Below, one piece after another: positions 1 through 64,000 of a DNA stretch of 64,000 bases (the first letter of the stretch is position 1; every line of letters begins with the position of its first letter). Location: assembly GCA_947479085.1 (NCBI GenBank), contig CANJYB010000003.1, positions 124,001 to 188,000 of the forward strand. Reading direction: 5' to 3'. A program made the position numbers and the translations under genes. The notes beneath the pieces were generated by a model that saw only the letters and a list, made by a program, of their open reading frames with translations, was not told the DNA's origin and made no database searches. The DNA is from Bacteroidota bacterium. Lineage in GTDB: Bacteria > Bacteroidota > Bacteroidia > 2-12-FULL-35-15.

Positions 1-352
1 TAGTAAAGCTCGCACCACAAATGCCTGCAATAATTCTTCCCACAAAAAGCAAAGGCAATGTAGTAGCAAGAGAAAGGAAAATATAATCGCAACCCAGGCC
101 AAAAAGAGAAAGCAACAATACTGGTCTTCTGCCATATCTGTCGCTGATACCCCCAAGTACCGGAGCAAATATAAATTGCATAACAGCATATGATGCCATC
201 ATGTATCCACTATAAGTGGTCGCTTCATTTATTCCAACATGGCTTACCTGGGTAATGATACTGGCAGCAACAGGAAATATAATACCTATACCGATGCAAT
301 CAATCAGCACGGTAATAAAAATAAAAATTATGGGATTTTTGGAGTTTGCCAT
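1..352 (-). CDS. MFS transporter, partial (N-terminal part only)
   Basis: The reading frame starts at the ATG complementary to 350-352 and runs off the left edge, so about 117 N-terminal residues are seen. They begin MANSKNPIIFIFITVLIDC and form hydrophobic helices. The loop after helix 2 carries G-x-x-S-D-R-Y-G-R-R, the classic signature between helices 2 and 3 of major facilitator transporters. Helix 1 with an Asp (TVLIDCIGIGIIFP) resembles TetA-like drug/H+ antiporters of the 12-helix class. It is an inner-membrane exporter, substrate unknown. It is transcribed divergently from the DUF2130 gene. The family call is firm; the drug-efflux role is inference. Confidence 0.85.
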   Translation of the reverse strand, partial: MANSKNPIIFIFITVLIDCIGIGIIFPVAASIITQVSHVGINEATTYSGYMMASYAVMQFIFAPVLGGISDRYGRRPVLLLSLFGLGCDYIFLSLATTLPLLFVGRIIAGICGASFT

Positions 353-476
353 AGGGTGACAAATATAAATTATTTTTGTTTTCAATCACCTGTATTAATA
401 ACTTAACCCAAACCTGTATTTAATTTTATTATTTTAGCAGAAATATAAAAAGGATTATTCAACAGAAGATTATCAA

Positions 477-1754
477 ATGGAAAACCAAACAAGAATAAAA
501 TGCCCAAACTGCGGAACGGATATAGATGTACAGGATATACTGTCTCACCAGTTGGAAGAAGGCATAAAGAAAAAATTCCAGGCAGCATTAGCAATAGAAA
601 AAAAGAAATATGATTCCCAGGCGGAAGCATTAAATAAATCGAAGGAAGAATTTGAAGCAAGGAAACAAAAGGAGAATGAACTCTTTCAGGAAAAACTGCA
701 AGCCAAATTAAAAGAGAGTAACCAGTTAATTGAACAAAAATTAAGGACTGAATTAAAAAAAGAGCAGGAAGAACAGTTTGAGGTAATGAACAAAGAACTA
801 AATGAAAAATCGGAACAAATAAAAGAACTCAATAAAACAAAGGCTGAAATAGAAAAACTGAAGCGGGAAAAACTGGAGTTGAAGGAATCGATAGAAGCTG
901 AATCGCAAAAGAAACTGAACCAGCAAATAGGAGAAGAAAAGGAAAAAATAAGGAAAATAGAAGAAGATAAAAATGAATTGCGGTTTAAGGAACTCACCAA
1001 ACAATTGGAAGATCAAAAGAAGTTGACCGAGGAAATGAAACGCAAACAGGAACAGGGTTCCATGCAATTGCAGGGAGAAGTACAGGAACTTGCTATAGAA
1101 GAATGGCTGGCTTCTCAGTTCCCCTTAGATACCATCGAAGAAATAAAAAAGGGAGCGCGTGGTGGTGATTGTATACAGGTTATTAACACCCATTCAAGGC
1201 AAAATTGCGGCAGTATTTACTATGAAAGTAAACGCACCAAAGATTTCCAGGCAAACTGGATCGAAAAATTTAAAGCTGACATCCGCACAAAGGGAGCCAA
1301 CATTGGTGTGCTGGTAACTGACGCAAGGCCTGCAGGTATGGACCGTATGGGAATGAAAGATGGAATATGGATTTGCAGTTTCGATGAATTTAAAGGGCTG
1401 TGTTCCGTCTTGCGCGAATCTGTTATACAAGTTAGCATTGCCATCAGTTCTCAGGAAAACAAAGGAGATAAAATGCACATGCTGTATGATTACCTTACCG
1501 GCAATACTTTCCGTTTGCAGGTAGAAGCTATTGTAGAAGGTTTTTCACAAATGAAATCTGACCTCGAAAGTGAGAAACGAGCCATGCAACGCATATGGAA
1601 ACAACGTGAAAAACAAATTGAGAAAGTAACAATTAACACTATAGACATGCATGCTTCTATCAAGGGCATCGCAGGAAATGCTATCCAATCAGTGAAAACG
1701 CTGGAACTTCCCAACCCGACCATTGATTTTGATGAACCGGAAAACAAAGAATAA
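477..1754 (+). CDS. DUF2130 coiled-coil protein
   Basis: A 425-residue protein of unknown function. It opens with a C-x-x-C pair (C9, C12), possibly half of a zinc ribbon. Then comes a long Lys/Glu-rich stretch (about residues 30-200) with obvious coiled-coil character. The C-terminal core (about 200-380) has ELAIEEWLASQFP and KGARGGDCIQ, which I recognise as DUF2130. This core is discussed in the literature as nuclease-like, but I cannot confirm a catalytic site by eye. No signal peptide is seen, so it is likely cytoplasmic. The ATG at 477 is preceded only by AT-rich sequence, and no ribosome-binding site is visible. The family call is good; function is unknown. Confidence 0.8.
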   Translation: MENQTRIKCPNCGTDIDVQDILSHQLEEGIKKKFQAALAIEKKKYDSQAEALNKSKEEFEARKQKENELFQEKLQAKLKESNQLIEQKLRTELKKEQEEQFEVMNKELNEKSEQIKELNKTKAEIEKLKREKLELKESIEAESQKKLNQQIGEEKEKIRKIEEDKNELRFKELTKQLEDQKKLTEEMKRKQEQGSMQLQGEVQELAIEEWLASQFPLDTIEEIKKGARGGDCIQVINTHSRQNCGSIYYESKRTKDFQANWIEKFKADIRTKGANIGVLVTDARPAGMDRMGMKDGIWICSFDEFKGLCSVLRESVIQVSIAISSQENKGDKMHMLYDYLTGNTFRLQVEAIVEGFSQMKSDLESEKRAMQRIWKQREKQIEKVTINTIDMHASIKGIAGNAIQSVKTLELPNPTIDFDEPENKE

Positions 1755-1789
1755 AATATTATTTATTACTAACTTTGAAAAACAAAACG

Positions 1790-2746
1790 ATGAAACAAAT
1801 TTCTACTCTTCTTATTTTACTTTTATTTACCTTAAAAATAACAGCGCAACCATTTCCCGCCAGCCAAACGGATGGAAAATATTACACCGTAAACAATGCT
1901 AAATTATGGGTAGTTAGTTTTGGCAAAGGCGATCCTTTGTTTTTCATAGCAGGTGGTCCCGGAGGCAGTCATTATGGATTAAGAAGTTTCGACTCGCTTT
2001 CTTTAACCAATACCCTTGTTTATTATGATGGATATGGAAGGGGGAAATCGGATACGGCAAAAGATGTGAAAGAGTATTCACTTGAAATGGACATTGAAGA
2101 CCTGGAAGGTTTGCGTAAGGCAATGGGGTTTACAAAAATTAATATTCTCGGGCATTCCTATGGTGGTTTGGTTGCCCAGGGGTATGCCATAAAATATCCT
2201 TCCAATGTCAGCCATTTAATTCTTGCCAATACCTTTCATAGTTTTGTTATGTGGCAGGAAAACGATGACAATTCGAACCGTGAAATAAAAACAAGTTACC
2301 CGGAAGTGTGGGATACCCTTATGCAGATAAGGAATAAGGGAGCTATATCCAGCGACCCTCTTCACCAGGAAATATATGGCAGGGTGCCTTATGGATTTTT
2401 ATATGCTTATAATCCTGATAATTTTAAAAGCAGGGGTAGGAAGCCTTACCCTAATCTTTTTAATGCTGCATTGTATTACCAGATGGTGGGCAAGGATGGG
2501 GACTTTATAGTAGGTAGCGATATTGGGAATTTTGATTTCCGGAAACAATTAAAAGATTTGAAAATGCCAATTCTTGTTATTGGTGGAAGATATGATCGTG
2601 TTGCCGTTCCATGGATGATGGTAAAGTATAAGGAATATTGCCCACAGGCGAAGTTTGTTATGTTCGAGCATAGTGGCCATAATCCACAGGTGGAAGAGCC
2701 ATCAAAAGAGTTTGAATTAATTAGGGGATTTTTAGGAAAGAAATAA
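1790..2746 (+). CDS. secreted alpha/beta hydrolase, proline iminopeptidase-like (S33)
   Basis: I start the gene at the ATG at 1790 rather than the in-frame TTG at 1775, because the ATG gives a clean signal peptide (MKQISTLLILLLFTLKITAQ). The mature part shows the S33/prolyl-aminopeptidase pattern: oxyanion region GGPGGSH, nucleophile elbow GHSYGG, acid residue in GGRYDRVAVP and catalytic His in HSGHNPQVEEP. It should therefore be an active exported serine hydrolase, probably periplasmic, cleaving N-terminal proline or a related small substrate. The next gene downstream is secreted and begins with a near-identical signal core (ILFTLKINAQ). Substrate specificity is inferred from family only. 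Confidence 0.8.
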   Translation: MKQISTLLILLLFTLKITAQPFPASQTDGKYYTVNNAKLWVVSFGKGDPLFFIAGGPGGSHYGLRSFDSLSLTNTLVYYDGYGRGKSDTAKDVKEYSLEMDIEDLEGLRKAMGFTKINILGHSYGGLVAQGYAIKYPSNVSHLILANTFHSFVMWQENDDNSNREIKTSYPEVWDTLMQIRNKGAISSDPLHQEIYGRVPYGFLYAYNPDNFKSRGRKPYPNLFNAALYYQMVGKDGDFIVGSDIGNFDFRKQLKDLKMPILVIGGRYDRVAVPWMMVKYKEYCPQAKFVMFEHSGHNPQVEEPSKEFELIRGFLGKK

Positions 2747-2769
2747 TTAACCAATCAACTATATAAAAT

Positions 2770-3714
2770 ATGAAATCAAAAATTACAATCGCAATCATTA
2801 TCCTGTTCACTTTAAAAATTAATGCTCAGGTAAATTTAATTACCAATGGAAGTTTCGAAAACTTTACAGGCACATGTCCAACTAGTTCCCCAAATGGTGC
2901 TTTTATACAGGAACAAGGAGGATGGCATCCAGGAAATTTTATTTCTGCTCTTGGATTTATACCATCGGTAGATTTATACTGCGGAGAATCAAATTACGGA
3001 AACTGCATGCCCGGACCTGTTCCTAATGTGGGGTCAAACGGAATTTCGTATGTAGGAATGCATACCCGTATTTACAACCCAACCTATAATGAATCTATTT
3101 ATCAGATACTTTCCACACCCTTAATTGCCGGAGATGTTTATACCATTTCGTTTGACCTTATGAATTGCCAATCTGGATTATTTACAGCTGGCCATTCCGA
3201 TTATGCTGTTTATACAAACTCAGACACCTTAATTCCAGCTTGTCCAAAGGATAATCCAGCGGTTAATTTAGTTGGTTTTGTACCTTATGATTCCATCTCA
3301 AATATTTCCTGGAAACGTCATAGCTTTTCATTCTTAGCTCCTCCCAATTCGAATATTATTGCTTTCTCAGGAGACTCGTGTAATGTGTCTGAAATTTATT
3401 TTTATTTAGACAGCGTTGTATTAATTCATGAAACTACTGAATCGATTATTGAATTTGCAAATGGTTTTACCTTCACCGTTCAGCCTAATCCTGCCAATGA
3501 TTTATTGAATATAGAATATCAGGCCACCGAAAATAAAAATACCGTAATAGAAATAAGAAATGTTCTGGGCCAACTAATTTACTCGGACAAAATAATGACT
3601 TCGATTGGTAAACAAACGCAAAGTATTAATTTAACAGGTATAGCCGAAGGTGTTTACTTTATTAATGTTAAAAACGACAAGCAAAATATTACCAAAAAGT
3701 TCATGAAGAAATAA
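2770..3714 (+). CDS. T9SS-secreted protein with type A sorting domain
   Basis: A 314-residue protein with an N-terminal signal peptide (MKSKITIAIIILFTLKINAQ) followed by NLITNGSFENF, the usual start of a lectin-like/carbohydrate-binding beta-sandwich. The C-terminal ~75 residues (VQPNPANDLLNIEYQ ... VLGQLIYSDK ... LTGIAEGVYFINV ... KKFMKK) are a T9SS type A sorting domain. Such a domain is removed during export and cargo attachment to the outer membrane. The cargo body has several Cys residues but no catalytic motif that I can see. It lies 23 bp after the S33 hydrolase and 7 bp before the aldehyde dehydrogenase, so co-transcription is likely. The ligand is unknown. Confidence 0.85.
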   Translation: MKSKITIAIIILFTLKINAQVNLITNGSFENFTGTCPTSSPNGAFIQEQGGWHPGNFISALGFIPSVDLYCGESNYGNCMPGPVPNVGSNGISYVGMHTRIYNPTYNESIYQILSTPLIAGDVYTISFDLMNCQSGLFTAGHSDYAVYTNSDTLIPACPKDNPAVNLVGFVPYDSISNISWKRHSFSFLAPPNSNIIAFSGDSCNVSEIYFYLDSVVLIHETTESIIEFANGFTFTVQPNPANDLLNIEYQATENKNTVIEIRNVLGQLIYSDKIMTSIGKQTQSINLTGIAEGVYFINVKNDKQNITKKFMKK

Positions 3715-3721
3715 TTGATAA

Positions 3722-5086
3722 ATGAATTACGAACTCTTAGTAAACCAACAACGTGCCTTTTTTAATACCGGGAAAACAAAAAGTATTGAGTTCAGAATAG
3801 AACAACTTAAAAAATTAGAAGCGGTTTTACTTAAAAACGAATCGCTTTTATATTCAGCTATTTATTCCGACTTTAAAAAATCTGAGTTTGATACCTATAC
3901 CACCGAACTGATATTAATATATAAGGATATAAAAGTAGCTATTGATAATACAAGGGAATGGGCCGAAACAAAAAGAGTAAAGAGTAATTTTTTTAATCTT
4001 CCTTCCGACAATTATATTATTCCTGAACCTTTAGGCGTGAGCCTGATTATTGGTGCTTGGAATTATCCTTTTCAGCTTACCCTGTCACCTTTTGTTGCAG
4101 CAATATCTGCCGGGAATACCGTTATTATTAAACCATCAGAATTGGCCTCTCATTCTGCAAAGGCTATTGCTGAAATTATTAATAATAACTTTCCTCCTGA
4201 ATACTTGAAAGTGATAGAAGGCGGACCTTCAGAAATGACAGAAGTATTAAAACAAAAGTTTGACAAATTATTTTTCACAGGTAGCACCAGAGTAGGAAAA
4301 ATTATTTATGAAGCTGCGGCAAAACATCTCACTCCTGTTACTCTTGAACTGGGCGGAAAAAGCCCCGCATTTGTTACAGAAAACTGTGATATGAAAATTA
4401 CAGCAAAACGACTGGTATGGGGCAAGTTTTTAAATGCAGGTCAAACTTGCATTGCACCAGACTATGTATTAGTTCATGCTTCTGTTAAACAAAAATTCCT
4501 AGAAGCAATAGTAAAGGAGATTGTGAAATGCAAATACGCTATTGAAAATAATAATTATGTACAAATAATTAACGATAAAAATTTTGCGCGGCTGGTGGCA
4601 TTGCTTGATAAAAGCAAAATTTGCTATGGTGGAAAAAGTGATAGCAATACTCGATACATAGAACCAACTGTTTTAGACAATATCAGTTTTGATGACCCTA
4701 TTATGCAGGAAGAAATATTTGGGCCGCTGTTGCCTATAATTTCCTATACTGATATTAATGATGTAATTTTACAACTGCAAAGCAAGCCAAAACCTTTATC
4801 CTGTTATGTGTTTACAAACGACCCTAAGATCAAAGATAAAATTTTAAGATCGCTTTCTTTTGGCGGAGGATGCATTAACGATACTATAATACATGTTTCA
4901 AATCATCACCTGCCCTTTGGCGGTGTTGGTGATAGTGGCACAGGAAGCTACCACGGTGAAGCAGGATTCAGGGCATTTTCGCATTATAAAAGCATACTAG
5001 ACAAAGCTCTTTGGTTCGAAACAAGTGTAAAGTATTCTCCTTATTCAAAAAGAAAACTAAACTGGATTAAAAAATTAACCCGTTAA
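3722..5086 (+). CDS. aldehyde dehydrogenase family protein
   Basis: At 454 residues this matches the short class-3 (fatty aldehyde type) NAD(P)-dependent aldehyde dehydrogenases. Visible motifs are the cofactor loop FTGSTRVGK, the general-base Glu in VTLELGGKSP, the catalytic Cys in NAGQTCIAPDYV, and the C-terminal LPFGGVGDSGTGSYHG. No signal peptide is present. A basic hydrophilic C-terminus (SPYSKRKLNWIKKLTR) follows a segment that in some homologues contacts membranes. It oxidises aldehydes to acids. It lies between a secreted protein and pterin dehydratase, which gives no strong pathway hint. The family is certain; the substrate is unknown. Confidence 0.93.
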   Translation: MNYELLVNQQRAFFNTGKTKSIEFRIEQLKKLEAVLLKNESLLYSAIYSDFKKSEFDTYTTELILIYKDIKVAIDNTREWAETKRVKSNFFNLPSDNYIIPEPLGVSLIIGAWNYPFQLTLSPFVAAISAGNTVIIKPSELASHSAKAIAEIINNNFPPEYLKVIEGGPSEMTEVLKQKFDKLFFTGSTRVGKIIYEAAAKHLTPVTLELGGKSPAFVTENCDMKITAKRLVWGKFLNAGQTCIAPDYVLVHASVKQKFLEAIVKEIVKCKYAIENNNYVQIINDKNFARLVALLDKSKICYGGKSDSNTRYIEPTVLDNISFDDPIMQEEIFGPLLPIISYTDINDVILQLQSKPKPLSCYVFTNDPKIKDKILRSLSFGGGCINDTIIHVSNHHLPFGGVGDSGTGSYHGEAGFRAFSHYKSILDKALWFETSVKYSPYSKRKLNWIKKLTR

Positions 5087-5100
5087 TAAATGAATCAAAC

Positions 5101-5379
5101 ATGAAAAAACTTACAACAGAAGAAATAAATACAGCACTTGCTTCATTAAAAGGCTGGACCATTAATGAAAACAGCATAGAGAAAAAATATGTGTTCAAAG
5201 ATTTTAACCAGGCATTTGGTTTTCTTTCGCGTATTGCCCTCTACTCAGAAAAAGTAAATCACCATGCCGACTGGTCGGGGGTATACAATAAGGTGAACAT
5301 AAAATTAAGTACTCATGATGCTGGTGGGGTAACCCAAACCGATATAGACTTTGCAAAGGTAATAGATACCTATCTCTAA
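5101..5379 (+). CDS. 4a-hydroxytetrahydrobiopterin dehydratase (PCD/DCoH)
   Basis: A 92-residue protein of normal family length. It carries the pterin-4a-carbinolamine dehydratase signature: EKVNHHADW with two adjacent active-site histidines, followed by VYNKVNIKLSTHDAGGVT. The usual Pro after HH is Ala here. The enzyme dehydrates 4a-hydroxytetrahydropterin so that the cofactor of aromatic amino acid hydroxylases can be recycled. No hydroxylase gene is in the window. It lies 14 bp after the aldehyde dehydrogenase and converges with the HxlR regulator. It may also work in a molybdopterin or folate context, as proposed for orphan PCDs. Confidence 0.9.
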   Translation: MKKLTTEEINTALASLKGWTINENSIEKKYVFKDFNQAFGFLSRIALYSEKVNHHADWSGVYNKVNIKLSTHDAGGVTQTDIDFAKVIDTYL

Positions 5380-5440
5380 AAGAAAGTGCTTTTTATCAGA
5401 ACTAAGCCTGAAAGGTAACAGAGAATTAAATACTTCCTTA

Positions 5441-5803
5441 CTACTTTTCCTTTCCTATTATTCTTTTGCGGTGCAGCACACCCCAATCGCGTAATTCATC
5501 AATCAGGTTTTCAAGTGATTTACCGTATTGTGTCATCGAATATTCCACCACAACAGGCATCGCATCATACACGGTACGTTTCACCAACAGGTTAACCTCA
5601 AGGTCTCTCAGCTCTTTTGATAACATTCTATCCGTTATTCCCGGAATCTCCTTTTTCATCTGACCAAATCTTTTATTGCCAAAAGACAATGAAATAATAA
5701 TCGGCAGCTTCCATTTACCACTTAAAATGTCCAGCGCATCCCTTACCGGAAGTATGGCCTTTGTGCATTCACTATAGGTTTTTAGCTCTTTCTTCTTTTC
5801 CAT
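5441..5803 (-). CDS. HxlR family transcriptional regulator (one-Cys, YodB-like)
   Basis: A 120-residue winged-helix regulator with the family core LDILSGKWKLPII ... FGQMKKEIPGITDRMLSKELRDLE and a wing ending in VVEYSMTQYGKSL. A single Cys (C13) lies in the N-terminal segment where YodB/HypR-type HxlR proteins keep their redox-sensing cysteine. The promoter region just upstream holds a TACT-N7-AGTA box plus two palindromes. It is divergent from a run of three YceI genes, an FMN reductase and a FrnE-like thiol oxidoreductase, so it probably represses itself and that locus until quinone or oxidative stress modifies C13. The regulon is inference. Confidence 0.9.
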   Translation of the reverse strand: MEKKKELKTYSECTKAILPVRDALDILSGKWKLPIIISLSFGNKRFGQMKKEIPGITDRMLSKELRDLEVNLLVKRTVYDAMPVVVEYSMTQYGKSLENLIDELRDWGVLHRKRIIGKEK

Positions 5804-5822
5804 TTCTATGATTATTTATTTT

Positions 5823-5866
5823 TACTATCCCAAAGTATAGTGCTATACATTTAGTAAGTACTTACT
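5823..5866. promoter_or_regulatory. operator cluster of the HxlR regulator
   Basis: Three symmetric elements lie within 44 bp, 20-63 bp upstream of the regulator's start. TACTATCCCAAAGTA (5823-5837) is an exact TACT-N7-AGTA box, the consensus reported for YodB/CatR of Bacillus. GTATAGTGCTATAC (5835-5848) has 6-bp arms. AGTAAGTACTTACT (5853-5866) is a perfect 14-bp palindrome. The location fits autoregulation and control of the divergent YceI locus. Binding is inference. Confidence 0.6.
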
Positions 5867-5996
5867 TTTATATAGCAAATGTAAATACTTTTGTAACACG
5901 AAAAACAAAAGTAACAATTATTTTTTTTGAAACTATGCAAGTGAATAATGTAACAATCCGAAAAAAGTATATAAGGGTTAAGAAATAAGTACAGGT

Positions 5997-6004
5997 TAAT
6001 TTTG
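5997..6004 (+). promoter_or_regulatory. putative -7 promoter box for the first YceI gene
   Basis: TAATTTTG matches the Bacteroidota -7 consensus TAnnTTTG and lies 56 bp before the ATG at 6061. A second match, TACTTTTG, is at 5886-5893. Both are followed by GTAAC, so either could be the start site. No clear -33 TTTG is seen. Confidence 0.4.
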
Positions 6005-6060
6005 TAACGTCCCAAACGATTAAAATAAATAAACAATAAATAACAATTAAAAACAAAACA

Positions 6061-6615
6061 ATGGAAAACACAAAATGGGGCATAGACCCAACGCATTCAG
6101 AAATTCACTTTAAAGTGAAACATTTAATGATTTCAACCGTGACCGGGCAGTTCAACACATTTGACGGGACAGTAGAAACTCAGGGAGAAGACATCAGTAC
6201 AGCAAAAGTTCACTTTTCGGCTGACATCAATTCTATCACTACTAATAGTGAACAACGTGACGGACATTTAAAAACAGGTGACTTTTTTGATGCAGAAAAT
6301 CATCCAAAACTTTCTTTTGAAGGAGATAAACTAGAAAAAGTAGACGAAGAAAACTACAAATTGCACGGAACACTTACCATGAGAGGCGTAAGTAAAAAAG
6401 TTACGCTTGATGCTGAGTTTGGTGGAAAAACAGTTGACCCATGGGGATTTACAAGAATAGGGTTTTCTGTAACAGGTAAAATTAACCGTAAAGATTTTGG
6501 AGTTAGCTTCAGCATGGTTTCTGAAACCGGTGGAATATTGCTTGGAGAAGAAGTGAAGATTATTGCAAACGCAGAATTTGTGATGCAAAAAGTTGCAGAA
6601 CCGGCCATCGCATAA
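6061..6615 (+). CDS. YceI family protein (cytoplasmic copy)
   Basis: A 184-residue YceI-like lipocalin-fold protein: W-x-I-D-P-x-H-S near the start, KVHFSADINSITTNSEQRDGHLKTGDFFDAENHPKLSFEG in the middle and RKDFGVSF near the end. These proteins bind polyisoprenoid or quinone-like lipids, or amides, in a beta-barrel. Unlike its two downstream relatives it has no signal peptide, so it is predicted to be cytoplasmic. It is first in a co-directional run of five genes facing the HxlR regulator. An isoprenoid/quinone-carrier role under stress is inferred from family and context. Confidence 0.92.
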   Translation: MENTKWGIDPTHSEIHFKVKHLMISTVTGQFNTFDGTVETQGEDISTAKVHFSADINSITTNSEQRDGHLKTGDFFDAENHPKLSFEGDKLEKVDEENYKLHGTLTMRGVSKKVTLDAEFGGKTVDPWGFTRIGFSVTGKINRKDFGVSFSMVSETGGILLGEEVKIIANAEFVMQKVAEPAIA

Positions 6616-6658
6616 GAATAAAACAATCTATATAAATAATAATAATAAACAAAACAAG

Positions 6659-7234
6659 ATGAAAAAAGTAATTTTAATGGCAGTATCAGTGGTGGCTTTA
6701 GTAGCATTTAAACCGGCTGAACAAACTAAATGGACTGTGGATAAAGCACATGCTAAATTAGGATTTATGGCAACACATATGATGGTGTCGGATGTGGAAG
6801 GATGGTTTAAATCATTTGATGCCACTATCGTAACCAACTCCCAGGATTTTACAGATGCACAGGTGGAACTTACTGCTGATGTAAAAAGTATAAACACTGA
6901 CATGGAAATGCGTGATAACGACCTGCGTTCCGCAAGTTATTTCGAAACCGACAAGTTTCCGACTCTTACTTTTAAAAGCAAAACTTTTAAAAAAGTGAAA
7001 GATAACCTGTATAAAGTAACGGGTGATTTAACAATGCACGGTGTTACCAAACCGGTTGAACTTAATGCAATATGCAGAATGGGCGAAAACCCAATGAATA
7101 AAAAAGCGATTGCAGGATTTAAAATTTCCGGCTCTGTAAAACGTTCTGACTTTGGTATTGGTGCAAAAACTCCAGAAGCAATTGTGAGCGATGTTATCAC
7201 TATTGTTGCAAATGCAGAATTCAATAAGAATTAA
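6659..7234 (+). CDS. YceI family protein (exported copy 1)
   Basis: A 191-residue YceI protein. The ATG at 6659 gives a short hydrophobic signal-like N-terminus (MKKVILMAVSVVALVAFKPAE); upstream in-frame starts would overlap the preceding gene and spoil it. The core has W-x-V-D-K-x-H-A, DVKSINTDMEMRDNDLRSASYFETDKFPTLTF and KRSDFGIGAKTPEA. It is likely periplasmic or membrane-anchored. It lies 43 bp after the cytoplasmic copy and is followed by an intrinsic terminator, so the first two copies form one transcription unit. It is clearly closer to the third copy than to the first. Confidence 0.92.
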   Translation: MKKVILMAVSVVALVAFKPAEQTKWTVDKAHAKLGFMATHMMVSDVEGWFKSFDATIVTNSQDFTDAQVELTADVKSINTDMEMRDNDLRSASYFETDKFPTLTFKSKTFKKVKDNLYKVTGDLTMHGVTKPVELNAICRMGENPMNKKAIAGFKISGSVKRSDFGIGAKTPEAIVSDVITIVANAEFNKN

Positions 7235-7248
7235 TTAGGTTAATTTTG

Positions 7249-7293
7249 ACCGGAATATTCGGGAAGTTTACCTCCTTAATATTCCGGTTTTTT
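7249..7293 (+). terminator. intrinsic terminator after second YceI gene
   Basis: An 11-bp stem ACCGGAATATT / AATATTCCGGT surrounds a loop of about 20 bases and is followed by a T run. It separates the first two YceI genes from the third. Confidence 0.75.
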
Positions 7294-7327
7294 ATTTACA
7301 TTCGTTTATTAATACCCAATTATATTT

Positions 7328-7906
7328 ATGAAAAAAATTATACTTCTATTCACCGTTTTATCTATTGTTTTATTTTCATTTAAACCTGTAGAACCTTCCA
7401 CATGGGTGTTGGACAAGAGTCATTCCAAATTGAGCTTTACCATCACTCACATGATGGTGACCGATTGTGAAGGTTGGTTTAAAAAATGGGATGCTACGCT
7501 CACTTCTTCCAAAGAAGATTTTTCGGATGCTACTGTAGAAATGACTGGAGATGCCACTTCCATAAACACAGAAGATGAAGGCCGGGACAAACACATAAAA
7601 GGACCCGATTTCCTGGATGTGGAAAAATTCAATACGCTTACTTTTAAAAGCAAATTATTTAAAAAAGTGGGCGATAATGCCTATAAAGTTACCGGTGATT
7701 TTACATTACATGGTATAACCAAAGAAATTCAACTGGATGTTACCTGCCGCACTGGAACTCATCCTAAAACAAAAAAAGCAATAGCAGGGTTTAAAATTTC
7801 CGGAACCTTTAAACGCACAGATTTTGGTATTGCCATACCGGTTTCCGGAGCCATACTTAGTGACGAAATTGCGATTATTGCCAACACCGAATTCGATAAA
7901 AACTAA
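7328..7906 (+). CDS. YceI family protein (exported copy 2)
   Basis: A 192-residue YceI protein with signal-like N-terminus MKKIILLFTVLSIVLFSFKPVEPS, then W-V-L-D-K-S-H-S, TSINTEDEGRDKHIKGPDFLDVEKFNTLTF and KRTDFGIAIPVSG. Much of the sequence parallels the preceding copy (THMMV-D-EGWFK, TGD-T-HG-TK, IAGFKISG), indicating a local duplication. It sits behind a terminator and ahead of FMN reductase by 15 bp, so it probably leads the second transcript of this locus (copy 3, FMN reductase, FrnE). A TACATTCG sequence at 7297-7304 is a weak promoter candidate. Confidence 0.92.
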   Translation: MKKIILLFTVLSIVLFSFKPVEPSTWVLDKSHSKLSFTITHMMVTDCEGWFKKWDATLTSSKEDFSDATVEMTGDATSINTEDEGRDKHIKGPDFLDVEKFNTLTFKSKLFKKVGDNAYKVTGDFTLHGITKEIQLDVTCRTGTHPKTKKAIAGFKISGTFKRTDFGIAIPVSGAILSDEIAIIANTEFDKN

Positions 7907-7921
7907 CCTGATAAAATAAAG

Positions 7922-8491
7922 ATGTATAATTTAAAAATTATTTCTTCCACCGTAAGGCCCAGAAGAAAAGGCCCTATGATAGCTAACTGGATTGCTGATA
8001 AAGCAAGGCATCATGGCGGATTTAATGTGGAGGTTTTGGACCTTGGAGAAATAAACCTTCCGATGATGAACGAACCTCACCATCCGATGATGCGAAAATA
8101 CGAGCATGAGCATACTAAAAAATGGAGTGCCACTATTGACGAAGCAGATGCTTTTATTTTTGTTACTGCCGAATACGACTATAATTATCCTGCACCGTTG
8201 CGTAATGCTATTGAATACCTGGCTCATGAATGGGCTTTTAAAGCAGCAGGCATTGTTACTTATGGTGGTGTTTCAGCAGGCACCCGGGCAGGCAATAGTT
8301 TAAAGGCCGACCTTTCCACCATGAGCATTGTGCCCATCTCTCACGGGGTTAACTTTCCTTTTTTCACTAAGCTGATTAACGAAGAAGGAATTTTTGTTCC
8401 TAACGAAACTTCGCATAATGCTGCCGAAACCATGTTGAATGAGCTGGTTCGTTGGTCCAGGGGATTAAAGATTGTTAAAGAAAATAAATAG
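7922..8491 (+). CDS. NADPH-dependent FMN reductase
   Basis: A 189-residue flavodoxin-like reductase of normal family length. The N-terminus ISSTVRPRRKGPMIANWIADKA forms the FMN-phosphate-binding loop. FVTAEYDYNYPAPLRNAIEYLAHEW is the family signature around the flavin, and VTYGGVSAGTRAG follows. Such enzymes reduce FMN, quinones, azo compounds or chromate using NAD(P)H. HxlR regulators of the YodB type are known to control azo/quinone reductases, so its position in an HxlR-linked locus suggests quinone or electrophile detoxification. It is 4 bp from the DsbA-family gene, so the two are probably translated from one mRNA. Confidence 0.9.
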   Translation: MYNLKIISSTVRPRRKGPMIANWIADKARHHGGFNVEVLDLGEINLPMMNEPHHPMMRKYEHEHTKKWSATIDEADAFIFVTAEYDYNYPAPLRNAIEYLAHEWAFKAAGIVTYGGVSAGTRAGNSLKADLSTMSIVPISHGVNFPFFTKLINEEGIFVPNETSHNAAETMLNELVRWSRGLKIVKENK

Positions 8492-8494
8492 CCG

Positions 8495-9142
8495 ATGATA
8501 AAAGTAGAAATATGGAGTGATGTAATGTGCCCGTTTTGCTATATCGGTAAACGGAAATTTGAAAACGCTCTCTCACAATTTGCACATAAAGATGAAGTGG
8601 AAATAGAATGGAAAAGCTTTCAGCTCGACCCGACTATTGTAACCGATGCATCAAAAACTGTTCACCAGTTCCTTGCCGAACGGAAAGGTATAAGCCCTGA
8701 ACAAGCCAGACAAATGAACGACAGGGTAACCAACATGGCAAAAGAGGTGGGGTTAACCTATCATTTTGATAAGGCCATTGTGGCCAACTCATTTGATGCG
8801 CATCGTTTTTCGCACCTTGCCAAACAGCATGGTGTGCAGAATGAAGCAGAGGAAGTTTTATTTGCTTCCTACTTTACCGAAGGTAAAAATACTGCCGACC
8901 AGCAAACATTGATGGAGCTTGGAACCAAAATAGGAATTGATGCCGGAGAAGTAAAAGAAATGCTGAATGATAATCTTTTTGCAGAACAGGTAAATGCTGA
9001 TATTGACGAAGCACAGCAGATTGGTGTAAGCGGTGTTCCCTTTTTTGTGGTGAACCGCAAGTATGCTGTTTCAGGCGCACAGGAGAGTACCACCTTTTTG
9101 CAACTATTAAATAAAGTGTACGAAGAAGACATTCCTCAATAA
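8495..9142 (+). CDS. DsbA family oxidoreductase (FrnE-like)
   Basis: A 215-residue protein with the thioredoxin-fold active site C12-P-F-C15 in WSDVMCPFCYIGKRKFE, the long helical insertion typical of FrnE/2-hydroxychromene-2-carboxylate isomerase relatives, and the cis-Pro loop GVSGVPFFVVNRKYAVSGAQ. There is no signal peptide, so it acts in the cytoplasm, unlike classic DsbA. FrnE of Deinococcus is a redox-stress disulfide isomerase, which fits this locus. It is the last gene of the run and is followed by a terminator at 9201-9236. The reaction in this organism is inferred. Confidence 0.9.
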   Translation: MIKVEIWSDVMCPFCYIGKRKFENALSQFAHKDEVEIEWKSFQLDPTIVTDASKTVHQFLAERKGISPEQARQMNDRVTNMAKEVGLTYHFDKAIVANSFDAHRFSHLAKQHGVQNEAEEVLFASYFTEGKNTADQQTLMELGTKIGIDAGEVKEMLNDNLFAEQVNADIDEAQQIGVSGVPFFVVNRKYAVSGAQESTTFLQLLNKVYEEDIPQ

Positions 9143-9200
9143 GAGAGAAAAGGGATTTTAGCACAACGCCTGAATTCCAATTATTAATTTACACATCATC

Positions 9201-9236
9201 AAAACTCTTTGCATTTATTTGTAAAGAGTTTTTTTA
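9201..9236 (+). terminator. intrinsic terminator after FrnE gene
   Basis: AAAACTCTTTGCA and TGTAAAGAGTTTTTTT form a hairpin of at least 10 bp with a short AT loop and a long T run. It ends the redox locus. The remaining sequence to 9359 holds GACCTTTG at 9306-9313, a weak promoter match for the next gene. Confidence 0.8.
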
Positions 9237-9359
9237 TTTAGTTTGCCTGTAAATCATATAAGCTTTTATTCTTTTTGTGTAATCTGCATATATTCCTTTC
9301 ACCCGACCTTTGCTTTGCAGTTAAAACATTTTAATAATCATACCTAATCCTAAGCAATT

Positions 9360-9692
9360 ATGAACAAAGAGATAAAACATACCGACATGAATACCCTTGT
9401 AGATTCTATTAATGGTTTTATAGAAAAAGGATATACGGAAGATTACAAGGTTACAGAAGCAGGACTGAGTGCATTAAAATCAGGAAAGGTGTTTGCAGCC
9501 GACCAGGTAAAGGTGATTGATTTTCATCGTTTCGAAGGAAGTTCCGACCCCGGAGATGAATCTATTTTATATGCAATAGAAACCTGCGATGGTGATAAAG
9601 GCACATTGGTTGATTCATTTGGTCCTTCCGGAGATATGAGAGTAACAGAGTTTATGCACAAGGTGGAAGAAATAAACAAAGCAGAGCATTAA
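9360..9692 (+). CDS. conserved small acidic protein, function unknown
   Basis: A 110-residue soluble protein with no signal peptide or membrane segment. The sequence contains VDSINGFIEKGYTEDYKV ... FHRFEGSSDPGDESILYAIE and GTLVDSFGPSGD. I associate this pattern with a small Bacteroidota family that databases sometimes label phosphoribosylpyrophosphate synthetase. At this length it cannot be that enzyme, and no PRPP-binding loop is seen. It stands alone between two terminators. A role is not assignable from the sequence. Confidence 0.75.
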   Translation: MNKEIKHTDMNTLVDSINGFIEKGYTEDYKVTEAGLSALKSGKVFAADQVKVIDFHRFEGSSDPGDESILYAIETCDGDKGTLVDSFGPSGDMRVTEFMHKVEEINKAEH

Positions 9693-9733
9693 AGTAAAAG
9701 AAAAGTCATTATATAGTTTGTGATATAATTTGC

Positions 9734-9767
9734 AAAAAAAATCCCCGCTTTATGGCGAGGATTTTTT
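9734..9767. terminator. bidirectional intrinsic terminator
   Basis: AAAAATCCCCGC and GCGAGGATTTTTT form a stem with one mismatch around TTTATG. It has A and T runs on both sides, so it can serve the + gene ending at 9692 and the - gene ending at 9792. Confidence 0.75.
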
Positions 9768-9791
9768 GTTTCACTTTTTCATTTCTTATTC

Positions 9792-10610
9792 CTAATAAGG
9801 CGTAACCGGTTTCGAAACCGACCATTCCGACCAGCCATTCTTGGTCCAGTTTCGGCAGCGGGCTATCACCGGCTTGTTTGGGGTTAAATCATTTACTACC
9901 ACTTTTGACGGATGCGATGGGTCGAGCACAATCCATGTTCTGCCGTCATCTACCGATACTTCAACAAAATAAGTTGCCATAATTTTTTTAGGACCTTCCT
10001 TAGCAACCATACATTTTACAATAATCTCACCCGAAGCATTTCCTATTTTCACTTCTATATCCTGTGCATCGTGTGTTCCTCTGCCAACCACTCCCATGTG
10101 GCAAGCGCGGATAATGGCCACCGCCTGGCGTTGGTTTAATAATACCAGCCCGTTTACATAAGCAAGTGCAAGCAACAGGGTAACACGCAAATCGTTCATG
10201 GCTGTAATTTTATCTCCTTCGGCTTCGGCCACCCCGTTTTCAATGTCGGTTAAAGCATTGTCTAATGCTGTGTTCTGAGTATCCCAAATGGAAAGGCGGT
10301 TAAATAAAGTGCTAAAAAATCCGGAAGTATTTTCAAAAATGGAAGTGTACATCAGTTGCGATTTCCTCAGGTAAGCCAGCTCGCCATCCGGCATGTCCAG
10401 TTTCGCTTTAATAATTTTAATACGTTCCACCGTCATCAATACTATCATTTTTTCTCTTCCGGATTTCATCCGGCTGGCATTATGTATATAATGCGCTACA
10501 CTTGTTTTACTGTTAAGTTTACTTAACTTTTTTTCTTCTTTTTTAATCAGCCTGCGGTCTTTTGCCGCCCATTCCTGATTTCTGATGGATTCTTTTTCTT
10601 CTTTTTTCAT
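9792..10610 (-). CDS. helical protein with fibronectin-like C-terminal domain, function unknown
   Basis: A 272-residue protein. The first ~50 residues are highly charged (MKKEEKESIRNQEWAAKDRR). A helical region follows (to ~150). The C-terminal ~90 residues look like a beta-sandwich: FVEVSVDDGRTWIVLDPSHPSKVVVNDLTPNKPVIARCRNWTKNGWSEWS, a pattern typical of fibronectin type III-like domains. No signal peptide. It aligns by eye in three blocks with the protein at 36315-36989, so the two are probable paralogues. Both genes are preceded in the same orientation by an array of 21-bp period. Neighbouring genes give no functional hint. Confidence 0.75.
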   Translation of the reverse strand: MKKEEKESIRNQEWAAKDRRLIKKEEKKLSKLNSKTSVAHYIHNASRMKSGREKMIVLMTVERIKIIKAKLDMPDGELAYLRKSQLMYTSIFENTSGFFSTLFNRLSIWDTQNTALDNALTDIENGVAEAEGDKITAMNDLRVTLLLALAYVNGLVLLNQRQAVAIIRACHMGVVGRGTHDAQDIEVKIGNASGEIIVKCMVAKEGPKKIMATYFVEVSVDDGRTWIVLDPSHPSKVVVNDLTPNKPVIARCRNWTKNGWSEWSVSKPVTPY

Positions 10611-10736
10611 TTTTTTTGGATTTAATTGATTGGTTTTTATTTTTTATTTCACTGCGTTTTTGTTTTTAATATGCCTCAATAGCCTGTTATTACTCACTTA
10701 TTTAACAATTGATTTTCAAAAGATGTTACTTTCACT

Positions 10737-10955
10737 GCCAAAGTAACCCGTTTGGATGTCAAAGCAATCCGTTTGGATGTCAAAGCAATCCGTTTGGATG
10801 TCAAAGCAATCCGTTTGGATGTCAAAGCAACCCGTTTGGATGTCAAAGCAACCCGTTTGGATGTCAAAGCAATCCGTTTGGATGTCAAAGCAATCCGTTT
10901 GGATGTCAAAGCAATCCATTTGGATGTCAAAGCAACCCGTTTGGATGTCAAACCG
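10737..10955 (-). repeat. 21-bp tandem repeat array, ten near-perfect units
   Basis: Ten complete units begin at 10737, 10758, 10779 and so on every 21 bp to 10926, with a partial unit at 10947. The shared core on the + strand is CCGTTTGGATGTCAAAG. Nearly all variation is a C/T change just before it, plus one CCATTT and one altered edge unit. As 21 is seven codons, all six frames stay open. On the - strand, the direction of the downstream gene, the repeat reads K-R-I-A-L-T-S. Each unit also has an ATCC-N4-GGAT dyad. Whether it is translated is unknown. Confidence 0.95.
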
Positions 10956-11292
10956 ATTCCTGTTATTTTAGCCCTGGTTTGTGCTGCATTTAAAGTAATC
11001 CATTGCTATAAATTACTAACCCGAAACGCTGGTTTTGTAACGTGTTTTAATAAGAAAGAAAGAACGGTTATTGTATTTCGTATTGCAAACGTAGTAACTG
11101 TAATCCGGAAAAAAAACAACACGGTTATTTTGAGTAAGGTTCAGTTAGGTTTAATTATTTTCAGTTATCTTTTGTAATGTTTTTTTTATCCTTATAAGTT
11201 TATTTAACAACAAATGCAACCTTTTTTGCTATGATGGCGTCTATATAAATATAAACTAAATTTATTATTAATTTTTTCTAAATCCAAACAAC
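10956..11292. other. intergenic stretch flanking the repeat array
   Basis: About 340 bp without a convincing gene. On the - strand, faint seven-residue periodicity continues beyond the clean array (K-I-T-G-I-G-L before L-T-S-K-R), and on the + strand ACGGTTATT occurs at 11064 and 11121. The sequence looks like decayed repeat units or spacer. The last 100 bp are a plain AT-rich leader of the small gene at 11293. Confidence 0.5.
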
Positions 11293-11502
11293 ATGAAAAA
11301 TAATAAAAACAGCAACCTTGTAAATTTGGAAGACATTGAGGAAGCGCTCCAGAAATCGAAACCAATGGCTCAAAGGATAATGAGAGCCATTAGAAAAACT
11401 GCAAGGAAAGGCAAAAACGACCTGATATTGGTTACCCATTATGCCATATACTTTAACATCACAGAGGAAGAAGCAAAAATATCATTAGGCAGGGTGTATT
11501 AA
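11293..11502 (+). CDS. small basic protein, function unknown
   Basis: A 69-residue protein, Lys/Arg-rich, beginning MKNNKNSNLVNLEDIEEALQ and containing RIMRAIRKTARKGKNDLILVTHYAIYFNITEEEAKISLGRVY. It is probably all-helical and soluble, with no signal peptide. The charge and size would suit a nucleic-acid-binding or regulatory role, but no known motif is recognised. It lies between the 21-bp array and the paired 15-bp dyads and has its own terminator (11529-11579). The reading frame is convincing for its A-rich leader and clean start; the function is open. Confidence 0.65.
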   Translation: MKNNKNSNLVNLEDIEEALQKSKPMAQRIMRAIRKTARKGKNDLILVTHYAIYFNITEEEAKISLGRVY

Positions 11503-11528
11503 CTTTTTTTAGTTTTTTTTTGTAGAAT

Positions 11529-11579
11529 TAAAAGGGGGGAGTGTAAAACAGGTAAAACTATTTTGCTTCCCCTTTTTTA
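11529..11579 (+). terminator. intrinsic terminator after small basic protein
   Basis: AAAAGGGG pairs with CCCCTTTT across a loop of about 32 bases that contains further partial pairing, and is followed by TTAA. A plausible but less compact terminator. Confidence 0.6.
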
Positions 11580-11661
11580 ATGCCTTACTTTTTTAATAAT
11601 TAAAATGATGGCAGGGCATGAAAAAAAGTTTTTTTGAGCAGAAAATCACTACTTTTCCTTG

Positions 11662-11697
11662 TACTGAAATTCAGTAAAGTGCTACTGAAATTCAGTA
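11662..11697. promoter_or_regulatory. two 15-bp dyads spaced exactly 21 bp
   Basis: TACTGAAATTCAGTA occurs at 11662-11676 and again at 11683-11697. Each has 7-bp arms around a central base. The 21-bp spacing places both on the same face of B-DNA. They lie 150-190 bp upstream of the giant secreted protein gene at 11849 and look like a tandem operator. The rest of 11580-11848 is AT-rich leader, with a near-consensus -7 box TACTTTG at 11794-11800. Confidence 0.6.
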
Positions 11698-11848
11698 CGG
11701 TTTTTAGGGGTGAATGTCTGGAAAGGGTTGAAAACATTGAAATTTGTTTTTACTGGAAAAACACTGCATATTAAAGTGATTGTTTTATTGCTTTACTTTG
11801 TGTTATAGTTCTTATTAAATAATTATAACCTAAAAACAAAAAACAAAA

Positions 11849-14800
11849 ATGAAAAAACTCAACTTACTTACGATTAGTGCAATTTTAATAATTGCATATT
11901 GTTTAATGCCTCTGCAAATAAAGGCGCAAGGACAGAAAATGGGATTTATGGAATGGAACACGAACAGGGGTTCGCAAACTACTTATGTGCTGGCAAGAGT
12001 GCTGACGGATGGGGCTGGTAATGTGACTAAGGTGGGCACTACTTACAACTGGAACGGGACAACGGACATTATTGTGACGAAGACTGATAACAGAGGTAAT
12101 TCTATTTTTAGTATTTCGATTGATGGGCCGAGTGGGGGGAATGATGCGGCTACTAGTGCGGTGCTGGATTCGGATAATGTAATTGTTTGTGGTTTTGAAA
12201 CGGATACGGTGGCGAAGATGGCGGTGGTTAAGATTAATTCTTCGGGTGGTGTTGTCTGGACAAGGCTTTATTCGTGTGTTTCGTCTGTGTATGGAAGTGC
12301 GGCTGATGTTACGGTTGATAATAATCATAACTTTTATGTAACGGGAGGTATTGCTACTATGACAACTGGTGGTTTTTTTCAAACGCTGAAGGTGTTGAAT
12401 GGGGGGAGTTTGCAATGGCATGTGAGTTATAATTATGGTGCGGGTGAGGATTTTGGGGTGAAGGTGACGAATGATAATAAATATGTGTATGTAGCGGGGG
12501 GTTCGCAGGCGGGTACTAATAATTATAAAAAGACTGCTATTTCGTATGACCGCACGACTGGTTCGCAAAACAGTGTGAGTGTGAGTTCTACTTCGAGCAG
12601 TACTAAGGCTGACCTTGTGACTTCGGTAAAGTTGTATAATAATTATGTGTACATAGCTGGTGCGGAAAAGAATACTACTTATTATGATGGGTATTGCGAA
12701 AAGTTTGATACGCTGCTGGTGAGCCAATGGTCGGCTACTTATACGACTGGTAATGATAATATCTGGAATGCGATTGATGTGGATAATTCGGGAAATGTGA
12801 CTGTGGCAGGTAGTACGAAAGTGAGTGGTGCGCAGGGAAAGAATGCTACTATGATAAATTATAATTCGAGTGGAACTCAGCAATGGGTGAAGACGGATAG
12901 CCTGGAGGGTGATGATGAATATACGGCTTTGAAGTATGATAACGGACAAACTAATATTGATGTGTGTGGGTATAAAACTACAAGTTTGAACCATGAAGAT
13001 TATTTGGTGAGGAAGTATACTGTTTTGGGCGGTTTTGTGTGGGAGGCTGGTTTTGATGGGATGGCGCATGGTGAGGACAAGGCGTTGAATATTGCTGTGG
13101 ATGTAAATGATGATATTTTGGTGGTGGGTGAAAGTAGTATTGGTAATTCGGAATTTGAATTAAGGACTGTGAAATATAAGGAGTATGATATTGTAACGCC
13201 TACTGACTTGCATGGAGAGGCTCCTGCAAATAGTTTTTTATATTATGAAAACAGAGGGCAATTGGTGAGTGCTGATACGAATCATTATCCGGTAATGGAT
13301 GAACGGTTTTATACAAACAATTCTTCTCCTGCATTGTATTTTACCAATAATAGTTTTAGCTTTGTGTTCGCGCATGTGGATACAGTGGTTGCAACTCAAG
13401 ATACGTTGCATAGAATTGATGTTACGTTTCCGGGTGGGAATACGGAGAATGCTAAAATATACCCAATGAATGAACAACCAAGTTATTTAAATTATTTCCT
13501 TGCTCAATGCCCGGATGGCATTACGGAGGTGCATGGTAACCAAAGGTTGGTTGTGCCCGATTTATACACTAATATTGATTTGATGTATTGTAGTAATGGC
13601 GGTGGGTTTAAGTATTATTTTGTGGTGAAGCCCGGGGCTCATGCTACAGATATTCAGGAGTTTTATGATGGTGCGAGCTCTGTGGTGTTAAATGGAAGTA
13701 CGCATGTACTTATTGTTAATAGTAGTATTGGGTGTGTTTCTTTCCAACGGCCAAAGGCTTATAATTTGAGTTCTTCTAATGTGGTGATTCCACTTACTGA
13801 TAGTATTTTTGATTGGGATAGTGTGGGTGTGAATACTTATGGGTTTGATGTGGGGACCTATGATAATACGAAGGTGCTTGTGATTGAGGTGGAGTTTGCT
13901 GACCAAGGAGGAGGTGCAAGGCATACCGGTTCCAACCACCAATGGGAAAGCTACTTTGGCGGAACAGGTGATGATGTAGGGACAGGGGTAAGTACGGATA
14001 CGGATGGGAATGCATATTTTACGGGATATACTTCCAGCACGACCTACTTTCCGCCAATAACCGGAGCTTTTACTTATGGAGGACTTTATGACGGATACAT
14101 TGCCCGTATTAATAAAGTTAATTCTTCTGTTACCGGAGGAGGTGATTTAAAATGGGTGTCCTATATAGGTGGCAGCAATAATGATTTTGCATACGGAGTA
14201 ACAAATACTCTAGATGGTTTGGTAGGGCGATGTTATGTTACAGGAATAACCAGGAGTAATGATATTTCTTTCCCTCAAGTAAATATAGGAACCTATCGGC
14301 AAACAGCCTTACACGGAACATCGGATGCTTTTATACTTGCGATTGATAATAATTATGGAGGAGTAACAGGACAAGGAAGTGTTTGGTTAACTTATTTTGG
14401 AGGAAACGGTGACGAATCTGGAAACTGCATCACCAAGGATGCTTCGGATAATGTTTATATAGGAGGACAAACGAGTACTACTGCTTATGACGCTACCAGC
14501 TGCGGGGTGCCTACATCGGGAGGTTTTCCGAAATGCAATCCTAACACCCATTTTAACAATGGGGGATATTATGGAAACAGTTCCGGAGGCGGAGGTGGAG
14601 CATTCGATGGATTTGTAGCAAAATTTACTGCTAATGGTGTGCTTCAATACAGTAGCTTTTTTGGAGGAACGGGTGATGATGAAGTGAGAGCTTTAGCTAC
14701 GGATGTAAATGGAAATGTATTTTTTGGAGGAATAACCAGTGGAGGCAGTAATTTTCCTTTTCCGGCAACATTACCAACCGGGGCTTATAATCAAACTACT

Positions 14801-16009
14801 TATGGCGGAGGAAGCACTGGAGAGTACGATGGATTTATGGCTAAGCTGGACAATGTTCAGGTGCTGCAATGGAGCACATTCTGGGGAGGAAGCGGAGATG
14901 ATGCAGTGAATGGTATAGATGTGGACATTACTACATCTGCTAATGTATTTATAACCGGGAGCACCACCAGCCAAACCCCGGCATGCAGTGCCACCTGCAG
15001 ATGCACGGTACCAGCCACCGGTGAATTTCCACTTTGCAACCCAGCAAATGGTTATGCCATGTTCCAGGATGTGCATGGTAATGCTATTTCGGGCGACCCG
15101 GGAGCAGATGCTTTTGTTGCGGAATTTTCGAATACCGGAGCCATAGAATGGAGTACATATTATGGAGGAGGAGAGGATGATGAAGGAAAAGGGTTGGTGT
15201 GCGATGAGGTAAGTATAACTGTTAATAATTTAGGAGTATATACCAGCAGTTGGCAACCAAATGTTTTGATTACAGGTAATTCCAACAGCTATGATATGCC
15301 AGCCTTTCAGCCTTTAACAATATGGACAGGATTTGGCGCTATCAGCAGCGGGGTTTTATACCTTGACCTTACATGGAATAATGGTACTATGCAAGTTATG
15401 GATATTGATTTGGGGGCAACTCATATATCTTATGACCCATTTATTGCCATGTTTATTAATGATGGAAGACCCATGTGGGCAACCAATTACGGAGATGTAT
15501 ACCAGGTAGCTAATGATAAAAACAATGCTGTTGCTTCCACTAAAAGTATACATACGGCTTCTGAAAAAAATATGTTTTTTACAGGATATACAGAACATAC
15601 AGGGCATGAAATAGTAACAAACCAATATATTATCAACCCACCGGAGTATTGGCAAAACCCTGTACTTAACAGTGTAAGTGATCAAAACAGGGATGCTACC
15701 TTTTCCAGATTTGGTTATCTTTCCAATTCTCCGGGTAGTGGAATTTCTGAACAATTGACCGCCAAAGGGGATTTATTGATTTATCCTAACCCAACCTCAA
15801 GGAATGTTTTTATGAATGGAACAATAGAGGGTTCATATCTTAAAATACGAATACTTGATATTACCGGAAGAGTAGTTTATTCTGAAGATTCGGAAAAGAA
15901 TACAACAATTAAAAAAAGCATCAATATAGAAAACTGGAATAATGGGATGTATATAGTGCAAATAATTACTGATAAAGGAAGCATGAGCAGAAAGTTTATT
16001 AAACAATAA
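11849..16009 (+). CDS. giant T9SS-secreted SBBP beta-propeller protein
   Basis: A 1386-residue secreted protein. It has a signal peptide (residues 1-26, ending IKAQG). An N-terminal propeller (~40-450) has repeats such as VTVAGSTKVSG ... TMINYNSSG. A middle domain (~465-690) starts YYENRGQLV and resembles the DUF7948 module found next to SBBP repeats. At least six SBBP repeats with YFGGTGDD / SYIGGSNND / TYFGGNGDE cores follow (~700-1130), then a linker and a T9SS type A sorting domain (LIYPNPTSRNVF ... NWNNGMYIVQI ... KFIKQ). It should be displayed on or released from the cell surface, perhaps for adhesion or glycan binding. Codon choice changes sharply near residue 685, at the domain boundary. 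Confidence 0.9.
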   Translation: MKKLNLLTISAILIIAYCLMPLQIKAQGQKMGFMEWNTNRGSQTTYVLARVLTDGAGNVTKVGTTYNWNGTTDIIVTKTDNRGNSIFSISIDGPSGGNDAATSAVLDSDNVIVCGFETDTVAKMAVVKINSSGGVVWTRLYSCVSSVYGSAADVTVDNNHNFYVTGGIATMTTGGFFQTLKVLNGGSLQWHVSYNYGAGEDFGVKVTNDNKYVYVAGGSQAGTNNYKKTAISYDRTTGSQNSVSVSSTSSSTKADLVTSVKLYNNYVYIAGAEKNTTYYDGYCEKFDTLLVSQWSATYTTGNDNIWNAIDVDNSGNVTVAGSTKVSGAQGKNATMINYNSSGTQQWVKTDSLEGDDEYTALKYDNGQTNIDVCGYKTTSLNHEDYLVRKYTVLGGFVWEAGFDGMAHGEDKALNIAVDVNDDILVVGESSIGNSEFELRTVKYKEYDIVTPTDLHGEAPANSFLYYENRGQLVSADTNHYPVMDERFYTNNSSPALYFTNNSFSFVFAHVDTVVATQDTLHRIDVTFPGGNTENAKIYPMNEQPSYLNYFLAQCPDGITEVHGNQRLVVPDLYTNIDLMYCSNGGGFKYYFVVKPGAHATDIQEFYDGASSVVLNGSTHVLIVNSSIGCVSFQRPKAYNLSSSNVVIPLTDSIFDWDSVGVNTYGFDVGTYDNTKVLVIEVEFADQGGGARHTGSNHQWESYFGGTGDDVGTGVSTDTDGNAYFTGYTSSTTYFPPITGAFTYGGLYDGYIARINKVNSSVTGGGDLKWVSYIGGSNNDFAYGVTNTLDGLVGRCYVTGITRSNDISFPQVNIGTYRQTALHGTSDAFILAIDNNYGGVTGQGSVWLTYFGGNGDESGNCITKDASDNVYIGGQTSTTAYDATSCGVPTSGGFPKCNPNTHFNNGGYYGNSSGGGGGAFDGFVAKFTANGVLQYSSFFGGTGDDEVRALATDVNGNVFFGGITSGGSNFPFPATLPTGAYNQTTYGGGSTGEYDGFMAKLDNVQVLQWSTFWGGSGDDAVNGIDVDITTSANVFITGSTTSQTPACSATCRCTVPATGEFPLCNPANGYAMFQDVHGNAISGDPGADAFVAEFSNTGAIEWSTYYGGGEDDEGKGLVCDEVSITVNNLGVYTSSWQPNVLITGNSNSYDMPAFQPLTIWTGFGAISSGVLYLDLTWNNGTMQVMDIDLGATHISYDPFIAMFINDGRPMWATNYGDVYQVANDKNNAVASTKSIHTASEKNMFFTGYTEHTGHEIVTNQYIINPPEYWQNPVLNSVSDQNRDATFSRFGYLSNSPGSGISEQLTAKGDLLIYPNPTSRNVFMNGTIEGSYLKIRILDITGRVVYSEDSEKNTTIKKSINIENWNNGMYIVQIITDKGSMSRKFIKQ

Positions 16010-16016
16010 TAATAAT

Positions 16017-17363
16017 ATGAATAAAATAAAAATATTGATAGCTGTAGTTGGTTGCACTTTATTGTGCAACCACTATGCTTTCTCTCAAGTATGGGTTAGT
16101 GTAGATTCAGGATGGAGTGCCCCTCTCATATACTTTAATGTTGATACTTTGCATAATAAGTTATATGGGACTAACGGATACATATTTACAGCCGGGGGGA
16201 GTTCACCTTCACGAGGTTGCGCCCAATATGATGGTGTAAAATGGGATACAATACCTGTTTTAAACAATTATGGTTCAGCATTAGGAATCCAATATGGCAA
16301 TAAATTTATTTTTAGACAGGGATCCCTTTTTAGTTGGGATGGAGGAACGCAAGTAGATACCTTAGCCAAATTCTCTCTTGGTGGTGGTGCTTCTGGTTTA
16401 ATGACCCATAACGGGATATTATATGCTTACGGTGAATTTGATAGTATAAATGGAATAGAGGCGCATGATATAGCAAAATGGGACGGTACAACATGGAGCG
16501 CAATAGATACAACCAAATGGTACAGTTCAGGTATTTATTGCGCCACATTTTATAATAATGAATTATATATAGGTGGAGGCATGACTAATTTTGGTAATAC
16601 CATATCGCAAGTAGCAAAATGGGATGGAGTACATTGGATACAATTAGGCAATGGAGTCAGAGGAGGGTTTACGGATGTGTATTGCTGCGAGGTATATAAT
16701 AATGAATTGTATTTTGGTGGATGGTTTGATTTTGCAGGTGGAAATCCAGGGAATGCTATTGCACGATGGAATGGCACTCAATGGAATGATGTGGGAGGAG
16801 GAATGGCGCATACAAATTCGGTAATTTATGATTTGCAGGTTTTCAATAATGAATTGTTTGCATGTGGAGGTTTTTTGGAAGCAGGAGGAATAACAGATAG
16901 TTTGATAGGGAAATGGGATGGAAGCAATTGGTGCAGTGTGGGATTTAATAGTGAAGCAGCCTCTTCGTTAAGAGTAATGGCTGTTTATAATAATGAGTTG
17001 TATATTGGAGGTAGTTTTATAACTATAAACGGAGATACAATGCATAATGTAGCAAAATGGAACGGGGGAAATTATGTAGGCAATTGCGGAAGTACTGCTG
17101 GGGTAAATGAGATAGATCCACAGGAAGAAATTAGTATTTATCCTAATCCTTCAAATGGTTTGTTTACAATAAGTGCAACAGGTACAAAAATAAAAGAAGT
17201 AAGAGTAATGGATGTGATGGGAAGAATAGTTAATAGTGAACAGTTAATAGTGAACAGTACGAGTGCTACAATAGATATGAGCGGGTTTGCTAAGGGAGTC
17301 TATTTTGTGAGAATAGAAGACGAAAAGAAAAATACAGTGAACAGGAAGATAGTTTTGCAATAG
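16017..17363 (+). CDS. T9SS-secreted kelch-like beta-propeller protein
   Basis: A 448-residue protein that starts 7 bp after the giant SBBP gene and is probably co-transcribed. Signal peptide MNKIKILIAVVGCTLLCNHYAFSQ. The body is built of repeats of about 45-50 residues with YNNELYIGG-type cores (YNNELYIGGGMTNFG, YNNELYFGGWFDFAGG, FNNELFACGGFLEAGG, YNNELYIGGSFITING), each linked to IAKWDG/VAKWNG strands. This gives a kelch-like propeller of about six or seven blades. The C-terminus (ISIYPNPSNGLFTI ... GFAKGVYFVRI ... RKIVLQ) is a T9SS type A sorting domain. It probably works with its neighbour at the surface; the ligand is unknown. Confidence 0.88.
   Translation: MNKIKILIAVVGCTLLCNHYAFSQVWVSVDSGWSAPLIYFNVDTLHNKLYGTNGYIFTAGGSSPSRGCAQYDGVKWDTIPVLNNYGSALGIQYGNKFIFRQGSLFSWDGGTQVDTLAKFSLGGGASGLMTHNGILYAYGEFDSINGIEAHDIAKWDGTTWSAIDTTKWYSSGIYCATFYNNELYIGGGMTNFGNTISQVAKWDGVHWIQLGNGVRGGFTDVYCCEVYNNELYFGGWFDFAGGNPGNAIARWNGTQWNDVGGGMAHTNSVIYDLQVFNNELFACGGFLEAGGITDSLIGKWDGSNWCSVGFNSEAASSLRVMAVYNNELYIGGSFITINGDTMHNVAKWNGGNYVGNCGSTAGVNEIDPQEEISIYPNPSNGLFTISATGTKIKEVRVMDVMGRIVNSEQLIVNSTSATIDMSGFAKGVYFVRIEDEKKNTVNRKIVLQ
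17225..17257 (+). repeat. 14-bp tandem duplication inside the sorting domain, shared with an intergenic repeat
   Basis: AGTTAATAGTGAAC occurs twice in tandem (17228-17241 and 17242-17255), encoding part of IVNSEQLIVNST. The flanking 16-mer AATAGTTAATAGTGAA (17225-17240) recurs exactly at 35447-35462, upstream of ftsK. This suggests that a dispersed repeat has entered the coding sequence. Confidence 0.8.
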
Positions 17364-17365
17364 CA

Positions 17366-17399
17366 GAAACCTTCAAGGTTTTAAAAACCTTGAAGGTTT
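17366..17399. repeat. REP-like palindrome
   Basis: AAACCTTCAAGGTTTTTA and its mirror form a nearly perfect 34-bp palindrome 3 bp after the propeller gene's stop. It can act as a terminator in both directions. The sequence type (AACCTTGAAGGTT) is one I associate with dispersed intergenic palindromes in Bacteroidota. Confidence 0.7.
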
Positions 17400-17421
17400 A
17401 TCTAAAGCACCTTTAAAGTAA

Positions 17422-17455
17422 AAAAACTCCTTACAGAAATGTGGGGAGTTTTTGT
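17422..17455 (+). terminator. intrinsic terminator
   Basis: AAAAACTCC and GGAGTTTTT flank a 14-base loop and are followed by G and more T. This is a second stop signal after the propeller operon. The remaining ~180 bp to 17633 show no gene or motif. Confidence 0.7.
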
Positions 17456-17633
17456 TTTTGGGGTTATTCATTTTTTTAAATTTATTTTGCTTATGTTTGT
17501 TTGATGATAAAAGTAAAAACGAATAATTAGTTCCGTTCGTTTGCAGGTGAAAACACCAGCAAAGGGTAAAAATACCGTTAGGCAAAAAATTAAATAATTA
17601 TTTAAAGACTAGATTACACATCCAACAACCTGC

Positions 17634-19109
17634 ATGATTTTGAATACAGATAAAAACAAACTTATTGCAAGTATCCTTCTTCTTTTCTTTCTGTTGCCTT
17701 TATTGTATATCAATGTAAAAACCACTCACGATTGGGGAGATGATTTCGCCCAATATATTGTTCAGGCAAAATCAATGGTTAGCAAAACAAATTTTGTAAG
17801 CCAGGTGGCTGGGTTAACCAATTACAGCCCGTCCTATCGCCCTGCGGGTTTTCCGCTGTTGCTTGTTCCTTTTTATTATTTCTTCGGGAATTCTACTTAT
17901 GTCTTTCTTTTTTTTATCAGCAGCCTGCTCATATTGCTAAGTATGGTCTACTTTCGGTTTATATGTCATTATTTTAATGTTGTTGTTTCATTTCTTTTAA
18001 CCCTCGTTTTTGTTTACAACCCGGCAGTATTGGCATTAAAAAGTGAGATAATGGCAGAAATACCTTTAACACTTTTCCTGATTGCAGGCGTATGGATTTA
18101 TACCGGAAAAAACAAAAACTATTTATTATTCACCTTAATAATAGCCACCCTTTTAATTTTTATTAAGTCGATAGGGGTAGTGTTTATAATGGCTGTGGCG
18201 GTAGACCTGGTAGTTCAATATATTATTAACCGGCACAGGGAGGAACAATCTTTCTACTTTAAAAACATAGGCCGTATTATTCTTTATTGCAGTCTGCCTT
18301 TTGTTATTTATTTTACTGCAAATTATTTTATATTTAATATTCCGTTTGGCAGCGAAGGGTGGTACAGCAAATTGGTTTCACTTAGCGATTTGGTAGGGAC
18401 AGTTCAACGGAATTTTATTTTGTACAAAGACCTTTACTTTATTTCGTTTGAGCAGGAAGTAACAAATTACATCAATGTATCTGTTAAATCATGTATCCTT
18501 GTTTTTCTGGTGATAGGCATTGTGGTTAAATTAAGGAGAAAAGTAGAGATGTATGACTATTTGATTTTCTTTTATCTCATGGTCATTATTACTTATCAAT
18601 ATTCTCATGGTGGATACCGGTTTTTGTTTCCTGTAATTCCATTTTTATTGTTTTATACCTTCACAGGTGTTCAGTTTTTCATCAATAGGTTACAAATTAA
18701 AAGTATAGTACCGGTATGTTCATTTCTGCTGCTTATACTGGGTTCGTACACTGTAAATGCAAAAGCAATTATTAAGGAAACTCCATTAATCCAATGGGGA
18801 CCTGAAGATGATAGTTTTAAGGATTGCGTAAATTTTATAAGAAGAACAACCACAGCGGAAGACTGTTTTTTATTTATTAAACCCTGGGCATTTAATTTAT
18901 ATACCGAAAGAAAAGTGGTGCCCCTTAGCGGAAACGATAATGTAGATAGTTTTAAAAAGTGCATTGAAGTAAACAAGGTCAACTATATTGTAGCTTGCAC
19001 TAATCCCAACTATGAATTGTATGACCTTAATCTACTTCATCTTGTTTCTATTCAAAATAGTTTTAAGGAAGTATGGAAGAATGAAATCTATACCATCTAT
19101 AAGAGATAA
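17634..19109 (+). CDS. GT-C type membrane glycosyltransferase, GT39-like
   Basis: A 491-residue polytopic membrane protein with about 10-12 hydrophobic helices. The first periplasmic loop has DWGDDFAQYIVQAKSM and NYSPSYRPAGFPLL, the acidic-pair and Tyr/Pro pattern of ArnT/PMT-like GT-C enzymes. The C-terminal ~130 residues form a soluble domain (VNFIRRTTTAEDCFLFIKPWAFNLYTERKVVPLSG). Such enzymes use polyprenyl-phosphate sugars to glycosylate lipids or proteins on the periplasmic side. It is a single-gene unit; acceptor and sugar are unknown. Confidence 0.75.
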   Translation: MILNTDKNKLIASILLLFFLLPLLYINVKTTHDWGDDFAQYIVQAKSMVSKTNFVSQVAGLTNYSPSYRPAGFPLLLVPFYYFFGNSTYVFLFFISSLLILLSMVYFRFICHYFNVVVSFLLTLVFVYNPAVLALKSEIMAEIPLTLFLIAGVWIYTGKNKNYLLFTLIIATLLIFIKSIGVVFIMAVAVDLVVQYIINRHREEQSFYFKNIGRIILYCSLPFVIYFTANYFIFNIPFGSEGWYSKLVSLSDLVGTVQRNFILYKDLYFISFEQEVTNYINVSVKSCILVFLVIGIVVKLRRKVEMYDYLIFFYLMVIITYQYSHGGYRFLFPVIPFLLFYTFTGVQFFINRLQIKSIVPVCSFLLLILGSYTVNAKAIIKETPLIQWGPEDDSFKDCVNFIRRTTTAEDCFLFIKPWAFNLYTERKVVPLSGNDNVDSFKKCIEVNKVNYIVACTNPNYELYDLNLLHLVSIQNSFKEVWKNEIYTIYKR

Positions 19110-19174
19110 TGGAATACTAAAAGAACAGTAAGAGATAAATACCCTGTTTAATAATTACCTTTTTACTCCCCTCT

Positions 19175-19212
19175 CCGTACTGGTACGGACATTAAAATAC
19201 CGTAAAATACGG
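19175..19212. promoter_or_regulatory. two CCGTA/TACGG operator-like dyads
   Basis: CCGTACTGGTACGG (19175-19188) and CCGTAAAATACGG (19200-19212) share arms CCGTA ... TACGG with 4- and 3-base centres, spaced 25 bp apart. They lie just upstream of a TAnnTTTG promoter motif, as an activator or repressor site would. Confidence 0.55.
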
Positions 19213-19236
19213 ATATAGTACAAAGTTTATTCCCTC

Positions 19237-19323
19237 TACTTTTGCAGAGGAATACTGGCATACAGAAATAGAAAACAACTGGCACACTCAGTAAAGGGCT
19301 TTCATGAAAATGAAAGCCTTTTT
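19237..19323 (+). ncRNA. candidate small RNA with promoter and terminator
   Basis: TACTTTTG (19237-19244) matches the Bacteroidota -7 box. A transcript starting near 19250 would run about 70 nt to a strong intrinsic terminator, GCTTTCAT-GAAA-ATGAAAGC plus flanking pairs and a T run (19293-19323). The body contains ACTGGCA twice (19254 and 19278). No ORF fits inside. Alternatively it is a leader or attenuator of the EXPERA gene that starts at 19409. Transcription is inferred. Confidence 0.45.
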
Positions 19324-19408
19324 GCTTTTTATAAAAATCAAATTAAAACAATCATTCCTGTTGGTTCGGAAATATTATTGTAATTTCATCGCACCTAAAC
19401 TATTAATT

Positions 19409-19933
19409 ATGCAGCCTGTATCATTGCCTTTTTCCAAACGACCGGTGGATATCGCCATTGTTATTTTTTTTATCATCAATCTTTTTTTTATTACCTATAT
19501 AGTAGATGTGGAACAACTGGTAATAGCTAATACCGCCAATTTTACTTACCCTGCCTGGCCTCCCAAAATGTTTGTTGACCTGGTGCATTGGTATGGCCGC
19601 ACATTCGACCCGGTGTTGATGGCCCGCCCGGCATGGTGGCGCGCTACTATCTGGATAGACTCCATTTTCTTTGGCCCGTTTTATGCCTTTGCCATTTATG
19701 CTTATATTAAAGGTAAAAACTGGATTCGGTTTGTAAGTATCGTCTGGGCATCGGTGATGCTTACCAACGTGACCATTATTTTGTTTGAAGAAACAGTTGG
19801 CGAACATGCCTCACCCGAATTAATGAGGGTGTATCTTGCCAATCTGAGCTGGATAGTGTTTCCGGTTATAGTAATGTATCGCATGTGGCGTTCTGAATAT
19901 CCTTTTGCAGGAGAAAAAAATAAAGTAGCATAA
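19409..19933 (+). CDS. EXPERA / emopamil-binding-like membrane protein
   Basis: I choose the ATG at 19409 because the longer in-frame start at 19304 lies inside a transcription terminator hairpin. The resulting ~174 residues form four hydrophobic helices with PVDIAIVIFFIINLFFITYIVDVEQ, ARPAWWRATIWIDSIFFGPFYAFAIYAYIKG and IILFEETVGEH. This acidic/aromatic pattern (Asp in WIDS, Glu pair in FEE) is that of EXPERA-domain proteins related to sterol isomerase EBP and TMEM97. In bacteria the substrate is not established. It forms a single-gene unit. Confidence 0.75.
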   Translation: MQPVSLPFSKRPVDIAIVIFFIINLFFITYIVDVEQLVIANTANFTYPAWPPKMFVDLVHWYGRTFDPVLMARPAWWRATIWIDSIFFGPFYAFAIYAYIKGKNWIRFVSIVWASVMLTNVTIILFEETVGEHASPELMRVYLANLSWIVFPVIVMYRMWRSEYPFAGEKNKVA

Positions 19934-19989
19934 CGAGCAAAAGGTCTGTATCTTTTTTATGTATTTGCGTTATCATTAATAAAAACAAA

Positions 19990-20841
19990 ATGAAAAAAAG
20001 TTATCTGTTATTTCCGTTTCTGTTAGTTGCATTTGTTATCAATGCGCAAACAACTACTACTATTTATTTTTCTTCCGGCAAAAGTGAACTAAGCAAAACC
20101 GCAAAGCATGCGCTTGATTCGTTAAAAGATTATTTTAAAACAAAAAGTAATGCATCTTTTATAATCAATGGACATGCCGACAATGTGGGAACAGATGAAA
20201 GCAATATGGTGCTTTCTAATCAGCGGGCAAAATCAGTAACTGATTATTTTGAGAGTAATAGTATACCTTCCAATACCATTACTTCAAAAGGTTTTGGGCA
20301 AGATAAACCAATAGCAGACAATGATACTGAAGCGGGAAGAGCTAAAAACCGCAGAGTGGATATTATAGTAACTATCCCTGCTCCAAAGATGGAGGAACAG
20401 CCACCACTGGCACCGGCAAAAGTAAATGACATGCCTGCAAAAGTAATTACCCATACCACAGCCGCACTAACTGATACTTCTTCTTCAAAAAATCTGCAGG
20501 TAGGTCAGGTGCTTCGTCTTGCCAATCTTAATTTTGTGGGCGGCACCGCACACCTTTTGCCAGAATCGAAACCTGCTTTGGAAACACTTTTAAAAGTAAT
20601 GCAGGATAATCCCACCCTGGAAATAGAAATAGGAGGTCATGTTTGTTGTGCCAACGATATGCCTTTGTCGGAAGACCGTGCATTGGCGGTAGAAAAATAC
20701 CTTACCGGAAAAGGAATATCGAAATTCAGAATGGTATCGAAAGGATACAGCCGCAGCAAACCCATAGCACAGGACGACCGCACCAACGAAGAAGGTGCAA
20801 GGATGAACCGAAGAGTGGAGATTACCATTTTGAAAAAGTAG
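19990..20841 (+). CDS. double OmpA-domain protein
   Basis: A 283-residue exported protein with signal peptide MKKSYLLFPFLLVAFVINAQ. Two OmpA-like peptidoglycan-binding domains follow, at about 25-130 (IYFSSGKSELSK ... GHADNVGTDESN ... RAKNRRVDIIV) and 175-283 (NFVGGTAHLLPESKP ... GGHVCCANDMPLSEDRA ... RMNRRVEITIL), joined by a Pro/Ala-rich linker. Both keep the N-x-x-L-S-x-x-R-A type core and the terminal NRRV. The second has an unusual CC pair. No beta-barrel is present, so it probably sits in the periplasm on peptidoglycan. Confidence 0.88.
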   Translation: MKKSYLLFPFLLVAFVINAQTTTTIYFSSGKSELSKTAKHALDSLKDYFKTKSNASFIINGHADNVGTDESNMVLSNQRAKSVTDYFESNSIPSNTITSKGFGQDKPIADNDTEAGRAKNRRVDIIVTIPAPKMEEQPPLAPAKVNDMPAKVITHTTAALTDTSSSKNLQVGQVLRLANLNFVGGTAHLLPESKPALETLLKVMQDNPTLEIEIGGHVCCANDMPLSEDRALAVEKYLTGKGISKFRMVSKGYSRSKPIAQDDRTNEEGARMNRRVEITILKK

Positions 20842-20864
20842 GAACATCAAGTGCCCTCAGAATG

Positions 20865-20894
20865 TTTGAGATTCATTTTAAAATTCTACATTTG
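20865..20894 (+). promoter_or_regulatory. complete Bacteroidota promoter, 4 bp before the ATG
   Basis: TTTG (20865-20868), an 18-bp spacer and TACATTTG (20887-20894) match the -33/-7 consensus of the phylum. The ATG of the permease gene starts at 20899, only four bases later. The mRNA would therefore begin at or next to the start codon. Confidence 0.65.
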
Positions 20895-20898
20895 AAAA

Positions 20899-22251
20899 AT
20901 GAAATCGGCAAACGAAGAACCTGTTAAAATAAAACCACAGCTAAAAACCTTCGACCTTACTATGATTGTAGTAGGTTTGGTTATTGGTATGGGTATATTC
21001 AGGGTACCTACCGAAGTGGCACAGAAAGCAGGCATTCCGCTCATCTTTTTTGCCGCCTGGATAACCGGTGCAGTAGTTAGCTTTATAGGTGCGCTTACCT
21101 TTGCCGAAATAGGTTCGCGCTATCCTGTTGCAGGAGGATTCTATAAAATATTTTCCCATTGTTATCATCCTGCCTTTGCGTTTATGGTCAACTGGATAAT
21201 AGTGATAAGTAACGCTGCTGCCACAGCAGGTGTTGCCATTATGGGTGCCGAATACATTGCACCCATATTATTGCCTTCGGTATCTCATGCTATCGCTATA
21301 CAAATTATCACTGTTTCCTCCATTGCTATTCTTTATCTAATAAATATGATTGGGATAAGAGTAAGTGCCAAATTGCTGAATGGATTAATGATATTAAAGT
21401 TAAGTATGCTGGTACTTTTAATTTCAGCTGTATTTTTTGTTAAAGGCGAGCATGCTGAAGAAATATCTGTAATACAAAATCAATCAAGTTCAGATATGTG
21501 GAAAGCATTTGCTTTGTGTTTTATTCCCGTGTTTTTTACGTATGGCGGTTATCAGCAAACCATGAATTTTGGTAACGATATTCCAAATGCAAGGAGAACG
21601 ATGCCAAGAGCAATATTTTACGGAATAACCATCGTACTTATTATTTACCTGGCGGTAAATTATTCCTATTATAAAGTATTAGGTTTGGGTACGCTGCAAC
21701 ATACCACCACACTTGCATCAGACATTACAGGCTTAATGTTTGGCCCCATTGCTTATAAACTGGTTTCCGTAATCATGTTTTTTTCGGTAATGGCTTATGT
21801 AAATGTTTCGGTGATGAGTAACCCCAGAATTTATTTTGCAATGGCTGAAGATAAAGTGTTGCCACCTATTTTTAAAAGGTTAAACAACAAAACACAAGTC
21901 CAGGAATTTGCATTAACACTCTTTTGTGTTTTTATATTGCTTACGTTGTTTTTTATGGCTTCGTTCCAGAAGATACTTGAATACGTTATGTTTTTTGATA
22001 GCATTAGTTTAATCACTGCGGCAGCAGCCATTTTTATTCTCAGGTATCGTGCAAAAAAAGAAGGAGACCCGGAAAACATCTTTAAAATAAAAGGGTATCC
22101 CTACCTGCCGGCATTTTACATACTTATATATATGGCGGTAAATATTAGTGTTCTGTATGCAAACCCAACTGCTGCCACCTGGGGATTTATTCTTTTTGTT
22201 TCGGGTTTGCCACTTTATTATTTAATTAAATTTGTGCTTAATAAAAAATAA
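20899..22251 (+). CDS. APC family amino acid permease
   Basis: A 450-residue transporter with about 12 hydrophobic helices. Helix 1 has the substrate-binding glycine motif GLVIGMGIFRVP, helix 2 has FIGALTFAEIGSRYPVAGGFYKIF, and helix 6 has FFTYGGYQQTMNFGNDIPNARR, all standard for the APC/LAT amino-acid permeases. It imports or exchanges an amino acid at the inner membrane. The gap to the next gene, a class V aminotransferase, is 6 bp, so the pair probably handles one substrate. Its promoter implies a leaderless message. Confidence 0.9.
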   Translation: MKSANEEPVKIKPQLKTFDLTMIVVGLVIGMGIFRVPTEVAQKAGIPLIFFAAWITGAVVSFIGALTFAEIGSRYPVAGGFYKIFSHCYHPAFAFMVNWIIVISNAAATAGVAIMGAEYIAPILLPSVSHAIAIQIITVSSIAILYLINMIGIRVSAKLLNGLMILKLSMLVLLISAVFFVKGEHAEEISVIQNQSSSDMWKAFALCFIPVFFTYGGYQQTMNFGNDIPNARRTMPRAIFYGITIVLIIYLAVNYSYYKVLGLGTLQHTTTLASDITGLMFGPIAYKLVSVIMFFSVMAYVNVSVMSNPRIYFAMAEDKVLPPIFKRLNNKTQVQEFALTLFCVFILLTLFFMASFQKILEYVMFFDSISLITAAAAIFILRYRAKKEGDPENIFKIKGYPYLPAFYILIYMAVNISVLYANPTAATWGFILFVSGLPLYYLIKFVLNKK

Positions 22252-22257
22252 ATTCTT

Positions 22258-23433
22258 ATGAATGATTATTCAAAACTAAACAGCCAATTCCTTCTTAATC
22301 CTGAAATTACTTTTTTAAATTTCGGTTCGTTCGGGGCCTGCCCTAAACCTATTTTTGAGGATTATCAAAAGTGGCAACTATTACTTGAATCGGAACCGGT
22401 GCAGTTTATTGCGTTTAACGGTATTGAGTATCTTAAAAAATCAAGAGAGGCGTTAGGGGCTTATATTAATTGTAATGCCGATGATCTGGTATATGTAAAC
22501 AACCCAACTTATGCCATTAATATTATTGCAAAAAGTTTAAAGCTTAATGAGGGAGATGAAGTGCTTTCTACCAACCTTGAATATGGTGCATTAGACAGAA
22601 CATGGAATTATTACTGTAATAAAAGCAAAGCAAAATATATCCGTCAGCACATTGATTTGCCTGTTGTGTCCAAAGAAGTTTTTTTAGAACAATTCTGGAA
22701 AGGATATAATAAAAACACAAAAGCTATTTTCATTTCTCAAATCACAAGTTCCACTGCCATGAAATTGCCGGTAAAAGAAATTTGTGAAAGGGCAAAGGAA
22801 CTTGGGTTACTTACCATTGTGGATGGTGCACATGTTCCCGGTCACATGCCCCTGGATTTATCAGAATTAAAAGCAGACATCTATACAGGAGCCTGCCACA
22901 AATGGATGATGACCCCTAAGGGATGTTCGTTTTTATATGTTAAAAAAGAATTTCAGAACCTTTTCGACCCATTGATTATCAGTTGGGGATATGAAAGCGC
23001 GGCTCCTTCTCCTTCTCAATTTCTGGACTATCATCAAATGCAGGGTACAAGGGATTTTTCAGCATTTCTGACAGTTCCTAAGGCCATTGAATTTATGAAA
23101 GAAAACAATTGGTGGCAGGTAGCCGCTGACTGCAGGGCATTAGCAAGGAATAATTATCAACGCTTTTGCGACCTGCTTGGTTCTTCACCATTATGTCCCC
23201 TCAATGATGATTTCCTCGGGCAAATGTGCAGTGTGCAAATAAAATCAGATCAGCCTGAAAAACTCCAACGTTATCTTTTTGATAATTACAAAATAGAAGT
23301 ACCGGTAATGCGCCATGAAAAATACGTTTTCATCCGTTACACAGTACAGGTTTTTAATACACAGGAGCAATTAGACAAACTTTACAATGCCCTTAAAGAA
23401 ATAAGTGAGAAGACAGATTTATTAAAAGTGTAA
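22258..23433 (+). CDS. class V aminotransferase family PLP enzyme
   Basis: A 391-residue PLP enzyme resembling isopenicillin-N epimerase/cysteine desulfurase-like proteins. The N-terminus FLNFGSFGACPKPIFEDYQKW is typical, IVDGAHVPGHMPLDL holds the cofactor-contacting Asp, and TGACHKWMMTPKGCSFLYV contains the Schiff-base Lys (H-K-W). The C-terminal small domain ends with VMRHEKYVFIRYTVQVFNTQEQLDKL. It is translationally close to the permease, suggesting uptake and conversion of an amino acid. No conserved catalytic Cys for desulfuration is seen, so epimerase or lyase activity is more likely. Confidence 0.85.
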   Translation: MNDYSKLNSQFLLNPEITFLNFGSFGACPKPIFEDYQKWQLLLESEPVQFIAFNGIEYLKKSREALGAYINCNADDLVYVNNPTYAINIIAKSLKLNEGDEVLSTNLEYGALDRTWNYYCNKSKAKYIRQHIDLPVVSKEVFLEQFWKGYNKNTKAIFISQITSSTAMKLPVKEICERAKELGLLTIVDGAHVPGHMPLDLSELKADIYTGACHKWMMTPKGCSFLYVKKEFQNLFDPLIISWGYESAAPSPSQFLDYHQMQGTRDFSAFLTVPKAIEFMKENNWWQVAADCRALARNNYQRFCDLLGSSPLCPLNDDFLGQMCSVQIKSDQPEKLQRYLFDNYKIEVPVMRHEKYVFIRYTVQVFNTQEQLDKLYNALKEISEKTDLLKV

Positions 23434-23700
23434 ATAAAATTTGTTTTTATTAATTATTATTTCTAATATTGTATCATCAATCATAAAAAACTACGCCATT
23501 TGATTACTGACTACTCTCTTTAATTACAAATCACTCCACAACTTAACCTTTAAAAGCACTCTGGAAGTGCAACAGATTTCGTTCTTTATTTTGTATTTAA
23601 TTCTTCTCTTTCCATTTATCCGGAGGGAAACGTACGCATTGTCGCATTTTGTAAAAAACAATCGAGTAAGTTAGTTAGTATTAATTAAAACCGTAGTAAA

Positions 23701-25239
23701 ATGAAAATAGAGTATATCAGTCACTCCTGTATCTTTATAGATACCGGTGACGCAAGAATTGTAATGGATCCTTGGTTCAACGGGTCTGCGTATTGTAACC
23801 AATGGCAGCTTTTTCCTAAGCCATTAAACACAGATAATTTAAAAACCGTAAATCATATTATGGTTTCTCACGGGCATGAAGACCACCTTCATCCCAATTC
23901 ACTGGCGGTACTTCCGAAAGATGCAAAAGTGTACTATCCTTATTTATGGAAAGCCGGTATTCACGAGTTTTTAAACGAACTTGGTTTTACAGATGTAAAC
24001 GAAGCACTTAGTTATAAGGAATATTCTATTTCGCCTTCTACTAAAATCACTTTTCTTACCACTTCTATGGATACGATTATGATTTTAGAAAGTAATGGCA
24101 AAGTGCTTGTTAACCTTAATGATGCATTAAATTCACATCACGAAAATGTGGTAAGCCGGTTTCTGGAAGCCATAAATAAAAGATGGAAAAAAATTGATTA
24201 TCTATTTGTTGGTTTGGGAGGTGCCGGATATTTCCCAAATATGGTTCATCACCCTTCCAAAAACGATTTTGAGGTGGGTGAATTAAGAGAACAAAAATTT
24301 GTTCATAACTGGTGCAGAATAGTTCATGATTTGAATCCATTGCAGGTGCTGCCTTTTGCTCCTGGTTTTGTTTTGTTAAACCATGATACCATGTGGATAA
24401 ATGAACTGAAATTTCCGAGAGAATTGTTGTTTGACTATTATAAAAGCCATTATGACCCCAATCCGGGCTTTGAATTAATTGTTATGTATCCGCATGATGA
24501 GTTTAATGATGGGGTGTTTTTTAAAAAATCGCCCTACCATGCTCAAATAGTTAACAATTCGCTTAATCATCTGATAAAAGAAATGTATGCGGAAGAAATT
24601 ATTGAAGCCAATAAACCTGAAGTAACGGATGAAAGTATGGGAGATGTAGTTCTCGCAAAATTAATTAAACACATACCGTTTGCTGCAAGAGTATTTACTA
24701 AGGAAATTAATGAACAAGTTAATTTCTCTTTGCGACTGGATGACATAGGAAACATGAACCATTTTACTATTAAATATAAGGATGATAAATGGGTAATATA
24801 TAGGTGTAATGAAGTGGAAAAAGGAGCTAAATTATTGCTAAGAACCAAATCAAGGTTTTTGAATTTCTCTTTGGATAATGAATGGGGCGGTGATGTTTTT
24901 ATAGGTGGTTATAGCCTGGATATGGATGTGCTGGATGATATTGCAATGACAGAAAACCTGGACATGGCCTGTGTTCGTTTACTTACCTGTTATCCCATTG
25001 GCTCTGAAACCATGTTACGCGAACCCGTAAGGGCCGCAAAATACCTTTATAATAATCCGGTACTTGCCAGGATATCGTTTGAACAACGTTTTTTTGCTCC
25101 GAAAACGCTGAATAAAATAGACTATAATGAAAGAGACAGATGGATTAATAAATCGAAATGTGAAATTTGCCAGGTTTGCAATATGCCTATGCTTAGTTAT
25201 GAATTAGGGGAACAATTGGGAAAACAGGTAAACTCTTAG
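23701..25239 (+). CDS. MBL-fold metallo-hydrolase with C-terminal extension
   Basis: A 512-residue protein. The N-terminal ~270 residues are a metallo-beta-lactamase fold: ISHSCIFIDTGDARIVMDPWF and metal site H57-G-H59-E-D61-H62. This UlaG-like arrangement also resembles CMP-Neu5Ac hydroxylase-type proteins. The remaining ~240 residues include an alpha/beta segment (INEQVNFSLRLDDIGNMNHFTIKYKDDKWVIYRC) reminiscent of a sterol-carrier-like domain, and end with CEICQVCNMP, a Cys cluster. A hydrolase or oxygenase role is possible; the substrate is unknown. The 267 bp in front show no gene. Confidence 0.78.
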   Translation: MKIEYISHSCIFIDTGDARIVMDPWFNGSAYCNQWQLFPKPLNTDNLKTVNHIMVSHGHEDHLHPNSLAVLPKDAKVYYPYLWKAGIHEFLNELGFTDVNEALSYKEYSISPSTKITFLTTSMDTIMILESNGKVLVNLNDALNSHHENVVSRFLEAINKRWKKIDYLFVGLGGAGYFPNMVHHPSKNDFEVGELREQKFVHNWCRIVHDLNPLQVLPFAPGFVLLNHDTMWINELKFPRELLFDYYKSHYDPNPGFELIVMYPHDEFNDGVFFKKSPYHAQIVNNSLNHLIKEMYAEEIIEANKPEVTDESMGDVVLAKLIKHIPFAARVFTKEINEQVNFSLRLDDIGNMNHFTIKYKDDKWVIYRCNEVEKGAKLLLRTKSRFLNFSLDNEWGGDVFIGGYSLDMDVLDDIAMTENLDMACVRLLTCYPIGSETMLREPVRAAKYLYNNPVLARISFEQRFFAPKTLNKIDYNERDRWINKSKCEICQVCNMPMLSYELGEQLGKQVNS

Positions 25240-25260
25240 CGGCAAAATAAAAAGCAAAAA

Positions 25261-25290
25261 AAACTCTCCAGTTTCCAGGAGAGTTTTTTT
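25261..25290. terminator. bidirectional terminator between MBL gene and tRNA-His
   Basis: AACTCTCC and GGAGAGTT pair around AGTTTCCA, with A and T runs on both sides. It serves the + strand gene and the - strand tRNA. Confidence 0.85.
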
Positions 25291-25294
25291 ATTT

Positions 25295-25373
25295 TGGGGT
25301 GGCTGATGGGACTCGAACCCACGACACTCGGTACCACAAACCGATGCTCTAACCAAACTGAACTACAGCCACC
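25295..25373 (-). tRNA. tRNA-His (GTG)
   Basis: The - strand reads GGTGGCTGTAGTTCAG at the 5' end, an anticodon stem with loop TTGTGGT (anticodon GTG), and the T arm GGGTTCGAGTCCC. The acceptor end is AGCCAC followed by C73 and an encoded CCA. An encoded extra 5' G (G-1) opposite C73 is visible, as required for histidyl-tRNA identity. Confidence 0.97.
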
Positions 25374-25442
25374 GTGTTTTTTTGAGGGTGCAAAGATATG
25401 TTTTTTTATAAATTACAATACATTTTTCTTTATTTATATTAG

Positions 25443-25450
25443 TAACTTTG
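25443..25450 (+). promoter_or_regulatory. -7 promoter box of the P-type ATPase gene
   Basis: TAACTTTG matches TAnnTTTG and ends 11 bp before the ATG at 25462, so the leader would be only a few bases long. Confidence 0.55.
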
Positions 25451-25461
25451 TACCAATAAAA

Positions 25462-27615
25462 ATGGATACGAATATTACTCTTCATGTGGAAGGAATGGAT
25501 TGTGCCTCATGTGCAATGGGTATAACCAAAAACCTCCAGAAAAACGGGATGGAAAATGTGTTTGTGGATTATGCCACCGGGGAAGCTACTTTTTTACTGA
25601 AAGACAAGAGTAAACTGCAAACCATTATTGATGGTATTCAAGGCATTGGTTATAAAGTGGTGGACAGCAAATACCGCGAAGAACAGGAAGGTAAACTTTC
25701 TCCGATAGAAAAACGCTTTTATTTCACCCTTCCATTTACTGTTGTCTTATTTTTCGGGCACATGTTTTTGCCTCATGATTTTACACTCAACCAACCCTAT
25801 ATTCAATTAATTATTTGCCTTCCTGTTTTTATTATTGGCATTTTGCAATTCGGGAAAAGTGCCTGGGGAAGCTTAAAAACAGGTGTCCCCAATATGGATG
25901 TGCTGATATTTATTGGTTCTGCCTCTGCATTTATATATAGTATCATCGGGATGGTTATTTATAAAGATGCTCACATGGTGCATAGTTATATGTTTTTTGA
26001 AACCAACGCTACAATAATAACCCTTGTTTTACTTGGCAATGTGTTTGAACATCGATCTGTAAAACAAACCACCACAGCGATAAGAGAATTAACCGCCATA
26101 CAGGTAACAAAAGCAAAAATAGTAAGTTTACAATTTGGGAAGGAAGTTATTTCAGATATTGATTATAAAGATATTCATGTAGGTGCAATATTGCAAGTAA
26201 ATACAGGAGATAAAATAGCCGTGGATGGGGAAATTATTTCAGGGGAAGCCACAATAGACGAGTCAATGATAACCGGGGAAAGTATACCGGTAGAAAAAAC
26301 TAATTCTCATAAGGTTATTGGAGGGACAATAGTGGTTAATGGAAGTTTAAGAATGAGGGCAGAAAGCGTGGGTAATGAAACTGTGCTTGCAAAAATAATA
26401 GAACTGGTAAAAAAAGCCCAACAAAACAAACCAAACATTCAAAAATTAGGTGATAAAATATCTGCAATATTTGTTCCTGCTGTGCTGGTTATTTCAATTT
26501 TAACTTTTGTTATTAATTACTTCTTTGTTCATTTCGACCCGGCCATAGCTCTTAGAGAATCCGTTATGAGGAGTATTGCAGTTATGGTTATTTCCTGCCC
26601 TTGCGCTATGGGATTAGCCACACCAACAGCGGTGATGGTAGGAATTGGGCGTGCCGCTAAAAAGGGAATATTAATTAAGGGTGGAAGTACACTTGAAGAA
26701 TTTGCCAAAATTAAAAATATTGTATTTGACAAAACAGGCACATTAACCACTGGGAATTTCAAAATAAAAAACATCACTACTTATGATGGCTTGAAAGAAG
26801 ATGAAGTGAAGGATATTTTGTTTCAGTTAGAACAACATTCATCACACCCTATTGCTAAGTCTATTGTTGCTGAATTGAGTTTGTCTTTCGAAAAGGGCAA
26901 TAAATTGGTTTTAAAAAATATCAAGGAAGAAAAGGGCTTGGGTGTTTCCGGTAACGATGAAATGAGCAACACTTATCACATTGGTTCCTATAAAATAGCT
27001 TCACATTTAACATTAAGTAATATGCATTCGGTTTATGTTGTTAAAAACAATATGCTGGTTGCTACTGTTGATTTGGAAGATGAAATAAAAACCAATGCTA
27101 AACAGCTCATAGTTGATTTACATAAGCGGGGTATATCAACAACTCTTTTAAGTGGTGATAACCAAATAAAATGCGAAGCACTTGCTCAAAAATTATCAAT
27201 AGACAAAGTATATAGCGAACAATTGCCTTCACAAAAACTGGAAGTGATAGATAAATTGGTGAAAGAAGAACCCACAGCAATGGTTGGTGATGGAGTAAAT
27301 GACGCACCTGCATTGTCTAAAGCTACTGTTGGAATTTCATTAAGTAATGCTACACAGATAGCTATTCAATCGGCACAGATTATTCTTTTGAAAAGTAACG
27401 ACCTGTCAATTCTTACAGACGCTCAACTGATAAGTAAACATACGCTTATTACTATTAAACAAAACTTATTCTGGGCTTTCTTTTATAATATTATTGCCAT
27501 ACCTGTTGCGGCAATGGGTTTGTTAAGTCCGGCTTTCGGGGCATTAACAATGGCTCTTTCTGATGTTATTGTTATTGGGAATTCCATTCGTTTAAAAACT
27601 AAAAAACTAAGTTAA
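25462..27615 (+). CDS. heavy-metal P1B-type ATPase, CopA-like
   Basis: A 717-residue ion pump. It has one N-terminal metal-binding domain (GMDC14ASC17), the actuator motif TIDESMITGESIPVEK, the membrane metal site S-C379-P-C381, phosphorylation Asp D423 in DKTGTLT, the HP motif HSSHPIA and the hinge GDGVNDAPAL. CPC plus YN in the seventh helix (FYNIIAIPVAA) indicates Cu(I)/Ag(I) export. The last helix reads MALSDVIVIGNS, with Asp where copper pumps usually have a second Ser. I chose ATG 25462 because longer starts run into tRNA-His. It has its own promoter and no visible copper-responsive operator or chaperone gene. Confidence 0.92.
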   Translation: MDTNITLHVEGMDCASCAMGITKNLQKNGMENVFVDYATGEATFLLKDKSKLQTIIDGIQGIGYKVVDSKYREEQEGKLSPIEKRFYFTLPFTVVLFFGHMFLPHDFTLNQPYIQLIICLPVFIIGILQFGKSAWGSLKTGVPNMDVLIFIGSASAFIYSIIGMVIYKDAHMVHSYMFFETNATIITLVLLGNVFEHRSVKQTTTAIRELTAIQVTKAKIVSLQFGKEVISDIDYKDIHVGAILQVNTGDKIAVDGEIISGEATIDESMITGESIPVEKTNSHKVIGGTIVVNGSLRMRAESVGNETVLAKIIELVKKAQQNKPNIQKLGDKISAIFVPAVLVISILTFVINYFFVHFDPAIALRESVMRSIAVMVISCPCAMGLATPTAVMVGIGRAAKKGILIKGGSTLEEFAKIKNIVFDKTGTLTTGNFKIKNITTYDGLKEDEVKDILFQLEQHSSHPIAKSIVAELSLSFEKGNKLVLKNIKEEKGLGVSGNDEMSNTYHIGSYKIASHLTLSNMHSVYVVKNNMLVATVDLEDEIKTNAKQLIVDLHKRGISTTLLSGDNQIKCEALAQKLSIDKVYSEQLPSQKLEVIDKLVKEEPTAMVGDGVNDAPALSKATVGISLSNATQIAIQSAQIILLKSNDLSILTDAQLISKHTLITIKQNLFWAFFYNIIAIPVAAMGLLSPAFGALTMALSDVIVIGNSIRLKTKKLS

Positions 27616-27621
27616 CCATTT

Positions 27622-28803
27622 GTGAACGAAAAAAAACTAAACATACTTTTTCTTTCCAGCTGGTATCCTAATAGACTGTTTCCTTCTCTTGGGAACTTTG
27701 TACAAAAACATGCTGAATGTGTTGCGTTAAAGTCAAATGTTGCTGCGCTTTTTGTTTTTTCTGACCCAAATTGCAAGGAGAAGTTTGAAATAGTAGAATC
27801 AACTCTTAACAATGTTTACACCGTAAATGTGTATTACAGGCTTCCCAGCCATAACTTTCCTGTGCTGTTTCAATTGCGTAGAGCATTTCGGTATTTCAGG
27901 GCCCATAAAAAAGGTTTAGAAATAATAAATAGTAAATTCGGGAAAATAGATTTGGTTCATCATAATATATTGTACCGGGCGGGAATCATAGCATGGTGGT
28001 TGAAGAAGACGCAAAACTTATCTTATATCATTACCGAAAACTGGACAGGATACCTCTCCTCTAAAAAAATGAAATTTGGCATCCTACAAACCTCACTTTC
28101 AAAAATGATTGCCCGTAATGCAAGTTTTATTACACCTGTTTCGAAAGATCTTCGGGATTCAATGCTGCGACTGGGATTCAATTCAAATTATGAAATAGTT
28201 TACAATGTTGTGGACACAATACTGTTTCACCCTCTTGACAATAAATCAAAGGAAAGAAAGATAAAGTTACTTCATGTTTCCACTTTGGATGATCCGCATA
28301 AAAACATTTCGGGGATGCTTAGAGTTATTTCCGAACTTGTTAAAAGAAGAAGCGATTTTGAAATGTTGTTTGTGGGGGAAGGAGATAAAACCAAACATAT
28401 TAAAACTGCAACAGAATTAGGAATTTATAATTCATTTGTTTTTTTTGATGGGGTAAAGAAAACAGCAGAAGTAGCCGATATTATGCGTAACTCGGATTGT
28501 TTTGTAATGTTCAGTAATTATGAAAATTTGCCTTGTGTAATTATTGAGGCATTGGCAAGTGGGCTGCCGATTGTATCCTCCACAGCCGGAGGGATACCGG
28601 AACACATTACAGAAAGAATGGGCTTTCTTGTTGAACCTTTGGATGAAAAAGCACTACTTGAATCAATAAATAAAGCAATAGACAATATCCGGTCAGATAA
28701 ATATAATCCAAAAGAATTATCAGATTATTCGAAGAATAATTTCAGTTATGAAAAGGTAAGTGAAAAGTTTCACGAACTTTATTATGAGGTATTAAAGAAA
28801 TAA
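27622..28803 (+). CDS. glycosyltransferase family 4 (GT-B)
   Basis: A 393-residue GT-B glycosyltransferase that starts with GTG at 27622, 6 bp after the ATPase stop. N-terminal LNILFLSSWYPNRLFPSLGNFVQKHAE is the usual acceptor-domain opening. The donor-binding C-terminal domain has LLHVSTLDDPHKNISGMLRV and EALASGLPIVSSTAGGIPEHI with the E-x7-E arrangement of GT4 retaining enzymes. It is cytoplasmic or membrane-associated and probably transfers a sugar nucleotide to a surface glycan precursor. A methyltransferase follows 4 bp later. Confidence 0.9.
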   Translation: MNEKKLNILFLSSWYPNRLFPSLGNFVQKHAECVALKSNVAALFVFSDPNCKEKFEIVESTLNNVYTVNVYYRLPSHNFPVLFQLRRAFRYFRAHKKGLEIINSKFGKIDLVHHNILYRAGIIAWWLKKTQNLSYIITENWTGYLSSKKMKFGILQTSLSKMIARNASFITPVSKDLRDSMLRLGFNSNYEIVYNVVDTILFHPLDNKSKERKIKLLHVSTLDDPHKNISGMLRVISELVKRRSDFEMLFVGEGDKTKHIKTATELGIYNSFVFFDGVKKTAEVADIMRNSDCFVMFSNYENLPCVIIEALASGLPIVSSTAGGIPEHITERMGFLVEPLDEKALLESINKAIDNIRSDKYNPKELSDYSKNNFSYEKVSEKFHELYYEVLKK

Positions 28804-28807
28804 AAGA

Positions 28808-29623
28808 ATGAATAAAATTTTTAAACTTTTTAAAGCAATATCTTTAATTATTAAACAACCTTCCTTACTTAATAAAGTATTGGATGATAAAGATGTAAAT
28901 AAAACAGAAGTAGTTCGTTCCTATCATTTGCCAGAAGGATTAAAAACAATTGATTTACTAGATCTTTTTCCTGATTTTGAGGAAACAGTCCAACCCTTTT
29001 GTTCCCTTGATGGTGGTTCAACCCCTTTGGATTTAGCTTTACTTAAAGCTATCGCAAAAAACAAACCCGAATGTGATTACTTTGAAATAGGAACCTGGCG
29101 AGGGGAAAGTGTTGCTAATGTGGCGAGTGTTGCTAAACACTGTACTACTCTTAATTTACCTGACAAGGATATGTTAGAAATGGGTCTTGATAAAGGATAT
29201 GTGGATTTGCATCGTTTTTTTTCAAAAGAGCGGAAAAATGTTACTCATCTACAGGCTAATTCTCAAACCTTTGATTTCTCTCCTCATTTTAATAAATATG
29301 ATTTGGTATTTATTGACGGGGACCATCATTATGAAAGCGTAAAAATGGATACTCAAAATGCATTCAGAGTATTAAAAGATGAATCTTCTATTATTGTATG
29401 GCATGATTACGGTAATACCCCAAACGATATTCGTTGGGACGTTTTCAAAGGAATATTGGATGGTACACCAAAGGGGAAAATAAATAATTTGTATAGAGTT
29501 TCAAATACATTATGTGCCATATATTTTTCAAATCCGATGCACTCTGAAATTCAGAAACCCTATACTTCTCCTAACAAAACCTTTTTAATTTCTTTAAAAG
29601 CTGAAATGATAAGCAGAAAGTAG
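28808..29623 (+). CDS. class I SAM-dependent methyltransferase
   Basis: A 271-residue protein. The SAM-binding motif I is YFEIGTWRGESVANVAS, and DLVFIDGDHHYESVKMDTQNAFRVL is the motif found in Methyltransf_24/cephalosporin-hydroxylase-like and glycan-modifying methyltransferases. It could methylate a sugar or a lipid intermediate together with the upstream glycosyltransferase (4 bp apart). N-terminal residues 1-50 are unassigned. The acceptor is unknown. Fold confidence is good; function is inferred from context. Confidence 0.8.
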   Translation: MNKIFKLFKAISLIIKQPSLLNKVLDDKDVNKTEVVRSYHLPEGLKTIDLLDLFPDFEETVQPFCSLDGGSTPLDLALLKAIAKNKPECDYFEIGTWRGESVANVASVAKHCTTLNLPDKDMLEMGLDKGYVDLHRFFSKERKNVTHLQANSQTFDFSPHFNKYDLVFIDGDHHYESVKMDTQNAFRVLKDESSIIVWHDYGNTPNDIRWDVFKGILDGTPKGKINNLYRVSNTLCAIYFSNPMHSEIQKPYTSPNKTFLISLKAEMISRK

Positions 29624-29674
29624 CTTTATAAAGTTCTCATTCTTAATTTTCTTGCTTTCCTTAATGTATTTATA

Positions 29675-29682
29675 TACATTTG
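29675..29682 (+). promoter_or_regulatory. -7 promoter box of the BNR-type T9SS gene
   Basis: TACATTTG matches TAnnTTTG, 43 bp before the ATG at 29726. CTTG lies 20 bp upstream as a weak -33 element. Confidence 0.5.
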
Positions 29683-29725
29683 TGCGTCAAAAATAATGTA
29701 TATCTAACTTTAATTTAATAATGCT

Positions 29726-31693
29726 ATGAAAAAACAATTACTATTTGGGATTACAATGAGTGTCAGTGTTTTTGCTTTTGCGCAAAATACTTCAACATTG
29801 CCATCCGGAGTGAAACCTCCAAAAATTAATCCTGCTGCTGCTCACCTGGCAAAGCCCTATGACAAAAACCAAATGTTAGGAGGCAATTCCTTCGAAACAA
29901 TTGTAAATAGTCTGCAACCCAATACTCATCAAAATCAGGCTAAATCTTTTACACAAGTTAATGTTGGTACCACTCAATATCAGTTACAAACTAATTCTTC
30001 CATTTGTAACAGAATGGTAAAAAGCCCTGATGGTACTATCTCGGCTACTTGGACTATGGCTCAGGATCCTGGTTGGGCAGACAGAGGAACCGGTTATAAC
30101 TATTACAATGGGACGGCTTGGGGTGCTTTGCCAACAGTAAGATTGGAAAGTGTAAGAACAGGTTTTACAAATATTGGGGTTACAAGTACCAATCAGGAAA
30201 TAGTTGTATGTCACGAAGCTCCTTCTGGTGGAGGGTTTGGGAATATTCACGTTGATTCCAGACCGACAAAAGGAACTGGAACATGGACAGAAAGTGCATT
30301 GGGATTTTCTGATGTTTGGGCGCGTATGTCAGTTGGTGGTTCTAACGGACAATCTATACATGTGATTTCCAGTTCAGGCAATGGTAGTGGTTCAGCCTTA
30401 ATTACCTATCATGGTCAAACTGGTGCAATTACTTATTCTCGTTCGCTTGATGGAGGTGTTACCTGGGATAAATTAAGAACAATTATTCCTTGTCTTGATT
30501 CCTCTCATTACGTTGGATTTGGTGGAGATGCTTACGCAATTGATGCAAAAGGCGACACTATTGTAATTGTGGCTGGTGGATTTGACGTTGATGTTGTAAT
30601 TGCTAAATCAATTGATAATGGAAATACATGGACCAGCACTGTTGTTAAAAGATTTCCAATTCCAATGTATGAGGCAACAACAATGGTAACAGATACAAAC
30701 GACCCTGTGAATGGAACTGTATACGACACAATTGAATCAAATGATGCTTCTGTAGAAGTATTATTGGATAATAACGGAATGGCGCATGTTTGGTATGGTA
30801 AAATGATGGTATTGGACGATGTGCTTGCAAGTGCCATGTCTTATTTTCCTTCTACTCAAGGCTTGATGTATTGGAATGAAAGTATGGCAAGTAATGCACC
30901 TGTAATGATATCTGCTGTGGTTGATATTAATGGAGATGGGATATTGAATGTGGACTTTGATAATACTGCAGGTGGATTGTTAGGAATGGGAACCTATCAG
31001 GTATCTCTTACGTCTCACCCAAGTGCAGGGATTGATGCTTCAGGCAAACTATATCTTGCTTATAGTGGAATTTTTGAAGGAACAAATAATCAGGGCGTGC
31101 CGGTTCCAGGAGCAGGAAGTAGTTCTCCAGGGAAAAGCTACCGACATACTTATTTAATGCGTTCTGATGATGGTGGTGGAAACTGGTGCCCTCCAATTGA
31201 TATTACTGATCCGGATATTCAATCTGGGAATTTCGATTATATTGAAGGTGTTTATGGCGCAATGGCGAAAGATGTGGATGGTTTTGTTCACATTATCGTT
31301 CAGGATGACGCAACCCCAGGACATGGTGTTTCTACTGCCACCAACCCTGACCCGCAAACAGGACCGGCAGACATTAATTATTATAAAGTCCCTGTTGAAG
31401 ATCTTGCATGTGGTGCTGGTGTTCACGATAAATCATCTGCTTTTAATGCAATCAACCTTTACCCTAACCCTGCAAATAGTTCTGTTAGCATTAAATTTAA
31501 TGTAAACAAAACTTCGAAAACTGTTGTTAAAATTTATAATGTAATGGGTCAGGAAGTTGCAAATTTTGATAACCAGGCTATTGCTAATGGTACTATTCTT
31601 ACTGTTAATCTTACTAACTACCAATCAGGAATTTATTTTGTAAATACCGTTGTTGATGGTAAGTCATACTCTCAGAAACTAATAGTTGAATAA
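29726..31693 (+). CDS. T9SS-secreted sialidase-like (BNR) protein
   Basis: A 655-residue secreted protein with signal peptide MKKQLLFGITMSVSVFAFAQ. At least three Asp-box-like motifs (SLDGGVTWDKL, SIDNGNTWTST, SDDGGGNWCPP) indicate a sialidase-type propeller fold. I cannot identify the full arginine triad needed for sialidase activity, so it may be a binding protein. The C-terminus (INLYPNPANSSVSI ... NYQSGIYFVNTV ... QKLIVE) is a T9SS type A sorting domain. It is a single-gene unit with its own promoter and a strong terminator. Surface or extracellular location is expected. Confidence 0.88.
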   Translation: MKKQLLFGITMSVSVFAFAQNTSTLPSGVKPPKINPAAAHLAKPYDKNQMLGGNSFETIVNSLQPNTHQNQAKSFTQVNVGTTQYQLQTNSSICNRMVKSPDGTISATWTMAQDPGWADRGTGYNYYNGTAWGALPTVRLESVRTGFTNIGVTSTNQEIVVCHEAPSGGGFGNIHVDSRPTKGTGTWTESALGFSDVWARMSVGGSNGQSIHVISSSGNGSGSALITYHGQTGAITYSRSLDGGVTWDKLRTIIPCLDSSHYVGFGGDAYAIDAKGDTIVIVAGGFDVDVVIAKSIDNGNTWTSTVVKRFPIPMYEATTMVTDTNDPVNGTVYDTIESNDASVEVLLDNNGMAHVWYGKMMVLDDVLASAMSYFPSTQGLMYWNESMASNAPVMISAVVDINGDGILNVDFDNTAGGLLGMGTYQVSLTSHPSAGIDASGKLYLAYSGIFEGTNNQGVPVPGAGSSSPGKSYRHTYLMRSDDGGGNWCPPIDITDPDIQSGNFDYIEGVYGAMAKDVDGFVHIIVQDDATPGHGVSTATNPDPQTGPADINYYKVPVEDLACGAGVHDKSSAFNAINLYPNPANSSVSIKFNVNKTSKTVVKIYNVMGQEVANFDNQAIANGTILTVNLTNYQSGIYFVNTVVDGKSYSQKLIVE

Positions 31694-31710
31694 ATTATTC
31701 AAATTCAAAA

Positions 31711-31745
31711 AAAACTCCGATAGTTATTATCGGAGTTTTTTTTCA
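31711..31745 (+). terminator. intrinsic terminator after BNR gene
   Basis: AAAACTCCGATA and TATCGGAGTTTT form a 12-bp stem around GTTAT and are followed by a T run. Confidence 0.9.
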
Positions 31746-31771
31746 CTTCACTTTATTTTTAATTATAACAA

Positions 31772-32185
31772 ATGTTACGAAATATTTTATCCGTCATAGC
31801 AGGTTTAATAGTTAGTTTTATTGTTATCATGGTTGGTGAGGGAATGACTCATAATCTTTTTCCTCTGCCAAGCAATATTAATTTGAATAACCCGGAAACA
31901 GTAAAAACGTTTATTGCCACTGCTCCAAATTCTTTTCATTTGGCTATTTTAATTATCTATGCTCTTGCCAGCTTAATAGGCGCTTTTATAGCAGCTATTA
32001 TTACCCTTCGTAACAAAATGTCCAAAGCGATTACGGTAGGAGGCATTTTAATGGGATTAGGACTCTTTAACCTAGTAACGCTTTCACATCCTGTGTGGGC
32101 AATTATCTGCGGGGTATTTGCATTCCTTCCTTTTGCTTATGTGGGAGGATTAATTGGAATTAAAGTTTCAGGACCAAGGAAATAG
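31772..32185 (+). CDS. small four-helix membrane protein
   Basis: A 137-residue hydrophobic protein with four predicted transmembrane helices: LSVIAGLIVSFIVIMVGEG, AILIIYALASLIGAFIAAIITL, KAITVGGILMGLGLFNLVTL and WAIICGVFAFLPFAYVGGLIGI. A polar 25-residue loop after helix 1 contains NINLNNPETVKTF. The pattern is common in Bacteroidota but I know no assigned function. It is a single gene between two strong terminators and converges on lolA. Confidence 0.75.
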   Translation: MLRNILSVIAGLIVSFIVIMVGEGMTHNLFPLPSNINLNNPETVKTFIATAPNSFHLAILIIYALASLIGAFIAAIITLRNKMSKAITVGGILMGLGLFNLVTLSHPVWAIICGVFAFLPFAYVGGLIGIKVSGPRK

Positions 32186-32200
32186 AAAAATACTTTTCAA

Positions 32201-32239
32201 AAAAAAGGCGCATTGTTTTTAACAATGCGCCTTTTTTTA
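32201..32239. terminator. bidirectional terminator
   Basis: AAAAGGCGCATTGTT and AACAATGCGCCTTTT form an unusually long perfect stem between convergent genes, the four-helix protein (+) and lolA (-). Confidence 0.92.
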
Positions 32240-32251
32240 TTGGAGTATAAT

Positions 32252-32893
32252 TTATCTTAAATCTTCTACTGAAATCCCAGGGTGAGCTTTTGCATTAAAT
32301 GTAAAATCGGTATCAGGTATTGAAGCATTGGCTTCAAATGTTTTTATTGAATAGGTTTGTGTACTTCCATCTTTCATCATCATCTTAACACTCGAAATCT
32401 GTTTCTTTGTTTTATCTACAAATAATTTTGCAGTATGATACTTTTTCTTGTCAGGATTATCAGGGAACAAGCTGATGGTTTGTGTTATGGCATCTTCCCC
32501 ATCAAATTTATATTTGAACCCTTTTTCATAAATGGTAAAAATGGTTGATGGATTTACTGCATCATCTCCACCTTTCTCCATTTCTTTTATCTGCACTTCA
32601 TTGGCATCTTTAATATAATCCCAAACAGTTTTTCCATCACAATAAATTTCATGACCCGGAATTTCCAATTTATACTTGGTTCCTTTGGTTTGAATTTTTC
32701 CATTCTGGGTATCCTTGGTTTTATCTTTCTTTTCGTTTACAAACGAAAATTCTGCTTTGATGGTAGTATACGCTTTTGTTTTAGCACTTAGTTCATCCAA
32801 TATCTTTTTTGCCTGCGGGTCGTTTTGGGCGCCTGCAAAAAATGAAGTGGTGAAGGTTAAAAATAAAGCTATGGTAATTTTTTTACTAAACAT
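32252..32893 (-). CDS. lolA: outer membrane lipoprotein carrier protein LolA
   Basis: A 213-residue periplasmic protein with signal peptide MFSKKITIALFLTFTTSFFAGAQ. The mature part (LDELSAKTKAYTTIKAEFSF ... GKIQTKGTKYKLEIPGHEIYCDGKTVWDYIKDANEVQI ... SLFPDN) is a LolA-type incomplete beta-barrel. It shuttles lipoproteins from the LolCDE complex to the outer membrane. It lies 26 bp downstream of ftsK in the same direction, a gene order I know from many Bacteroidota. No LolB is expected in this phylum. Confidence 0.9.
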   Translation of the reverse strand: MFSKKITIALFLTFTTSFFAGAQNDPQAKKILDELSAKTKAYTTIKAEFSFVNEKKDKTKDTQNGKIQTKGTKYKLEIPGHEIYCDGKTVWDYIKDANEVQIKEMEKGGDDAVNPSTIFTIYEKGFKYKFDGEDAITQTISLFPDNPDKKKYHTAKLFVDKTKKQISSVKMMMKDGSTQTYSIKTFEANASIPDTDFTFNAKAHPGISVEDLR

Positions 32894-32919
32894 TTTGTTG
32901 ATTTTAATTAATTAAGTTT

Positions 32920-35442
32920 CTATTTATTATCACTGTCTTTCAAAAACTGTTCCAAAGATAACATATCTTTAATTAATACCTCGCGAGCCTTTGAACCTTC
33001 GAACGGACCGATGATTCCGGCTGACTCTAACTGATCAACTATTCTTCCGGCACGGTTATATCCCAGTTTTAATCTTCTTTGTAAAAGAGAAGCCGAACCT
33101 TGCTGCGTTTGTACCACTATTTCAGCGGCCTGTTTAAAGAAACTATCTCTTTGTGATGGGTCATCTTCCTTATTTCCTGCTCCTTCTCCGTTTTCGTCAA
33201 TGTATTCCGGAAGCATAAAGGCTGTAGGATAACTTCTTTGGCTTCCAATAAAGTCACAAATCTTTTCTACCTCAGGTGTATCAACAAATGCACATTGCAA
33301 ACGAATCAAATCATTCCCGGTAGAAAGCAACATATCTCCTCTACCTATCAGTTGGTCTGCTCCTCCGGAATCGAGAATGGTCCTGGAATCTATTTTGGAA
33401 GTAACTCTAAAGGCAATACGAGCCGGGAAGTTGGCTTTAATGGTACCCGTAATGATATTTACTGACGGGCGTTGTGTGGCAATAATTAAGTGAATACCAA
33501 TCGCACGGGCAAGTTGTGCCAAACGGGCAATAGGAGTTTCTACTTCTTTACCTGCAGTCATAATCAAATCTGCAAACTCATCCACCACTAACACTATATA
33601 AGGTAAAAACTTATGTCCGTTGTTGGGATTAAGCCTTCTGGCAATGAATTTTGCATTGTATTCTCTCAGGTTTCTAACCTCTGCATCTTTCAGCAAATCA
33701 TATCGCTGATCCATTTCTATACATAATGAATTCAGAGTATGCACTACTTTCTTCGTATCAGTAATAATAGCTTCTGCACTGTCAGGAAGTTTGGCAAGAA
33801 AATGTCTTTCTATTTTATTGAACAATGTTAACTCCACTTTTTTAGGATCGACCAATACAAACTTTATTTGTGAAGGATGTTTTTTATAAAGCAATGAAAC
33901 CAGCACTGCATTTAATCCAACTGACTTTCCTTGTCCTGTTGCCCCGGCCATTAAGAGATGGGGCATCTTTGCAAGATCGGCAATAAAAGTTTCGTTACTG
34001 ATGGTTTTACCTAATGCTATGGGCAAATCCATAGTTGTATTCTGAAACTTTTCGGAAGCTAAAAGGGTGCGCATCGGAACCATTTCAGGGTTTAGGTTCG
34101 GGACTTCAATACCAATGGTTCCTTTGCCCGGAATGGGCGCAATGATACGAATACCAAGGGCTGACAAACTCAATGCAATATCATCTTCCAGGTTTTTTAT
34201 TTTGGAAATACGCACTCCGGCTGCAGGAATAATTTCATATAAAGTAACTGTAGGACCAACTGTTGCTTTTATTTTTTCAATTTCAATACCATAATCGCCC
34301 AGTGTTTTAAGAATTCTGTCTTTATTGGCATTCAGCTCATCTGCATTGATAACTATATCTTTCGAACCTCCGTAATCTTCAAGTAAATCGATAGGCGGAA
34401 ACTGGTAAGAAGATAAATCAAGCGTTGGGTCGTACTCTCCTACCTGCGCTTTCAGGGCTTCTGCAATTTGTTCGGGAGAATATTCCACTTCTTTGTTTTC
34501 AATGATATCGGCATTTTCCAATGTAAAAGGAACTGCATCTGTTTCCGAAGATAAAACCAATGGCTCGCTTTCCATTGGTTTTTCTACTTCTTCCACTATA
34601 TCATGTTTGGTATCATTGGTAATTTCAAAAGTATTGTCAGGTGTAATTTCATCCTTCTCGTCAAAATCTCTAGCTTTAAATTTATTGATGATTACTTCCT
34701 TTTCCGGCTCTGCTGTGGGTGGTTCCGGTTTTTTATCTTCTACTTCTTCAATCGGCTTTTTACTTAAGTCGACTGAAAACTTAAATGCTGCAACAAGGAA
34801 TACAAGGAATGAAAAACCAAGTAAAACGCCTGTACCCACGATTCCTAAATAAGCGTTAAGCAAATTACTGATGGTATAACCAAATGCTCCTCCAAGAAAA
34901 AATAAATCGTCATGAAAGAAATAGCCTAACGTGATGGAAGAAAAAATAAGGAAGAAAAACGAGTACTGATAAGCTTTCCGAAGGTTTAATAATTCGAGGT
35001 TAAAAAAGATGCGGAAGCCGGTAAGAAAAGAAAGGAAAGCAAAAATATACGATGCTGCTCCAAACCACTTATGAATAAAGATATGCGACAACAAGGCTCC
35101 GAATTTACCTAACCAGTTATCTACGGTTACTTGTGGCGAAAACAAATTACCAAGCACTTTGCTTTGGTCTTGCTGCCAGGTAAAGGCAAAGGAAGTAAAG
35201 GCAATGGCCAGGTAAACGGAAAACAATAAAAGTGTTAAACCAAAGATTCGCTGAAACTGAGGATTGCTTAAAAAAGCAAAAAAAGAACTTATCTTCCCTT
35301 TGAAACCAGTTGCAGGCGTATCGTTTTCCTGTTTGGTTTTTTCTTTGTCTTTCTCCTTTTTAGGCTTTGTTTCCGAAGGTTTCGCCTCGTCTTTAGGTTC
35401 CTTTAAAGTGTTTTTTAATGTATTTTTTTTTGGCTCAGCCAT
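32920..35442 (-). CDS. ftsK: DNA translocase FtsK/SpoIIIE family
   Basis: An 840-residue protein. A charged N-terminus (~1-55) is followed by four hydrophobic helices (~60-220), a Glu/Pro-rich linker, then the motor: alpha-domain YGIEIEKIKATVGPTVTLYE, Walker A GATGQGKS (~residue 495) and Walker B VVDEFADL (~620). A C-terminal gamma winged helix (ASLLQRRLKLGYNRAGRIVDQLE, ~765-830) reads polar KOPS-like sites. It is anchored at the division septum, pumps chromosome ends apart and activates XerCD recombination at dif. Length and domains are normal for Bacteroidota. It is transcribed with lolA. Confidence 0.96.
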   Translation of the reverse strand: MAEPKKNTLKNTLKEPKDEAKPSETKPKKEKDKEKTKQENDTPATGFKGKISSFFAFLSNPQFQRIFGLTLLLFSVYLAIAFTSFAFTWQQDQSKVLGNLFSPQVTVDNWLGKFGALLSHIFIHKWFGAASYIFAFLSFLTGFRIFFNLELLNLRKAYQYSFFFLIFSSITLGYFFHDDLFFLGGAFGYTISNLLNAYLGIVGTGVLLGFSFLVFLVAAFKFSVDLSKKPIEEVEDKKPEPPTAEPEKEVIINKFKARDFDEKDEITPDNTFEITNDTKHDIVEEVEKPMESEPLVLSSETDAVPFTLENADIIENKEVEYSPEQIAEALKAQVGEYDPTLDLSSYQFPPIDLLEDYGGSKDIVINADELNANKDRILKTLGDYGIEIEKIKATVGPTVTLYEIIPAAGVRISKIKNLEDDIALSLSALGIRIIAPIPGKGTIGIEVPNLNPEMVPMRTLLASEKFQNTTMDLPIALGKTISNETFIADLAKMPHLLMAGATGQGKSVGLNAVLVSLLYKKHPSQIKFVLVDPKKVELTLFNKIERHFLAKLPDSAEAIITDTKKVVHTLNSLCIEMDQRYDLLKDAEVRNLREYNAKFIARRLNPNNGHKFLPYIVLVVDEFADLIMTAGKEVETPIARLAQLARAIGIHLIIATQRPSVNIITGTIKANFPARIAFRVTSKIDSRTILDSGGADQLIGRGDMLLSTGNDLIRLQCAFVDTPEVEKICDFIGSQRSYPTAFMLPEYIDENGEGAGNKEDDPSQRDSFFKQAAEIVVQTQQGSASLLQRRLKLGYNRAGRIVDQLESAGIIGPFEGSKAREVLIKDMLSLEQFLKDSDNK

Positions 35443-35446
35443 TTTT

Positions 35447-35620
35447 AATAGTTAATAGTGAATAGCGAATAGTTAAAAGTGACCTTTCGTATTTATTTAG
35501 AAATCGAAATTAGTGATTAGGCAGGGGTGTGAACGGGTGGAAGATATAATATTATAAACTTTGGATTGTGAATAAAGGTAGGGTAATAGTTTCTCGCAAA
35601 GAGGCAAAGTACGCAAAGAA
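35447..35620. repeat. low-complexity dispersed-type repeats upstream of ftsK
   Basis: The region starts with AATAGTTAATAGTGAA (35447-35462), continues with GAATAGCGAATAGTTAAAAG, and later holds CGCAAAGAGGCAAAG and TACGCAAAG (35596-35620). The first 16-mer also occurs inside a coding region at 17225. The CGCAAAG type recurs in intergenic DNA of many Bacteroidota, from my recollection of such genomes. Confidence 0.55.
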
Positions 35621-35687
35621 AAAAAGGGAACGAAGACTTGGTATTATTACAAAAAAAAGCAAATTTTAACCACTATCTTCATTCATT

Positions 35688-35791
35688 GCCCTGCGTGAGG
35701 GATTGTAGCGGAAATCCTTTTTTGATTTTTCATCAAAAAAGATTGAAGCGGAAAGCCCGACCCCCGATTTTTCATCGGGGGACACGCCCTA
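35688..35791. repeat. dispersed repeat element with two internal hairpins
   Basis: GATTGTAGCGGAAATCC (35701) and GATTGAAGCGGAAAGCC (35741) are imperfect direct repeats. The first is followed by a hairpin of CTTTTTTGAT / ATCAAAAAAG, the second by CCCCGAT / ATCGGGG. The outer ends (GCCCTGCGTGAGG and GACACGCCC) frame the unit. The GATTG-AGCGG-A core is familiar as a multi-copy intergenic element in Bacteroidota genomes; its role is not known to me. Confidence 0.6.
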
Positions 35792-35902
35792 AAAATTATT
35801 ATGTATAATATTCTGGTTGAAAATTGCGAAACAATTAAACCTTATAGGTACTTAAAACCAATAAGTTTTCATTGTTAGCGAATAACATTAAACAAAACAC
35901 GC

Positions 35903-36265
35903 AAAACTTGTTGCTTATTTTGCAAAACCGTTAACTTCAGGAACAAAACCTATAATTTTTCAGTCATTCATTCTAACTTTATAAGTATTCTTTATAACTT
36001 TTCTTCCAAAACCTTAAACTTTTAAACAAAAGTTGATTAAGTTTTACAAAAAGTCAATCAACTTTTTTTAAAAGTTCTGAACTTTTAACCAAAAGTTTGG
36101 AACTTCTGATGGAAAAGCTAGGAATATTAGGCCAAAATTCGGAAACTTTGGGTAAAAAGTCAGGAGAAATCGCAAATAAGGGTAAGGATTTTAAGTAAAA
36201 GTTGTAATAACTGACCAAAACTTAATCAACTTTTTGTAAAACTTAATCAACTTTTTAAAATAAGT
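35903..36265 (+). repeat. degenerate array with 21-bp period, about 17 units
   Basis: Anchors AAAA(G/C) recur every 20-22 bp. The base after the AAAA run falls at 35907, 35928, 35949, then (two unclear units) 36012, 36032, 36053, 36074, 36095, 36117, 36138, 36159, 36180, 36201, 36221, 36242 and about 36264. The typical unit is AAAAGTT-N3-AACTTTT-N2-CC. In the downstream gene's direction the best-kept part reads KSSELLT KSLELLM EKLGILG, with stops elsewhere. A perfect 27-bp inverted repeat (36028-36054 and 36229-36255) lies inside it, reflecting ACTTTT/AAAAGT symmetry in each unit. Confidence 0.8.
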
Positions 36266-36269
36266 TCCA

Positions 36270-36277
36270 TATCTTTG
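36270..36277 (+). promoter_or_regulatory. -7 promoter box of the helical protein gene
   Basis: TATCTTTG matches TAnnTTTG, directly follows the 21-bp array and lies 37 bp before the ATG at 36315. The array is therefore outside the transcript of the gene. Confidence 0.6.
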
Positions 36278-36314
36278 TTTTACCATCTTAATTTATTAGC
36301 TAAAACCTTTTATC

Positions 36315-36989
36315 ATGAAACAAACTATAAATTGTCTTCGGGAATATCCTAATCTTCCTGAAATGGAAAAACCTGCCTACCTGGCTAAACATGGAGATTT
36401 TATAACAACTAATGCAACTGTTTTTCCGGATATTCCTTATGATGGTGAAACAGTCACAGAAAATGCAATGACTTTATTTACTTTGTCGGCCCGGAAAGAT
36501 AGCAGTGAGGAAGGAAGAGATGCATATAATACGCAGGCGGAACTTTGCGAAAATATAATGGAAGAAAATTATGATTATGTGGATTTGGTTGCAAAAGGGG
36601 ACAAAGATATTGTAGCAAAAGCAGGAGTAAAGGGCACAAGCTCAAACACTACCCGAACAAAACCCCCATCGATTCCTTCGCATCTTCGTTATATTTTACA
36701 AGGGTCATTACCGGGAGAAATGCGGATGGCTTATAAAGCAGATAAGCTGGCATGGGGTGCTATCATTGTTTCATTTTCTGACCCAATTGTGAAAGTTACT
36801 TATAATGATACACATCAATTGAAAATACAGGTGGGCGAAGTGGAAGTATTGGTAGATGTTTCAACGACTGTAAGAACAAAAATTAAAAAATTAAAACAGG
36901 GAGATGACTTAAATTCGGTTGTTGCGCTGTTTAATCCTAATGGTTTGTCTCCTGTGGCAAGCCCTTCTTCCATTATAGTTCCGAGATAA
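36315..36989 (+). CDS. hypothetical protein, probable paralogue of the 9792-10610 product
   Basis: A 224-residue soluble protein without signal peptide. A helical N-terminal half (AYNTQAELCENIMEENYDYVDLVAKGDKDIVAKAG) is followed by a beta-rich C-terminal half (VKVTYNDTHQLKIQVGEVEVLVDVSTTV ... ALFNPNGLSPVASPSSIIVP). Three blocks align by eye with the 272-residue protein at 9792-10610: YVDLVAKGDKDIVAKAGVKG with YVNGLVLLNQRQAVAI, LPGEMRMA with ASGEIIVK, and NGLSPVASPSSIIVP with NGWSEWSVSKPVTP. It belongs to a Bacteroidota-typical group of unknown function, and its gene also follows a 21-bp-period array. Confidence 0.75.
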   Translation: MKQTINCLREYPNLPEMEKPAYLAKHGDFITTNATVFPDIPYDGETVTENAMTLFTLSARKDSSEEGRDAYNTQAELCENIMEENYDYVDLVAKGDKDIVAKAGVKGTSSNTTRTKPPSIPSHLRYILQGSLPGEMRMAYKADKLAWGAIIVSFSDPIVKVTYNDTHQLKIQVGEVEVLVDVSTTVRTKIKKLKQGDDLNSVVALFNPNGLSPVASPSSIIVPR

Positions 36990-37060
36990 TAATATACAAA
37001 GGTTTCATCTTTTGGAAAGGTGCAACCTTTAAAATAAATCGTTCTGCAAAATATTTTTCC

Positions 37061-37068
37061 TAATTTTG
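37061..37068 (+). promoter_or_regulatory. -7 promoter box
   Basis: TAATTTTG matches TAnnTTTG, 25 bp before the ATG at 37094. Confidence 0.4.
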
Positions 37069-37093
37069 AATTCAAACCAAATCCAAATAACTT

Positions 37094-37486
37094 ATGCCGG
37101 TAACTGAAGAAACTAAAAAAGAAATTGTAAAAAAATTTTCTAAACTATTTGAAAAAGTAACTCCACCAATGGTTCTTGTTTCGCAAAGCGAGAAAGGGAT
37201 GCAGCTTATTGGAAATAAAGAAGTACCTTATGGAAGTACTAAGAAAATGGTTCCCGGGATGTTTTTTGTATCCGTGATAAGTGCAAAAACAATGGTGAGT
37301 TTTCATTTTTTTCCTATTTATTATAATGAAAAAACCTTTGAACCGCTTGCTCCTAATTCAATGAAATACCTGAAAGGAAAAACCTGTTTTAATTATACCA
37401 AGCCCGAACAGGTGGATGAGAAAGAGATAGAAGCATTGCTTAAAAAAGGTGTGGAGGTTTGGCAGAAGCAAGGATATATGAAATAA
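37094..37486 (+). CDS. small soluble protein, DUF1801/YdhG-like
   Basis: A 130-residue protein with no signal peptide. The C-terminal half SMKYLKGKTCFNYTKPEQVDEKEIEALLKKGVEVWQKQ resembles the end of DUF1801/YdhG-type proteins, a small alpha/beta fold related to frataxin. The N-terminal half (KEIVKKFSKLFEKVTPPMVLVSQSEKGMQLIGNKEVP) is compatible but diverged. No catalytic motif is seen. It stands alone; a REP-like palindrome follows and separates it from convergent holA. The family call is moderate. Confidence 0.6.
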   Translation: MPVTEETKKEIVKKFSKLFEKVTPPMVLVSQSEKGMQLIGNKEVPYGSTKKMVPGMFFVSVISAKTMVSFHFFPIYYNEKTFEPLAPNSMKYLKGKTCFNYTKPEQVDEKEIEALLKKGVEVWQKQGYMK

Positions 37487-37509
37487 AGGTTTTATCGGTT
37501 TTTTAGTAT

Positions 37510-37544
37510 TACCCCTGTCAGGGATTGAAACCCTGACAGGGGTA
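37510..37544. repeat. REP-like palindrome
   Basis: ACCCCTGTCAGGG and CCCTGACAGGGGT are perfect 13-bp arms around ATTGAAA. It lies between convergent genes and can terminate both. The high G+C content contrasts with its surroundings. It resembles multi-copy palindromes I recall from Bacteroidota genomes. Confidence 0.75.
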
Positions 37545-37571
37545 TAGAAGAAGAATAGAAAAAGAAACTAA

Positions 37572-38630
37572 TTAATGCAATATTTTAAAAATCATTTCCT
37601 TTAAAAGTTCCCCGGAAGAAGAAGAACCATTGTCCACCCCTTTTGATTTTAAATCATATTCGCGGAGATAAGAAAAAACTCTTTTCAGTTTAGGCATCGG
37701 GTAATTGGTAGCACCCAGTTTATAATCGTCAACAAAATTAAACGAAACTCCTAATCCTGACATCACCGCATTCTTTGATTTATCGGGCAGGTAATGATAT
37801 AACATCAGTTTATAAAAATATCCGAATAGCACTGCCAATGTCATTGGCAGCGGATGATCTTTTTCGTTTGCAGCAAAATAATTAATAATGCGGTTGGCTT
37901 TCAGTACATCTTTTTTTCCCAATGCACTTTGTAATTCAAACACATTAAAATCCTTTGAAATACCAATATTAGTTTGAATAATATCCAATGTAATTTCCGC
38001 TTTGGGAGGAAGATTAATCATCAGTTTATCCAACTCGTTTGTAATCTTACTTAAAGCAGTACCAAGACTTTCTGCCAACACAGAACTTGCTTTTGGTCCT
38101 ACAGTATATCCTTTTCCCTTAATATAATTATCTATCCAGGCAGCCACCTGGTTATCGTAAAGTTTTTTTGATTCGAGTACAGCTGCCTTTTTATCCAGCT
38201 GTTTATATATTGCTTTTCGTTTATCCACCGATTTGTATTTATAACAAAACACCAGGATAGTTGATTTTTGAGGGTTGTCCAGATAAAGTTCAATCGGATA
38301 TTTAGTTTTTTCGCTGTCTTTTTTTTCCTTTTCTCCTTCCGATTCTTTTTCTTTTCCGGCAAGGTTTTTAATATTCTGAGCTTCTTTTACAATGATAACC
38401 TGGTATTCAGCCATCATCGGGAAACGTCTCGCTGCTCCAAACACTTCATCAGCTGTTACATCTCCGCCATATAAAACAGTCTGATTAAATTCCTTTTCCG
38501 AATCATCCAGCACTTTGGTTTCAATGTAATCGGCCACCATATCAATAAAATAAGGTTCATCGCCCATCAAAAAATAAACAGGACGATACACCTTACTTTT
38601 TAATTCTGTCATTATTTGATTAAAATCCAT
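37572..38630 (-). CDS. holA: DNA polymerase III subunit delta
   Basis: A 352-residue protein of normal length for HolA. The N-terminus VYRPVYFLMGDEPYFIDMVADYIE is the delta-family start (Y-x-L-x-G-x-E). The central RRFPMMAEYQVIIVKEAQ and VLAESLGTALSKITNELDKLMINL match the AAA+-like lid and collar regions. Delta opens the beta sliding clamp as part of the clamp loader. A Lys/Glu-rich insertion (KNLAGKEKESEGEKEKKDSEK) near residue 95 is a lineage-specific loop. The gene precedes nothing obvious in an operon. Confidence 0.92.
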   Translation of the reverse strand: MDFNQIMTELKSKVYRPVYFLMGDEPYFIDMVADYIETKVLDDSEKEFNQTVLYGGDVTADEVFGAARRFPMMAEYQVIIVKEAQNIKNLAGKEKESEGEKEKKDSEKTKYPIELYLDNPQKSTILVFCYKYKSVDKRKAIYKQLDKKAAVLESKKLYDNQVAAWIDNYIKGKGYTVGPKASSVLAESLGTALSKITNELDKLMINLPPKAEITLDIIQTNIGISKDFNVFELQSALGKKDVLKANRIINYFAANEKDHPLPMTLAVLFGYFYKLMLYHYLPDKSKNAVMSGLGVSFNFVDDYKLGATNYPMPKLKRVFSYLREYDLKSKGVDNGSSSSGELLKEMIFKILH

Positions 38631-38669
38631 CTGAATTAATTGCTGAATTGTTTTATTGCTAAATTGTTC

Positions 38670-39440
38670 TTAGAATCGAAGATGTTTTACCGTCAACCCC
38701 TTATGAATAAGCTCATTTAAAGAATCAATTCCAATCTTTAAATGTTCGTCCACAAAGTTTTGGGTTATTAATTTATCCGAAGCAGTAGTCTTTACACCTT
38801 CCACCACCATAGGTTGATCACTTACTAAAAGTAAAGCACCGGTGGGTATTTCATTAAAGAAACCGGTAGTAAAAATAGTCGCAGTTTCCATATCTATTCC
38901 CATCACTCTTATTTTACGAAGATAATCTTTAAACTCATCATCATGCTCCCAAACTCTTCTGTTGGTAGTATATACAGTACCTGTCCAATAATCTTTGTTA
39001 TGATTTCTAATTGTGGTAGAAATAGCTTTCTGCAAACTAAATGCAGGCAATGCAGGTACTTCCGGAGGGAAATAATCGTTGGAAGTTCCTTCTCCTCTAA
39101 TGGCTGCTATGGGAAGAATTAAATCTCCCAATTGATTTTTCTTTTTTAATCCTCCGCATTTCCCAAGGAATAAAACAGCTTCCGGTTCTATTGCCCCAAG
39201 CAAATCCATTACAGTAGCAGCATTCGCGCTTCCCATTCCAAAGTTGATAATAGTAATACCATTAGCAGTAGCATTTGGCATTGGCATTTCAGCTCCTTTT
39301 ATTTCTACATTGTTCCAATTGGCAAACATCTTTACATAAGTCCCAAAATTGGTAAGTAATATGTATTTGCCAAATTCATTTAATGGAGTTCCGGTATATC
39401 GCGGCAACCAGTTTTTAATTATTTCTTCTTTTGTTTTCAT
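38670..39440 (-). CDS. amn: AMP nucleosidase, short Bacteroidota form
   Basis: A 256-residue nucleoside-phosphorylase-fold enzyme: TIINFGMGSANAATVMDLLGAIEPEAVLFLGKCGGLKK for ribose/phosphate binding and VMGIDMETATIFTTGFF with the ME-T purine-site motif. The RGEGTSNDYFP segment is typical of AMP nucleosidases rather than MTA/SAH nucleosidases. It hydrolyses AMP to adenine and ribose-5-phosphate. It lacks the extra N-terminal domain of the E. coli enzyme, as usual in this phylum. Confidence 0.88.
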   Translation of the reverse strand: MKTKEEIIKNWLPRYTGTPLNEFGKYILLTNFGTYVKMFANWNNVEIKGAEMPMPNATANGITIINFGMGSANAATVMDLLGAIEPEAVLFLGKCGGLKKKNQLGDLILPIAAIRGEGTSNDYFPPEVPALPAFSLQKAISTTIRNHNKDYWTGTVYTTNRRVWEHDDEFKDYLRKIRVMGIDMETATIFTTGFFNEIPTGALLLVSDQPMVVEGVKTTASDKLITQNFVDEHLKIGIDSLNELIHKGLTVKHLRF

Positions 39441-39481
39441 ATTTTCAAGAATTAGGAACAGTCATGTATTTCTTATTGGCA

Positions 39482-39489
39482 CAAATATA
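39482..39489 (-). promoter_or_regulatory. -7 promoter box of amn
   Basis: The - strand reads TATATTTG, a TAnnTTTG match 41 bp upstream of the amn start codon. Confidence 0.45.
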
Positions 39490-39526
39490 CAAAATAGAAT
39501 TTCTATGGTGTGAACTGAAGGTTAAT

Positions 39527-41338
39527 TTAAGGATGAAGTTCGTATGCAGGGTCAGTAGTAATGAATTCAATACTAACATCATCCATATAAGTGGTGCCTC
39601 CTTTATCGTGCCAGAAATAAAACTTCAAACTATCCGTTGCTGCAGAAACATTGTCAGGCATTGTTAAGCCGAACTGTACTTTTGTCCAGTCAGTAGAATG
39701 AATATAATTATTCAGTTCAAAACCATTATAACTAACCGATTTCCCTTGGTGAATAAAATCAAGAACCAAGGTGCATTTCCCTTTATCAGAAGGAGATTTA
39801 ATCATTGCACTTGCTCTTATGCGAGACACATTATCATTTTTCATATAGGCAGGAAAAGGAAGTTGAGCTCCTGCACTGTATTGATTCTCCGGATTGGTAA
39901 ATGTAGCATGAGTTCCTGAATAATGTTCTGCATCATTAATGGGCTTAGGACTATCGGTACCATCAAAATTAAAATCCTGTTTTGAATAATTGACTATGAT
40001 ACCCTTGGGAATCGGACTGATAGCAATTGCTTTTGTTTTAAAGAAATTAGAAAAATAATTTTCTGCGGAATTGTAATCAGCTGGCATTATTCCATTCCTG
40101 AACTGATAAGTTTGCAACATACTAATCAAGCAAAGTAATACAACTATAGTTCTTGTTAAATAAATCAGCATTTTATTTTTAATATTTTCGAAAAGAAAAG
40201 CCAATAAAAAAGCGGGAATAAAATAGTAATCAATCATTGGTCGCTGACTGTAAGAGGTTGGGCCATAAGTCCAGCTCCACCAGCAACTATTTATAAATAC
40301 AACTAAAACTAAAAACAAAAAAACGTTTAATGCTTTTCGTCTTTCCGGAATTTTAAACAGGCCAAACAAACTGAGGCCAACCATTGGTGTATATAATAAC
40401 CAACCTTTGCGGAAAGAAAATAAAGCATCGAAAAAATGAGGGTGATTAAAGTAATAATGTTCTCCTGTATATGGGTTGAGATACAATTTTCCGGTTTGTA
40501 AATACCAAAGAACAGGAACTATGGAAACAATAGTCACGGAAATAAAAAGGGTTAACCAAAATTGCTTTTCTTTTATATATAACTGAAATAAGATTTTAAT
40601 TTTCGGTAAAGTAGCCCCGAATAGAGGAAGTAATAATAGGAAAAGTATGTCCTGCGGACGGGTAATTATTATTAAAGCAAGCAATACCATAGCTTTGATT
40701 AAAGCAGATTTGTTTCGGACATCATCAAAAAGAAGAATGAGATAATACGCAGCCGCTGTAATTAAAAAGAAAAGAAAAACATGAGAAGCACTTGAATAAT
40801 AAATGGTTTGGTATAATAAATTAGTGCCCAGGAAAAGAGAAGCAATTACCATAAATATGGTAGTAGCGCTAAAATTAAAACGAAGTAATATTTTTCTTAA
40901 AAACAATAAACCTAACCAACAATAAAATATAGCTGCTAACCCGATTGCATATTGATAAATGGAAGAATATCCATCGGCAGAATATCCAAAAAGATGAGCA
41001 AGAAAATGAGCAATAAGAAAAAAGGGAAGGCACAATACTGCAACTCCGGGAAAATATTTATCTACTTTGATACCATTAAATTCATTCAGAAAATTTCGTG
41101 TTGGAGGATTGTATCCTGGTGGATAATATTTAGGATGTAATTCGTTAAAAAAAGAAAAAGATAAATCATGATAAATAAAAGTGGCTGGTAAATAGGAGTA
41201 ATAACCCAATCCATCAGCGGTAATCATTTTATCCCAACCAATTTTACAATCACGGGTAGTGAACAGCAGAATTACAGCAAGCAGTAATATAAACCTGGTG
41301 ACATACATCTGAAATATTTTCCAAAGAGTGGTTTTCAT
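39527..41338 (-). CDS. GT-C like membrane protein with C-terminal beta-sandwich
   Basis: A 603-residue protein. Residues ~1-430 contain about 10-12 hydrophobic helices. The first outer loop has TADGLGYYSYLPATFIYHD, and DKYFPGVAVLCLPFFLIAHFLAH follows, the acidic/aromatic layout of GT-C glycosyltransferases. Residues ~440-600 form an exported domain (HYSGTHATFTNPENQYSAGAQLPFPAYMKND ... KFYFWHDKGGTTYMDDVSIEF) resembling a carbohydrate-binding beta-sandwich. This fusion suggests periplasmic sugar transfer with a built-in glycan-recognition module. It is a single-gene unit. Family assignment is by topology rather than a decisive motif. Confidence 0.7.
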   Translation of the reverse strand: MKTTLWKIFQMYVTRFILLLAVILLFTTRDCKIGWDKMITADGLGYYSYLPATFIYHDLSFSFFNELHPKYYPPGYNPPTRNFLNEFNGIKVDKYFPGVAVLCLPFFLIAHFLAHLFGYSADGYSSIYQYAIGLAAIFYCWLGLLFLRKILLRFNFSATTIFMVIASLFLGTNLLYQTIYYSSASHVFLFFLITAAAYYLILLFDDVRNKSALIKAMVLLALIIITRPQDILFLLLLPLFGATLPKIKILFQLYIKEKQFWLTLFISVTIVSIVPVLWYLQTGKLYLNPYTGEHYYFNHPHFFDALFSFRKGWLLYTPMVGLSLFGLFKIPERRKALNVFLFLVLVVFINSCWWSWTYGPTSYSQRPMIDYYFIPAFLLAFLFENIKNKMLIYLTRTIVVLLCLISMLQTYQFRNGIMPADYNSAENYFSNFFKTKAIAISPIPKGIIVNYSKQDFNFDGTDSPKPINDAEHYSGTHATFTNPENQYSAGAQLPFPAYMKNDNVSRIRASAMIKSPSDKGKCTLVLDFIHQGKSVSYNGFELNNYIHSTDWTKVQFGLTMPDNVSAATDSLKFYFWHDKGGTTYMDDVSIEFITTDPAYELHP

Positions 41339-41437
41339 ATTTTAATATAGAATGGAAAGATAGAAATAAATCTTTTAGCTCTAAAACATATTATTGTTTT
41401 TGCTACTGATTTCGTACTTTCGTGCGGAATAAATAGC

Positions 41438-41884
41438 ATGCAACAACTTAATTTCCCTGTATATCAATTCAAACTTCGAAAGAATGGAATAGTCAACGAA
41501 ATATTTGATTCTTTCAGAAAAAAATATGTGGTTTTAACTCCTGAGGAATGGGTTCGACAACATATGCTTCAATTCCTGGTTAAAGAAAGAAGTTTTCCTG
41601 CCTCTTTAATTGCTGTGGAAATGGGTTTGAAATATAATCAAATGCAAAAAAGAGCAGACATTCTTGCTTATGACAAACAAGGGGCACCATATTTGTTGGT
41701 AGAATGTAAAGCTCCTGAAGTAAAAATTACTCAGGAAACTTTTCATCAGATTGCAAGATATAATATGACTTTTAAGGTTAAATACCTTGTAGTTACAAAT
41801 GGCTTAAACCATTTTTGCTGTCTGATGGATTATAGTAATAATACTTTTCAATACCTGGAAACAATTCCGGTTTTTGAATGTTAA
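41438..41884 (+). CDS. stand-alone HsdR N-terminal (PD-(D/E)xK) domain protein
   Basis: A 148-residue protein of only the type I restriction enzyme R N-terminal domain. The nuclease core is complete: D74 in KRADILAYD and E89-C-K91 in YLLVECKAP, followed by QIARYNMTFKVKYLVVTNG. No helicase or specificity genes are nearby, so this is not a restriction system. Such single-domain proteins are widespread in Bacteroidota, with unknown, possibly repair-related, roles. A TACTTTCG sequence (41415-41422) may be its promoter. Confidence 0.85.
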   Translation: MQQLNFPVYQFKLRKNGIVNEIFDSFRKKYVVLTPEEWVRQHMLQFLVKERSFPASLIAVEMGLKYNQMQKRADILAYDKQGAPYLLVECKAPEVKITQETFHQIARYNMTFKVKYLVVTNGLNHFCCLMDYSNNTFQYLETIPVFEC

Positions 41885-41933
41885 TTAAAATAAGTTCTTT
41901 TTCAATTTTGTTAAACCAGCTAAAAATCAAATT

Positions 41934-42494
41934 ATGAAAAACCTCCTGCTACTTTTACTATTCGTTCATTTTACTTCATTTACCTTTATTAAAGAAGAGG
42001 AGGATAAAATAAACTGGACCAAAGAATACAAACTAACCTGGAGTGATTTTAAAGGAATACCAGATAAAGCAAGTAAAAACTTTGCGGCAACCAACTCCGG
42101 ATTTGGATTTGAGACCAACGGGGCAACAACAGAAGGTTGTACATTTATTGTAACCAATAGTTTCTACAGAAAAACATCATGGGTTAAAAAGGATAAGGCA
42201 AATGAGCCGCTGTTGGCTCACGAACAATGCCATTTTGATATTACAGAATTATGTACACGTAAATTCAGAAAGAAATTAAGCGCTATTAAATACAATCCCA
42301 AAACAATGCAAAAAACTACTGCAGATCTATTCAGAAGCGAACAAACCAATTGGGCAAAAATGCAGGACCAATATGATAGAGAAACCCAACATTCAATAAT
42401 TACTGCCAAACAGGAAGAATGGGAAAATAAAGTTGCTAAAGAGTTAGAAGAACTAAATGACTTTACCAATTCCACCATTAAGTTAACGAAATAA
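41934..42494 (+). CDS. DUF922 family secreted protein, putative Zn-protease fold
   Basis: A 186-residue exported protein with a short signal (MKNLLLLLLFVHFTSFTFI). KINWTKEYKLTWSDFKGIPDK is the typical DUF922 start. LLAHEQCHFDITELCTRKFRKKL gives a zincin-like H-E-x-x-H with a downstream Glu, as in DUF922 and gluzincin-like proteins. No protease substrate is known. It lies 16 bp before a Rossmann-fold gene in the same direction; the neighbours give no pathway. Confidence 0.8.
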   Translation: MKNLLLLLLFVHFTSFTFIKEEEDKINWTKEYKLTWSDFKGIPDKASKNFAATNSGFGFETNGATTEGCTFIVTNSFYRKTSWVKKDKANEPLLAHEQCHFDITELCTRKFRKKLSAIKYNPKTMQKTTADLFRSEQTNWAKMQDQYDRETQHSIITAKQEEWENKVAKELEELNDFTNSTIKLTK

Positions 42495-42509
42495 AGAAAG
42501 TGAATTAAT

Positions 42510-43169
42510 ATGATACGAGCAATAATAACCGGTTCAACAGGAATGGTTGGTGAAGGAGTATTACATGAATGTCTGTCGCATCCTGAAGTAGAAAGTATAT
42601 TAGTAATTAACAGGAGACCATGTGGAATTTCTCATCCTAAATTGAAGGAAATAATTCACAAGGATTTTTATGACTTATCTCCTATCCAAGATCAATTGAA
42701 AGGTTATAATGCCTGTTTTTATTGTTTAGGAATTACATCCTTAAGAATGAAGGAAGAAGAGTATCATAAACTAACCTATTCGCTTACTGTTTATTTTGGA
42801 GAAACTCTTTTGGCTCAAAATAAAGAAATGACTTTTTGTTATATATCCGGAGCAGGAACCGACAACACAGGTAAGGCAAAGAATATGTGGGTTAGAGTAA
42901 AGGGTGAAGTTGAAAGTAAATTACTGAGCATGCCATTTAAAAACGCCTATATGTTTCGTCCGGGCTTAATGAAACCAACCAAAGGTTTGAAAAATACTTT
43001 GACTGTTTATAAGGTGTTGGGATTTATGATTCCATTATTTCGCCTTCTGTTTCCTAACTTTGTTTGTACCTTAAAAGAAGTGGGTGTTGCGATGATAAAT
43101 GCTGCAAATAAAGGGTATGATAAATCGGAGTTGGAAGTAAAGGATATTGTAGATTTGGCAAAAAAGTAA
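42510..43169 (+). CDS. NAD(P)-binding Rossmann-fold oxidoreductase/epimerase
   Basis: A 219-residue protein starting MIRAIITGSTGMVGEGVLHECL, an NAD(P)-binding G-x-x-G-x-x-G. It resembles the short atypical-SDR group annotated as NAD-dependent epimerase/dehydratase or HTATIP2/CC3-like. YISGAGTDNTGKAKNMWVRVKGEVESKL follows, with a K in the position of the SDR catalytic lysine. No signal. The substrate is unknown. It shares direction and close spacing with the DUF922 gene. Confidence 0.82.
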   Translation: MIRAIITGSTGMVGEGVLHECLSHPEVESILVINRRPCGISHPKLKEIIHKDFYDLSPIQDQLKGYNACFYCLGITSLRMKEEEYHKLTYSLTVYFGETLLAQNKEMTFCYISGAGTDNTGKAKNMWVRVKGEVESKLLSMPFKNAYMFRPGLMKPTKGLKNTLTVYKVLGFMIPLFRLLFPNFVCTLKEVGVAMINAANKGYDKSELEVKDIVDLAKK

Positions 43170-43215
43170 TTCATCCCATTTGTTTTTTATTTATTTTTAA
43201 CTCAAATTTAAATAA

Positions 43216-43398
43216 ATGAAAAGTCGAAAAATAATAATCCGCGTATCCTTAGTAATGCTGCTTATCAGTATTGGCAATTTTTTTAGAATTATATCAGATC
43301 ATAATATGCGGGCTGTTGATTTCGTTTCAGTATTCTCCATTGGCATTATCTCGGGTGTATTAATAAGCCATCTCATTGGAACAAAAAGGGAAGACTAA
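43216..43398 (+). CDS. small two-helix membrane protein
   Basis: A 60-residue protein with two hydrophobic stretches (IIIRVSLVMLLISIGNFFRII and FVSVFSIGIISGVLISHLIG) joined by a polar turn (DHNMRAVD) and ending in TKRED. The reading frame has a good ATG and an A-rich leader. The function is unknown. It sits between an SDR-type gene and an alpha/beta hydrolase. Confidence 0.6.
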   Translation: MKSRKIIIRVSLVMLLISIGNFFRIISDHNMRAVDFVSVFSIGIISGVLISHLIGTKRED

Positions 43399-43474
43399 AT
43401 TGGATTTTTATCCAATTACAAAATGACCTTTTACAAAAAGACTTTATTTACAACTAATCAAACAAGTGATAAAT

Positions 43475-44416
43475 ATGTTGAATAAAAAAGCATATTTGTT
43501 TTCAGTTACATTTCTCATCTTTTTTAACTCATGTTCCATGTATAACCTCGTAAATAAACATGTCTATCATATCTTGACCAAAAACAATCTTGTTTACAGA
43601 ACCGCTCAATTGGGTAACTATTCTATAACCTATTGGGATTCGGAAAGTGAAAAACCTGTGTTAGTACTTTTGCATGGTTTTGGAGCAAGTACAGAATTTC
43701 AATGGTATAAACAGGTAAAGGAGTTATCTGTTAATTATCGTTTGATTCTTCCAAATTTACTTTATTTCGGAGAAAGCAAAGCTGTTACTCCCAAATATTC
43801 TATTGGTGATCAGGTGATGGCAATGCAGGCTTTACTCGACAAACTTAGCATTCAATCATTCAACTTATGTGGTGTCTCCTATGGTGGTGTGGTAGCTGCT
43901 GAACTGGCCTTAAAAAATAAAGACAAGGTACAAAAATTAATACTGGTGGATAGCCCCGTGAAATATTTTAATGACGATGATATTAAATCAGCATGTGATA
44001 AGTTTAAGGTTTCTGACTTAATTAATTTACTGTGCCCGGAAAATTACAAAGGTTTAAAACCCCTATTAGCTATTGCTTATGCCAAGCCACCCTATGCTCC
44101 GACATTTATTCTTAAAGATATGTTTGATAATATTTACAACAAGCAGGTTGAAGATAAGAAAGGTCTTTTGAGAGAAGTAGAATTGGAAAAGGAGTTTTAT
44201 TCAAATAGAAACTATAATTTTAATTTCCCTGTTTTACTTGTTTGGGGCGAAGAAGATAAATTAATCCCTTCGAGAATTGGCAAACAATTAAATGAGCACA
44301 TTGGTTCCAACTCTAAATTAGTAATTATCCCTAATGCAGCACACATGCCTGCCCTGGAGCAGGCTAAAGTATTTAATAAAACCATTTTAGATTTTCTGCT
44401 AAAAGGTAATCAATAA
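43475..44416 (+). CDS. alpha/beta hydrolase lipoprotein
   Basis: A 313-residue hydrolase; I prefer ATG 43475 over the in-frame GTG at 43466. The N-terminus (LFSVTFLIFFNSCSMYNL) ends in a lipobox-like N-S-C, so it is probably a lipoprotein. Core motifs are oxyanion HGFGASTEFQW, nucleophile GVSYGG (G-x-S-x-G), acid in VWGEEDKLIP and His in AAHMPALEQ. The cap region is small. An esterase or lipase-like activity in the periplasm or outer membrane is likely. It is followed by rnpB in the opposite direction with almost no gap. Confidence 0.85.
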   Translation: MLNKKAYLFSVTFLIFFNSCSMYNLVNKHVYHILTKNNLVYRTAQLGNYSITYWDSESEKPVLVLLHGFGASTEFQWYKQVKELSVNYRLILPNLLYFGESKAVTPKYSIGDQVMAMQALLDKLSIQSFNLCGVSYGGVVAAELALKNKDKVQKLILVDSPVKYFNDDDIKSACDKFKVSDLINLLCPENYKGLKPLLAIAYAKPPYAPTFILKDMFDNIYNKQVEDKKGLLREVELEKEFYSNRNYNFNFPVLLVWGEEDKLIPSRIGKQLNEHIGSNSKLVIIPNAAHMPALEQAKVFNKTILDFLLKGNQ

Positions 44417-44420
44417 AAAA

Positions 44421-44792
44421 GCAAGCCTGTAAGCCGGGTTCTGTTTCTTTTCGCAAGCGAAAAGACTTCTATCATTTATCTAGGCCAGCTGTCACCAGCT
44501 GGCTCAAGCAACCTACCCTCCGAAATTGAGCGAGCCGCTCTTAAGCTTCGGTTTATTTGGTCTTTCAACTCCCAAGGTTTACCCGAAATAATTGTCACCA
44601 ACTATCTCCGTGAGCTCTTACCTCACATTTTCACCATCACTTTGCATTGCTGCAAAGCTGTAATTTTCTGTGGCACTTGCTGTCTCCTTCTTTAGCAGAA
44701 GGAGCCTTCCTGTTAGGAAGTGGGATGCTCTGTGTTGCCCGGACTTTCCTCCCCCTTTCAGTAAACAGAAAGGCAGCGATAGAACGGCTTGC
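44421..44792 (-). ncRNA. rnpB: RNase P RNA (bacterial class A)
   Basis: The - strand begins GCAAGCCGTTCTATCGCTGCC, continues with GAGGAAAGTCCGGGCAACACAGAGCA (the universal 5' P4 and J regions, given at about 44735-44760), and ends with AGAACCCGGCTTACAGGCTTGC, whose last bases pair with the 5' end to form P1. A TTCTTTTCGCAAGCGAAAAG hairpin lies near the 3' end. The length of about 372 nt is normal. It forms the catalytic core for tRNA 5' maturation. Its promoter overlaps the end of the DUF2027-Smr gene. Confidence 0.96.
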
Positions 44793-44796
44793 AATG

Positions 44797-44804
44797 CAAA
44801 GGTA
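44797..44804 (-). promoter_or_regulatory. -7 promoter box of rnpB
   Basis: The - strand TACCTTTG ends 4 bp before the mature 5' end of rnpB, so RNase P RNA should be transcribed with little or no 5' leader. The box abuts the stop codon of the upstream protein gene. Confidence 0.65.
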
Positions 44805-44809
44805 GTTAT

Positions 44810-45826
44810 TTAACTGATAAGAATCTCGGTGGCTCCAAAACCATACTTAGCATAGGATGCATCATAGAACTGAACACTATCATAGGCAGAAAGAAGATTT
44901 CTTACCTCTTGCTTTAGTCTAAGCTTACCAACTCCATGTATTACTATCAATTTCCTGTATCGTTCAGCGATAGCAATATCCAAAGCATTTTGAAAGTGTT
45001 TAAGCTGAATCTTTATTATATCTGAATTACTTAAATGATTATAATCTTCTAACAATTCCTCGATATGGATATCAATTTCCATTTCATTAAAATTAGCATG
45101 AGGCTTTGATTTCTTTTGAGTTTCAGTGATAGTTTTCTTTTGAAACATTAATTTGGTTAAATCTGTATTTGGCAAAGAAATAGTTTGTTCATCCTCACTA
45201 TTGAGATGCGAAATAGTTAAAATATAAGCCTTTTCAGAAATAAAGTCGTTTTCTTCAAATGCATTTTCCTTATATAGCTTTACAATTTTTAATTTTTTTA
45301 TTTCACTTACTGGGAATTGATAAGAATGTTCTTTATCATCGAAAAACAATACATCAATTTTTAGATTTGACAATTGTTCAATGTTCTTTTTATCAATAGT
45401 TTCAATTAAAATAGATTCGAATGCTTTACAGCTTCCAGCTTCTAAGGTAACTGATTTTCTGTTTTTCAATATGGAAAAGGTAAACAATGTTTGATAAGGT
45501 GTCTGATTAATAAACCAAACATTCATATTTGAATTCTGAATATCATTACTTTTCTCGGGAGACAATGCAATGTAAATTCCTTCCCGGACTTCATTATCTG
45601 CACTTTCCCCTGTTATAGAGTTTGATTTAACTATGGGTGGAACATCCTTTTTGTCCGTTACTCTTTCTGTTTCTTTATCTTGAATCAATATTAATTCTGA
45701 AGTCAGATAAGGAATTTCAAAATCATCAATGGAAACCTTAACAGTGGATATATTAATTATTCCACTGATTACCCCTTCCCCTTTTTCATTTAAAAATCTG
45801 ACTTTATCGCCTATTCTGAATTTCAT
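44810..45826 (-). CDS. DUF2027 and Smr domain protein
   Basis: A 338-residue protein. The N-terminal ~60 residues (KFRIGDKVRFLNEKGEGVISGIINISTVKVSIDDFEIPYLTSEL) are a KOW/MutS2-like beta-barrel, followed by a DUF2027 middle region (IALSPEKSNDIQNSNMNVWFINQTPYQTLFTFSI). The C-terminal ~85 residues are an Smr domain (EMEIDIHIEELLE ... KLIVIHGVGKLRLKQEV) with a variant H-G-x-G-x-x-x-L core. Smr domains cleave or bind nucleic acids; ribosome rescue or recombination suppression are options. It is common in Bacteroidota. The ATG is 4 bp from the promoter box. Confidence 0.85.
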   Translation of the reverse strand: MKFRIGDKVRFLNEKGEGVISGIINISTVKVSIDDFEIPYLTSELILIQDKETERVTDKKDVPPIVKSNSITGESADNEVREGIYIALSPEKSNDIQNSNMNVWFINQTPYQTLFTFSILKNRKSVTLEAGSCKAFESILIETIDKKNIEQLSNLKIDVLFFDDKEHSYQFPVSEIKKLKIVKLYKENAFEENDFISEKAYILTISHLNSEDEQTISLPNTDLTKLMFQKKTITETQKKSKPHANFNEMEIDIHIEELLEDYNHLSNSDIIKIQLKHFQNALDIAIAERYRKLIVIHGVGKLRLKQEVRNLLSAYDSVQFYDASYAKYGFGATEILIS

Positions 45827-45830
45827 TTTT

Positions 45831-45838
45831 CAAAAGTA
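45831..45838 (-). promoter_or_regulatory. -7 promoter box of the DUF2027-Smr gene, 4 bp before ATG
   Basis: The - strand TACTTTTG is followed by AAAA and then the start codon. This implies a leaderless or near-leaderless mRNA. Confidence 0.5.
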
Positions 45839-45858
45839 AAAGATTAAATCTATTTTCT

Positions 45859-45866
45859 TACTTTTG
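45859..45866 (+). promoter_or_regulatory. -7 promoter box of the phosphatase-family gene, 5 bp before ATG
   Basis: TACTTTTG lies 5 bp before the ATG at 45872 and is divergent from the box at 45831-45838. The two start codons are only 45 bp apart. Confidence 0.5.
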
Positions 45867-45871
45867 TTTTG

Positions 45872-46818
45872 ATGAAAATGAAATTAAAATTCTTTTATTC
45901 TGCATTTTTTTTTTAATTGTATCAATCTATTTCAGTTGTTCAAAGGATGTTCCAACTACTGTTTATAAAACAAGGAATGTAATACTCCTGGTAGTTGACG
46001 GAGCAAGATACACTGAAACCTGGGGAGAGGTGACTCATAAATATATACCACATCGTTCCGCATTATTGCAGGAAGGGGTTTTATGTGACAGATTTTACAA
46101 TAATGGGGTAACTTCTACTAACCCTGGCCATACAGCAATGTGTACGGGAGTTTATCAGAATATTAATAATTCCGGTTTGGAATATCCTATCAATCCTTCT
46201 CTTTTTCAATGCTGGCGCAAAGATTATAAACGGCCTGAATCGGAAGCATGGGTAATTTCAACAAAAGATAAACTGGCAGTTCTCTCCAATTGTACTAATT
46301 CTGAATGGAAAGACACATATAGACCAATGACTGATTGTGGGATAAACGGGCTAGGAACAGGATACCGAGAGGATAGTATTACACTGAGAAAGGTGAAAAA
46401 AACTTTAACCAATTATCATCCACGTTTAATGATTGTTAATTTTAAACAACCTGATGCGTCAGGTCATGCCAATGATTCTGTTGCTTATCTGCAAGGTATA
46501 ATGGATACTGATAACTACATTTATCAGTTATGGTATCAAATTCAAAATGATGAATTTTATAAAGACAAAACAACACTAATTGTTACGAACGACCATGGAA
46601 GACATACCGCAGGACATCTAGATGGATTTGTATCCCATGGAGATGCGTGTGATGGCTGTAGACATATTGAGTTTTTTGGTATGGGGCCTGATTTTAAAAA
46701 GAATTTTGTTTGCTCCACCACATTTGAACAAATTGATATTACATGCACTATTGCTGAACTGATGGGAGTTAATATGCCGTTTGCACAAGGACGGGTAATG
46801 CTTGATATTTTTAATTAA
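45872..46818 (+). pseudogene. alkaline phosphatase superfamily lipoprotein, frameshifted in a T10 tract
   Basis: From the ATG at 45872 the frame reads MKMKLKFFYSAFFF and stops in a ten-T run (45905-45914). One extra T would join it to LIVSIYFSCSKDVPTT, a lipoprotein signal, and then to the long frame: NVILLVVDGARYTETWGE (metal Asp and likely Thr nucleophile), TSTNPGHTAMCTGVY, NFKQPDASGHAN, IVTNDHGRHTAGHLDGFVSHGD. These are metal-site motifs of nucleotide pyrophosphatase/phosphodiesterase-like enzymes. An internal GTG at 46030 would drop the catalytic start. It could be a sequencing error, slippage, phase variation or true pseudogene. Confidence 0.8.
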
Positions 46819-48936
46819 CTATAAATTAAGAACAAAAGCTCCTGAATCAGGCACTGAATAGTAAGATTGTTTTAAATCTGCACATTCTGTTTTCCACTTT
46901 TTAATATGGTACAAGGAATTCGAGGAATCAAATACAATCTCCTTTGCTCTATATAATTTAACTATATCTTTAATTTTTATTCCCGGATTTCCAGAAACAA
47001 CTATAAAGTCAACAGTAAGAGGAGTGATGTTTAATTTTTGTGAATATTTTATAGCATTCTTTTTATTTATAATTATTAGTTGCCTATTGTAAAACTGAAT
47101 TACATTATTCTTTACGAAAAGGGTATTCGTTTTAATAGAGTCGCTTATAATTTCGGAATAGTTAATTCCTAAATCCCACCAATTATGTTTTATATGAAAT
47201 AGTAACTTGCTTTCATCTTTTGCAAAGGCCGTATCCGTTAATAACACATTTGTTTTTGCACTAATAAAATCAATCGCAGAAGTTTTAGGAACATTATAAA
47301 CAATTAATAGCTTTTGATGGTATTCTTTGTATTGTTCTTTTAACAAGGAAGAACAAAGCACTAAACTAATAAATAATGAATAAAAGAGGTAAGAAGCCTT
47401 TCGTTTTGAGAAATACAAAACGAACAGAATGATAATTCCATATATTAACCATGTTTCAAAAACTGTTATTGATATTCCTTGAATTAATGAATGGGGTAAT
47501 TTTTCTATTAGTTGTATAGATGAGTTTAAAAGCCATATTGAAAAATTAAATAATAAAGCTAAGGATTTTACAAGAAAAGGCACTTTGCAAAAAATAAAAA
47601 CAGCAATGCCCATAAACATTATGCAAAAGGAAATGGGTATGACTACATAATTGGATAACATAAAATAGACCGGAAACTGATGAAAGTAATGGAGACCTAA
47701 AGGAAAAGTAGCTAATTGCGCTGCCAATGAGACAGCTGTAAGTTCCCACCATTTTCTAACAATCCAGTTATGATTTTCAAAATTAAACCACGAATGAATT
47801 TTGGGTTGAAGAAATACAATACCAATTACTGCAATATACGAAAGCTGAAACCCAACATCCATTATTAAATAAGGATTCCATAAAAACAACAAAAATACAG
47901 AAGCTGCTAATGTATTATAAATATCACTGTTTCGTTTTGTAGCTTTAGCTATAATTATAAAACTCAACATCGCTGCCGAACGCAATACAGCTGGCGATAA
48001 CCCGGTAAGCATGGCGTAAAACCATATAAAGAGCAACAATAGAAGAGCTTTAACAAGGTGGCCGTATTTGATTTTATCAAGGAAAAATAAAAATGCAAAA
48101 ACAACAATGTATATAATAGTAAGATGCAACCCAGAAACTGAAAGCACATGTAAAGCCCCGGTACTTGCGTAAGCCTGAATAATACCAGCATCCAGTTTAT
48201 CTACATAACCCAGAAGCAATGCCGCACCCACTGCAAATTCATCCCCACTCAGATGATTTTCTTTGAGTATTTCCAAAAAACTTCTCTGAAGCTTATTAGC
48301 ATATACATAAAAAAAGTTCCCCCCATTTTTTTGGGTACTTATCCAATCTCCTCTTTTAATATAAGCCTGTTGAGTTACGTTGTGAAAAGCAAGAAACCTT
48401 TTATAATTGAACTCGCCAGGATTTTGCGGTGGTGGTAATTCTTTAAAGTTGGCCTTCATCATCACTTCATCTCCATATTTTAGTTGTTTAGATAAGGTAT
48501 CTTTTTCCATTGTAACCATTGCCTTACCTGAAGTATTTTCCCATTGAGATCCTTTTTTAATTGCAAGTATTTCCATCATTACCTTAACCGATTTTGGTTT
48601 TTCCAATACCGGATCATTTAATCGTGCATAAACAAATAGATCTTCATCAGAAATAAACTTTGAAAAGTGAGAGGGTGAAAAACGTTGAGTTTTTAAAATG
48701 GTAAATTGGAAACCAGTGACAATGAAAGTTGTTGTGATTAATAATCCATATCCCCAGGAGTTTTTATATGTAAAATTAAATTTAGGAACAATTAAAATAG
48801 TTCCAGTAAGAGTCAAAAGTAAAAGGACAAAATATATTGAATATTTCCAATGAAATGGTAAATAGATAGCCAGAAGTATCCCAACAATAAAAGGAAGTAA
48901 CAAACGTACAAGGGGTTTTGATGACCAGGCATACAT
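46819..48936 (-). CDS. comEC: ComEC/Rec2 family DNA-uptake channel protein
   Basis: A 705-residue membrane protein. The first helices and a DUF4131 region (~1-200) contain LPPPQNPGEFNYKRFLAFHNVTQQAYIK. The competence domain (~220-500) has ALLLGYVDKLDAGIIQAYASTGALHVLSVSGLHLTIIYIV and GLSPAVLRSAAMLSFIIIAKATKR, both ComEC hallmarks. The C-terminal region (~520-705) aligns in position with the metallo-beta-lactamase domain but lacks an HxHxDH site. It transports single-stranded DNA across the inner membrane during natural transformation. Its stop codon directly abuts the convergent phosphatase gene. Confidence 0.9.
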   Translation of the reverse strand: MYAWSSKPLVRLLLPFIVGILLAIYLPFHWKYSIYFVLLLLTLTGTILIVPKFNFTYKNSWGYGLLITTTFIVTGFQFTILKTQRFSPSHFSKFISDEDLFVYARLNDPVLEKPKSVKVMMEILAIKKGSQWENTSGKAMVTMEKDTLSKQLKYGDEVMMKANFKELPPPQNPGEFNYKRFLAFHNVTQQAYIKRGDWISTQKNGGNFFYVYANKLQRSFLEILKENHLSGDEFAVGAALLLGYVDKLDAGIIQAYASTGALHVLSVSGLHLTIIYIVVFAFLFFLDKIKYGHLVKALLLLLFIWFYAMLTGLSPAVLRSAAMLSFIIIAKATKRNSDIYNTLAASVFLLFLWNPYLIMDVGFQLSYIAVIGIVFLQPKIHSWFNFENHNWIVRKWWELTAVSLAAQLATFPLGLHYFHQFPVYFMLSNYVVIPISFCIMFMGIAVFIFCKVPFLVKSLALLFNFSIWLLNSSIQLIEKLPHSLIQGISITVFETWLIYGIIILFVLYFSKRKASYLFYSLFISLVLCSSLLKEQYKEYHQKLLIVYNVPKTSAIDFISAKTNVLLTDTAFAKDESKLLFHIKHNWWDLGINYSEIISDSIKTNTLFVKNNVIQFYNRQLIIINKKNAIKYSQKLNITPLTVDFIVVSGNPGIKIKDIVKLYRAKEIVFDSSNSLYHIKKWKTECADLKQSYYSVPDSGAFVLNL

Positions 48937-49098
48937 TTTAATTGGTTTTCAAAAATGGTATGTAAAAATAGTAAATTTTGAATACAGATTAAAATCCTGA
49001 TTTAAAATGAAGTTTTGGGATTCATTTCGAGAGATTAAACTGGAGTTAATTTGTTAAAAAGGGGAAAAGAAAAATAGTTGCAAGTATCAATAAGAAAA

Positions 49099-49130
49099 AA
49101 AGAGTTCAGGGTTTATCCTGAACTCTTTTT
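49099..49130. terminator. terminator of tRNA-Leu
   Basis: AAAGAGTTCAGG and CCTGAACTCTTT form a 12-bp stem around GTTTAT, with A and T runs on both sides. It lies 3 bp past the tRNA 3' end in the - direction. Confidence 0.88.
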
Positions 49131-49133
49131 CTG

Positions 49134-49215
49134 TGCGGATGAAGGGACTCGAACCCCCACGCCTCTCGGCACCAGATCCTAAGTCTGGCGCGGCTGCCAA
49201 TTACGCCACATCCGC
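49134..49215 (-). tRNA. tRNA-Leu (TAG)
   Basis: The - strand has acceptor arms GCGGATG ... CATCCGC with discriminator A, D-arm GTAATTGGCAGCC, anticodon loop CTTAGGA (anticodon TAG), a long variable arm (GTGCCGAGAGGCGT) and T arm GGGGTTCGAGTCCC. CCA is not encoded, unlike in the tRNA-His of this window. Confidence 0.96.
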
Positions 49216-49423
49216 ATTTATTTTTATATTGGGTTGCAAAGATATATTTTTTTCGTATTCAAAAACATACTTTCTTAATTATTGTTGAATATAGGGTATT
49301 ATAGATGATTTTAAGGAAGTATTTTCCCTCCGAAGCGAATCAAATATTAATTAAACCATTGCAAACCAAGGTAAATCTATTTTATGTAAATCACCAAAAC
49401 ATCCATATTTCTCTAAACTTTCG

Positions 49424-49431
49424 TAAGTTTG
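49424..49431 (+). promoter_or_regulatory. -7 promoter box of the TlpA-like gene
   Basis: TAAGTTTG matches TAnnTTTG, 26 bp before the ATG at 49458. The ~240 bp between tRNA-Leu and this gene hold nothing else visible. Confidence 0.5.
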
Positions 49432-49457
49432 CAGTTGAATAACAAGGTAACCAAATT

Positions 49458-50918
49458 ATGAAAAAACTATTCTTCGTTCTGTTTATATGTTCTGCACAGT
49501 TTATTGTTTCACAAAATGTGAATATTGGCTGTCATTTTACAATGTCAAGTGGCGATTCCTGCTTCATTACTTTAGATAAATACCATATCAAAGAGTACGA
49601 ACCTGCTTTTAAAATGCAGTTGAAAGATAATGAATGTAATTTTAAAATCAACCTGGATAAACCTTCGTTGGCAGAGTTGAGCTATAACCATCAGTCGGTT
49701 AACCTGTGGCTGGAACCTAATGACAACCTGAAACTGACCATTGCCTACGATTCTTTATACAAAGCCATTTCTATGGAAGGTCCCGGAACAGTGAATAATG
49801 AGTTTCTGAAAGCATTTTATCAGACCTTTAAAAAAGATTATGATAAGGATGCCATCAAGCAAAGTATGCTGAGCACCGGGATAGATGTTTTTGAAAACAA
49901 CCTGTTCAAGGAACGCAAAAAACAGATGAACTATTTTAAAAATTATAAAGACAAAGAAAAGTTTTCTCCTGCATTTACCACTTATATTACCAATCTTATA
50001 AAGTATAATTACTATTTCCAGTTGCAGGCATTTGCTATAATTAATACAAATGAAAGTAAAGCAATATTGACAGTTACACCTATTCCTGCTTTGCTTTTGG
50101 AGGATATAAAACCGGAACTTGCCAACAATGATGAAGCATTAAACTGCGAAACGTATCGCCAGTTTTTGTATTATTATATTGTTTATAATACTTCCAAACT
50201 CAATAACTACAATAAGTTTACTGATAATTCCATTTCTATGGAAAAGAAAATGGGATTTACAAACCAAACGATACAGGGCAAGGCAAACATTTATTTTATT
50301 GCTTCTTTTTTAAATGATAATGTGGCGGTTGTTTCACCATTTACAGCCAAGCATATTTACGAATTACTTAGCTATAACGAGAAAAACGGGGAATACACCA
50401 AACTGCTGAAACAAAAATGCGAGCAACGCATGAAGGCAAAAGTTACAGAAGACAAATCCACGGCAGCTGCAAACCCTTCATCGGGTGGCACAGCAGATGG
50501 AGTGAAGATAATGGGAACGGATGGAAAGTATTTTACATTTGATGATTTGAAAGGTAAAGTGGTGTATGTCGATTTCTGGGCCAGCTGGTGTGGTCCTTGC
50601 CGTGGGCAGTTTCCTTTCTCCAAAGAATTGCATAAAAAATTTACTCCTAAACAATTGAAGAACCTTGTTTTTCTGTACATTTCTATTGATAAAACAGAGG
50701 AGATATGGAAAAAAGCCATTGAGCAGAACGGCCTTGGAGAAAACAGGAACGGCCTGGTTCCGGGAGACTGGAGCAGTGATATAGTAAAGTATTTCCAGAT
50801 TAATTCCATACCCCGCTACATGTTAATTGATAAAAAAGGAAACTTTGTGGACCTGAACGCCAAGCGCCCCAGCGACCCTGCCGTATTTGATGATATTGTT
50901 AATTTGTTGGAGAAATAG
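49458..50918 (+). CDS. TlpA-like thioredoxin-fold protein with long N-terminal domain
   Basis: A 486-residue exported protein (signal MKKLFFVLFICSAQFIVSQ). Residues ~20-330 form a large unassigned domain (start resembles DUF4369-type beta domains, later helical). The C-terminal ~140 residues are a TlpA/AhpC-TSA-like thioredoxin fold with active site C378-G-P-C381 in VDFWASWCGPCRGQFP and cis-Pro in INSIPRYMLID. It reduces periplasmic disulfides or assists cytochrome maturation. It stands just before the polysaccharide cluster, but a separate promoter precedes the next gene. Confidence 0.88.
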   Translation: MKKLFFVLFICSAQFIVSQNVNIGCHFTMSSGDSCFITLDKYHIKEYEPAFKMQLKDNECNFKINLDKPSLAELSYNHQSVNLWLEPNDNLKLTIAYDSLYKAISMEGPGTVNNEFLKAFYQTFKKDYDKDAIKQSMLSTGIDVFENNLFKERKKQMNYFKNYKDKEKFSPAFTTYITNLIKYNYYFQLQAFAIINTNESKAILTVTPIPALLLEDIKPELANNDEALNCETYRQFLYYYIVYNTSKLNNYNKFTDNSISMEKKMGFTNQTIQGKANIYFIASFLNDNVAVVSPFTAKHIYELLSYNEKNGEYTKLLKQKCEQRMKAKVTEDKSTAAANPSSGGTADGVKIMGTDGKYFTFDDLKGKVVYVDFWASWCGPCRGQFPFSKELHKKFTPKQLKNLVFLYISIDKTEEIWKKAIEQNGLGENRNGLVPGDWSSDIVKYFQINSIPRYMLIDKKGNFVDLNAKRPSDPAVFDDIVNLLEK

Positions 50919-50945
50919 AGATAATAATTGAAGTTATATTTAAAG

Positions 50946-50953
50946 TACTTTTG
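50946..50953 (+). promoter_or_regulatory. -7 promoter box at head of polysaccharide cluster
   Basis: TACTTTTG matches TAnnTTTG and lies 36 bp before the ATG at 50990. No comparable motif or terminator was noticed in the tight gene junctions downstream, so it could drive most of the cluster. Confidence 0.5.
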
Positions 50954-50989
50954 TATTGTTTTGGTAGTATATATAGAACAAATTGATTG

Positions 50990-52612
50990 ATGAATAAAAG
51001 CATAAAGCAAATCCTTACACCATATTATTTCCGTAATAGAATTCCTGTCTCGCCTGTTAGCTTTTATAAATATTATAAAGGAGAACAATTAAATTCAATA
51101 ACCCAAAAATTTGCAGCATCACTTTCGTTTTTCAAACCCATTGCATCACCTGAAAAACAGCAGGGCATTGTATTGATGCAAATGGTAAAAGATTACGAAT
51201 ACACCATAAAACTTGCAGCAGCAAGCAAAGCACTGGCAGACAAAAATAATTATCTGGTTCAGTTTTACGATGTGGACTGGATGTACCGCATAGGTTGGGG
51301 AAGCAAATACAGAGCTGTTTACGAAAAGTTGTTTAAATCAAAATACGAACAAATATACAGTCATCTGGATGCTGAAATAGTTTTCGGATGTGGAGATAAA
51401 TGGGAGGATGAAAAATTTATTACTCAAAAACTGGCAGAGATAATAGCGCAAATTAAAAAGCCCGAAGATATTTTATCTGTAAAAATAGAGCAGGTGTTGG
51501 TGGGCGATTTGATTTATGATACTTATTTGAGGTATTATCATCAACCTACTATAGAGGCGATGAACAAAGACATTGAAAAGGTAATTGAACTGAGTTTGCA
51601 CTTGTTTTACAATTTTAGTAGTTATTTAAAAACCACTAAAATTGTGGCTTTGGTCAATACTTATAGTAGTTACATAGAGCATGGAATTACGGCTCGTGTC
51701 TGTCTCGAAAAAAACATTCCTGTTTATACTGTTGGCTCACATTCGTACATTATTCAAAAGTTGGAAAAAGATTTTCCGTACCACCAAATTAATCATACCC
51801 TCTTCAGCGAAGACAAAAAATTAACACCCGAACAACTGGAACTGGCAAAACAAAAACTCACATCACGTTTCGAAGGCAAGATAGACGGGGCTACGAGTTA
51901 TATGAAGGAATCATCTTTTTCAGCAAAACCTTTTAATGAAGAATTAAAAAAACTGTTTGCAAAACAAAAACGAAACATCATTATTTATGTTCATGATTTT
52001 TACGATTCCCCACATGTTAACAAAATGCTTCAGTTCCCAGATTTGTATCAGTTTCTGAAACAAACGCTGGAAGCATTAAAAAATCTGGAGGACACCGGAG
52101 TGTTTATCAAAACACATCCGAACGGTATGCCGGGCTGCAAGGAAAAAACAATTGAACTGGTGACAGCATATAACAAAAGTAACTTTCATATTGTTGATGA
52201 AACTATTTCTAATCTTAACATCATTCAGTTGAAACCCGATTTGATTGCCACTGCCAGAGGAACAGTATGTTTGGAAATGGCATACTTCGAACTGCCTACT
52301 GTTGCATTGTTTGATAATTTATACACAAATTTTTCGTTTACTCATACCTGTTTTGATAAACAAAGTTATTTCTCCATTTTGAAAGGAGATACAATGCCAA
52401 AAAATAATTATACCAAAGAACATATTTACAGTTTTTATTACCAGGCATTTTTAGAAAAAGTAGTACAGAAGGAAAATAATTTGATAATGCAGCTGGCTTC
52501 GTTCAAGGGAAACAACAGCGATGCCTTTCTCGAATTTTTGGTGAATGGAGAATATATGCAGGGCAGACAGTTGTTAGTTGATTATTATTCATCTGCATTA
52601 GAAAAAATATAA
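50990..52612 (+). CDS. capsule polysaccharide-type transferase (GT-B like)
   Basis: A 540-residue protein; ATG 50990 is chosen over a TTG three bases earlier. The C-terminal half has RNIIIYVHDFYDSPHVNKMLQFPDLY, VFIKTHPNGMPG and NIIQLKPDLIATARGTVCLEMAYFELPTVAL. This is the K-x-H-P and x-R-G-T/S-x-x-x-E pattern of capsule biosynthesis Kdo transferases and CDP-glycerol glycerophosphotransferase-like enzymes. It should add a residue to a surface glycan at the cytoplasmic face. It heads a gene run with 1-bp spacing to the next gene. Confidence 0.75.
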   Translation: MNKSIKQILTPYYFRNRIPVSPVSFYKYYKGEQLNSITQKFAASLSFFKPIASPEKQQGIVLMQMVKDYEYTIKLAAASKALADKNNYLVQFYDVDWMYRIGWGSKYRAVYEKLFKSKYEQIYSHLDAEIVFGCGDKWEDEKFITQKLAEIIAQIKKPEDILSVKIEQVLVGDLIYDTYLRYYHQPTIEAMNKDIEKVIELSLHLFYNFSSYLKTTKIVALVNTYSSYIEHGITARVCLEKNIPVYTVGSHSYIIQKLEKDFPYHQINHTLFSEDKKLTPEQLELAKQKLTSRFEGKIDGATSYMKESSFSAKPFNEELKKLFAKQKRNIIIYVHDFYDSPHVNKMLQFPDLYQFLKQTLEALKNLEDTGVFIKTHPNGMPGCKEKTIELVTAYNKSNFHIVDETISNLNIIQLKPDLIATARGTVCLEMAYFELPTVALFDNLYTNFSFTHTCFDKQSYFSILKGDTMPKNNYTKEHIYSFYYQAFLEKVVQKENNLIMQLASFKGNNSDAFLEFLVNGEYMQGRQLLVDYYSSALEKI

Positions 52613-52613
52613 T

Positions 52614-53537
52614 ATGGATTTGAAATTAGCGCCCATAGTTTTATTTACGTATAACCGCCCGGTGCATACCAAAAAAGTATTGGATGCACTTGCTGCCAAT
52701 GCAGAAGCTAAAGACAGCATACTTTATATTTTTTGTGACGGAGCCCAATCTTCCGCCACCGAAGAAATGATGAAAAATATTAATAAAACAAGATTAGTTG
52801 CTAGGGCAGAAAACAGGTTTAAAGAAGTAACTGTAAAAGAACAACCCGTTAATAATGGACTTGCAAACTCCATAATTAATGGGGTTACCGAGGTGGTAAA
52901 TAAATATGGAACAGTGATAGTGATGGAAGATGATATCGTTACCTCACCATTTTTTTTGCGTTATATGAACGATGCACTCGAAAAATATAAAGACGAAAAC
53001 AGAGTGGCATGTATTCATGGCTATGTATATCCGGTGAAAGGAAAATTGCCTGAAACATTTTTTATCAAAGGAGCCGACTGCTGGGGGTGGGCTACCTGGA
53101 AACGTGCTTGGGATGGATTTGAAAAGGATGGAAATAAATTACTAAACCAATTACAAACTAATAAACTCGAACACGAATTTGATTTTGGAGGCACCTATCC
53201 ATATATGCAAATGCTGAACAACCAGATAAACGGAATAAACGATTCGTGGGCTATCAGATGGTACGCATCTGCTTTTCTCAATAATCAGTTTTGTTTGTAT
53301 CCGGGAGTTTCGCTGGTGCAGAACATAGGGATAGATGGTTCAGGAATAAACAGTGGACAAGGGTCGGCACATGATGTAAAAATTTGTAACCGGAAAATAG
53401 AAATCACAAAACTTAAAATGGAGGAAGATGAAAAAGCAAAAAAACAATTCTCCGATTATTTTATTTGGTTGAAAAAAAATCAGCATTCTGTTTTCAGAAG
53501 AATAAAAAACAAATTAAAACGGACACTAAACAAATGA
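52614..53537 (+). CDS. GT2/GNT-I-like glycosyltransferase
   Basis: A 307-residue GT-A enzyme. LAPIVLFTYNRPVHTKKVLDALAANAEAKDSILYIFCDGAQ is the nucleotide-sugar fold, VIVMEDDIVTSPFFLRYMNDAL holds the metal-binding E-D-D, and GADCWGWATWKRAWDGFE is the acceptor-side motif of this bacterial GNT-I-like group. It overlaps the following gene by 4 bp (ATGA), so translation is coupled. It works in glycan assembly; the sugar is unknown. Confidence 0.85.
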   Translation: MDLKLAPIVLFTYNRPVHTKKVLDALAANAEAKDSILYIFCDGAQSSATEEMMKNINKTRLVARAENRFKEVTVKEQPVNNGLANSIINGVTEVVNKYGTVIVMEDDIVTSPFFLRYMNDALEKYKDENRVACIHGYVYPVKGKLPETFFIKGADCWGWATWKRAWDGFEKDGNKLLNQLQTNKLEHEFDFGGTYPYMQMLNNQINGINDSWAIRWYASAFLNNQFCLYPGVSLVQNIGIDGSGINSGQGSAHDVKICNRKIEITKLKMEEDEKAKKQFSDYFIWLKKNQHSVFRRIKNKLKRTLNK

Positions 53538-54406
53538 TACCTGTGGTATATATTCATTTTGGTAATCATCCCGAATACCTTATTAAATCTGTGGAACAAG
53601 CACTAGTGTATAATAAGGAGGTGATTTTAATTTCGGATAAAGAATGGAAGAAGGAAGGGGTGAAAAATATTTCTCCTGCAAAATACAATGAAGGAATAGA
53701 TGCGTTTTTAAAAGTATATCAGCACAAAAGTACCAACGCAATGAAATTTGAACTGATGTGTATCAATCGTTGGTTTGTTTTACGAAATGTAATGAATGCA
53801 CTCGATATTCCTGTTTGTTATTATTCTGATTCGGATGGTATGCTATACGATAATATGGAGGCAGTATATAAGAATTACAGTGAATACGAAGCTTCTTATA
53901 CATATACCGAAATGCAGGACAATTATCGCTGGTCGGCTTCTGCCTGTTGCTCGTTTTGGAAAAGAGAAACCCTTAATAAATTTTGTGATTTTATTATGGA
54001 GCTATATACTCCCGAAAAAATAAATGTGCTGGAAGAAAAATGGAAGTATCATCAGATAAATAATATTGGTGGTGGAGTGTGCGATATGACATTGTTATAT
54101 TTATTTTCGAAGCAAATTAAATTTTATCCCTTATCAAAAGTGATGAACGATTTTTGTTTCGACCAAAACATGAGAGTGTCAGAAAATTATTTTCCTGATG
54201 AATACGAAATGCAACAAAGAGTGAAGCCGGCAAGGAAAAAAGTGAAGTGGAAAAATAATCAACCCTACGGTTTCAATAAAGTTTTGAATAAAGAAATTCG
54301 ATTTGTAACACTCACTGAATATCCGAAAATAATGATTGACGAGGCAGAGCGGAAAAATATTATGAAACGGATTTTTATAAAATTAGTCCCTTCTTTGTAT
54401 AAATAA
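53534..54406 (+). CDS. putative GT-A glycosyltransferase
   Basis: A 290-residue protein. The ATG at 53534 overlaps the upstream stop (ATGA), and the longer in-frame start at 53465 would reach far into the neighbour. MIPVVYIHFGNHPEYLIKSVEQALVYNKEVILISD is a GT-A-like start, and VCYYSDSDGMLYDNM has an acidic S-D-S-D segment resembling a DxD metal site. RWSASACCSFWKRETLNKF follows. It is probably a glycosyltransferase by fold and context; I do not recognise a named family. Confidence 0.65.
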   Translation: MIPVVYIHFGNHPEYLIKSVEQALVYNKEVILISDKEWKKEGVKNISPAKYNEGIDAFLKVYQHKSTNAMKFELMCINRWFVLRNVMNALDIPVCYYSDSDGMLYDNMEAVYKNYSEYEASYTYTEMQDNYRWSASACCSFWKRETLNKFCDFIMELYTPEKINVLEEKWKYHQINNIGGGVCDMTLLYLFSKQIKFYPLSKVMNDFCFDQNMRVSENYFPDEYEMQQRVKPARKKVKWKNNQPYGFNKVLNKEIRFVTLTEYPKIMIDEAERKNIMKRIFIKLVPSLYK

Positions 54407-54415
54407 ATCCCGTAA

Positions 54416-55468
54416 ATGAAACTTAATTTCTGCACACTTTTTAATTCATTTTACCTTACAAGAGGTTTGGCAATGTACGAATCTCTATTAAGGAATTGCA
54501 GTGATTTTCATTTATATGTTTTTGCGTTTGATGATAAAACAAAAGAATATTTAAACTCACAAAACTTGGAGAAATTAACGGTGGTGTCATTAAAGGAATT
54601 TGAGGGTGAAGAACTGTTAAGAGTGAAACCTACACGCACAGCAGGTGAATATTGCTGGACAAGTACTTCTTCAACTATTCTTTATTCTATTAATAATTTC
54701 GGGTTGGACCATTGTACTTATATCGATGCTGATTTGATTTTTTATTCTGACCCTAAAGTATTATATGATGAAATGGGCGATAAGTCTGTTTTGATTACTT
54801 CTCATAGATATACCGCTGATTATGACAATTCGATAGAAAGTGGAAAGTACTGTGTGCAGTTTGTTACGTTTAAAAATGACCAGCGTGGCATGAAAGTATT
54901 AAACTGGTGGCGTAATGCATGTATTGAATGGTGTTATAATAGAGTAGAGGATGGAAAGTTTGGAGATCAGAAATACCTGGACGATTGGCAAACTCTTTTC
55001 GAAGGTGTGCATGAATTACAGCATCTGGGTGGCGGAGTTGCTCCCTGGAATGTACAGCAGTATCGTATAAGTAAAGCAGGAAATATATATTCCGGAGTTG
55101 AAATAACTACAGGGAATAAGTTTGAATTGGTCTTTTTTCATTTTCATGGATTAAAGTTTTACGAAAGCGATATAGTTTCCCTCACCGGACAGATTTATGC
55201 TATAGAAGAGGATATTCAGGAAGTGCTTTATAAGCCTTATGTAAAGGCTTTATTGGAATTGAAAAATAAAGTATACAGAATAGATAATTCAATAAATGCA
55301 AATGGTATTTCCGGTCCATCTCCATATCTTCCTTTAAATTTAAAGTTGAAGATTCATTTTTATCTGGCAGGTTTTAAATATTCTTTAAAAAATATTTCAT
55401 TCTCTTATTTAAAGCATCGAATAGCACATCATTATTTTTATTCTGTTCAGGATTTTAAAAATGATTAA
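54416..55468 (+). CDS. nucleotide-sugar glycosyltransferase, GT8-like
   Basis: A 350-residue protein. MKLNFCTLFNSFYLTRGLAMYESLLRNCSDFHLYVFAFDD and CTYIDADLIFYSDPKVLYDEM match GT8-like transferases, with the metal-binding D-A-D. The C-terminus holds HLGGGVAPWNVQQYRI and FFHFHGLKFYES (acceptor and His/metal region). It lacks a signal and membrane helix. It is 9 bp after the previous gene and part of the same polysaccharide run. Confidence 0.8.
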   Translation: MKLNFCTLFNSFYLTRGLAMYESLLRNCSDFHLYVFAFDDKTKEYLNSQNLEKLTVVSLKEFEGEELLRVKPTRTAGEYCWTSTSSTILYSINNFGLDHCTYIDADLIFYSDPKVLYDEMGDKSVLITSHRYTADYDNSIESGKYCVQFVTFKNDQRGMKVLNWWRNACIEWCYNRVEDGKFGDQKYLDDWQTLFEGVHELQHLGGGVAPWNVQQYRISKAGNIYSGVEITTGNKFELVFFHFHGLKFYESDIVSLTGQIYAIEEDIQEVLYKPYVKALLELKNKVYRIDNSINANGISGPSPYLPLNLKLKIHFYLAGFKYSLKNISFSYLKHRIAHHYFYSVQDFKND

Positions 55469-55494
55469 TTTTAGCCAAATAGAAAAGAAAATTA

Positions 55495-55857
55495 ATGGCA
55501 CACTTAATAGATTTAAAAACATTTACAGATAAGCGAGGGAACTTAACGGTGATTGAAAAAGTTATTCCTTTTGAAATAAAACGGGTGTTTTATATCTACG
55601 GAGTGGATGATTCAAAACGGGGAGGACATAGGCACCATAAAACAGTGCAGGCTGCCATTTGTATTAAGGGAAGTTGCACTATTTATAATAACAATGGTGA
55701 AAAGGAGGAAGAGTTTGAATTAAACCGTCCTGATAAGTGCCTTATTATTGAACCGGATGACTGGCATACCATGTATAACTTTTCTGATGATGCAATATTA
55801 ATGGTATTTGCATCTGAGTATTTTGATGCAAACGATTACATATATGAACCTTACTGA
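55495..55857 (+). CDS. fdtA: dTDP-4-keto-6-deoxyhexose 3,4-ketoisomerase (FdtA/QdtA family)
   Basis: A 120-residue cupin. [53 protein letters not shown] contains the R-G-G-H-x-H-H active-site motif, and [34 protein letters not shown] is the typical end. It isomerises dTDP-4-keto-6-deoxyglucose to the 3-keto sugar. The aminotransferase that would act next begins 2 bp after its stop, giving Fuc3N or Qui3N. FdtA (galacto) and QdtA (gluco) cannot be told apart by eye. Confidence 0.88.
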
Positions 55858-55858
55858 T

Positions 55859-56944
55859 ATGATTGAATACGAAAATCTTGGTAAATTGAACAAACCTTTT
55901 TTTAAAGAGTTGGAGCAAACTTTTAAAGAAACTTTGGAAGGGGGATGGTATATTTTGGGAAACAAGGTACAGGAATTTGAAATACAATTTGCTGATTATT
56001 GCGGAACAAAATATAGTCTTGGACTTGCAAATGGATTGGATGCATTAATAATAGCATTGCGTGCGTTTAATTTTGAAAAAGGTAGCGAAGTGATAGTTCC
56101 TTCAAACACCTATATTGCTACAATTCTATCCATCCTTCACAATGGCCTGGTTCCAGTTTTGGTGGAGCCTGATATTGCAACTTATAATATAGACGTCAAA
56201 AAGATTGAAGAAAAAATAACTAAAAAGACAAAAGCAATTATACCCGTGCATCTTTATGGAAAGGTTTGCGAAATGGATACGATTAATGCTATTGCGAAAA
56301 AGAATAATTTAAAAGTTATTGAAGATTGCGCACAGGCACATGGAGCGACATATAAAAGTGTAAATGCCGGAAATTGGGGTGATTTGAATGCCTTTAGTTT
56401 TTATCCTACCAAGAATCTTGGTGCCATTGGAGATGCAGGAGCTATTACAACAAATGATGAAGATTTGGCAGGAAAGGTTAAATCGTTGCGGAACTATGGA
56501 TCGAAGGTAAAATATTACAATGAGTTGGTAGGATACAATTCACGGTTAGATGAAATGCAGGCTGCTTTCCTTTCAATTAAATTAAAATATCTGGATAAAA
56601 TAAACGAACATAAAAGATTATTGGCGGCCTTATATTTGAAACATTTAAAATCTGATTTTATTAAACCGGTTGTTCATTCTGATTATGTGGATGTGTATCA
56701 TATATTTTGTGTTCGTCATCCTAAAAGAAATGAATTAAAAGAATATCTTTTAAAGAATAATACAAAAACTGACATTCATTACCCTGTAGCGCCTAATAAA
56801 CAAACTGCAATGAGGGGGATTCTTGATAACCAACCAACTCCTTTGGCAGAAGAAATTCATCAGACAACCTTGAGTTTACCTATTTCCTATTACCATACAG
56901 AACAGGATATTTTAAAAGTAATAGAAGTGATGAATAAATTTTAG
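55859..56944 (+). CDS. fdtB: DegT/DnrJ/EryC1/StrS aminotransferase (FdtB/QdtB-like)
   Basis: A 361-residue PLP enzyme; ATG 55859 is chosen because it follows the fdtA stop by 1 bp. [16 protein letters not shown] binds the cofactor phosphate, [15 protein letters not shown] holds the cofactor Asp, and [20 protein letters not shown] contains the Schiff-base Lys. It aminates the 3-keto sugar made by FdtA to a 3-amino-3,6-dideoxyhexose. An N-acetyltransferase that would finish Fuc3NAc/Qui3NAc is not in the window. Adjacent to a GT2 gene by 2 bp. Confidence 0.88.
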
Positions 56945-56946
56945 TA

Positions 56947-57696
56947 ATGTATAAATTGTCTGTAATAACTATTAATTATAATAATAAAGAAGGATTGGAG
57001 AATACAGTTAAAAGTGTTGTTTCTCAATCAACCCCAGATTTTGAATTTATAATTGTTGATGGGGGTTCTACTGATGGAAGTATGGATACGATTGATAAAT
57101 ACAAGAGCAGAATTTCAAAATGGATTTCGGAAGAGGATAAAGGAATTTACAATGCAATGAACAAAGGAATAGATATGGCCACAGGGGAGTATTGTTTGTT
57201 TCTTAATTCTGGTGATATATTTTACAACTCAAAGATTATTCAGTATTTTATTTCTTTATCCTTAGCAGGAGATATAGTTTATGGGAACTTGCTCTTTACT
57301 TATCCTAATGGAGCAAAAAGAAAGGGTGTAATGCCTTCCATGCTTTCCTTTCGTCACATGATGCAAGATACACTTTGGCATCCTGTATCATTTATTAAAA
57401 GGAAATTATTTAGTACAATTGGAAAGTTTGACGAGCATTTTACAATTGTTTCGGATTATGATTTTTTTGTTAAAGCAATTCTGGTTCACAAAGTTAGTAC
57501 TCAAAAGATAAACAGAATTATTGCAAATTTTAAGCAGGATGGAGTTAGTGCTTCTTCTGAAAATAAGACAAAAATAGAACAAGAAAGGAGAGAAGTTCAA
57601 TTGAAATATTTTAAAAAGGAAGAAATTGAAGAGGCATTAAAAATAGGTGCTACTGAAAAACTTATCAAAAGAGTGAAAAGGAGAATTGGTATTTAA
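56947..57696 (+). CDS. glycosyltransferase family 2
   Basis: A 249-residue GT-A enzyme of WaaE/WcaA type: LSVITINYNNKEGLENTVKSVVSQS, EFIIVDGGSTDGSMDTI (D-G-x-S-T-D-G), GIYNAMNKGIDMATGEYCLFLNSGD and DTLWHPVSFIKRKLF. No membrane helix. It transfers one sugar in the growing surface glycan; with FdtA/B directly upstream, the 3-amino-6-deoxyhexose is a candidate donor. That last link is inference. Confidence 0.9.
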   Translation: MYKLSVITINYNNKEGLENTVKSVVSQSTPDFEFIIVDGGSTDGSMDTIDKYKSRISKWISEEDKGIYNAMNKGIDMATGEYCLFLNSGDIFYNSKIIQYFISLSLAGDIVYGNLLFTYPNGAKRKGVMPSMLSFRHMMQDTLWHPVSFIKRKLFSTIGKFDEHFTIVSDYDFFVKAILVHKVSTQKINRIIANFKQDGVSASSENKTKIEQERREVQLKYFKKEEIEEALKIGATEKLIKRVKRRIGI

Positions 57697-57706
57697 TTAA
57701 TCTTAA

Positions 57707-58846
57707 ATGGAAAGAGATAAATCAAATAGAACAATAACATTCATTACTCCTACACTTGACAGAAAAGGGTCAGAGATTGCGTTAATAAATTTATTGCAAC
57801 AGATTAATCCAGCTTTTCAGGTTAAACTTATTGCAAAGTATAAGGGTGTATTGTTTGATTCTATTTTGCCTTTGATAAAAAAAATATTTCTGTTTAATGG
57901 AAAACCTAACAGAACTTATTTCAGCAGAATAAAAGCAAGGCTTGAAATAAGAAAGAATATTTCTTCTGTTTTGTCAAAGGAAAGGAAAAGTGTTTTTTAC
58001 ATAAATACCATTGTTCTTCCTGATATATTGGCTTATGCTGAAAAAAAAGGAATAAGTTCGATTGTTCATATACATGAACTGGAACAAATGTATGTTCAAC
58101 TGAATGACAAACAAATTAAAAGATTGGTATCTTATCCGGAACTGATTATAGCAAACTCACAGGCAAGTGCAAAAGTGATTGAAAATTATGGCAGAAAGAA
58201 ATTTCTTGAAATATGCTATCCTTCTTTGGAAACCAGAAAGATAAAACCTGATGAAAAGAAATATATTGAATATAGGAATAAGCTAAATATCAATAGTAAT
58301 GAATTTCTTTGGGTAATGAGTGGCTCATTGGATAAAAACAAAAATCCATTTCTATTTATTGAAATAGCTGTTGAGATGCTGAAGAGAAAACCAAACACCA
58401 GGTTTCTTTGGATAGGAGGAACAACAGATAAAGAATTTGAAATGGAATGTTTAAATAGAGCAACTGCTAATTCAGTCAGTGATAAAATTATCTGGTCAGG
58501 AGATGTGGGTGAAGATTATTATTCATATTTTAATTGTGCTGATGGCTTTGTATTAACTTCAGTTAAGGAGTCTTTTTCCATGGTAACTGTGGAAGCTTTA
58601 TTATATGGATTGCCTGTTGTAACTCAAAATTGTGGAGGGGTGTCTGAAATATTGGGAATGGATATCGGTAAAATTGTCGATAGTAAAAATAATTCTGTTT
58701 TGATGGCGAATGAGATGATTAAATTTATGGAAGGAACCTATAAAGTGGATAAGGAAAAACAGAAGATAAGGGCAAAAGAATTTGATGCAGAAAAAGTTGG
58801 AAAGCATTGGAATGAAATTTTAGAAAGATATTTTAATAGAACTTAA
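57707..58846 (+). CDS. glycosyltransferase family 4
   Basis: A 379-residue GT-B enzyme. N-terminal TITFITPTLDRKGSEIALINLLQQI, middle ISSIVHIHELEQMYVQL, and C-terminal donor domain FLWVMSGSLDKNKNPFLFIEIAVEML ... KESFSMVTVEALLYGLPVVTQNCGGVSEIL with the E-x7-E spacing. It is a cytoplasmic transferase for surface glycan synthesis. Stop and next start overlap by one base (TAATG), indicating coupled translation. Confidence 0.9.
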   Translation: MERDKSNRTITFITPTLDRKGSEIALINLLQQINPAFQVKLIAKYKGVLFDSILPLIKKIFLFNGKPNRTYFSRIKARLEIRKNISSVLSKERKSVFYINTIVLPDILAYAEKKGISSIVHIHELEQMYVQLNDKQIKRLVSYPELIIANSQASAKVIENYGRKKFLEICYPSLETRKIKPDEKKYIEYRNKLNINSNEFLWVMSGSLDKNKNPFLFIEIAVEMLKRKPNTRFLWIGGTTDKEFEMECLNRATANSVSDKIIWSGDVGEDYYSYFNCADGFVLTSVKESFSMVTVEALLYGLPVVTQNCGGVSEILGMDIGKIVDSKNNSVLMANEMIKFMEGTYKVDKEKQKIRAKEFDAEKVGKHWNEILERYFNRT

Positions 58847-59763
58847 TGAAGTCAGTTTGTTTGTTCAGTAGTTATTTTCAAGGGAATATCATTCCTTATT
58901 ATGTAAAGTATTACATGGAAGAACTTTCGAAATATTTTTCAGATGTAGTTTTGTTAACAAATGAAAAGCCAATAGAAACTTCTGAATTAGAATACCTTTC
59001 AAAAAAAAATATTGAAATAAGATTATATAAAAATGAAGGAATGGATTTCGGAATGTGGTACAAAGCACTTCAGGAATATGAAAAAGAGGATTATGAAAGA
59101 ATTGGGCTGGTAAACGATTCCTGTATTTTATTCAAAAGTCTTCAGCCTTTTTTTGATTGGGTTGATAATTCCTCCTTAGATTATGCAGGAATGGTAGCTA
59201 CCGGTAAAGTATCTTATCATCTTCAATCCTATTTTTTAATAGTTAACAAAAATGCAATTCCACTGATGCGGGAATTTTTCAAGGAAAACGGAATAAAAAA
59301 GACATACAAAGGAATAATCCTCAACTATGAAATTGGTTTAAGTAAGTATCTATTGAGTAAAGGAATGAAAATGGGTGGGTACTTTGATTATAAAAACAGG
59401 ACTGACGTTAATCCTTCTTTTATACTTGCCGAGGAACTAATAAAAAAGGGAAGTCCAATAATTAAGAAAAAAATTATTTCTCATAATTATTATACCGGGG
59501 ATTACCTTACCTGGTTTAGAAATGATTTTAACATCGATTACCGTTATTATATTGATGTAATAAAAAAAAACAATCAAGGTGTTGATTTAATTGATTTCGA
59601 AAAGGTAATTAAAGAGCTTAACCCTGACTACTCCATTGCTTATATAAGGAAATATAAAGCTGGATTGGCAGTTTACAAATTGCTTCGAAAAAGCTCTTTG
59701 CTGAGGTTTTTATTTCATCGGTTTATTATGGTGCGAAGACAATTAAGAACAGAAGAAAAATAA
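58846..59763 (+). CDS. rhamnan synthesis protein F (RgpF) family
   Basis: A 305-residue protein. ERIGLVNDSCILFKSLQPFFDWV, NEGMDFGMWYKALQEYE and YHLQSYFLIVNKNAIPLMREFF are the pattern of the RgpF family (N-x-G-x-D-x-G-x-W plus a downstream S-Y-F). RgpF proteins occur in rhamnan-glucose polysaccharide operons and are thought to be glycosyltransferases adding side-chain residues. No signal or membrane segment. It starts on the last base of the upstream stop codon. Confidence 0.82.
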   Translation: MKSVCLFSSYFQGNIIPYYVKYYMEELSKYFSDVVLLTNEKPIETSELEYLSKKNIEIRLYKNEGMDFGMWYKALQEYEKEDYERIGLVNDSCILFKSLQPFFDWVDNSSLDYAGMVATGKVSYHLQSYFLIVNKNAIPLMREFFKENGIKKTYKGIILNYEIGLSKYLLSKGMKMGGYFDYKNRTDVNPSFILAEELIKKGSPIIKKKIISHNYYTGDYLTWFRNDFNIDYRYYIDVIKKNNQGVDLIDFEKVIKELNPDYSIAYIRKYKAGLAVYKLLRKSSLLRFLFHRFIMVRRQLRTEEK

Positions 59764-59772
59764 TAGTAAGAA

Positions 59773-60612
59773 ATGAACGGGAAGTCAATTTTATTTCTAC
59801 TGGTCAATTATTTCAACGAAAGGGAAGTGGCGGAATTTATTTCTTCTCAATTAGGTGAAGAGTTGAAGGAAGATGTTCAGGTTATAGTCATTAATAACGG
59901 AAGCAATGATTCAATGATTTTAAAAGATATAGAGCAGAAATATTTTAACGTAACAATTTTAAATCCCGGGAAAAATCTGGGATATTTTGGAGGGGCTAGT
60001 TATGGCTTAAATCATTATTTGAAAAACAATTCAGGATACCCTGATGCAATGATTATTTGTAATACGGATATTTCATTTGCTGACAAAGGCTTTATGACCA
60101 AACTGAAAAATATAATTGACGAAAAACAATTTGATGTATTGGGGCCTGATATTTACTCTTCCTTTTTAAATTACCATCAAAATCCCTACATAATCAATCG
60201 GGTTCAAGCTAGAAGAATTAAATTATATAAATTCGTGACTTCTAATTCTTTCTTTTATTTTGTTTTTACTCTTCTTCATTTAATCAAAACGAAATTGTTG
60301 AAATCGAATTCCAAACAAAGATTAAATGAAGCTATGGAAACTTATGCTGTTCATGGTTCGTTTATGGTTTTTAATAAAAGTTATTTTATCAAAGGAGGAA
60401 CCATCAGTAATCCAACTTTCCTTTTTGGAGAGGAATTGTTTGTTGCTGAAATTACAAGGAAACTTGGTTTAAAAACAATTTATGAACCTTCATTGGTTGT
60501 TAATCATTTTCAAAATGCAACCACAGGGACTTTTAAATCATCAAATTCTGTTGGTTATTTGCATCAGTCTTATTCTTATTTATTGGAAACTTTTTTTGCA
60601 GAAAAGAAATAG
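59773..60612 (+). CDS. glycosyltransferase family 2, rhamnosyltransferase-like
   Basis: A 279-residue GT-A enzyme. ILFLLVNYFNEREVAEFI, VIVINNGSNDSMIL, NPGKNLGYFGGASYGLNHYL and IICNTDISFADKGFM follow the order of WbbL-type rhamnosyltransferases. A C-terminal part contains GSFMVFNKSYFIKGG ... FLFGEELFVAEI. A hydrophobic stretch (SFFYFVFTLLHLI) may associate with the membrane. The sugar donor is inferred from subfamily look only. The gene abuts the next with TAGATG, zero spacing. Confidence 0.85.
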   Translation: MNGKSILFLLVNYFNEREVAEFISSQLGEELKEDVQVIVINNGSNDSMILKDIEQKYFNVTILNPGKNLGYFGGASYGLNHYLKNNSGYPDAMIICNTDISFADKGFMTKLKNIIDEKQFDVLGPDIYSSFLNYHQNPYIINRVQARRIKLYKFVTSNSFFYFVFTLLHLIKTKLLKSNSKQRLNEAMETYAVHGSFMVFNKSYFIKGGTISNPTFLFGEELFVAEITRKLGLKTIYEPSLVVNHFQNATTGTFKSSNSVGYLHQSYSYLLETFFAEKK

Positions 60613-61581
60613 ATGCCAGAACAACCTTTTATAACTGTTTTATGTCCTGTTTTTAATGAGGAAAAGTACATTGAAAATGTTCTGCGTTTTTTTAATGAGT
60701 CCTTGCCTGATAATAAAGAATTATATATCATTGATGGAAACTCAACAGATGGAACCAAAGTAATTGTGGAAAAATGGGCAAAACAAAATAAGTCTATCCA
60801 ACTGTTAAACAATCCTCATAAATACGTTCCTCAGGCATTAAACCTTGGATTAAAAGCATCATCCGGAGAGATTGTTGTTCGACTGGATGCGCACACCATG
60901 TATGCTGAAAATTATTTCGAGAAAATCATTGAAACATTTAAAACCACAGGGGCAGATATTGTAGGAGGCCCTATGAATCCAATTGGAGAAAGTACAATTC
61001 AAAAGGCTATAGCTTTTGCTACCTCAGGATGGTTCGGAATTGGCAATAGCAAATTTCATGATGTTAATTTCAGCGGATTTGTTGATAGTGTTTACCTCGG
61101 TGCATGGAAACGGGAGATATTTAAGGATGTGGGTTACTTTGACGAACAAATGATGCGCAACCAGGATGATGAATTTCATTACCGTGCCAAAAGCAAGGGT
61201 AAAACAATTTACTTGAATTCTGAAATAAAGTCCGTTTATTTTCCGCGCTCTTCCTATAAAGCTTTGTTTAAACAATACTTTCAGTATGGGTTATACAAAC
61301 CATTGGTGGTAAAGAAAATTAAATCGGAAGTTAAACTTCGCCATCTCATTCCATTGTTTTTTGTCTTATATCTCATAAGTTTAATTGCAGCCATTAAATT
61401 TCCAATCCTCTTATTGCCTTTAGCGCTTTATATCCTTATAGATATTTTCAGTTCCTTTGCAAATAATCAAAAGCTTGTTGTTAAATTTGCTTCGTTATTG
61501 GTATATCCTGTTTTACATTTATCCTATGGTTTAGGTTTTTTACTTGGTTTATTTAAAATGCCTGATAATAAAAAGAAATGA
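60613..61581 (+). CDS. glycosyltransferase family 2, membrane-anchored
   Basis: A 322-residue GT-A enzyme with catalytic segments ITVLCPVFNEEKYIENVLRFF, LYIIDGNSTDGTKVIVEKW, EIVVRLDAHTMYAENYFEKI and MRNQDDEFHYRAKSKGK. Two or three hydrophobic helices at the C-terminus (HLIPLFFVLYLISLIAAI, FPILLLPLALYILIDIF, LLVYPVLHLSYGLGFLL) anchor it. The layout is that of ExoA-like succinoglycan transferases. Its last 4 bases overlap the O-antigen ligase start (ATGA). Confidence 0.9.
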   Translation: MPEQPFITVLCPVFNEEKYIENVLRFFNESLPDNKELYIIDGNSTDGTKVIVEKWAKQNKSIQLLNNPHKYVPQALNLGLKASSGEIVVRLDAHTMYAENYFEKIIETFKTTGADIVGGPMNPIGESTIQKAIAFATSGWFGIGNSKFHDVNFSGFVDSVYLGAWKREIFKDVGYFDEQMMRNQDDEFHYRAKSKGKTIYLNSEIKSVYFPRSSYKALFKQYFQYGLYKPLVVKKIKSEVKLRHLIPLFFVLYLISLIAAIKFPILLLPLALYILIDIFSSFANNQKLVVKFASLLVYPVLHLSYGLGFLLGLFKMPDNKKK

Positions 61582-62843
61582 GTTTGTCCAGAAATATCCT
61601 TCATCAGAAAACTCATTTAATTTCCGCATTGTGTATCGCCTTCTTTTTGCCTATTGCAAGGTTGGTGCCGGTATTTATTTCCATAATGCTATTAAACTGG
61701 ATATTAGAAGGTGATTTCAAAACTAAATTCAGAAGGATAAGGAACAACAGGTTTGCCATTTTGTTCATTGCATTTTATTTCATTCACCTTATAGGTCTGA
61801 TTTATACCCAGAACATGGATTCAGGTTTCTTTGATGTGCAGGTAAAACTTTCTTTGCTGGCGTTTCCAATTATTATCGCAGGTAAACCGTTTGATGTCGC
61901 TGACAAACAAAAAATATTTTTAGCTTTTGTAGGTGGGTGCATTCTATCAATATTGCTGATGCTTTCCAGGGCAGCTTATTTTTATTTTACAATTCATGAG
62001 AATGATTTCTTTTACGAATCATTTTCTTCATGGTTAATTCATCCAAGTTATATTTCAATGTATCTCAATGTGGCAATTGCCTGGTTGATTATCAATATTC
62101 AAAGAGTAAAATTCTCTGAAAAACCTTATTCGTTTTTATTGGGATTAGTATTAATATTATTTTTCTCAGTGGCAATTCTGTTACTCTCCTCAAAATTAGG
62201 AATAGTAACCTTGGTATTATTATTTATCGGATTCCTTTTGTTCTATTTGTTCTCCCGGAAAAAATATCTTATCGGTTTAATAGGTTTTACAATAATCGGA
62301 GTTTCCATCTTTGCAGTCATGCGCTTTGTTCCTGAAGTATCGGGTCGTATTAATCGCGCTATTGATGCCGTTACCAACCCAACTGTGAACGAAGCAGAAG
62401 TTGAAAGCTCTGCTGTTCGTTTGCTGGTATGGAGTGCTGCTAATGAGGTGGTATCTGATAATTTAATTGTTGGAGTAGGAACAGGTGATGCAAAAGATGA
62501 GTTGATGAAAGTATATAAAGACCGAGGAATGACTGGCGCTTATGCCCATGAATTAAATGCCCATAATGAATATTACCAGGTATTTATTTCATTAGGCATT
62601 ATTGGTTTTATCTTATTGCTTTCTAATCTTTATTTCCCTTTTGTAGTTGCATTAAGAAATGGTAACATCATATATTTTTTATTTTTATTGATTATCAGCT
62701 TTAATTTTTTAACCGAATCAATGTTTGAAACACAGGCTGGAGTTATGTTTTATGCATTTTTTAATTCATTACTTTGTTTTTCCAAAAGAAATAAGCCTGA
62801 AGAAATAGATTACATTCAGGTACCAACTATTACTAACCCTTAA
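61578..62843 (+). CDS. O-antigen ligase family protein
   Basis: A 421-residue polytopic membrane protein with about 11-12 helices. The large periplasmic loop has NEAEVESSAVRLLVWSAANEVVSDNLIVGVGTGDAKDELMK and the conserved AHELNAHNEYYQVFISLGIIGFIL, with the H-N-E/x-Y-Y motif of WaaL/Wzy-C enzymes. It ligates polyprenyl-linked glycan to lipid A-core or polymerises repeat units. Its presence indicates that the cluster makes an undecaprenyl-linked surface polysaccharide. Confidence 0.88.
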   Translation: MSLSRNILHQKTHLISALCIAFFLPIARLVPVFISIMLLNWILEGDFKTKFRRIRNNRFAILFIAFYFIHLIGLIYTQNMDSGFFDVQVKLSLLAFPIIIAGKPFDVADKQKIFLAFVGGCILSILLMLSRAAYFYFTIHENDFFYESFSSWLIHPSYISMYLNVAIAWLIINIQRVKFSEKPYSFLLGLVLILFFSVAILLLSSKLGIVTLVLLFIGFLLFYLFSRKKYLIGLIGFTIIGVSIFAVMRFVPEVSGRINRAIDAVTNPTVNEAEVESSAVRLLVWSAANEVVSDNLIVGVGTGDAKDELMKVYKDRGMTGAYAHELNAHNEYYQVFISLGIIGFILLLSNLYFPFVVALRNGNIIYFLFLLIISFNFLTESMFETQAGVMFYAFFNSLLCFSKRNKPEEIDYIQVPTITNP

Positions 62844-62855
62844 CTTTTATTATTT

Positions 62856-64000
62856 ATGATACCATTTTCACCACCTCGAATAGACCAACGAATAATTGAT
62901 GAAGTAACCAAAGTTTTAAAATCAGGTTGGATTACCACCGGCCCCCGAACCAAGCAATTTGAGAAAGAACTGACTGCTTATTGTGGTAATAAAACAACGC
63001 TCTGTCTTAACAGTGCAACAGCGGGTTTGGAAATTATGCTTCGTTGGTTTGGGGTAAAAGAAGGTGATGAAGTTATTCTTCCTGCTTACACCTATTCAGC
63101 AACTGCTAATGTAATTATGCATTGCGGAGCCACTCCGGTTTTTGTTGATATAGATAAAGACGATTTTAATATTTCCGTTTCAGCAATTGAAAAAGCAATT
63201 ACCTCAAAAACCAAAGTAATTATGCCGGTTGATTTTGCCGGTTATCCTTGCAATTATGATGAATTGAATGCATTGGTAGTAAAGCATAAGGATATGTTTA
63301 ATCCTGAAACAGAAGAACAAAAAACACTGGGACGAATGTTGATTCTTTCCGATTCTGCTCATTCCTTTGGGGCTTGGTATAAAGGAAAACACGCAGGTTC
63401 GTTAACCGATGTTTCTGTCTTTTCTTTTCATGCAGTAAAAAATTTAACAACTGCTGAAGGAGGTTCAGTGGCTTTAAACCTTCCGGCTCCTTTTAATAAC
63501 GAAGAAGTATATAAAGCGCTTTGCGTGAAAACACTGCATGGGCAGGACAAAGATGCACTTGCCAAAACACAAAAGGGCAATTGGCGCTACGATATAGTGG
63601 AAGCCGGTTATAAATGTAACCTTACAGATATTATGGCTGTAATAGGAAGTATAGAATTGGAAAGGTACGACAGTGATACACTACCTAAACGTAAAAAGAT
63701 TTGTGAAACATATACCAACGCATTTAAAAATAAGAGCTGGGCACAATTGCCAGTTCAAATAGTTGCTAACCCTGATGATTCAATCACCGAATCCTGTTAC
63801 CATCTTTTTGCTTTAAGAATAAAAGGAATTACCGAAACGCAGCGCGATGCTATAATTAAAGAAATATTTGACTGCGAAGTTTCTGTAAATGTTCATTTTA
63901 TCCCAGTTCCAATGATGAGTTTTTATAAAAAGCAGGGGTATGATGTAAAAAATTATCCGGTAACGTTTGATAATTATTCACGCGAAATTTCACTTCCTGT
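62856..64000 (+). CDS. DegT/DnrJ/EryC1/StrS aminotransferase, truncated by window end
   Basis: The frame opens with ATG at 62856, 12 bp after the ligase stop, and remains open to the right edge (381 codons seen). MIPFSPPRIDQRIIDEVTKVLKSGWITTGP is the family start, LNSATAGLEIMLRWFG binds PLP phosphate, LILSDSAHSFGAWYKG carries the cofactor Asp, and VFSFHAVKNLTTAEGG the Schiff-base Lys. It resembles ArnB/PseC/DesV-type sugar aminotransferases, distinct from the FdtB-like one, so a second amino sugar is expected. Only the last few residues are missing judged by family length. Confidence 0.88.
   Translation, partial: MIPFSPPRIDQRIIDEVTKVLKSGWITTGPRTKQFEKELTAYCGNKTTLCLNSATAGLEIMLRWFGVKEGDEVILPAYTYSATANVIMHCGATPVFVDIDKDDFNISVSAIEKAITSKTKVIMPVDFAGYPCNYDELNALVVKHKDMFNPETEEQKTLGRMLILSDSAHSFGAWYKGKHAGSLTDVSVFSFHAVKNLTTAEGGSVALNLPAPFNNEEVYKALCVKTLHGQDKDALAKTQKGNWRYDIVEAGYKCNLTDIMAVIGSIELERYDSDTLPKRKKICETYTNAFKNKSWAQLPVQIVANPDDSITESCYHLFALRIKGITETQRDAIIKEIFDCEVSVNVHFIPVPMMSFYKKQGYDVKNYPVTFDNYSREISLP

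Follow-up and report, generated by a model that had tools for sequence, protein, structure and literature searches.

A run of ten T residues at exactly positions 45905–45914 breaks the frame of a phosphatase-family lipoprotein gene in a Bacteroidota genome (G000), as found by inspection of the 64,000-nucleotide stretch of DNA that was analysed (the window). With a probability of about 0.5, we regard the break as a recent slipped-strand inactivation that would have left this dispensable gene, which has been lost repeatedly, with a null or near-null allele. The T-run would have arisen within the Phe-rich hydrophobic signal sequence, where a slipped-strand replication indel would be sufficient to shift the frame in the sequenced population. 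If the organism itself has ten T here, as this reading assumes, little functional protein would be made, and some in-frame mRNA would be expected to leak through by slippage of RNA polymerase at T10. On the same assumption about the base count, the locus has the features of a recent pseudogene: a disabling lesion, intact homologues elsewhere and no conserved recoding.

The interrupted gene and its predicted product

Translation from ATG 45872 yields the peptide M-K-M-K-L-K-F-F-Y-S-A-F-F-F before TAA, in agreement with the original prediction that this frame ends after 14 codons at the T-run. The open frame that follows reads IVSIYFSC(SKD)...VVDGARYTETW, with a lipobox-like IYFSC preceding SKD. 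As had also been predicted, this lipoprotein frame is out of register with the start codon: the leader from ATG to lipobox Cys measures 65 nt, compared with 60, 63 or 66 nt in 15 intact congeneric orthologues. In these orthologues an N-terminal signal and the lipobox Cys lie in the frame of the start codon; in the window the Cys does not. The sequence and the ORF listing were searched for an alternative in-frame start upstream of T10, and no ATG, GTG or TTG was found. Coordinates of all features are given in Table 1.

Table 1. Features of the phosphatase locus in window coordinates
Feature	Position	Strand	Remark
Smr-domain gene (smr; DUF2027 + Smr)	44810–45826	-	divergent neighbour, intact
Promoter box TACTTTTG	45859–45866	+	Bacteroidetes sigma-A type -7 box (TAnnTTTG), 5 nt before ATG 45872
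14-codon frame	45872–45916	+	ATG 45872 is the conserved start; TAA 45914–45916 at the end of the T-run
T10 tract	45905–45914	+	site of the frame break; private to this genome, no equivalent run in 16 orthologues
Open enzyme frame	45916–46818	+	lipobox Cys and whole mature enzyme; no ATG/GTG/TTG before GTG 46030
GTG-46030 ORF	46030–46818	+	mechanical ORF; lacks metal ligand D28, contains nucleophile T68
comEC	46819–48936	-	convergent neighbour, intact

The enzyme frame scored above the gathering thresholds of three curated profiles of the alkaline phosphatase superfamily, namely PF01663 (Phosphodiest; E=7e-13, 49.3 bits, cut-off 23), PF00884 (Sulfatase; E=3.5e-10, 40.1 bits, cut-off 25) and PF01676 (Metalloenzyme; 33 bits, cut-off 24.3). 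The catalytic positions D28, T68, D180, H184, D226 and H227 are invariant in an alignment of 14 sequences. The product of the complete frame is thus predicted to be a secreted lipoprotein of this superfamily (Phosphodiest/Sulfatase). It resembles the branch of type I phosphodiesterases/NPPs and sulfatases in its metal Asp (D28), Thr nucleophile (T68) and the pairs D180/H184 and D226/H227, and an AlphaFold model (pLDDT 87) has a predicted fold that matches the YejM periplasmic domains, NPPs (the Xac NPP and ENPPs) and S1 sulfatases in the PDB. It differs from this branch in its size of only ~300 aa, and its best sequence match in the PDB is weak (E 7e-7).

A product initiated at GTG 46030 would begin at residue 39 of the enzyme. 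We rejected this codon as the normal start, as the metal Asp would be lost and the position is occupied by Pro in the aligned orthologues of G033, G023 and G016. The original prediction had this product losing a segment with both metal ligand and nucleophile; the first part stands, and the second does not. T68 (in TNPGH; codon 46117–46119) aligns with the Thr of the KTFPNH motif of ENPP4, which is the nucleophile, so that D28 would be lost and the nucleophile retained.

The expectation that ATG 45872 carries a well-placed promoter was borne out by comparison, with a TAnnTTTG box followed by an ATG 4–10 nt downstream in 17/17 orthologous loci. In Flavobacterium psychrophilum, start-site mapping places this box at -12 to -5 (PMC9723704), from which we infer a transcription start at ~45871 and hence a nearly leaderless mRNA, with its predicted 5' end almost coinciding with the start codon; in that organism leaderless mRNAs form a minority of 5.5% (PMC9723704). 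The divergent gap between smr and the phosphatase gene is only 45 bp (45827–45871), and the -7 box and the almost leaderless start are common to 17 genomes. In four congeners (G003, G009, G027, G035) the Smr-domain neighbour matches at the N-terminus and the Smr domain only; there it is an open frame of ~205 aa, compared with 338, in which the central DUF2027 part is either absent or not recognisable.

Orthologues, constraint and parallel loss

The comparison set was the genus, with 36 genomes; the family and order ranks contain the same 36 only. The gene is present in 17 of these, including G000, and each of the 16 orthologues uses the corresponding ATG as its start, with the enzyme in the same frame. 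The start regions were compared for the length of the tract, as the original prediction had proposed, and a run of ten T at the equivalent site was found in none of the 16, so that the tract is not conserved at this site.

The closest orthologue, at 79% amino acid identity, is found in G033, a MAG (contig CANIQT010000001.1). It is also broken, by a different lesion: an in-frame TAA replaces a Tyr codon after FQCWLKD. Between G000 and G033, dN is 0.118, dS 1.88 and dN/dS 0.063, and the flanking genes gave comparable dN/dS values of 0.068, 0.096 and 0.072. All ratios were estimated with NG86, as maximum-likelihood values were erratic because of saturated sites. None of 102 positions that are invariant across the intact orthologues is changed in G000, and three are changed in G033. 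By a rough estimate, absence of constraint for a tenth of the G000 branch would have produced ~60 extra nonsynonymous changes. Taken together, the low dN/dS (~0.06) and the unchanged invariant residues indicate that the break is very recent, bypassed, or not real, i.e. an assembly error. The lack of secondary decay is as compatible with an error as with an efficient bypass.

Several relatives have no copy of the gene. G012, the sister of G033 in the Smr tree (support 100/98), has no match anywhere in its genome, and comEC directly adjoins smr; G020 and G021 likewise have no match, and the adjacency of comEC and smr without the phosphatase gene recurs in several further genomes. On the tree, at least five changes of the labels intact and absent are required, a pattern which by itself cannot separate deep losses from gains; ancestral presence is argued by the location between smr and comEC that is shared in both deep clades, and we infer it on that ground. 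The flanking genes have no internal stops, in 32 genomes for smr and in 31 for comEC, whereas 2/17 copies of the phosphatase gene are broken (Fisher p=0.04). The nonsense lesion in G033, the absence from G012 and the uninterrupted flanking genes argue that the gene is dispensable and has been lost repeatedly in the genus.

Homopolymer tracts and the nature of the break

Of the 36 distinct A/T tracts of at least 10 nt in G000, 16 fall within open ORFs, which in 11 cases reach at least 300 aa, and only the T10 at 45905–45914 splits a gene. In the window, one A/T run of at least 10 nt is observed, compared with 5–7 in Markov sequences of the same composition; the occurrence of T10 alone is not above chance, and its gene-splitting effect is the unusual part. 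A second apparent frameshift, at G000:C42:8770-8779 (L089 1501-1510), was rejected, since this T10 follows a GC-rich inverted repeat as the tail of an intrinsic terminator. On the contig + strand, A/T homopolymers of at least 10 nt are mostly T (29 T vs 7 A, p about 3e-4), and T9 likewise outnumbers A9 (133 vs 93), which is odd in that contig orientation should be arbitrary; a counting artefact was rejected using exact-length patterns. At four loci (L065, L077, L080, L084), sense poly-A tracts of at least 10 nt stand right after the start codon, in frame, in long intact ORFs.

The main rival, for which the original prediction had also left room, is a base-calling or assembly error, with a different true tract length and an intact gene, which we consider a substantial but lesser possibility. 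The sole lesion coincides with the longest homopolymer in the window, the remainder of the frame is perfect at the invariant positions and under the constraint described above, and a lone homopolymer frameshift is the expected appearance of a sequencing error: a survey of 1106 genomes expected most singleton frameshift genes that have full-length homologues to be such errors (PMC3711429). Against this, such tracts are as a rule in frame in this assembly, judging by the sixteen other A/T tracts of at least 10 nt in open ORFs, and every other run of 8–9 nt within ORFs of the window is in frame. Homopolymer errors would thus be uncommon in this assembly, bearing in mind that zero breaks in 16 controls are compatible with an error rate of up to 17% per tract (95% upper bound). 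The lesion in G033 further suggests that real null alleles of the gene occur. Under the rule of the same GeneTack survey, a lone frameshift whose homologues are intact is put down to an indel or a sequencing error, and frameshifts that are clustered and conserved are possible cases of programmed shifting or phase variation (PMC3711429). The present case would fall in the former class; it shares with singleton frameshift genes and recent pseudogenes the lone frameshift and the full-length intact homologues in relatives, and no difference from them was found.

That T10 is real and the gene functionally rescued by transcriptional slippage, some mRNAs gaining a U and encoding the full lipoprotein, appears unlikely. 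It would account for the intact constraint in G000, and an A/T run of about nine or more, as is looked for in slippage genes, is indeed present at the frame junction; in transcripts of E. coli and Buchnera, single-base insertions climb exponentially with the length of A/T runs (PMC5574713), so that some in-frame mRNA is likely here. Precedent exists in Blochmannia, in which single frameshifts in polyA/T tracts without rate acceleration were treated as corrected by slippage (PMC3017870), and, as cited in that article, in Buchnera. However, the tract is common to no relative and thus does not look like an evolved site. No slippage-stimulating hairpin was predicted upstream of T10 (z=0.09), a programmed site was not found, and the nonsense lesion in G033 could not be rescued in this way. 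Less probable still is that T10 holds the gene in a low-expression state through low-rate correction by RNA polymerase. The polyA/T frameshifts of Blochmannia (B. vafer) and Buchnera, as described in PMC3017870 and the works that it cites, are similar in having one indel, an otherwise constrained gene and independent losses in related lineages; G000 differs from these endosymbionts in that its genome measures 4.28 Mb, the gene is dispensable in the genus, and the frameshift is unshared with relatives.

The original prediction had also raised phase variation, in which the T-tract would have been selected as a reversible switch that turns a surface lipoprotein on and off, and we consider this very improbable. 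DNA polymerase slips readily on poly-A/T runs (PMC3711429), and the locus resembles the slipped-strand phase-variable genes of host-associated bacteria in its 5' homopolymer, its surface or secreted product and its out-of-frame state as sequenced. It departs from them in that the tract is private to one species, with which a young, species-specific switch would still be compatible, and in that no set of such genes was found: the other tracts of the genome lie in intact ORFs or outside ORFs and reveal no off-frame set of surface genes. A/T tracts of at least 10 nt are no commoner in the window than its composition predicts, and a literature search for phase-variable T-tracts in lipoproteins of Bacteroidetes found none. 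The closest relatives lost the gene by other means; the unrelated nonsense lesion in G033 together with the gene loss in the next relative favours gene loss over a switch. As a feature of this gene, neither phase variation nor transcriptional slippage was supported.

Implications

The case is a caution that, from sequence alone, a 5' homopolymer frameshift in a surface-protein gene mimics a phase-variation switch; here the comparison with relatives revealed a private lesion and parallel loss of the gene in close relatives. Were low-rate correction at T10 to operate, a Bacteroidota genome of normal size would offer an analogue of the endosymbionts' slippage rescue, in a gene whose product is cut by a stop codon in a related species. 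If, as in the recent slipped-strand inactivation that we favour, T10 is real, the same secreted phosphatase-type enzyme would have been inactivated in three ways in three closely related species, which would point to a recent change in the need for this enzyme.
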